This document shows, piece by piece, positions 1-15,557 of a stretch of 15,557 bases of DNA. Source of the stretch: Microcaldota archaeon (GTDB lineage: Archaea > Micrarchaeota > Micrarchaeia > Micrarchaeales > Micrarchaeaceae); contig JAKBRD010000016.1 in assembly GCA_021834865.1 (NCBI GenBank), forward strand, positions 1 through 15,557. Direction: 5' to 3'. Every line of letters starts with the position of its first letter. Positions within the stretch are counted from its first letter, which is position 1. The position numbers and the translations under genes are program-made. The notes below the pieces were generated by a model, which was not told the origin of the DNA, made no database searches, and saw nothing but the letters and a program-made list of their open reading frames with translations.

Positions 1-372
1 GACTGCAGGGTGCTTCCTACGTACAAGCTGGACGATGTGCTTAACGACGTAAAGAGCGTCTGCAATTCTAACGATTTCAAAGCAGTTAAGATAGAGATAG
101 AAACATTCAGCAGGGAGGATCCGGCAGAGCCTACAAACATGGATTCGGATGTGGTAAAAAGGCTGCTCAAGAGCATAAAAGAGGTTATGAATGTGGATGC
201 GAAGCCCATGGGCGTAGGTGGAGGAACATGCGCTGCATTCTTCAGGCACAGGGGATTTCCTGCAGTGGCATGGGGCACTGAAGCCGAAGATATGGCGCAC
301 CAGCCGAATGAATATTGCAGGATAGACGATATGGTAAACGATGCAAAGGTATTCGCCAACATGTGCCTGTGA
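1..372 (+). CDS. M20-family zinc metallohydrolase (ArgE/DapE-like), 3' part only
   Basis: The reading frame is open from the first base, so this is the C-terminal 123 residues of a gene that begins outside the window; the GTG at position 10 is an internal Val codon, not a start. The end of the protein carries a GGGT segment, then an FRHRGFPAVAWG strand and an HQPNEY motif. In M20 dinuclear zinc peptidases (acetylornithine deacetylase, succinyl-diaminopimelate desuccinylase and relatives) these form the C-terminal part of the catalytic domain, with the His of HxxNE as a metal ligand. The substrate cannot be told from this fragment; ArgE, DapE and dipeptidase-like members all look like this. 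It ends 24 bases from the stop of the convergent alanyl-tRNA synthetase gene, with a perfect inverted repeat in the junction. Confidence 0.85.
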   Translation, partial: DCRVLPTYKLDDVLNDVKSVCNSNDFKAVKIEIETFSREDPAEPTNMDSDVVKRLLKSIKEVMNVDAKPMGVGGGTCAAFFRHRGFPAVAWGTEAEDMAHQPNEYCRIDDMVNDAKVFANMCL

Positions 373-385
373 ATTGCTTTGTATT

Positions 386-414
386 GGGATGCTGCTTTAT
401 CTTATAAGCATCCC
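386..414. repeat. Perfect 8-base inverted repeat at a convergent gene junction
   Basis: GGGATGCT (386-393) and AGCATCCC (407-414) are exact reverse complements separated by 13 bases. The element lies between the M20 stop and the end of alaS, and its right arm and part of its loop are alaS coding sequence. It could stabilise 3' ends or mark termination in both directions, but no T-tract follows on either strand, so the role is uncertain. Confidence 0.45.
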
Positions 415-3066
415 CTGGGCTATGCGCTTAGATCCTCCGCCCCTGAACTCCTTGGCCTTAAGCTTAGTGAGACTTGACTTGAGGAACTCGCTTGCGTCCT
501 TTCCCGAATCGTTTCCTGCTATGCAGACGACGTTTCCCGATTTGTTATAGAGAAGTATTATCCTTGACGCGTCCGCATCGACAACATTTGTGGCTATCTG
601 CCTAAGCATATCCATTTCGTAATCCAGCTCGCTTATTATTGATTTTTCCTTTGAGGACAAAAGCTTTTCTGCCGCTTGCGACGCGTCGGTTGATTTCATG
701 GATTCAATCATGCTTTTGTATTCTGAGAGCTGCTTCGACATCTGTGATAATGCGACGGTTAGCTTCTCGCTGTCCGTGCCAGCAATTTTTGCGGCTTCTG
801 AAAGTTTTTCCTCCGTTGAATTTATGTACTTGTACGATGCAAGGCCAGCCACATACTCTAGCCTGTCTATCCCGTCGTGTATCCTCTGCGAGCCTATTAT
901 TTTTATTGTGCCTATTATTGATTCGATACCCATGGCGTGTATGCCTCCGCATGCCTCCGCATCTATCAGGCTGCCGTCAATGCCGGTTATTTCCACAATC
1001 CTCGGCTTGGCGACCGGGACTCCGTGACCCTGGTATATCGAAAACCCGAATTTTGATTCCGCTTCGCTCCTGTCCATCTCCTGCATTTTTACCCTTATCC
1101 CGTTCTGCAAGTAGGAATTTGCCGTAGCCTCTATATCTTTTATCTGCTTGTCGCTAAGCTTTTCGTAATGCGCTATGTCTATATGCGCTTTCGTGACGCC
1201 CTTATGTGCGCCTTCCTGCCATGCGTGCTTTCCCAGGACGCTCCTTGATGCCGCACTTATAAGGTGTGTTGCTGTATGGTGTGCTATGAGCTGCATCCTT
1301 CTTTTTCTGTCGACCACACAATGCACTTTTGAACCTGCCTTGAAATCTGGCTTTCCATCCAGCAGATGTATTATCACTCCGTTCTGCGACTGCACGTCCT
1401 TGACTTTTATCCCATTTATGGTACCGTGGTCTGCTTCCTGGCCACCGCTTTCGGCGTAGAATGGCGTCTTGTCCAAAACCACCATATCGGAACTGCACAA
1501 AAGCACCTTAGAATCGGATTCCAGTGCGAAGTCGTAGAAAAGCTTCTCCGTTTTCTTGATCCCAGAAACGTCCAAATCGAAATGCTCTTTCTTCTTGGCC
1601 TTTTCTGTGAAGTCTCCCTTGATTATGCTTGAGTATGAGCTTTCTGGGAGCTCAAGGGTAACGCCCTTGGATGCCGCTACGCTGTTTATCAGGTCAGGGG
1701 TTATGCCGTTGCTCTCGTAGAGCACCCTCATTTTTTCAGGAGTTATCTTCTCGTGCTTTTCTATTATGCTACTTATTGTCTTTATCGCCGATACCCTGGT
1801 ATTCTCGTAGCGCTCCTTCTCCACTCTTATGATGTCTTCTAGCTCGTCTATGCTGCTGGATAGCTCTGGATACATGTGGGACATTGATTTGGCAATTATC
1901 TCCATGAGCTCCCTCATGTCAAAATCCATGCGGTACCTTGATCTGAAATTGAATATTCTCCTAAGTATTATCCTGAGGTTGTAGCCTCCGCCAACGTTGC
2001 TTGGCAGTGCGCCGTCCGTTATCGCGAACAGCAGGGTTTTTGCATGATCTGCTATCGCATACGCGGCTTGCATAGGCTTTATTATTTTGTTGTAGTCAGA
2101 TGTGCTTATGCCTGCCGCTTCTACAGCCTTGAGCTCTACATCTTCAAAGGACTTGGTTTCGCTCAGGTCTATTCTTCCGAACTGCCCTGCAACCTTCGAA
2201 TAGAGTGCCCTGTCAGGGGTTATGCCGCTCTTCTTGTATATATAAGCGAGTGCGTCTTTGAATACTGGATCGTATGCGGTTTGGGCCCCGCTCTTGAACC
2301 AGACCAGCCTTTCCAGACCCCAGCCCACATCCACCACTTTACCGGACAGCTCACGCCTTACTCCGTCTGCATATTCGAACTGGGTAAATACATTGTTTAC
2401 CATTTCGAGGCCGCCGGAAAAAGCTTCCAGGCTTGGCCCGAATTCCGAGAAATCGCCCATAGCCCATACGTCTTCTACATATGTTATGTCCTTCTTTTTT
2501 ACTCCAACTATTTTCGTCAGGGCATCGTAGTTTAGCTCTATGGTTCTGTCCCTCCAGTATCCTTCTTTTGGGTAGTTGAAAGCAGTCTGGCCGGCCATTA
2601 TGAAAGAGGTGAAATGCCTTCCGGTGACTCCAGTGTTAGGTATGTCATTGAATCTCAGGCACATTTGAGGCACGAGAAGCGGATTGGAGCTGTATTCGAA
2701 GCTCATGTTTCCATTCTCTATCCTTTGAAAATCCTGTATGCTGGCTATTGTGAAATAAAGGTCTTGCCGCCACCTGCTGACCACAGGGTACCTCTCTATC
2801 ACAGCATGCCCGTTGTTCTCGAAGAATTTTGCGAACTTTGACCAGAATTGTTCCAGCGATATGTCTTCAGGGTCCTTTTTCATGAAGCTGTACCCTTCGT
2901 GCTCAGAATCGCCGCAATATTCCCTTGATTCGTCTGCGGTCCAGAAGAATTTCCCACAGCCTATGCAGCGTTTGCGCACGAAGCCTTCGCTTTCGAAGAG
3001 CTTGGTTTTGTAGTATAAATCCGGCTTTACGGAAAATTCTTTCCTTAAGGATTCCTTGTCAAGCAT
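397..3066 (-). CDS. alaS: Alanyl-tRNA synthetase, archaeal type
   Basis: Charges tRNA-Ala with alanine in the cytoplasm and clears mischarged Ser/Gly. The 889-residue product has the full archaeal architecture. An N-terminal zinc-finger-like module (CIGC near residue 34, then C51 and H56) is followed by the class II aminoacylation core with RWRQDLYFTIASIQDF and the VGWGLERLVWF motif 3 region near 246-257. The editing domain has HHTATH near 596-601 and CGGIH near 706-710, which supply the zinc ligands. A coiled-coil linker and a C-terminal DHHA1 domain with GGG near 876 close the protein. I chose ATG at 3066: GTGATC at 3075-3070 matches the archaeal anti-Shine-Dalgarno and sits three bases before it. 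A GTG at 3075 would add three residues. The gene follows the nuclease gene without a gap, so the two are probably co-transcribed and perhaps translationally coupled. No key residue is missing. Confidence 0.97.
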   Translation of the reverse strand: MLDKESLRKEFSVKPDLYYKTKLFESEGFVRKRCIGCGKFFWTADESREYCGDSEHEGYSFMKKDPEDISLEQFWSKFAKFFENNGHAVIERYPVVSRWRQDLYFTIASIQDFQRIENGNMSFEYSSNPLLVPQMCLRFNDIPNTGVTGRHFTSFIMAGQTAFNYPKEGYWRDRTIELNYDALTKIVGVKKKDITYVEDVWAMGDFSEFGPSLEAFSGGLEMVNNVFTQFEYADGVRRELSGKVVDVGWGLERLVWFKSGAQTAYDPVFKDALAYIYKKSGITPDRALYSKVAGQFGRIDLSETKSFEDVELKAVEAAGISTSDYNKIIKPMQAAYAIADHAKTLLFAITDGALPSNVGGGYNLRIILRRIFNFRSRYRMDFDMRELMEIIAKSMSHMYPELSSSIDELEDIIRVEKERYENTRVSAIKTISSIIEKHEKITPEKMRVLYESNGITPDLINSVAASKGVTLELPESSYSSIIKGDFTEKAKKKEHFDLDVSGIKKTEKLFYDFALESDSKVLLCSSDMVVLDKTPFYAESGGQEADHGTINGIKVKDVQSQNGVIIHLLDGKPDFKAGSKVHCVVDRKRRMQLIAHHTATHLISAASRSVLGKHAWQEGAHKGVTKAHIDIAHYEKLSDKQIKDIEATANSYLQNGIRVKMQEMDRSEAESKFGFSIYQGHGVPVAKPRIVEITGIDGSLIDAEACGGIHAMGIESIIGTIKIIGSQRIHDGIDRLEYVAGLASYKYINSTEEKLSEAAKIAGTDSEKLTVALSQMSKQLSEYKSMIESMKSTDASQAAEKLLSSKEKSIISELDYEMDMLRQIATNVVDADASRIILLYNKSGNVVCIAGNDSGKDASEFLKSSLTKLKAKEFRGGGSKRIAQGMLIR

Positions 3067-3069
3067 GTC

Positions 3070-3075
3070 GATCAC
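3070..3075 (-). promoter_or_regulatory. Ribosome binding site that decides the alaS start
   Basis: The minus strand reads GTGATC, then GAC, then ATG (3066). GTGATC is complementary to the 3' end of archaeal 16S rRNA at the expected spacing. It overlaps the stop codon of the upstream nuclease gene, which favours coupling and the ATG over the GTG at 3075. Confidence 0.5.
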
Positions 3076-3969
3076 TCACAGGGTTTTTTGCGCGAACCAC
3101 ACCTTGCATTCCTTGCCGAAGAATGCACAGTAGTCACATTTCCATTTCTCTTCGTAGGGAACCGGGAGCGCCTCCCTTTCCCCGCTCCAATATTTAAGCG
3201 CGAAATTTATTGTGCCTTCGAGTTCTTCTTCTGGCACTTTGAATTTGTAGTTGTCTATTTTCTTGCCGGTGTACTGGTTTATGTACCTTATAACCAACGT
3301 TTCGCTGAGATGGCCTATTCCCCTGTATAACTTGAAGAACTTGCCAGTTATTTCTGGCAGGGTCTGCATGTTCTTTGGGATTTTGAGTGCGTCAAGCTGC
3401 CTTTCAAACTCCTTTGTAACGCTGAGCCTGTGTATCCCGTATTCCTTTGAAAAAACGTCTTCGTTGTACGCCCCAGATATTATGTCTCCCAGAAGCTTCT
3501 TGTAAAGTATGACTTGGGCCTTGTGCGATTTTAGCTGCGCATCGGATGGAAGCTTGTCTGTTGCCCTGGTCTTGTCTTCGACTATTACGACATTTCCGCT
3601 GGATATGAGAAGTTCGTCCATCTTCCCGACAATCCTGTATTTGCCCATATTTCCGTAAAGGAGAAGTTCCCTTGACTTCTTGTTTTTCTTCAACGTTTCG
3701 AGAGCTTCGCACGTGGTGTACAGGCTTTTGTACAAAAAGTCTGCATAACTCTTCGTCTGGAGAACTATTGGAATGTTGGTCTCGTTCTCCATCTCCTCGT
3801 GTATCTCCTTCCCTTTCATTATTTCCTTTGTTATTGACGGACCTATGAGGTAGTTGAGTTCCATTTGCTTCTCGCACCAGTATTGCGCTGCTATGTCAGT
3901 AGCGCGAATACTTTTCTTGCCAAGTCTTTGCAATGCATCCAATAAATCAGCCCGCCTACCTCTCTTCAT
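3076..3969 (-). CDS. Cas4/EXO5-like PD-(D/E)XK nuclease with predicted 4Fe-4S cluster
   Basis: The 297-residue protein carries RecB-family nuclease motifs in order: ATDIAAQYWCEK (residues 23-34), GKEIHEEME (53-61, His57), GKMDELL (115-121, Asp118), the catalytic VEDK (Glu131, Lys133) and QVILY (152-156). Cys32 plus C278, C281 and C288 match the four-cysteine pattern that holds a 4Fe-4S cluster in Cas4, EXO5 and AddB. Proteins of this kind are exonucleases acting on DNA ends. No CRISPR array or other cas gene is near, so a stand-alone repair or replication role is more likely than spacer acquisition; that is inference. It starts at ATG 3969, which overlaps the stop of a possible 11-codon upstream ORF. 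It abuts alaS, so the nuclease and the synthetase share a transcript. A box A (TTTATAA, 4030-4024) lies upstream. Confidence 0.85.
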   Translation of the reverse strand: MKRGRRADLLDALQRLGKKSIRATDIAAQYWCEKQMELNYLIGPSITKEIMKGKEIHEEMENETNIPIVLQTKSYADFLYKSLYTTCEALETLKKNKKSRELLLYGNMGKYRIVGKMDELLISSGNVVIVEDKTRATDKLPSDAQLKSHKAQVILYKKLLGDIISGAYNEDVFSKEYGIHRLSVTKEFERQLDALKIPKNMQTLPEITGKFFKLYRGIGHLSETLVIRYINQYTGKKIDNYKFKVPEEELEGTINFALKYWSGEREALPVPYEEKWKCDYCAFFGKECKVWFAQKTL

Positions 3970-4001
3970 AGCCTTAGCTCAGCGATTACCTCATTCATCA
4001 T
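3966..4001 (-). other. Possible 11-codon upstream ORF coupled to the nuclease start
   Basis: On the minus strand ATGATG at 4001 opens a frame of 11 sense codons (MMNEVIAELRL). Its TGA overlaps the nuclease ATG as ATGA (3969-3966). The expected transcription start from the box A at 4030-4024 falls near 4000, so the ORF would be leaderless. Such short frames arise by chance, so this is a candidate only. Confidence 0.25.
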
Positions 4002-4023
4002 ATGCTATGAATTGCATTATAGG

Positions 4024-4030
4024 TTATAAA
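4024..4030 (-). promoter_or_regulatory. Box A (TATA) promoter element for the nuclease-alaS unit
   Basis: The minus strand reads TTTATAA, about 55 bases upstream of the nuclease ATG and within 28 bases of the DedA stop. It suggests that the nuclease-alaS pair has its own promoter. The leader would be about 30 bases and would hold the short ORF at 4001-3966. Confidence 0.45.
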
Positions 4031-4051
4031 TAAGTTTTGTGGTTGCAGAAG

Positions 4052-4669
4052 TTATTTTTGCCTTGTCATTCTTGACATCGCAACCCTGTATAGAGCGTAA
4101 AGCACTATGGCGAAAACGCCTATTGCAGTAAGGGTTATTATCGCATTGTGCGTGGTGAGGGCCTTCATGCCGAATATTATGAGCACTATGTCGTATATCC
4201 CGGTTCCGAGTATGGAATAGGAATAGAACTTTTTCTGTGGCATTTTGGCGAACCCTGCAGGAAGGCTCATTATGGTCCTTAGTACAGGTATGAAGCGGGT
4301 AAAGAAGACTGAAGCCACGCCATTTTTGTCGAACCATCTGTCGAAAGCATCAAGCTGCTCCTGGCTTATGTGGAATAGCCTCAGATGCTTGTACACTACG
4401 TCCTTGCCTAGGAAATACCCTATGTAGTAGTCTATTGCCAGACCTCCTATGCTTCCCAGGAGCGCGGCTATGTAAACAGGTACGAAGGAAAGGGTGTGCT
4501 GCGCAACCAATACACCAGCTAGAGGAAGAACCACTTCGCTAGGCACAGGCAGTGACGAACCCTCCAAAAGCATCAGTCCGAATATTGCTAAGTACCCGTA
4601 TTGCGCCATCAGGGTGTTTATGGTACCGTATGCGTTTGAGAGTATTGATAACAAAACCAGTTCAAACAT
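4052..4669 (-). CDS. DedA-family (SNARE-associated/VTT domain) membrane protein
   Basis: A 205-residue polytopic membrane protein with the DedA signature: Glu36 and the PVPSE segment (41-45) followed by LPLAG, a GGLAIDYYIGYFLGK helix (75-89), an FFTRFIPVLRTIMSLPAG segment (122-139) with Arg125, Pro128 and Arg131, and two C-terminal hydrophobic helices (about 153-168 and 176-194). DedA/VTT proteins have re-entrant hairpins and are linked to phospholipid scrambling or undecaprenyl-phosphate and lipid-carrier recycling in bacteria; the role in archaea is not settled. Length is typical for the family. The stop of the secreted-protein gene lies 45 bases upstream, and an A/T-rich box A (TTTTTAAATT, 4705-4696) sits 31 bases before the ATG, so it can be transcribed on its own, probably leaderless. 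Confidence 0.9.
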   Translation of the reverse strand: MFELVLLSILSNAYGTINTLMAQYGYLAIFGLMLLEGSSLPVPSEVVLPLAGVLVAQHTLSFVPVYIAALLGSIGGLAIDYYIGYFLGKDVVYKHLRLFHISQEQLDAFDRWFDKNGVASVFFTRFIPVLRTIMSLPAGFAKMPQKKFYSYSILGTGIYDIVLIIFGMKALTTHNAIITLTAIGVFAIVLYALYRVAMSRMTRQK

Positions 4670-4695
4670 TTGAATCCATACTGTTTTTGCGGTTT

Positions 4696-4705
4696 AATTT
4701 AAAAA
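4696..4705 (-). promoter_or_regulatory. Box A candidate for the DedA gene
   Basis: The minus strand reads TTTTTAAATT centred about 31 bases upstream of the DedA ATG. This is the spacing expected for a leaderless or nearly leaderless archaeal transcript. Confidence 0.4.
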
Positions 4706-4714
4706 TCTGCTTTA

Positions 4715-5647
4715 TTAGCCAACTTCGGCAGGGCATGGTATAGGATGGGTCCTTATGACCTTGAATATCGCGTATTGGCCGGCATAGCTGGAGTTTTGCA
4801 GATATGCGATGTAGCCTGAACATGAGAAGCTTACCTCCTGTCCGTCACGGAATACTTCCTTCAATGGCTTTATGCTTGTGTTTACCATAACGTAATAGTA
4901 TGGGTATACCAGGCCGGTTATTGTGCCATTGAAGTTAACCTGCGACAGTACGAAGTTCAGCAGGCGTGAACCGTCATTGCAACGGACATAGGCACTTTGG
5001 TTTATTGCCATTGGAAGGCCTGTGCTGCAAGCATATTGTGAAATGGTTGAATTCCGGTAAGGGACAGATGACAGAGATATAGAATAGTTGCTTATAGAAT
5101 TCTCCGGGCCAGTACGCAGTTCGTAGGATCTCGAAATTGCAAGTATGAACATCGGGCATGCAAGGCCTGGGAAGCAGTATGGGCTTTCCGAGCCCTTTAT
5201 GGTAACCGAATAGTTTGAGTAGGGCTCAAGCCCTGTGAAAAGCATGCGTGTTTCATTGTCCGGCACCACCACAGTTTTGTTAAGTTCCGTGTTTGAGCTT
5301 ATCGTTATTGGGCCGGAGGCTGCGCTTATGCCTTTTACCTCGCTGTAATTCAGCATGTAGAGTTTTGGGCCGAGCTTTGCATACTGCGATTCGTTAAAAC
5401 CGTTGCCCGATACAGTAACCTCAAAATTTACAACCGAATATGCCGGAGCAGTCAGTATTAGATTAAGCTTTGAGGTAGGCGCTTGCGCTATTGTGCTTGT
5501 CAGGGATGTGCTGCTGAGATTGCCAGGATGTGTTCCGAGGTATATGGCAAAGGATTCAGCCACAAGCGCGATGGACAAGATCATTATGGCCGCAATAAGC
5601 AGGTACTCATTGCCAACTGCTTTTCTGCTTATAATACCACCCTCCAA
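4715..5647 (-). CDS. Secreted or surface protein, sequon-rich, possible prepilin-like signal
   Basis: I do not recognise the family. The N-terminus is short and basic (SRKAVGNEYLL) and is followed by a ~20-residue hydrophobic helix (AAIMILSIALVAESFAIYLG). The rest is Ser/Thr/Asn/Tyr-rich, predicted extracytoplasmic, with six cysteines that could form disulfides and twelve N-x-S/T sequons, fitting an archaeal N-glycosylated surface protein. The RKA|VGNEYLL arrangement, basic residues then Ala then a Glu just before the helix, resembles a class III (prepilin peptidase) signal, but a plain membrane anchor is equally possible. The start is uncertain. The frame stays open to 5716, which would overlap pelota by eight bases and consume the divergent promoter. 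TTG at 5647 lies just after a box A and is my choice. Confidence 0.6.
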   Translation of the reverse strand: MEGGIISRKAVGNEYLLIAAIMILSIALVAESFAIYLGTHPGNLSSTSLTSTIAQAPTSKLNLILTAPAYSVVNFEVTVSGNGFNESQYAKLGPKLYMLNYSEVKGISAASGPITISSNTELNKTVVVPDNETRMLFTGLEPYSNYSVTIKGSESPYCFPGLACPMFILAISRSYELRTGPENSISNYSISLSSVPYRNSTISQYACSTGLPMAINQSAYVRCNDGSRLLNFVLSQVNFNGTITGLVYPYYYVMVNTSIKPLKEVFRDGQEVSFSCSGYIAYLQNSSYAGQYAIFKVIRTHPIPCPAEVG

Positions 5648-5708
5648 AACAATATTTATTATAAGCGCAAATAATAAATGAGCGTAATGTAGTGTAAGGT
5701 TTTGTTTT
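5648..5708. promoter_or_regulatory. Divergent promoter region between the surface-protein gene and pelota
   Basis: This 61-base A/T-rich stretch holds TATA-like elements for both directions. On the plus strand AATAATAAATG (about 5670-5680) is about 30 bases before the pelota ATG. On the minus strand TTATAATAAATATT lies just upstream of the TTG at 5647. Both transcripts would have very short or no leaders. Confidence 0.4.
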
Positions 5709-6731
5709 ATGCACATAGTAAAGTTTTACCAAGGAGAAGGCGTCATGAGGCTCAAGCTTGACACCCTAGAAGACTTGTGGACGGTGCAACGCATAGTGCT
5801 TCCGAACGATCTTGTAAAATCGAAGAGCCTAAGGAAGTTCAAGGCAAACGAGACGGACGTGGGAGAGCTGAAGGAGGTCATCATAACCCTGCGCGTTGAG
5901 AAGACAGAGCTTGACAAGAATGCGCTGAGGCTAAGGATAATGGGCAAAATAGTCGAAGGAAAACCAGAGCAGTATATACGGCTTAACAGCTACCATACGC
6001 TCAACATAGCCCCGTCGGATACGCTAGATATAATAAAAGCAGCATGGCCGGATTACCTGGTCAATGTAGTAAAAAATGCGGTTGGAGACACGAAAAAGCC
6101 CAGGCTTGGTATAATAGTGGTCGACGACGAAAAGGCGCTTCCGGCTTACCTTCTTGGCTACGGCGTGGAGTTCAGGAACGAGATTTACAGCAACCTGAGC
6201 AAAAGGATGACGCAGAAAGACTTCCAGGAACAGCAAAGGAAGTTCTACGAAGCCATAACAAGCACGATAAAAAGCATGGATGTAGACACAGTAATAGTTG
6301 CGGGGCCGGGATTCACCAAGGATGATGTTCGTGCCTATATGGAATCCAAGCAGGAAAAGATAGACAAGCGCATAATATACCAGCAGGCAAGCAATACCGA
6401 GCGCTCTGGAGTGTATGAGATAATACGCAGCTCGGAAGTCGAAAGCCTTTTGAGAAGCGAGCACATAAGGAGCGAATTCGCAGTCATGGAAGAATTTCTT
6501 AAGGGGCTTTCCTCTGGAACATCAAAATACGGAATAGAAAACGTTGCGGCTGCCATTGATGACTATGCAGTTGGCAGCCTGATAGTCAACGACTCAATGC
6601 TTGGAAATCAGGATGTGCAAAAGATACTCGCAAAGGCCGAATTGATGCACATAAAAATAGATATTTTCAACTCTATGGACGAGGCGGGAGAACAGCTGGC
6701 TTCGTTCAAAGGCATTGCGTCAATAGCGTAA
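5709..6731 (+). CDS. pelA: Pelota (Dom34 homologue), ribosome rescue factor
   Basis: Archaeal Pelota works with aEF1A and ABCE1 to split ribosomes stalled on broken or non-stop mRNA. The 340-residue length matches the family. The start at ATG 5709 fits because family members begin with a short strand, then G-V/I, then a DTLEDLW-like segment (residues 18-24). The N-terminal Sm-like domain A spans about 1-125. The central eRF1-domain-2-like region (about 130-245) holds LGIIVVDDEKA and VDTVIVAGPGFTKDDV, and the C-terminal eRF1-domain-3-like region (about 250-340) contains the KYGIENVAAAIDDYAVGSLIV segment. The GGQ loop of eRF1 is absent, as in all Pelota proteins, so this is a rescue factor and not a termination factor. 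It converges with the four-repeat gene 30 bases downstream and is divergent from the surface-protein gene. Confidence 0.95.
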   Translation: MHIVKFYQGEGVMRLKLDTLEDLWTVQRIVLPNDLVKSKSLRKFKANETDVGELKEVIITLRVEKTELDKNALRLRIMGKIVEGKPEQYIRLNSYHTLNIAPSDTLDIIKAAWPDYLVNVVKNAVGDTKKPRLGIIVVDDEKALPAYLLGYGVEFRNEIYSNLSKRMTQKDFQEQQRKFYEAITSTIKSMDVDTVIVAGPGFTKDDVRAYMESKQEKIDKRIIYQQASNTERSGVYEIIRSSEVESLLRSEHIRSEFAVMEEFLKGLSSGTSKYGIENVAAAIDDYAVGSLIVNDSMLGNQDVQKILAKAELMHIKIDIFNSMDEAGEQLASFKGIASIA

Positions 6732-6761
6732 GCTGCGCAATGTTAATTTGAGGCGGATACC

Positions 6762-7808
6762 TTAAACTGAATCCATTACGTCGTGTATCGCACCGTAATG
6801 GTTTCCGCCATAAAATTCGTTTATGATCCATTCTATCCCGGACCTTTCCCAATCCGCATAAGAGAGCCTGTATACACTCTTGTGCAATACGGAAGAAAGC
6901 CAAACAGTCGATTCTATCCTGGTTTTCCTATTTAGCAAAAGCGATTTCGGAGGATCTTCCATTTCCCATGCTTTAAAATCTTTTATAACGTCAGATATTG
7001 CAAGCCATGTAAGAAGCTTGCTTTTGTCCTCCGGCTTTATGAAGTTGTTCAAAAATACGGGGTTCTGCGAATAGCATGACAATAGGCTTTCCATGCCGTA
7101 CCGTTCGAAACTTTGGTAGTTTACCGATTTTGGAGATCCCGATAATTTTATTATCATGGATATGGCGGCGCGTCTTTTGTTGACATTGTTTGCAAATGCT
7201 TTGTCCAAATATTTTCCTGCTAGGTCCTTTATAGAATTGCTTTCCAGGAAATCAGGCTTCGAGAATATGATTGCATCGAACACGTTGTTATAGAATGAAA
7301 GTGCGAAGCTTACTCCGTTGTTCTTGAAATCGTCCTCTGTAACAACTCCGGATTTCTTCTTGACGAGCCATCTTATCGCTTCGTCAGCAGTTTCCCTGTT
7401 TTTAGATATGGTTCCGTTCAGGCTCCTTATATCCCATAGATTTATCTCAAGCTCTGGATATGCTTCCTTTAGGGCGTTGAAAACTGCTGGAAAACTGCCG
7501 CGTTTTAAAGAGTATATTTTTAGCATTTCTATAAGCCCCATTTCGAAAAAGTCCCCATTTTTAAGGTCCAGCGGAGATATATTCATCACTTCGACAAGCT
7601 TGCGAACGGATTTTATCCTGTCCTCTTTATTGCGCCAATTTGTATTGAACTTTAGCTTTCCGTTGCCATCCCTGATTACGTACCCTTCAGATTCCATCCA
7701 TGAGAGAAAATCCGCCTTTGCAGATCGGGAATATTCCTTTCTAGATAAAGACGCAAGTCCTTCGTGCATATCTTTGCCTGCCGTAGCTGCTTCCTTCTTT
7801 ATTTCCAT
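6762..7808 (-). CDS. Unrecognised protein with four degenerate ~75-residue repeats
   Basis: The 348-residue product has no signal peptide or membrane helix that I can see and looks cytoplasmic. It contains four copies of a unit whose core is an aromatic residue, three variable residues, Gly, a hydrophobic pair and an L/I-x-x-Y/F turn: FFEMGLIEMLKIY (87), FKNNGVSFALSFY (161), FERYGMESLLSCY (234) and WERSGIEWIINEF (320). Core spacings are 74, 73 and 86 residues. Each core follows a charged helix of the form R/K-x-x-A/S-I/V-x-x-L/I, and the first is followed by an NALKEAYPEL segment. Similar 'NGL..LL..Y..ALKEAYPE' repeats exist in uncharacterised bacterial proteins, from memory only. I infer an alpha-helical repeat scaffold. 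A rough count of four lines gives about 39% G+C, against about 44% in pelota. It is divergent from the winged-helix gene. Confidence 0.7.
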   Translation of the reverse strand: MEIKKEAATAGKDMHEGLASLSRKEYSRSAKADFLSWMESEGYVIRDGNGKLKFNTNWRNKEDRIKSVRKLVEVMNISPLDLKNGDFFEMGLIEMLKIYSLKRGSFPAVFNALKEAYPELEINLWDIRSLNGTISKNRETADEAIRWLVKKKSGVVTEDDFKNNGVSFALSFYNNVFDAIIFSKPDFLESNSIKDLAGKYLDKAFANNVNKRRAAISMIIKLSGSPKSVNYQSFERYGMESLLSCYSQNPVFLNNFIKPEDKSKLLTWLAISDVIKDFKAWEMEDPPKSLLLNRKTRIESTVWLSSVLHKSVYRLSYADWERSGIEWIINEFYGGNHYGAIHDVMDSV

Positions 7809-7838
7809 GAAAACCAGATGACGTATGAATTTTTGAAA

Positions 7839-7846
7839 TATTTATT
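7839..7846 (-). promoter_or_regulatory. Box A candidate for the four-repeat gene
   Basis: The minus strand reads AATAAATA about 34 bases upstream of the ATG at 7808, suitable for a short-leader transcript. Confidence 0.4.
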
Positions 7847-7881
7847 CTTTGGGTTGATGCAATTCGCGCACCGACGTTGCT

Positions 7882-7932
7882 GCACATAAGGTTTAAATAT
7901 TGTTGCTCTGGTTTAAACATAACGCAATGTGC
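7882..7932. repeat. Imperfect dyad with a 20-base-period direct repeat
   Basis: GCACAT (7882-7887) pairs with ATGTGC (7927-7932). Inside these, GTTTAAA (7891-7897) pairs with TTTAAAC (7912-7918). The same bases also form a direct repeat, GTTTAAATAT at 7891 and GTTTAAACAT at 7911, nine of ten identical, offset by 20 bases, about two helical turns. The two A/T boxes could be box A elements for rightward transcription of 7972-8476, or half-sites for a dimeric regulator. Confidence 0.4.
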
Positions 7933-7971
7933 TTTAGTAAATAGGCAGCAAATGGAACTGGTGTGAAAAAA

Positions 7972-8082
7972 ATGCAATTCGCAGTGCTGTGGAGAAGTTT
8001 TGTCTCATCCTTTATAGGCAGCGACTGCATTGCAAATAATTCAATGATTAAGTACACACCATTGAACCATTTGGCTGCATAA
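7972..8082 (+). CDS. Candidate 36-residue leader peptide upstream of the winged-helix gene
   Basis: ATG at 7972 opens a 36-codon frame ending in TAA at 8080-8082. The peptide begins MQFAVLWRSF and ends YTPLNHLAA; no family is recognised. GGTGTGA (7960-7966) provides a plausible ribosome binding site five bases before the ATG, and box A-like repeats lie upstream at 7891 and 7911. The stop codon lies inside the left arm of the nested inverted repeat that covers the start of the winged-helix gene, which is why I list it. Against it, the frame is short, has no known homologue that I can name, and could be chance. Confidence 0.3.
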   Translation: MQFAVLWRSFVSSFIGSDCIANNSMIKYTPLNHLAA

Positions 8083-8127
8083 ACCCCCTTTAAAAAATTT
8101 CTGAGGTGTTTATGTGGGCCAAATGGT
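8066..8127. promoter_or_regulatory. Nested inverted repeat over the winged-helix promoter, RBS and start
   Basis: ACCATTTGGC (8066-8075) is an exact reverse complement of GCCAAATGGT (8118-8127). Inside it, CATAAACCCC (8078-8087) pairs with GGTGTTTATG (8105-8114) at nine of ten positions. As RNA this gives about 20 pairs with a small internal loop and a 17-base A/U-rich apical loop. The loop holds a box A-like TTTAAAAAAT, while the right arm holds most of the GAGGTG ribosome binding site (8103-8108) and abuts the GTG start (8114). It may be a DNA operator for autoregulation or an mRNA hairpin that hides the start. Confidence 0.6.
8103..8108 (+). promoter_or_regulatory. Ribosome binding site for the winged-helix gene
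   Basis: GAGGTG five bases before the GTG at 8114 decides for that start rather than ATG 8123 in the same frame. An out-of-frame ATG at 8112 gives only eight codons. If transcription instead begins from the box A at 8090-8099, a leaderless start at 8123 is possible. Confidence 0.5.
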
Positions 8128-8476
8128 ATTTAGTGTAGAGAAGGGTTTGTTGAGGCTTACTGAGCGTGAGCAGCTCGTGATTCTCGAGATAGGAAGCGAC
8201 GCCATAGACAGCGCAAGCAGCTTCGTTGGGTACATAAGCGACACTTATAGCATATCCAAAAGCTCGGTGTGGTATCTTCTCAACAGGCTAAAGGAGAAGG
8301 GAATGCTGGATTTCGCAAGCAAGGATGAGTTGGGAAAGCCGCTAAGGCTGACCCAGCTGGGCAGAAGCACGCTTGAAGGCATAAATGCGAAAGGAAAGGA
8401 CCTCATGGCAAGGTACGAAAGCGTGTCTCTGGCTTACAGTGCGAAAAATGAGAGCTTTGGAGCTTACAGGTTTTAA
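8114..8476 (+). CDS. Winged helix-turn-helix DNA-binding protein
   Basis: A 120-residue predicted transcription regulator. Residues 14-30 (RLTEREQLVILEIG) look like helix 1. Residues about 33-62 hold the helix-turn-helix, with recognition helix SKSSVWYLLNRLKEKG (48-63). A beta wing follows (MLDFASKDELGKPLRLTQLG, 64-83), then an STLEGI helix. The pattern is MarR/PadR-like or general archaeal wHTH; no ligand domain is visible, so the signal is unknown. The tail (about 95-120) may dimerise. The GTG start is supported by GAGGTG at 8103-8108. The start lies within a nested inverted repeat, so autoregulation is likely. It is divergent from the four-repeat gene and convergent with the alkyltransferase gene, and it ends just before a GC-rich hairpin with a T-run. 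Confidence 0.75.
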   Translation: MGQMVFSVEKGLLRLTEREQLVILEIGSDAIDSASSFVGYISDTYSISKSSVWYLLNRLKEKGMLDFASKDELGKPLRLTQLGRSTLEGINAKGKDLMARYESVSLAYSAKNESFGAYRF

Positions 8477-8495
8477 GCCTTGGGTGGATAAGAAT

Positions 8496-8530
8496 CCCGG
8501 CGGTCTATTCCGCCGGGCTACTTCTTTTTT
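8496..8530 (+). terminator. GC-rich hairpin followed by a T-run, intrinsic-type terminator
   Basis: CCCGGCGG (8496-8503) and CCGCCGGG (8510-8517) form a perfect 8-base-pair stem with a six-base loop. A T-rich stretch with six consecutive Ts follows (8525-8530). It lies 20 bases beyond the winged-helix stop. The stop codon of the opposing alkyltransferase gene lies in the loop, so the element serves a convergent junction. Confidence 0.6.
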
Positions 8531-8852
8531 GGTTGACAATTCCGTTGCTTATTTTCACTCCTTCCATCTGAAGCAGTTTTATTTTCCTAGTCCCGGATTT
8601 GCCAGAATATTTTCCCGGCTCTCCTGAGCTTTTTATTACCCTGTGGCATGGTATTGTCACTGGGAACGGATTTTTGCGCAATGCTGTGCCTACTGCCCTG
8701 CAGGCGTTCGGATGCCCTATTTCAATCGCTATTTCCTTATAGGTCATGACTTGGCCTGCGGGTATATTAGATGTGGCATCAAGGACGCTAATCTGGAAGT
8801 CCGTCATTCCCATTTCCTTAAGCTTTCTCCTTAGCAAAACATTCATGATCAT
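8505..8852 (-). CDS. ogt: O6-alkylguanine-DNA alkyltransferase (methylated-DNA-cysteine methyltransferase), short form
   Basis: Repairs O6-alkylguanine in DNA by suicidal transfer of the alkyl group to a cysteine. The 115-residue protein is essentially the C-terminal DNA-binding and active-site domain. It has the GQVMTYKEIA helix-turn-helix region (33-42), CRAVGTALRKNPFPV (51-65) with the base-flipping Arg52, the active-site motif IPCHRVI (67-73) with Cys69, the GEPGKYSG loop (77-84) and LLQMEGV (93-99). The N-terminal RNase H-like domain of longer Ogt/Ada proteins is missing, leaving about 18 residues before the conserved part; many archaeal and ATL-like proteins are this short. The active Cys separates it from ATL proteins, which have Trp there. 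ATG 8852 is about 30 bases from a box A on the minus strand, fitting a leaderless transcript. A start at 8846 is possible. Confidence 0.93.
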   Translation of the reverse strand: MIMNVLLRRKLKEMGMTDFQISVLDATSNIPAGQVMTYKEIAIEIGHPNACRAVGTALRKNPFPVTIPCHRVIKSSGEPGKYSGKSGTRKIKLLQMEGVKISNGIVNQKRSSPAE

Positions 8853-8876
8853 ATTACAGACACAAACGCTATTAGC

Positions 8877-8888
8877 TTATTATATTTT
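8877..8888. promoter_or_regulatory. Shared box A between the alkyltransferase and ilvE genes
   Basis: TTATTATATTTT lies in the 50-base gap between two divergent starts. On the minus strand AAAATATAATAA is about 30 bases before ATG 8852. Rightward it is only about 21 bases from ATG 8903, so the rightward start of transcription is less clear. Confidence 0.4.
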
Positions 8889-8902
8889 CATGCGGGAGTT
8901 TT

Positions 8903-9829
8903 ATGGGTGTTTTTATGGATGGCAGCAATTTGAAGGTATGGCTTGACGGAAAAATTATGGATTATGCAGATGCGAAGGTTCCGATACTTACACATTCGCT
9001 GCAGTACGGAAGCGGGATTTTTGAGGGAATAAGGGCTTACAAGAACGATTCGGGCACGGCGGTTTTCAGGCTTGGGGACCACGTAAGGCGTTTCTTTGAA
9101 ACTGCCAAGATATATTCCATGAATCTTGGCTTCTCCGAGGATGACATAAGCAAGGCGATACTGCAAGTAATAAAGCTAAATGGGCTTGATTCCTGCTATA
9201 TACGCCCGTTCGCATTTTACAGGGATGACGGAATAGGTATGACCACTTCCGGAAAGCACGTGAGCGTGTTCATAGCTGCCGTGCCTTTCGGGGCATATTT
9301 CGGAAGCGGCGTCGACAAAGGGATAAAGTGCAAGGTCTCTTCGTGGCGCAGAATAAATTCCGACATATTGCCCGTAAGGGCCAAGGCAAGTGGCAATTAC
9401 ATAAACTCCATAATTGCCGAGAACGAAGCACACGCTTCGGGATATGACGAGGCGATACTGCTTTCGCTAAACGGCTACATAGCAGAAGGCCCGGGAGAGA
9501 ATATATTTCTTGTGAAGAAAGGAAGATTGCTCGCGCTTGGAGGGCAATCAGACATACTTTTAGGCATTACCAGGGACAGCATAATTAAGGTTGCAAGAGA
9601 TGAAGGAATAGAAGTCGTTGAAGCGAATGTGCACAGGGAGGAACTTTACACTGCGGACGAGGTATTCTTCGCAGGAACTGCAGCAGAGGTAACTCCGATA
9701 ATAAACGTTGACGGAATACAGGTAGGAAACGGAATGGTTGGGCCACTAACTTCAAAAATTGCTTCTACGTACAGGGACATAGTTAGCGGAAAAAACGCCA
9801 GATACAAGGACTGGCTTACCCAGGTGTGA
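8903..9829 (+). CDS. ilvE: Branched-chain amino acid aminotransferase, class IV PLP enzyme
   Basis: Catalyses the last step of Leu, Ile and Val synthesis, transferring an amino group from glutamate to the branched 2-oxo acids, using PLP. The 308-residue length is typical. Visible marks are VWLDGKIMDYADAKVPILTH-like N-terminal residues (12-31), the YGSGIFEGIRAY segment (35-46), RAKASGNYINSI (159-170) with Lys161 as the likely PLP-binding lysine, EGPGENIFLV (195-204) and GITRDSI (221-227). A D-amino acid or 4-amino-4-deoxychorismate role is possible for class IV, but the FEGIRAY and GGNY-like motifs favour IlvE. ATG 8903 is supported by GGGAG at 8894-8898; ATG 8915 is an alternative. No other branched-chain pathway gene is in the window. 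It converges with pth2, five bases apart. Confidence 0.93.
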   Translation: MGVFMDGSNLKVWLDGKIMDYADAKVPILTHSLQYGSGIFEGIRAYKNDSGTAVFRLGDHVRRFFETAKIYSMNLGFSEDDISKAILQVIKLNGLDSCYIRPFAFYRDDGIGMTTSGKHVSVFIAAVPFGAYFGSGVDKGIKCKVSSWRRINSDILPVRAKASGNYINSIIAENEAHASGYDEAILLSLNGYIAEGPGENIFLVKKGRLLALGGQSDILLGITRDSIIKVARDEGIEVVEANVHREELYTADEVFFAGTAAEVTPIINVDGIQVGNGMVGPLTSKIASTYRDIVSGKNARYKDWLTQV

Positions 9830-9834
9830 ACGCA

Positions 9835-10191
9835 TCATAGCAGCTTGAGCTGCTTGGTGAACAGATCGATCTCTTCGCTTCTCCACGGGCCTATGCCAAG
9901 GGCCGTCTTGCTTCCCGGAGGTATTTCGGTGAGACCTGCGTCGGTGACCAGGGCACATGGTACCTTCTTGAACTTGAACGCGTTATATAGTTTTATTAAT
10001 GAGTCTTCATCGCTGACCTTGAGGACTATCTTCTTTTCTCCAGTATCCAACCATTCCCTTGCGATCTGTTTGTCCTGCCTCTCTGCTTCGAAATAGCTCA
10101 TCAGGGATGCGTGCGCAGCCTGGGCTGCGGTCTTGCCCTTGCTCATTTCCAGGTCGGACCTTATTATTATTGCCTGCTTTATTTCTGTCAA
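9835..10191 (-). CDS. pth2: Peptidyl-tRNA hydrolase, Pth2 (archaeal/eukaryotic type)
   Basis: Releases peptides from peptidyl-tRNA dropped by ribosomes, recycling tRNA. The 118-residue length is the family norm. Pth2 motifs are complete: IIIRSDLEMSKGKTAAQAAHA (8-28) with the catalytic-site Lys20 and His27 region, VPCALVTDAGLTEIPPGSKT (77-96) with Asp84, and ALGIGPW (97-103). The start is TTG at 10191: an in-frame TGA lies immediately upstream and the next Met is residue 16, inside the conserved region, so the rare start is forced. No clear ribosome binding site is visible; a box A-like AATAAATATG lies near 10249-10240 on the minus strand. It faces ilvE tail to tail. Confidence 0.95.
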   Translation of the reverse strand: MTEIKQAIIIRSDLEMSKGKTAAQAAHASLMSYFEAERQDKQIAREWLDTGEKKIVLKVSDEDSLIKLYNAFKFKKVPCALVTDAGLTEIPPGSKTALGIGPWRSEEIDLFTKQLKLL

Positions 10192-10327
10192 TCAAACGCC
10201 AGCTGTATCCATTTACGTTGCGGCATGCGGTTGCATCCGAACATATTTATTACGCTGTTGATATTTTATGCCTTGCGTGTTGTGACCGGGATTTTTCAAT
10301 TTACATGGCATACGGTTTGCTCCATAA

Positions 10328-10335
10328 TTTATAAG
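10328..10335 (+). promoter_or_regulatory. Box A candidate for carS
   Basis: TTTATAAG lies about 45 bases upstream of ATG 10377, predicting a leader of about 15-20 bases. Confidence 0.45.
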
Positions 10336-10376
10336 GGTTTTCTGCCAAGAGTGTATGCATTCGGAAAGTGTTTACG

Positions 10377-10892
10377 ATGGACGCGCTTCTTTACGCAATA
10401 TATTCGATAGTAATATACCCAATAATCTACATCTTCCCAGCGTATGCTGCGAATGGCGCTCCGGTGCTCTTTGGCGGCGGGAAGCCCTTGGATTTGGGCA
10501 GAAAGATAAACGGGAAAAGGATATTTGGAGACCATAAGACCTTCAGAGGTACAGCATCCAGCTTAATAGCAGGAATAGCTGTAGGGCTCATAGAATACCC
10601 GTTCCTGCATTATATGCTGCCAGTTGCGGTACTGCTTACGCTTGGGGCCAACTTTGGCGACCTTATCGGAAGCTTCATAAAAAGGCAGCTCGGAGTAAGA
10701 TCTGGCAAGAGCTTTCCAGTAATGGACCAGTATGGGTTCTTCATTTTCGCCCTTGTTTTCGTCTTCGCAGCTTACCGCGTAGGCATTCCGGGAGTTTACG
10801 GCCTTGTTTTCCTGGTTCTGCTGACAGGAATAGCACATCTGATGACAAACGTGGGCGCATACAGGCTTAAGCTAAAAGAAGTCCCCTGGTAG
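10377..10892 (+). CDS. carS: CDP-archaeol synthase (CTP:2,3-di-O-geranylgeranyl-sn-glycerol-1-phosphate cytidylyltransferase)
   Basis: Activates the unsaturated archaeal ether-lipid precursor with CTP to give CDP-archaeol, the branch point for polar head groups, in the membrane. The 171-residue product has about five hydrophobic segments and the CarS motifs: YIFPAYAANGAPVLFGGG (18-35), GKRIFGDHKTFRG (46-58), and ANFGDLIGSFIKRQLG with FPVMDQYGF (91-121), which parallels the metal/CTP-binding signature of bacterial CdsA. The N-terminus MDALLYAIYS fits family members, so I prefer ATG 10377; GTG 10368 would add three residues. Its presence marks the genome as archaeal. The AAA+ ATPase gene follows after 111 bases on the same strand. 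Confidence 0.93.
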   Translation: MDALLYAIYSIVIYPIIYIFPAYAANGAPVLFGGGKPLDLGRKINGKRIFGDHKTFRGTASSLIAGIAVGLIEYPFLHYMLPVAVLLTLGANFGDLIGSFIKRQLGVRSGKSFPVMDQYGFFIFALVFVFAAYRVGIPGVYGLVFLVLLTGIAHLMTNVGAYRLKLKEVPW

Positions 10893-10907
10893 CTGTCCTG
10901 CAAAAGG

Positions 10908-10930
10908 GTTTAAATTTTAATAAATATAAG
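10908..10930 (+). promoter_or_regulatory. A/T-rich promoter candidate for the membrane AAA+ gene
   Basis: Overlapping box A-like stretches, GTTTAAATTTT and AATAAATATAAG, lie 75-95 bases before the ATPase ATG. They predict a transcript start near 10938-10955 and hence a leader of 50-65 bases. Read-through from carS is also possible. Confidence 0.4.
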
Positions 10931-10938
10931 AGATAATG

Positions 10939-10997
10939 CAGTGTAGCAGGTAACGTGTCAGCATAGCATTATATGCTGCACTGAGCCGCAGCAGGTA
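10939..10997 (+). promoter_or_regulatory. Leader with three mutually exclusive hairpins before the AAA+ ATPase
   Basis: Three hairpins compete for the same central bases. Hairpin A: CAGTGTAGCA (10939-10948) with TGCTGCACTG (10974-10983), ten pairs with one G-U. Hairpin B: CAGCATA (10959-10965) with TATGCTG (10972-10978), seven perfect pairs and a six-base loop. Hairpin C: TGCTGC (10974-10979) with GCAGCA (10988-10993), six pairs. The octamer AGCAGGTA occurs at 10945-10952 and 10990-10997. The second copy supplies the AGGT ribosome binding site seven bases before ATG 11004, adjoining hairpin C. Confidence 0.45.
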
Positions 10998-11003
10998 TTT
11001 CGG

Positions 11004-13757
11004 ATGCCAAAAATAGGTAACGAGGAGATAAAAAGCGAAAGAGTCCGCAATATACTCAAGCAGGCAAAACGAGGGCCGCTGTGGTATTATAGGATAAAGG
11101 ACCTGCTGATGAACATAAGGTCCAACAAGAACTTCCTTGATGCAGTCCTAGTGGCGCTTGCTTTCGTATCGATTGCATACGCGTTTCCCTTTTACCCTTA
11201 CCTTATAATTCTGCTCATAGTCATAGGGCTCTTCGCCGCCACTGAGATACACCCGTTTCTTGGATTCATATTGCTGATGCTTATAATGGTACCGATATTG
11301 GTGTACCAGACACCGGCTTTGGCATGGATATTCCTATTCATATTGAGCTTCTCGCTCATATACGGTTACATGCATTACAGGACCATACTGTTCGCTTACA
11401 TACTGATTGCTTCGGCGTTTTCATTCGTAGGAGTAGTCATTGCCATACCGGTAGCGATATTTGCAGTGCTTACGGTGGGATTCAAAAGATCCGTAATAAT
11501 GTTCCTAATTGTCGTGCTCAGCATTGCCGCATTTTCCGGAGTGATGGGCATAGGATCCAGCGCGCTTGTGCCGTTGAATGGGCATTTGGTACATCAGGGA
11601 TTCAGTACAAAAGATTTCGGTAGCGAATTAAACTATACTTATGAAGGGTTGCCCGCCCTTAACATTATAAATTTCGCCAAAGGGGCAAGCATTGCGGCAA
11701 ACAAGTTCGTTTCCAAAAATGCCATAGAAAGCATAGACGTGACGTTTGCGATGATGCTGAGCGCCATTTCAAAACAGATATATTACCTTTTGGTAATACC
11801 GATATACCTGCTTGCCGCGTTTGCCATTGAAAGGATTGCAATAAACAGCAGATCCAAGATAAAGGGAGGAAAAGCGGCAATAGCAGGGGTGATAATCCCA
11901 ATAGGATACCTTGCAGTTGGGATACTGCAGCCGATAAACATAAACTACATTTACCCTTTCATAAGCTTTGCAATAGCACCTGTTGGCCTAGCGATATTGG
12001 AGCTTTACAATGTGAAGGTTGTAAAGGCACTTGACGTTAAGAAGTATGATACGCGAATGAAGTTCGGGGAAGCGTTCGAAGATTTGCAGCAGGGCAACGT
12101 TACCGAAACCTTTGATGACATAGGAAACTACGAAAATACCAAGACAGAGCTCAAGGAAGCCATAATAGCCCCTCTGGAGCAAAAGGGCATTTCAAGGGCA
12201 TACAACATAAAGCCGCTCAAAGGCATAATATTTTTTGGTCCTCCAGGAACTGGAAAGACACTTATGATGAGGGCTCTTGCCAACGAGATACATGCGAACT
12301 TCTTTTATATCAAAGGAACGAACATAGTATCCGCGTACACTGGCGAATCGGAGAAGATGCTCAGCAACATATTCGGAATAGCAAACAAGAACACTCCATG
12401 CGTGCTTTTCATAGACGAAATAGATTCAATAGCAATGAGCAGGGACTTGGAGACTGATGAAGTTCACAGGCACATATTATCGCAGCTGTTGCAGGAGCTT
12501 GACGGATTCCAGAAGCTGGAGCATGTTATAGTGGTTGGAGCCACAAACACACCGGATAAACTCGACCCTGCACTTTTGAGGCCAGGAAGGATCGACAGGG
12601 CGATATACATGCAGCTCCCAGACTTCAACGGCAGGAAGAAAATATTTGAGATATACCTTAAAAAATTGCCAGTTTCCAGCAACATGGACCTTGATCTGCT
12701 AGCGGAAAAGACGCCCAGGTATACCGGTGCAGACATAAAAGCAGTATGCCAGAGCGTAGCCCAAATGGTGGCCCAGGAAGCAGCGAACGAGCACAGGATA
12801 CTTGAGATAACAATGGACGACATGCTGAGCGTCATAAAATCGACAAAGCCTTCGACGACGCTCGCACAGATTGAGAAATACAATACGTTCAAGGTAGATT
12901 TCGAAAGGCGCATGGGCAACGATACCACGTCCAAAAAGGAAGATGAAATCACGCTCGACAAAGTCATAGGGCTTGATGCTGCAAAGAAGGCAATAGTAGA
13001 AGCAATACAGATACCGCTGATGCACCCTGACCTTCTTGAAAAATATGACATAAAGACGATAAATGGCATGCTTCTTTTCGGGCCGCCCGGAACGGGAAAG
13101 ACGATGCTGATGCGCGCAGTGGCCAATGAGTTGAAGGGAGTGACCATGCTGGAGATAGACGCGCCCACCCTGCAGAACGAAGGCATAGAAAACGCGAATG
13201 CCAAGCTGAAGTCGATTTTTTACAGGGCCATAGAGAACAAGCCATCAATCATATTCATAGACGAGATAGACGGGATAATAATAAACAGGCAAAATGCTAG
13301 CGAGATAAACGCACAGATAACAACAGAAATGCTTAAGGACATGGACGGGCTGAAGCAGATGAATAACGTGATAGTAGTAGGGGCAACTAACAGGCCTGAC
13401 GTGATGGATCCTGCAATATTGAGGCCCGGAAGATTTGACAAGCTCATATTCATAAAACCTCCAGACGAGGAAGCGCGGGCCAAGATATTCGAAGAATATT
13501 TGGAAAAGGTTCCAAAAGCGGCGAATCTGGATTTCAAGCTGCTCGCGAGCATGACCAAGAATTATACCGGGGCGGACATAGCGAGCATTTGCAGGGAGGC
13601 AAAAACCAGGGCAATGCAGCGCACAATAAAGAGCGGCGAGGATTCGAAAGTCACGAATGAAGACCTGGAGAGCATAATTAAATTGACAAAGCCATCAGCC
13701 CCCGACGTTGTCATGAGCCAGTACCTGTCATTTTATGCAAAATACGGGCAGAGATAA
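11004..13757 (+). CDS. Membrane-anchored tandem AAA+ ATPase (Cdc48-like, polytopic N-terminus)
   Basis: A 917-residue protein with about nine hydrophobic helices in residues 44-335, an extracytoplasmic-looking loop at about 186-257 with one sequon (N210), and two classical AAA modules. D1 has GPPGTGKT (412-419), FIDEID (469-474), GATNTPD with sensor Asn515, and RPGRIDR (526-532). D2 has GPPGTGKT (693-700), FIDEID (751-756), GATNRPD with Asn796, and RPGRFDK (807-813). The modules resemble Cdc48/VAT, but the double-psi-barrel N-domain is replaced by the membrane region, and there is no HExxH protease domain as in FtsH. D1 has an aromatic pore loop (SAYTGESE, Tyr445); D2 lacks it (LQNEGIEN). The C-terminus (YAKYGQR) lacks a clear HbYX proteasome-docking motif. 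I infer a hexameric membrane extractase or unfoldase. It converges with the OB-fold gene ten bases away. Confidence 0.85.
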   Translation: MPKIGNEEIKSERVRNILKQAKRGPLWYYRIKDLLMNIRSNKNFLDAVLVALAFVSIAYAFPFYPYLIILLIVIGLFAATEIHPFLGFILLMLIMVPILVYQTPALAWIFLFILSFSLIYGYMHYRTILFAYILIASAFSFVGVVIAIPVAIFAVLTVGFKRSVIMFLIVVLSIAAFSGVMGIGSSALVPLNGHLVHQGFSTKDFGSELNYTYEGLPALNIINFAKGASIAANKFVSKNAIESIDVTFAMMLSAISKQIYYLLVIPIYLLAAFAIERIAINSRSKIKGGKAAIAGVIIPIGYLAVGILQPININYIYPFISFAIAPVGLAILELYNVKVVKALDVKKYDTRMKFGEAFEDLQQGNVTETFDDIGNYENTKTELKEAIIAPLEQKGISRAYNIKPLKGIIFFGPPGTGKTLMMRALANEIHANFFYIKGTNIVSAYTGESEKMLSNIFGIANKNTPCVLFIDEIDSIAMSRDLETDEVHRHILSQLLQELDGFQKLEHVIVVGATNTPDKLDPALLRPGRIDRAIYMQLPDFNGRKKIFEIYLKKLPVSSNMDLDLLAEKTPRYTGADIKAVCQSVAQMVAQEAANEHRILEITMDDMLSVIKSTKPSTTLAQIEKYNTFKVDFERRMGNDTTSKKEDEITLDKVIGLDAAKKAIVEAIQIPLMHPDLLEKYDIKTINGMLLFGPPGTGKTMLMRAVANELKGVTMLEIDAPTLQNEGIENANAKLKSIFYRAIENKPSIIFIDEIDGIIINRQNASEINAQITTEMLKDMDGLKQMNNVIVVGATNRPDVMDPAILRPGRFDKLIFIKPPDEEARAKIFEEYLEKVPKAANLDFKLLASMTKNYTGADIASICREAKTRAMQRTIKSGEDSKVTNEDLESIIKLTKPSAPDVVMSQYLSFYAKYGQR

Positions 13758-13767
13758 CACGTCATTT

Positions 13768-14529
13768 TTAAAGAACCACAATTCTTGAGAGATTGCCTGC
13801 ATGCACTTCCGTTGTGCCATTGTTTCCGCGCACATCGCAGAATTCTATTCTTACCTTTGAATTCAAAGGCAATTTCGAAGCCAGTTCTGCCGAAGAGCCT
13901 GTGCACGCAACACGGACGGAAGTTTTGCCATCGCTTAGCATAATGTACGTAGATACAAATTTCCTTGACGCAGAATTTACCAGCGTTACGGCAGGGCCTG
14001 CTTCCATCGCAACTCCTACGACATCTATATTCTTCATTCCTGGGCTTAGCAAGGAAAAATCTTTTATGCATGAATCTTCAACGGCAATCTTTTTGATTGA
14101 GGTTTTTTGCGTCGGCCGGAGAAGTGATGCCCTTATGTCCATCGTCAGGTTTGTAATTACTACTGTGTCTCCCCTGCAGAACAACCCAGAATCTATTGCA
14201 TCTGATAGTTTTTTGCCCAGCAGCACATTTGCCGTGCTGCCCTCTGAGCCCAGGACCAAAATGCGCGATACGGAATCGGAGTTGCCGAAGTTCTTTTTGA
14301 CGGGGTTGAAAATACGATAAATTTTATCTTCTAGGTTTAGCCTTTCTTTTTCAAGCCCCTTGAGTATGCCAGTTGCGCCAGGACCCATTAGATCGCTTAT
14401 ATACCCTGCAGTCACGAATCCCCCGTTTATCACTGAGCGCGACCTTGATTCCAAATACAGCCTGTCTGCCTGTTCCTTGGTCAGCAACCCGTCAAAGCCG
14501 TCTATTATGTCATCGGAAGTTTTCATCAT
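13768..14529 (-). CDS. OB-fold protein, RPA-like, likely ssDNA/nucleic-acid binding
   Basis: A 253-residue soluble protein. The C-terminal part (about 165-253) reads like an RPA-type OB fold: NIDVVGVAMEAGPAVTLVN, then TYIMLSDGKTSVRVACTG, a short helix SAELASKL, then SKVRIEFCDVRGNNGTTEVHAG and SRIVVL. A second, more diverged OB-like segment may lie at about 87-150 (SRILVLGSEGSTANVLLG and RGDTVVITNLTMDIRAS). The N-terminal ~75 residues look helical (LLTKEQADRLYLES and TGILKGLEKERLNLEDKIYRI). No zinc-finger cysteines are seen. I infer a replication protein A-like or other nucleic-acid-binding factor; the family is not certain. The ATG at 14529 is nine bases after the epimerase stop. AGGTCGATC (14540-14532) overlaps that stop and resembles a ribosome binding site, so the two genes are coupled. 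Confidence 0.6.
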   Translation of the reverse strand: MMKTSDDIIDGFDGLLTKEQADRLYLESRSRSVINGGFVTAGYISDLMGPGATGILKGLEKERLNLEDKIYRIFNPVKKNFGNSDSVSRILVLGSEGSTANVLLGKKLSDAIDSGLFCRGDTVVITNLTMDIRASLLRPTQKTSIKKIAVEDSCIKDFSLLSPGMKNIDVVGVAMEAGPAVTLVNSASRKFVSTYIMLSDGKTSVRVACTGSSAELASKLPLNSKVRIEFCDVRGNNGTTEVHAGNLSRIVVL

Positions 14530-14538
14530 CTGATCGAC

Positions 14539-15387
14539 CTAGTTGCGTGCCTCCAATCCTTTGACGAATTCCGAATACAGTGTAGGTTCCTTGACAACTT
14601 CTTTCAGTATGCTGTCTTGGCGGTAAAAATCATACCTCAGCATGTCCATCTGTTCTTTTTCTATTATGCCAGCATGCGCCAATATTGGTGACATTGCCTT
14701 AAACAGCAGCATTGACGCCTGGCGCACGGGTTTCTTTCCAAACCTTTTCCTAAATATATTGAACATGTCCCCGAACCTCAGGTTTTCATTCCCGCAAACG
14801 TTGAAAACCCCAGTGAAGTTCATCTTGGATTTCACTACTTCCACTATATCGTCGACATACACTGGATATATGAGGCCTGATTTCGGAAAAATAGGGATAT
14901 TCTGATTGAGAAGCTTGTAGAACTGCAAGGTCAGAAAATCGTATTTGCCGTATATTATGGAAGGCCTTATTATCAGACTATTTTTGTATGCAGAGATTAT
15001 TTTCTCTGCTTCCCTTTTTGTCCTGAAATATTCTGTAGTCCCGTTTTCGGCGTTTATCGCCGATATATAAATTATTTTTGGTTCGGTGCCGGAAGACAAT
15101 GCCGCTCCGGTTATATTCCGCGTCCCGGTTATGTTCACGTCCGAATGCTTCTGCGCTTTTTCATTTATCAAGCCAACAAAATCAAATATATAGTCGTAGC
15201 CCCGTTCCAATGTCCTTTCGACGTCGGCCCTTGACGTTATGTCCCCTTCTATCCAATCCTTGCCTTGGACGTTGCCGGTGTCATGCTTGTATCTTGACAT
15301 TACTTCCACAGAATATTTTTCCGCAAGCGCAGAGTACATATGGCTTCCAAAGAAACCGTAGCCGCCGATCAACAATGCCTTTTCCAT
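14539..15387 (-). CDS. NAD(P)-dependent epimerase/dehydratase-like protein (atypical SDR)
   Basis: A 282-residue Rossmann-fold protein of the extended or atypical short-chain dehydrogenase family. The dinucleotide-binding motif is LIGGYGFFGSHM (6-17). EGDITSRADVERTL (47-60) is the usual acidic strand and helix after it. IIYISA (105-110) is followed by Y120-FRT-K124, the YxxxK catalytic pair, and then LIIRPSIIYGKYDF (138-151). YPVYVDDIVEVV (174-185) and GVFNVCGNENLRFGDM (193-208) match the C-terminal substrate region. Members act on nucleotide sugars or, like NDUFA9-type proteins, bind NADPH in other roles; the substrate is unknown here. The frame can start at TTG 15390, but ATG 15387 is preferred. 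A box A on the minus strand (TTTATATC, 15428-15421) is about 37 bases upstream. It is the first gene of a pair with the OB-fold protein. Confidence 0.85.
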   Translation of the reverse strand: MEKALLIGGYGFFGSHMYSALAEKYSVEVMSRYKHDTGNVQGKDWIEGDITSRADVERTLERGYDYIFDFVGLINEKAQKHSDVNITGTRNITGAALSSGTEPKIIYISAINAENGTTEYFRTKREAEKIISAYKNSLIIRPSIIYGKYDFLTLQFYKLLNQNIPIFPKSGLIYPVYVDDIVEVVKSKMNFTGVFNVCGNENLRFGDMFNIFRKRFGKKPVRQASMLLFKAMSPILAHAGIIEKEQMDMLRYDFYRQDSILKEVVKEPTLYSEFVKGLEARN

Positions 15388-15420
15388 CAAATCATATTAT
15401 TATTTGCTGTTATTTGTTTT

Positions 15421-15428
15421 GATATAAA
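15421..15428 (-). promoter_or_regulatory. Box A candidate for the epimerase/OB-fold pair
   Basis: The minus strand reads TTTATATC about 37 bases before the epimerase ATG at 15387. A short leader is expected. Confidence 0.45.
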
Positions 15429-15441
15429 ACGTATTAAGGCT

Positions 15442-15450
15442 TTTATATAT
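15442..15450 (+). promoter_or_regulatory. Box A for tRNA-Lys
   Basis: TTTATATAT is centred about 31 bases upstream of the first tRNA base (15477), the normal place for an archaeal TATA element. Confidence 0.55.
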
Positions 15451-15476
15451 TTCAGGGCAAAATAATCTAGTTTCTT

Positions 15477-15551
15477 GGGCTCGTAACTCAGTTTGGCCAG
15501 AGTGGGAGGCTTTTAACCTCTAAGTCGAGGGTCCAAATCCCTCCGAGCCCG
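15477..15551 (+). tRNA. tRNA-Lys, anticodon UUU
   Basis: A complete 75-base cloverleaf without intron. Acceptor stem GGGCTCG (15477-15483) pairs with CGAGCCC (15544-15550), and G15551 is the discriminator. The D stem is ACTC with GAGT. The anticodon stem is GGAGG with CCTCT (one G-T pair), around loop CTTTTAA, anticodon TTT at 15512-15514. The variable region is AAGTC. The T stem is GAGGG with CCCTC. The T loop reads TCCAAAT, so position 55 is C rather than the nearly universal T. No CCA is encoded before the window ends in a T-run (15553-15557) that may be the termination signal. Confidence 0.95.
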
Positions 15552-15557
15552 CTTTTT

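What the first reader, a model, noticed from the sequence alone, without database searches (positions are those of the whole stretch)
11004..13757. Polytopic membrane domain fused to two Cdc48-type AAA modules
The usual substrate-binding N-domain of Cdc48/VAT is replaced by about nine membrane helices, and no protease domain is present. Known membrane AAA proteins are FtsH-like (single AAA plus HExxH), Lon-like, or Msp1/Bcs1-like (single helix, single AAA). A tandem-AAA protein buried in the membrane by many helices would be a distinct design. It could pull proteins out of the membrane or couple unfolding to transport.
Basis: partly seen in the sequence, partly recalled or inferred. Interest (0 to 1): 0.7.

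Follow-up and report, generated by a model that had tools for sequence, protein, structure and literature searches.

The report
Membrane-embedded double-ring archaeal protein unfoldase
A lineage of tiny archaea (Micrarchaeota) carries what looks like an ATP-driven protein-unfolding machine built directly into a many-helix membrane domain of unknown fold; it probably pulls proteins out of the cell membrane, but this has not been tested.

Summary
Window 11004-13757(+) encodes 917 residues: a basic N-tail, about nine hydrophobic helices (44-334), then two AAA modules with intact motifs and no HExxH. The fusion is a core gene of Micrarchaeota: the membrane domain is in 241 of 301 held genomes of the phylum, 85 of 96 good ones (248 and 86 with a wider model). 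All matched genomes belong to the window's class; family codes f23-f27 are not among them. The membrane domain has no Pfam family, no convincing structural match and no verified free-standing copy. It is probably not Cdc48 with a swapped N-domain: both AAA modules match Cdc48's D2 half and group together (97/93, 99/97), though AU tests do not reject the alternative. Tested genomes have canonical Cdc48 (48 of 48), a Lon protease domain (48 of 48) and 20S proteasome (98 of 98), but no FtsH peptidase (0 of 98) and no PAN over cut-off (0 of 48). Canonical Cdc48 ends in HbYX in 27 of 30; this family in 1 of 204. Best reading: a membrane-protein dislocase; function inferred. No description found in the papers searched.

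The parts
11004..13757 (+). Whole gene, 917 aa: polytopic membrane domain plus tandem AAA modules
   Evidence: 915 of 917 residues identical in the nearest held genome
11004..11132 (+). Basic N-tail (residues 1-43), presumed cytosolic, with helix 26-39
   Evidence: 8.62 K+R per sequence over 117 aligned rows; helix in the model
11133..12005 (+). Membrane domain (residues 44-334): nine helices in the model
   Evidence: P65, Y101, Q102, G143, R162 invariant in the 13 rows
11547..11780 (+). Large loop (residues 182-259), presumed outside the cell
   Evidence: about 76 residues, 2.3 K+R and 2.7 D+E, 1.3 sequons per sequence
12048..12086 (+). Conserved linker D-x-R-x-K-F-G-E-A-F-E-D-L (residues 349-361) between membrane domain and D1
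12099..12911 (+). AAA module D1 (residues 366-636)
   Evidence: Pfam AAA and AAA_lid_3; best stretch on profile positions 451-730 of CDC48, i.e. the D2 half
12237..12260 (+). D1 Walker A GPPGTGKT (412-419)
   Evidence: 103 of 117 aligned rows identical
12333..12344 (+). D1 pore loop 1, AYTG (444-447); QWYG is the commonest form in the family
   Evidence: QWYG 64 of 204; the aromatic forms listed add up to 150 of 204
12402..12425 (+). D1 Walker B VLFIDEID (467-474)
12579..12596 (+). D1 second region of homology RPGRID (526-531)
12951..13703 (+). AAA module D2 (residues 650-900)
   Evidence: sister of D1 in the trees
13080..13103 (+). D2 Walker A GPPGTGKT (693-700)
13248..13271 (+). D2 Walker B IIFIDEID (749-756)
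13743..13754 (+). C-terminal YGQR (914-917), family motif YGx[RK]; not HbYX
   Evidence: YG.[RK][RK]? at the end of 166 of 204; HbYX in 1 of 204

Best explanation
It is a homohexameric, membrane-embedded AAA unfoldase that works as a membrane-protein dislocase. SHOWN: the sequence and its conservation, intact ATPase motifs in two modules, a confidently predicted helical membrane domain, no protease motif. INFERRED: six membrane domains form a belt over the D1 ring, which faces the membrane as in FtsH; helices or tails of misfolded or surplus membrane proteins are gathered in the membrane domain, gripped by the aromatic D1 pore loop and threaded through D1 then D2 into the cytosol. Having no HbYX tail, it probably does not cap the 20S proteasome itself; the released chain is finished by Cdc48-20S or the Lon protease, or refolded. 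It would thus do in one polypeptide what p97/Cdc48 does together with membrane partners in ER-associated degradation. The membrane domain shows no conserved set of catalytic-looking residues, which favours a scaffold, receptor or channel over an enzyme.
For: Walker A, Walker B and SRH are kept in both modules in nearly all 117 aligned rows. The listed aromatic forms of the D1 pore loop add up to 150 of 204. The membrane domain directly precedes D1. FtsH's M41 peptidase was found in 0 of 98 genomes, leaving a vacancy for a membrane extractor, while 20S subunits are in 98 of 98, a Lon_C domain in 48 of 48 and canonical Cdc48 over cut-off in 48 of 48, of which 27 of 30 extracted end in HbYX. Membrane domain and AAA go together: searches list 116 and 97 relatives that carry AAA domains, and a search for the membrane domain alone gave only five short hits. 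In the deepest alignment only Q102 and F139 are invariant and Y101, G159 and S178 nearly so: no catalytic signature.
Against: No substrate, partner or operon points to quality control: same-strand neighbours within 60 bp occur upstream in 8 and downstream in 8 of 81 loci. In 9 of 19 deep-lineage loci an S-layer gene follows on the same strand, which would fit an envelope-specific task instead. No HbYX for proteasome docking. The window's D2 pore loop (QNEGIENAN) has no aromatic residue. Lon may already serve these cells as a membrane-bound AAA protease. 11 of 96 good genomes lack a hit with the 13-row model, and the eight f23-f27 genomes looked at have none. Oligomeric state and topology are untested.
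Confidence: 0.5

Rival explanations
1. An envelope-assembly remodeller: the membrane domain binds one particular client, such as the S-layer protein or its export machinery, and the AAA rings take that complex apart or recycle it. It would be a dedicated client-specific segregase (as NSF or Msp1 is), not general quality control.
For: An S-layer gene lies downstream on the same strand in 9 of the 19 deep-lineage loci among L103-L122 (the twentieth, L109, is the window's own kin G001), from family codes f3, f5, f9, f10, f12 and f15; directly next in 7. Pfam S_layer_C was confirmed in the six tested.
Against: The gap to the S-layer gene is 217-427 bp in the seven adjacent cases, so no tight operon. 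No member of this gene cluster was found in the window, in L109 or in the 60 genome-contig loci, nor in the f4, f6, f18 and f21 loci. AAA rings pull towards their own side, which suits extraction better than export (inference).
Confidence: 0.18
2. A membrane-tethered proteasome partner: the protein feeds unfolded membrane proteins straight into the 20S core, replacing PAN.
For: 20S in 98 of 98 genomes, PAN over its cut-off in 0 of 48; a conserved, unusual C-terminal motif YGx[RK] that could dock to something (166 of 204).
Against: HbYX in 1 of 204 against 27 of 30 for the canonical Cdc48 of the same phylum, so Cdc48 is the better candidate for PAN's role.
Confidence: 0.15
3. A transporter or lipid-handling membrane protein whose AAA modules only regulate or assemble it.
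Against: All these scores lie in the range that the tool calls common for helical models; the leading rows are from unrelated families; no conserved charged or catalytic set in the helices of deep members.
Confidence: 0.12
4. It is simply Cdc48/VAT that lost its N-domain and gained a membrane anchor, with Cdc48's ordinary functions moved to the membrane.
For: PDB best matches are p97/Cdc48. AU tests do not reject D1-with-D1 (p 0.134) or D2-with-D2 (p 0.098). A quick tree did not resolve the two modules as one clade.
Against: Both modules match the D2 half of the CDC48 profile; they form one clade at 97/93 and 99/97; full-length score 537.2 bits against the 802.65 cut-off; canonical Cdc48 is present beside it in 48 of 48.
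Confidence: 0.15

Closest known systems
Cdc48/VAT/p97 (TIGR01243)
   Same: Two tandem AAA modules of the classic kind with SRH arginines; closest solved relatives by sequence
   Different: About nine membrane helices in place of the usual N-domain; both modules D2-like and grouped together; under the CDC48 cut-off; no HbYX; coexists with canonical Cdc48
FtsH / m-AAA / i-AAA proteases
   Same: N-terminal membrane part followed by an AAA ring, so the pore would face the membrane
   Different: Two AAA modules, no HExxH, about nine helices instead of one or two; FtsH's peptidase found in 0 of 98 genomes of the phylum
Archaeal LonB
   Same: Membrane-bound AAA machine in archaea (PMC9263693, passages seen)
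   Different: LonB has one AAA module with its membrane segment inside it and a Lon protease domain; in G001 a separate gene (L011, with Lon_C in the same frame)
Msp1/ATAD1 and Bcs1 (recalled, no call)
   Same: Membrane-protein extraction or translocation by a membrane-anchored AAA ring without protease
   Different: Single helix and single AAA module
Plant Spaf-like with a C-terminal transmembrane region; NVL and Yta7 with novel N-domains (PMC5070193, passages seen)
   Same: Cdc48-family tandem AAA proteins without the usual N-domain, one of them membrane-anchored
   Different: Anchor is C-terminal and limited to core eudicots; eukaryotic. That survey, with 235 archaeal species, says only one family member is present in archaea
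ERAD: p97/Cdc48 with Hrd1, Doa10 and derlins (PMC7319771, seen only as search listing and abstract start; Hrd1 recalled)
   Same: Extraction of membrane proteins by a tandem-ring ATPase acting with polytopic membrane proteins
   Different: Several proteins and ubiquitin there; one polypeptide here

Membership tests
Cdc48/VAT | Score over the curated CDC48 cut-off (802.65 bits) | tested here: not met
   537.2 bits; canonical Cdc48 of the same phylum mostly 987-1143 bits
Cdc48/VAT | N-terminal double-psi-barrel substrate/cofactor domain | tested here: not met
   Residues 1-355 give no Pfam family at E <= 1 and an all-helical model
Cdc48/VAT | Two AAA modules, D1 of the D1 type and D2 of the D2 type | tested here: inconclusive
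   Two modules, but both match the D2 half; one clade 99/97; alternative not rejected by AU
FtsH | M41 zinc-peptidase with HExxH | tested here: not met
   No HExxH; TIGR01241 390.3 bits against 600, best stretch 347-595, the AAA part
FtsH | N-terminal membrane segment before AAA | tested here: met
   (but about nine helices and two AAA modules)
PAN | Score over the PAN cut-off (500 bits), single AAA, HbYX tail | tested here: not met
   413 bits over two stretches; tail YGQR
LonB | Lon protease domain, membrane segment inside the AAA module | tested here: not met
   Residues 366-917 are taken up by two AAA modules; no Lon_C among the best 25 of 35 Pfam families shown
Msp1/Bcs1 | Single helix, single AAA module | tested here: not met
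   Nine helices, two modules; definition recalled
AAA unfoldases in general | Ring-forming, ATP-dependent threading of polypeptide | not testable with these tools
   Motifs intact; no oligomer prediction or assay possible

The most novel reading that the evidence does not exclude
A one-polypeptide retrotranslocation machine: six copies build a membrane channel or receptor of a new helical fold directly on top of a double AAA ring that arose by duplicating one Cdc48-D2-like module inside the family. Micrarchaeota would thus own a ubiquitin-independent counterpart of the ERAD extractor, working beside a HbYX-tailed Cdc48-20S proteasome in cells without FtsH and PAN.
Probability: 0.3. Interest if true: 0.82.

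Novelty: new variant of a known kind. Interest (0 to 1): 0.6.

Why it matters
How archaea take proteins out of their membranes is poorly known, and paper searches that pair Micrarchaeota with FtsH, or with proteasome and unfoldase, gave no hit. A mostly single-copy, nearly phylum-wide fusion of an unclassified membrane domain to tandem AAA modules gives a compact system in which membrane part and motor cannot come apart, so the question how a AAA ring takes a helix out of a bilayer becomes directly testable by structure. It also shows a second Cdc48-like tandem AAA design in archaea, against the published statement that only one family member is present there (PMC5070193, passages seen).

Tried and rejected

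Free-standing membrane domain: five hits. P0215 runs on into the D1 linker and then an unrelated tail, as after a frameshift; the other four lie on contigs of 0.97-6.1 kb and were not followed to the contig ends. No verified stand-alone copy. Only the 7998 candidates sharing most words were scored; the same kind of limit held.

PAN in the phylum: 0 of 48 over the cut-off. The single-AAA hit in G001 that I first noted as PAN-like is, read by eye, a protein with TPR-like repeats and one AAA module.

Longer members: six of the 30 genomes had frames over 1000 aa; all six were fetched for that reason. In five printed sequences the extra length is intein sequence, read by eye; one of them (L103) was confirmed by Pfam. 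The sixth (L105) was only counted by length.

Papers: searches (open-licence PMC only) gave no description of this protein; listings and starts of abstracts were seen, plus passages of PMC5070193, PMC9263693, PMC11475706, PMC6017811 and PMC8623467. Most subscription papers are not in that library.

Rows dropped: A2 holds the window and 100 of the 116 proteins; A3 the window and 49 of the 60 loci. In the trees 9 of 12 chosen Cdc48 proteins passed the two-Walker-A filter; 18 family members were used, intein-bearing ones left out. One search left out three of the four extra reference proteins (Nostoc, haloarchaeon, Streptomyces FtsH). The 204 proteins are the homologues of 850-1000 aa held then, the window and the 14 fetched loci under 1000 aa; shorter, longer and intein-bearing ones were dropped, near-copies were not.

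Full report
WHAT IS THERE. The gene at 11004-13757(+) encodes 917 aa. Residues 1-43 are basic. Residues 44-334 hold nine helices in AlphaFold2 models of the full protein (mean pLDDT 83.7, pTM 0.62) and of residues 1-355 alone (mean pLDDT 86.2, pTM 0.85). Helices 160-181 and 260-281 flank a loop of about 76 residues. Conserved positive charges sit at the N-tail (8.6 K+R per sequence), at 159-162 (2.0) and at 282-286 (1.9) over the 117 aligned rows, which places the loop outside if the positive-inside rule holds. With both ends inside, nine helices cannot all cross; which one does not is open.

Residues 366-636 and 650-900 are two AAA modules (Pfam AAA E 9.9e-82, lid E 1.9e-21) with Walker A, Walker B, sensor 1 and SRH arginines in both; no HExxH. 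The first module's pore loop is AYTG here and QWYG in 64 of 204 members; the window's second pore loop has no aromatic residue.

HOW WIDESPREAD. A search of 5.8 billion proteins with residues 1-360 gave 116 relatives, mostly 910-940 aa and fused to AAA; a search with a deep member gave 97, partly with inteins. In genome contigs 60 loci were found through one peptide pattern, all titled Micrarchaeota, Marsarchaeota, Mancarchaeum or Micrarchaeaceae. In whole genomes the 13-row model hit 241 of 301 genomes of the phylum, and 85 of 96 that are at least 90% complete and at most 5% contaminated. The 29-row model hit 248 of 395 genomes (86 of the good ones), all in the window's class; the phylum has 301 held genomes, so at least 94 of the 395 lie outside it, and none of those matched. 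Family codes f23-f27 occur among the genomes but not among the matches; in eight of their genomes canonical Cdc48 was found but no second tandem AAA protein. Against a Micrarchaeota-only spread: a few protein hits bear other names, P0028 (Acidoferrales bacterium), P0162 (ainarchaeum) and P0201 (Parvarchaeota); these may be misnamed bins, which was not tested. Other names given are 'AAA family ATPase', 'VCP-like ATPase' or 'SpoVK/Ycf46/Vps4 family'.

WHAT KIND OF AAA. The best solved relatives are p97/Cdc48, but the score against CDC48 is 537.2 of 802.65 bits needed. Across genomes both modules align mostly with profile positions of about 450-730, the D2 half. In trees of 61 and 57 modules, D1 of this family (18 rows) and D2 (18 rows) are each one clade and together form one clade, 97/93 and 99/97; a first quick tree with a long outgroup left that open. 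The simplest reading is a duplication of one D2-like module within the family. Holding D1 with Cdc48-D1 costs 16.2 log units (AU p 0.134), D2 with Cdc48-D2 21.6 (p 0.098): not rejected.

COMPANY IN THE CELL. Of genomes tested: FtsH peptidase 0 of 98 (control rings in ten bacteria), 20S proteasome subunits 98 of 98, canonical CDC48 over cut-off 48 of 48, PAN over cut-off 0 of 48 while four control genomes are over it, Lon_C 48 of 48. Of 30 extracted canonical Cdc48 proteins 27 end in HbYX, mostly MYR; of 204 members of the membrane family 1 does, and 166 end in YG.[RK] with an optional further R or K. HbYX is the docking motif for the 20S core and occurs in archaeal VAT/Cdc48 (PMC11475706, passages). 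So canonical Cdc48, not the membrane protein, looks like the proteasome cap of this phylum (inference).

NEIGHBOURS. No conserved operon: the commonest neighbour is a convergent gene (window 13768-14529) in 33 of 81 loci; same-strand genes within 60 bp occur in 8 upstream and 8 downstream of 81, by a simple ORF caller. In 9 of 19 deep-lineage loci an S-layer gene lies downstream on the same strand, directly next in seven (Pfam S_layer_C in the six tested, L106, L110, L113, L115, L117, L118; the other three by similarity). This is the only hint of a specific client.

MECHANISM. Shown: architecture, intact ATPase motifs, conservation, absence of a protease motif. Inferred: hexamer, D1 facing the membrane, extraction of membrane proteins into the cytosol, hand-over to Cdc48-20S or Lon. 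I put 0.5 on this, with a client-specific envelope remodeller, a direct proteasome feeder, a transporter with AAA regulation, and a simply tethered Cdc48 as rivals.

AGAINST IT. No substrate or partner is known; D2's pore loop in the window lacks the usual aromatic residue; 11 of 96 good genomes lack the domain with the 13-row model; Lon could already do membrane proteolysis; the S-layer linkage points elsewhere. The fold claim rests on missing matches, which prove nothing.

NOVELTY. A membrane-anchored AAA unfoldase is a known kind; a polytopic, tandem-AAA one with an unclassified membrane domain and two D2-like modules is a new variant. I found no description in the open-licence papers searched, which miss most subscription journals.

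Noticed in passing
L103 631-6483(-); L104 7651-11886(+); L106 4588-8913(-); L107 5092-9252(-); L108 1902-5120(+): Members of deep lineages carry an intein in D1 at the pore-loop sequence WYGES/SE (by eye); L103 (1950 aa) seems to hold a second one near Walker B (Pfam Intein_splicing, two stretches). These loci were picked for their long frames.
   Followed up: partly
L106, L110-L113, L115, L117, L118, L121: An S-layer gene lies downstream of the membrane AAA gene on the same strand in 9 of 19 deep-lineage loci; in L110, L115, L117 and L121 a gene of 686-713 aa without Pfam family follows it.
   Followed up: partly
L127-L156: Canonical Cdc48 of Micrarchaeota ends in HbYX (27 of 30), and PAN was over its cut-off in 0 of 48 genomes: Cdc48 seems to be the phylum's proteasome cap.
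   Followed up: partly
L004 (G001): A 505-aa protein that, by eye, has TPR-like repeats before a single AAA module; first mistaken for PAN.
   Followed up: no
window 13768-14529(-): 253-aa protein without Pfam family, convergent neighbour of the AAA gene in 33 of 81 loci.
   Followed up: no
window 3076-3969(-): 297-aa protein with a weak Cas4 match far under the cut-off (29.6 of 65 bits), next to alanyl-tRNA synthetase; CRISPR genes were not searched for.
   Followed up: no
window 6762-7808(-): 348-aa protein without any Pfam or NCBIfam match at E <= 0.001.
   Followed up: no
G146 C15:9016-10656(-) and G147 C18:42027-43658(+): Frames of about 605 aa with long Cdc48-like matches beside the canonical Cdc48 (512.4 and 505.9 bits): a possible further AAA type in one genus.
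   Followed up: no
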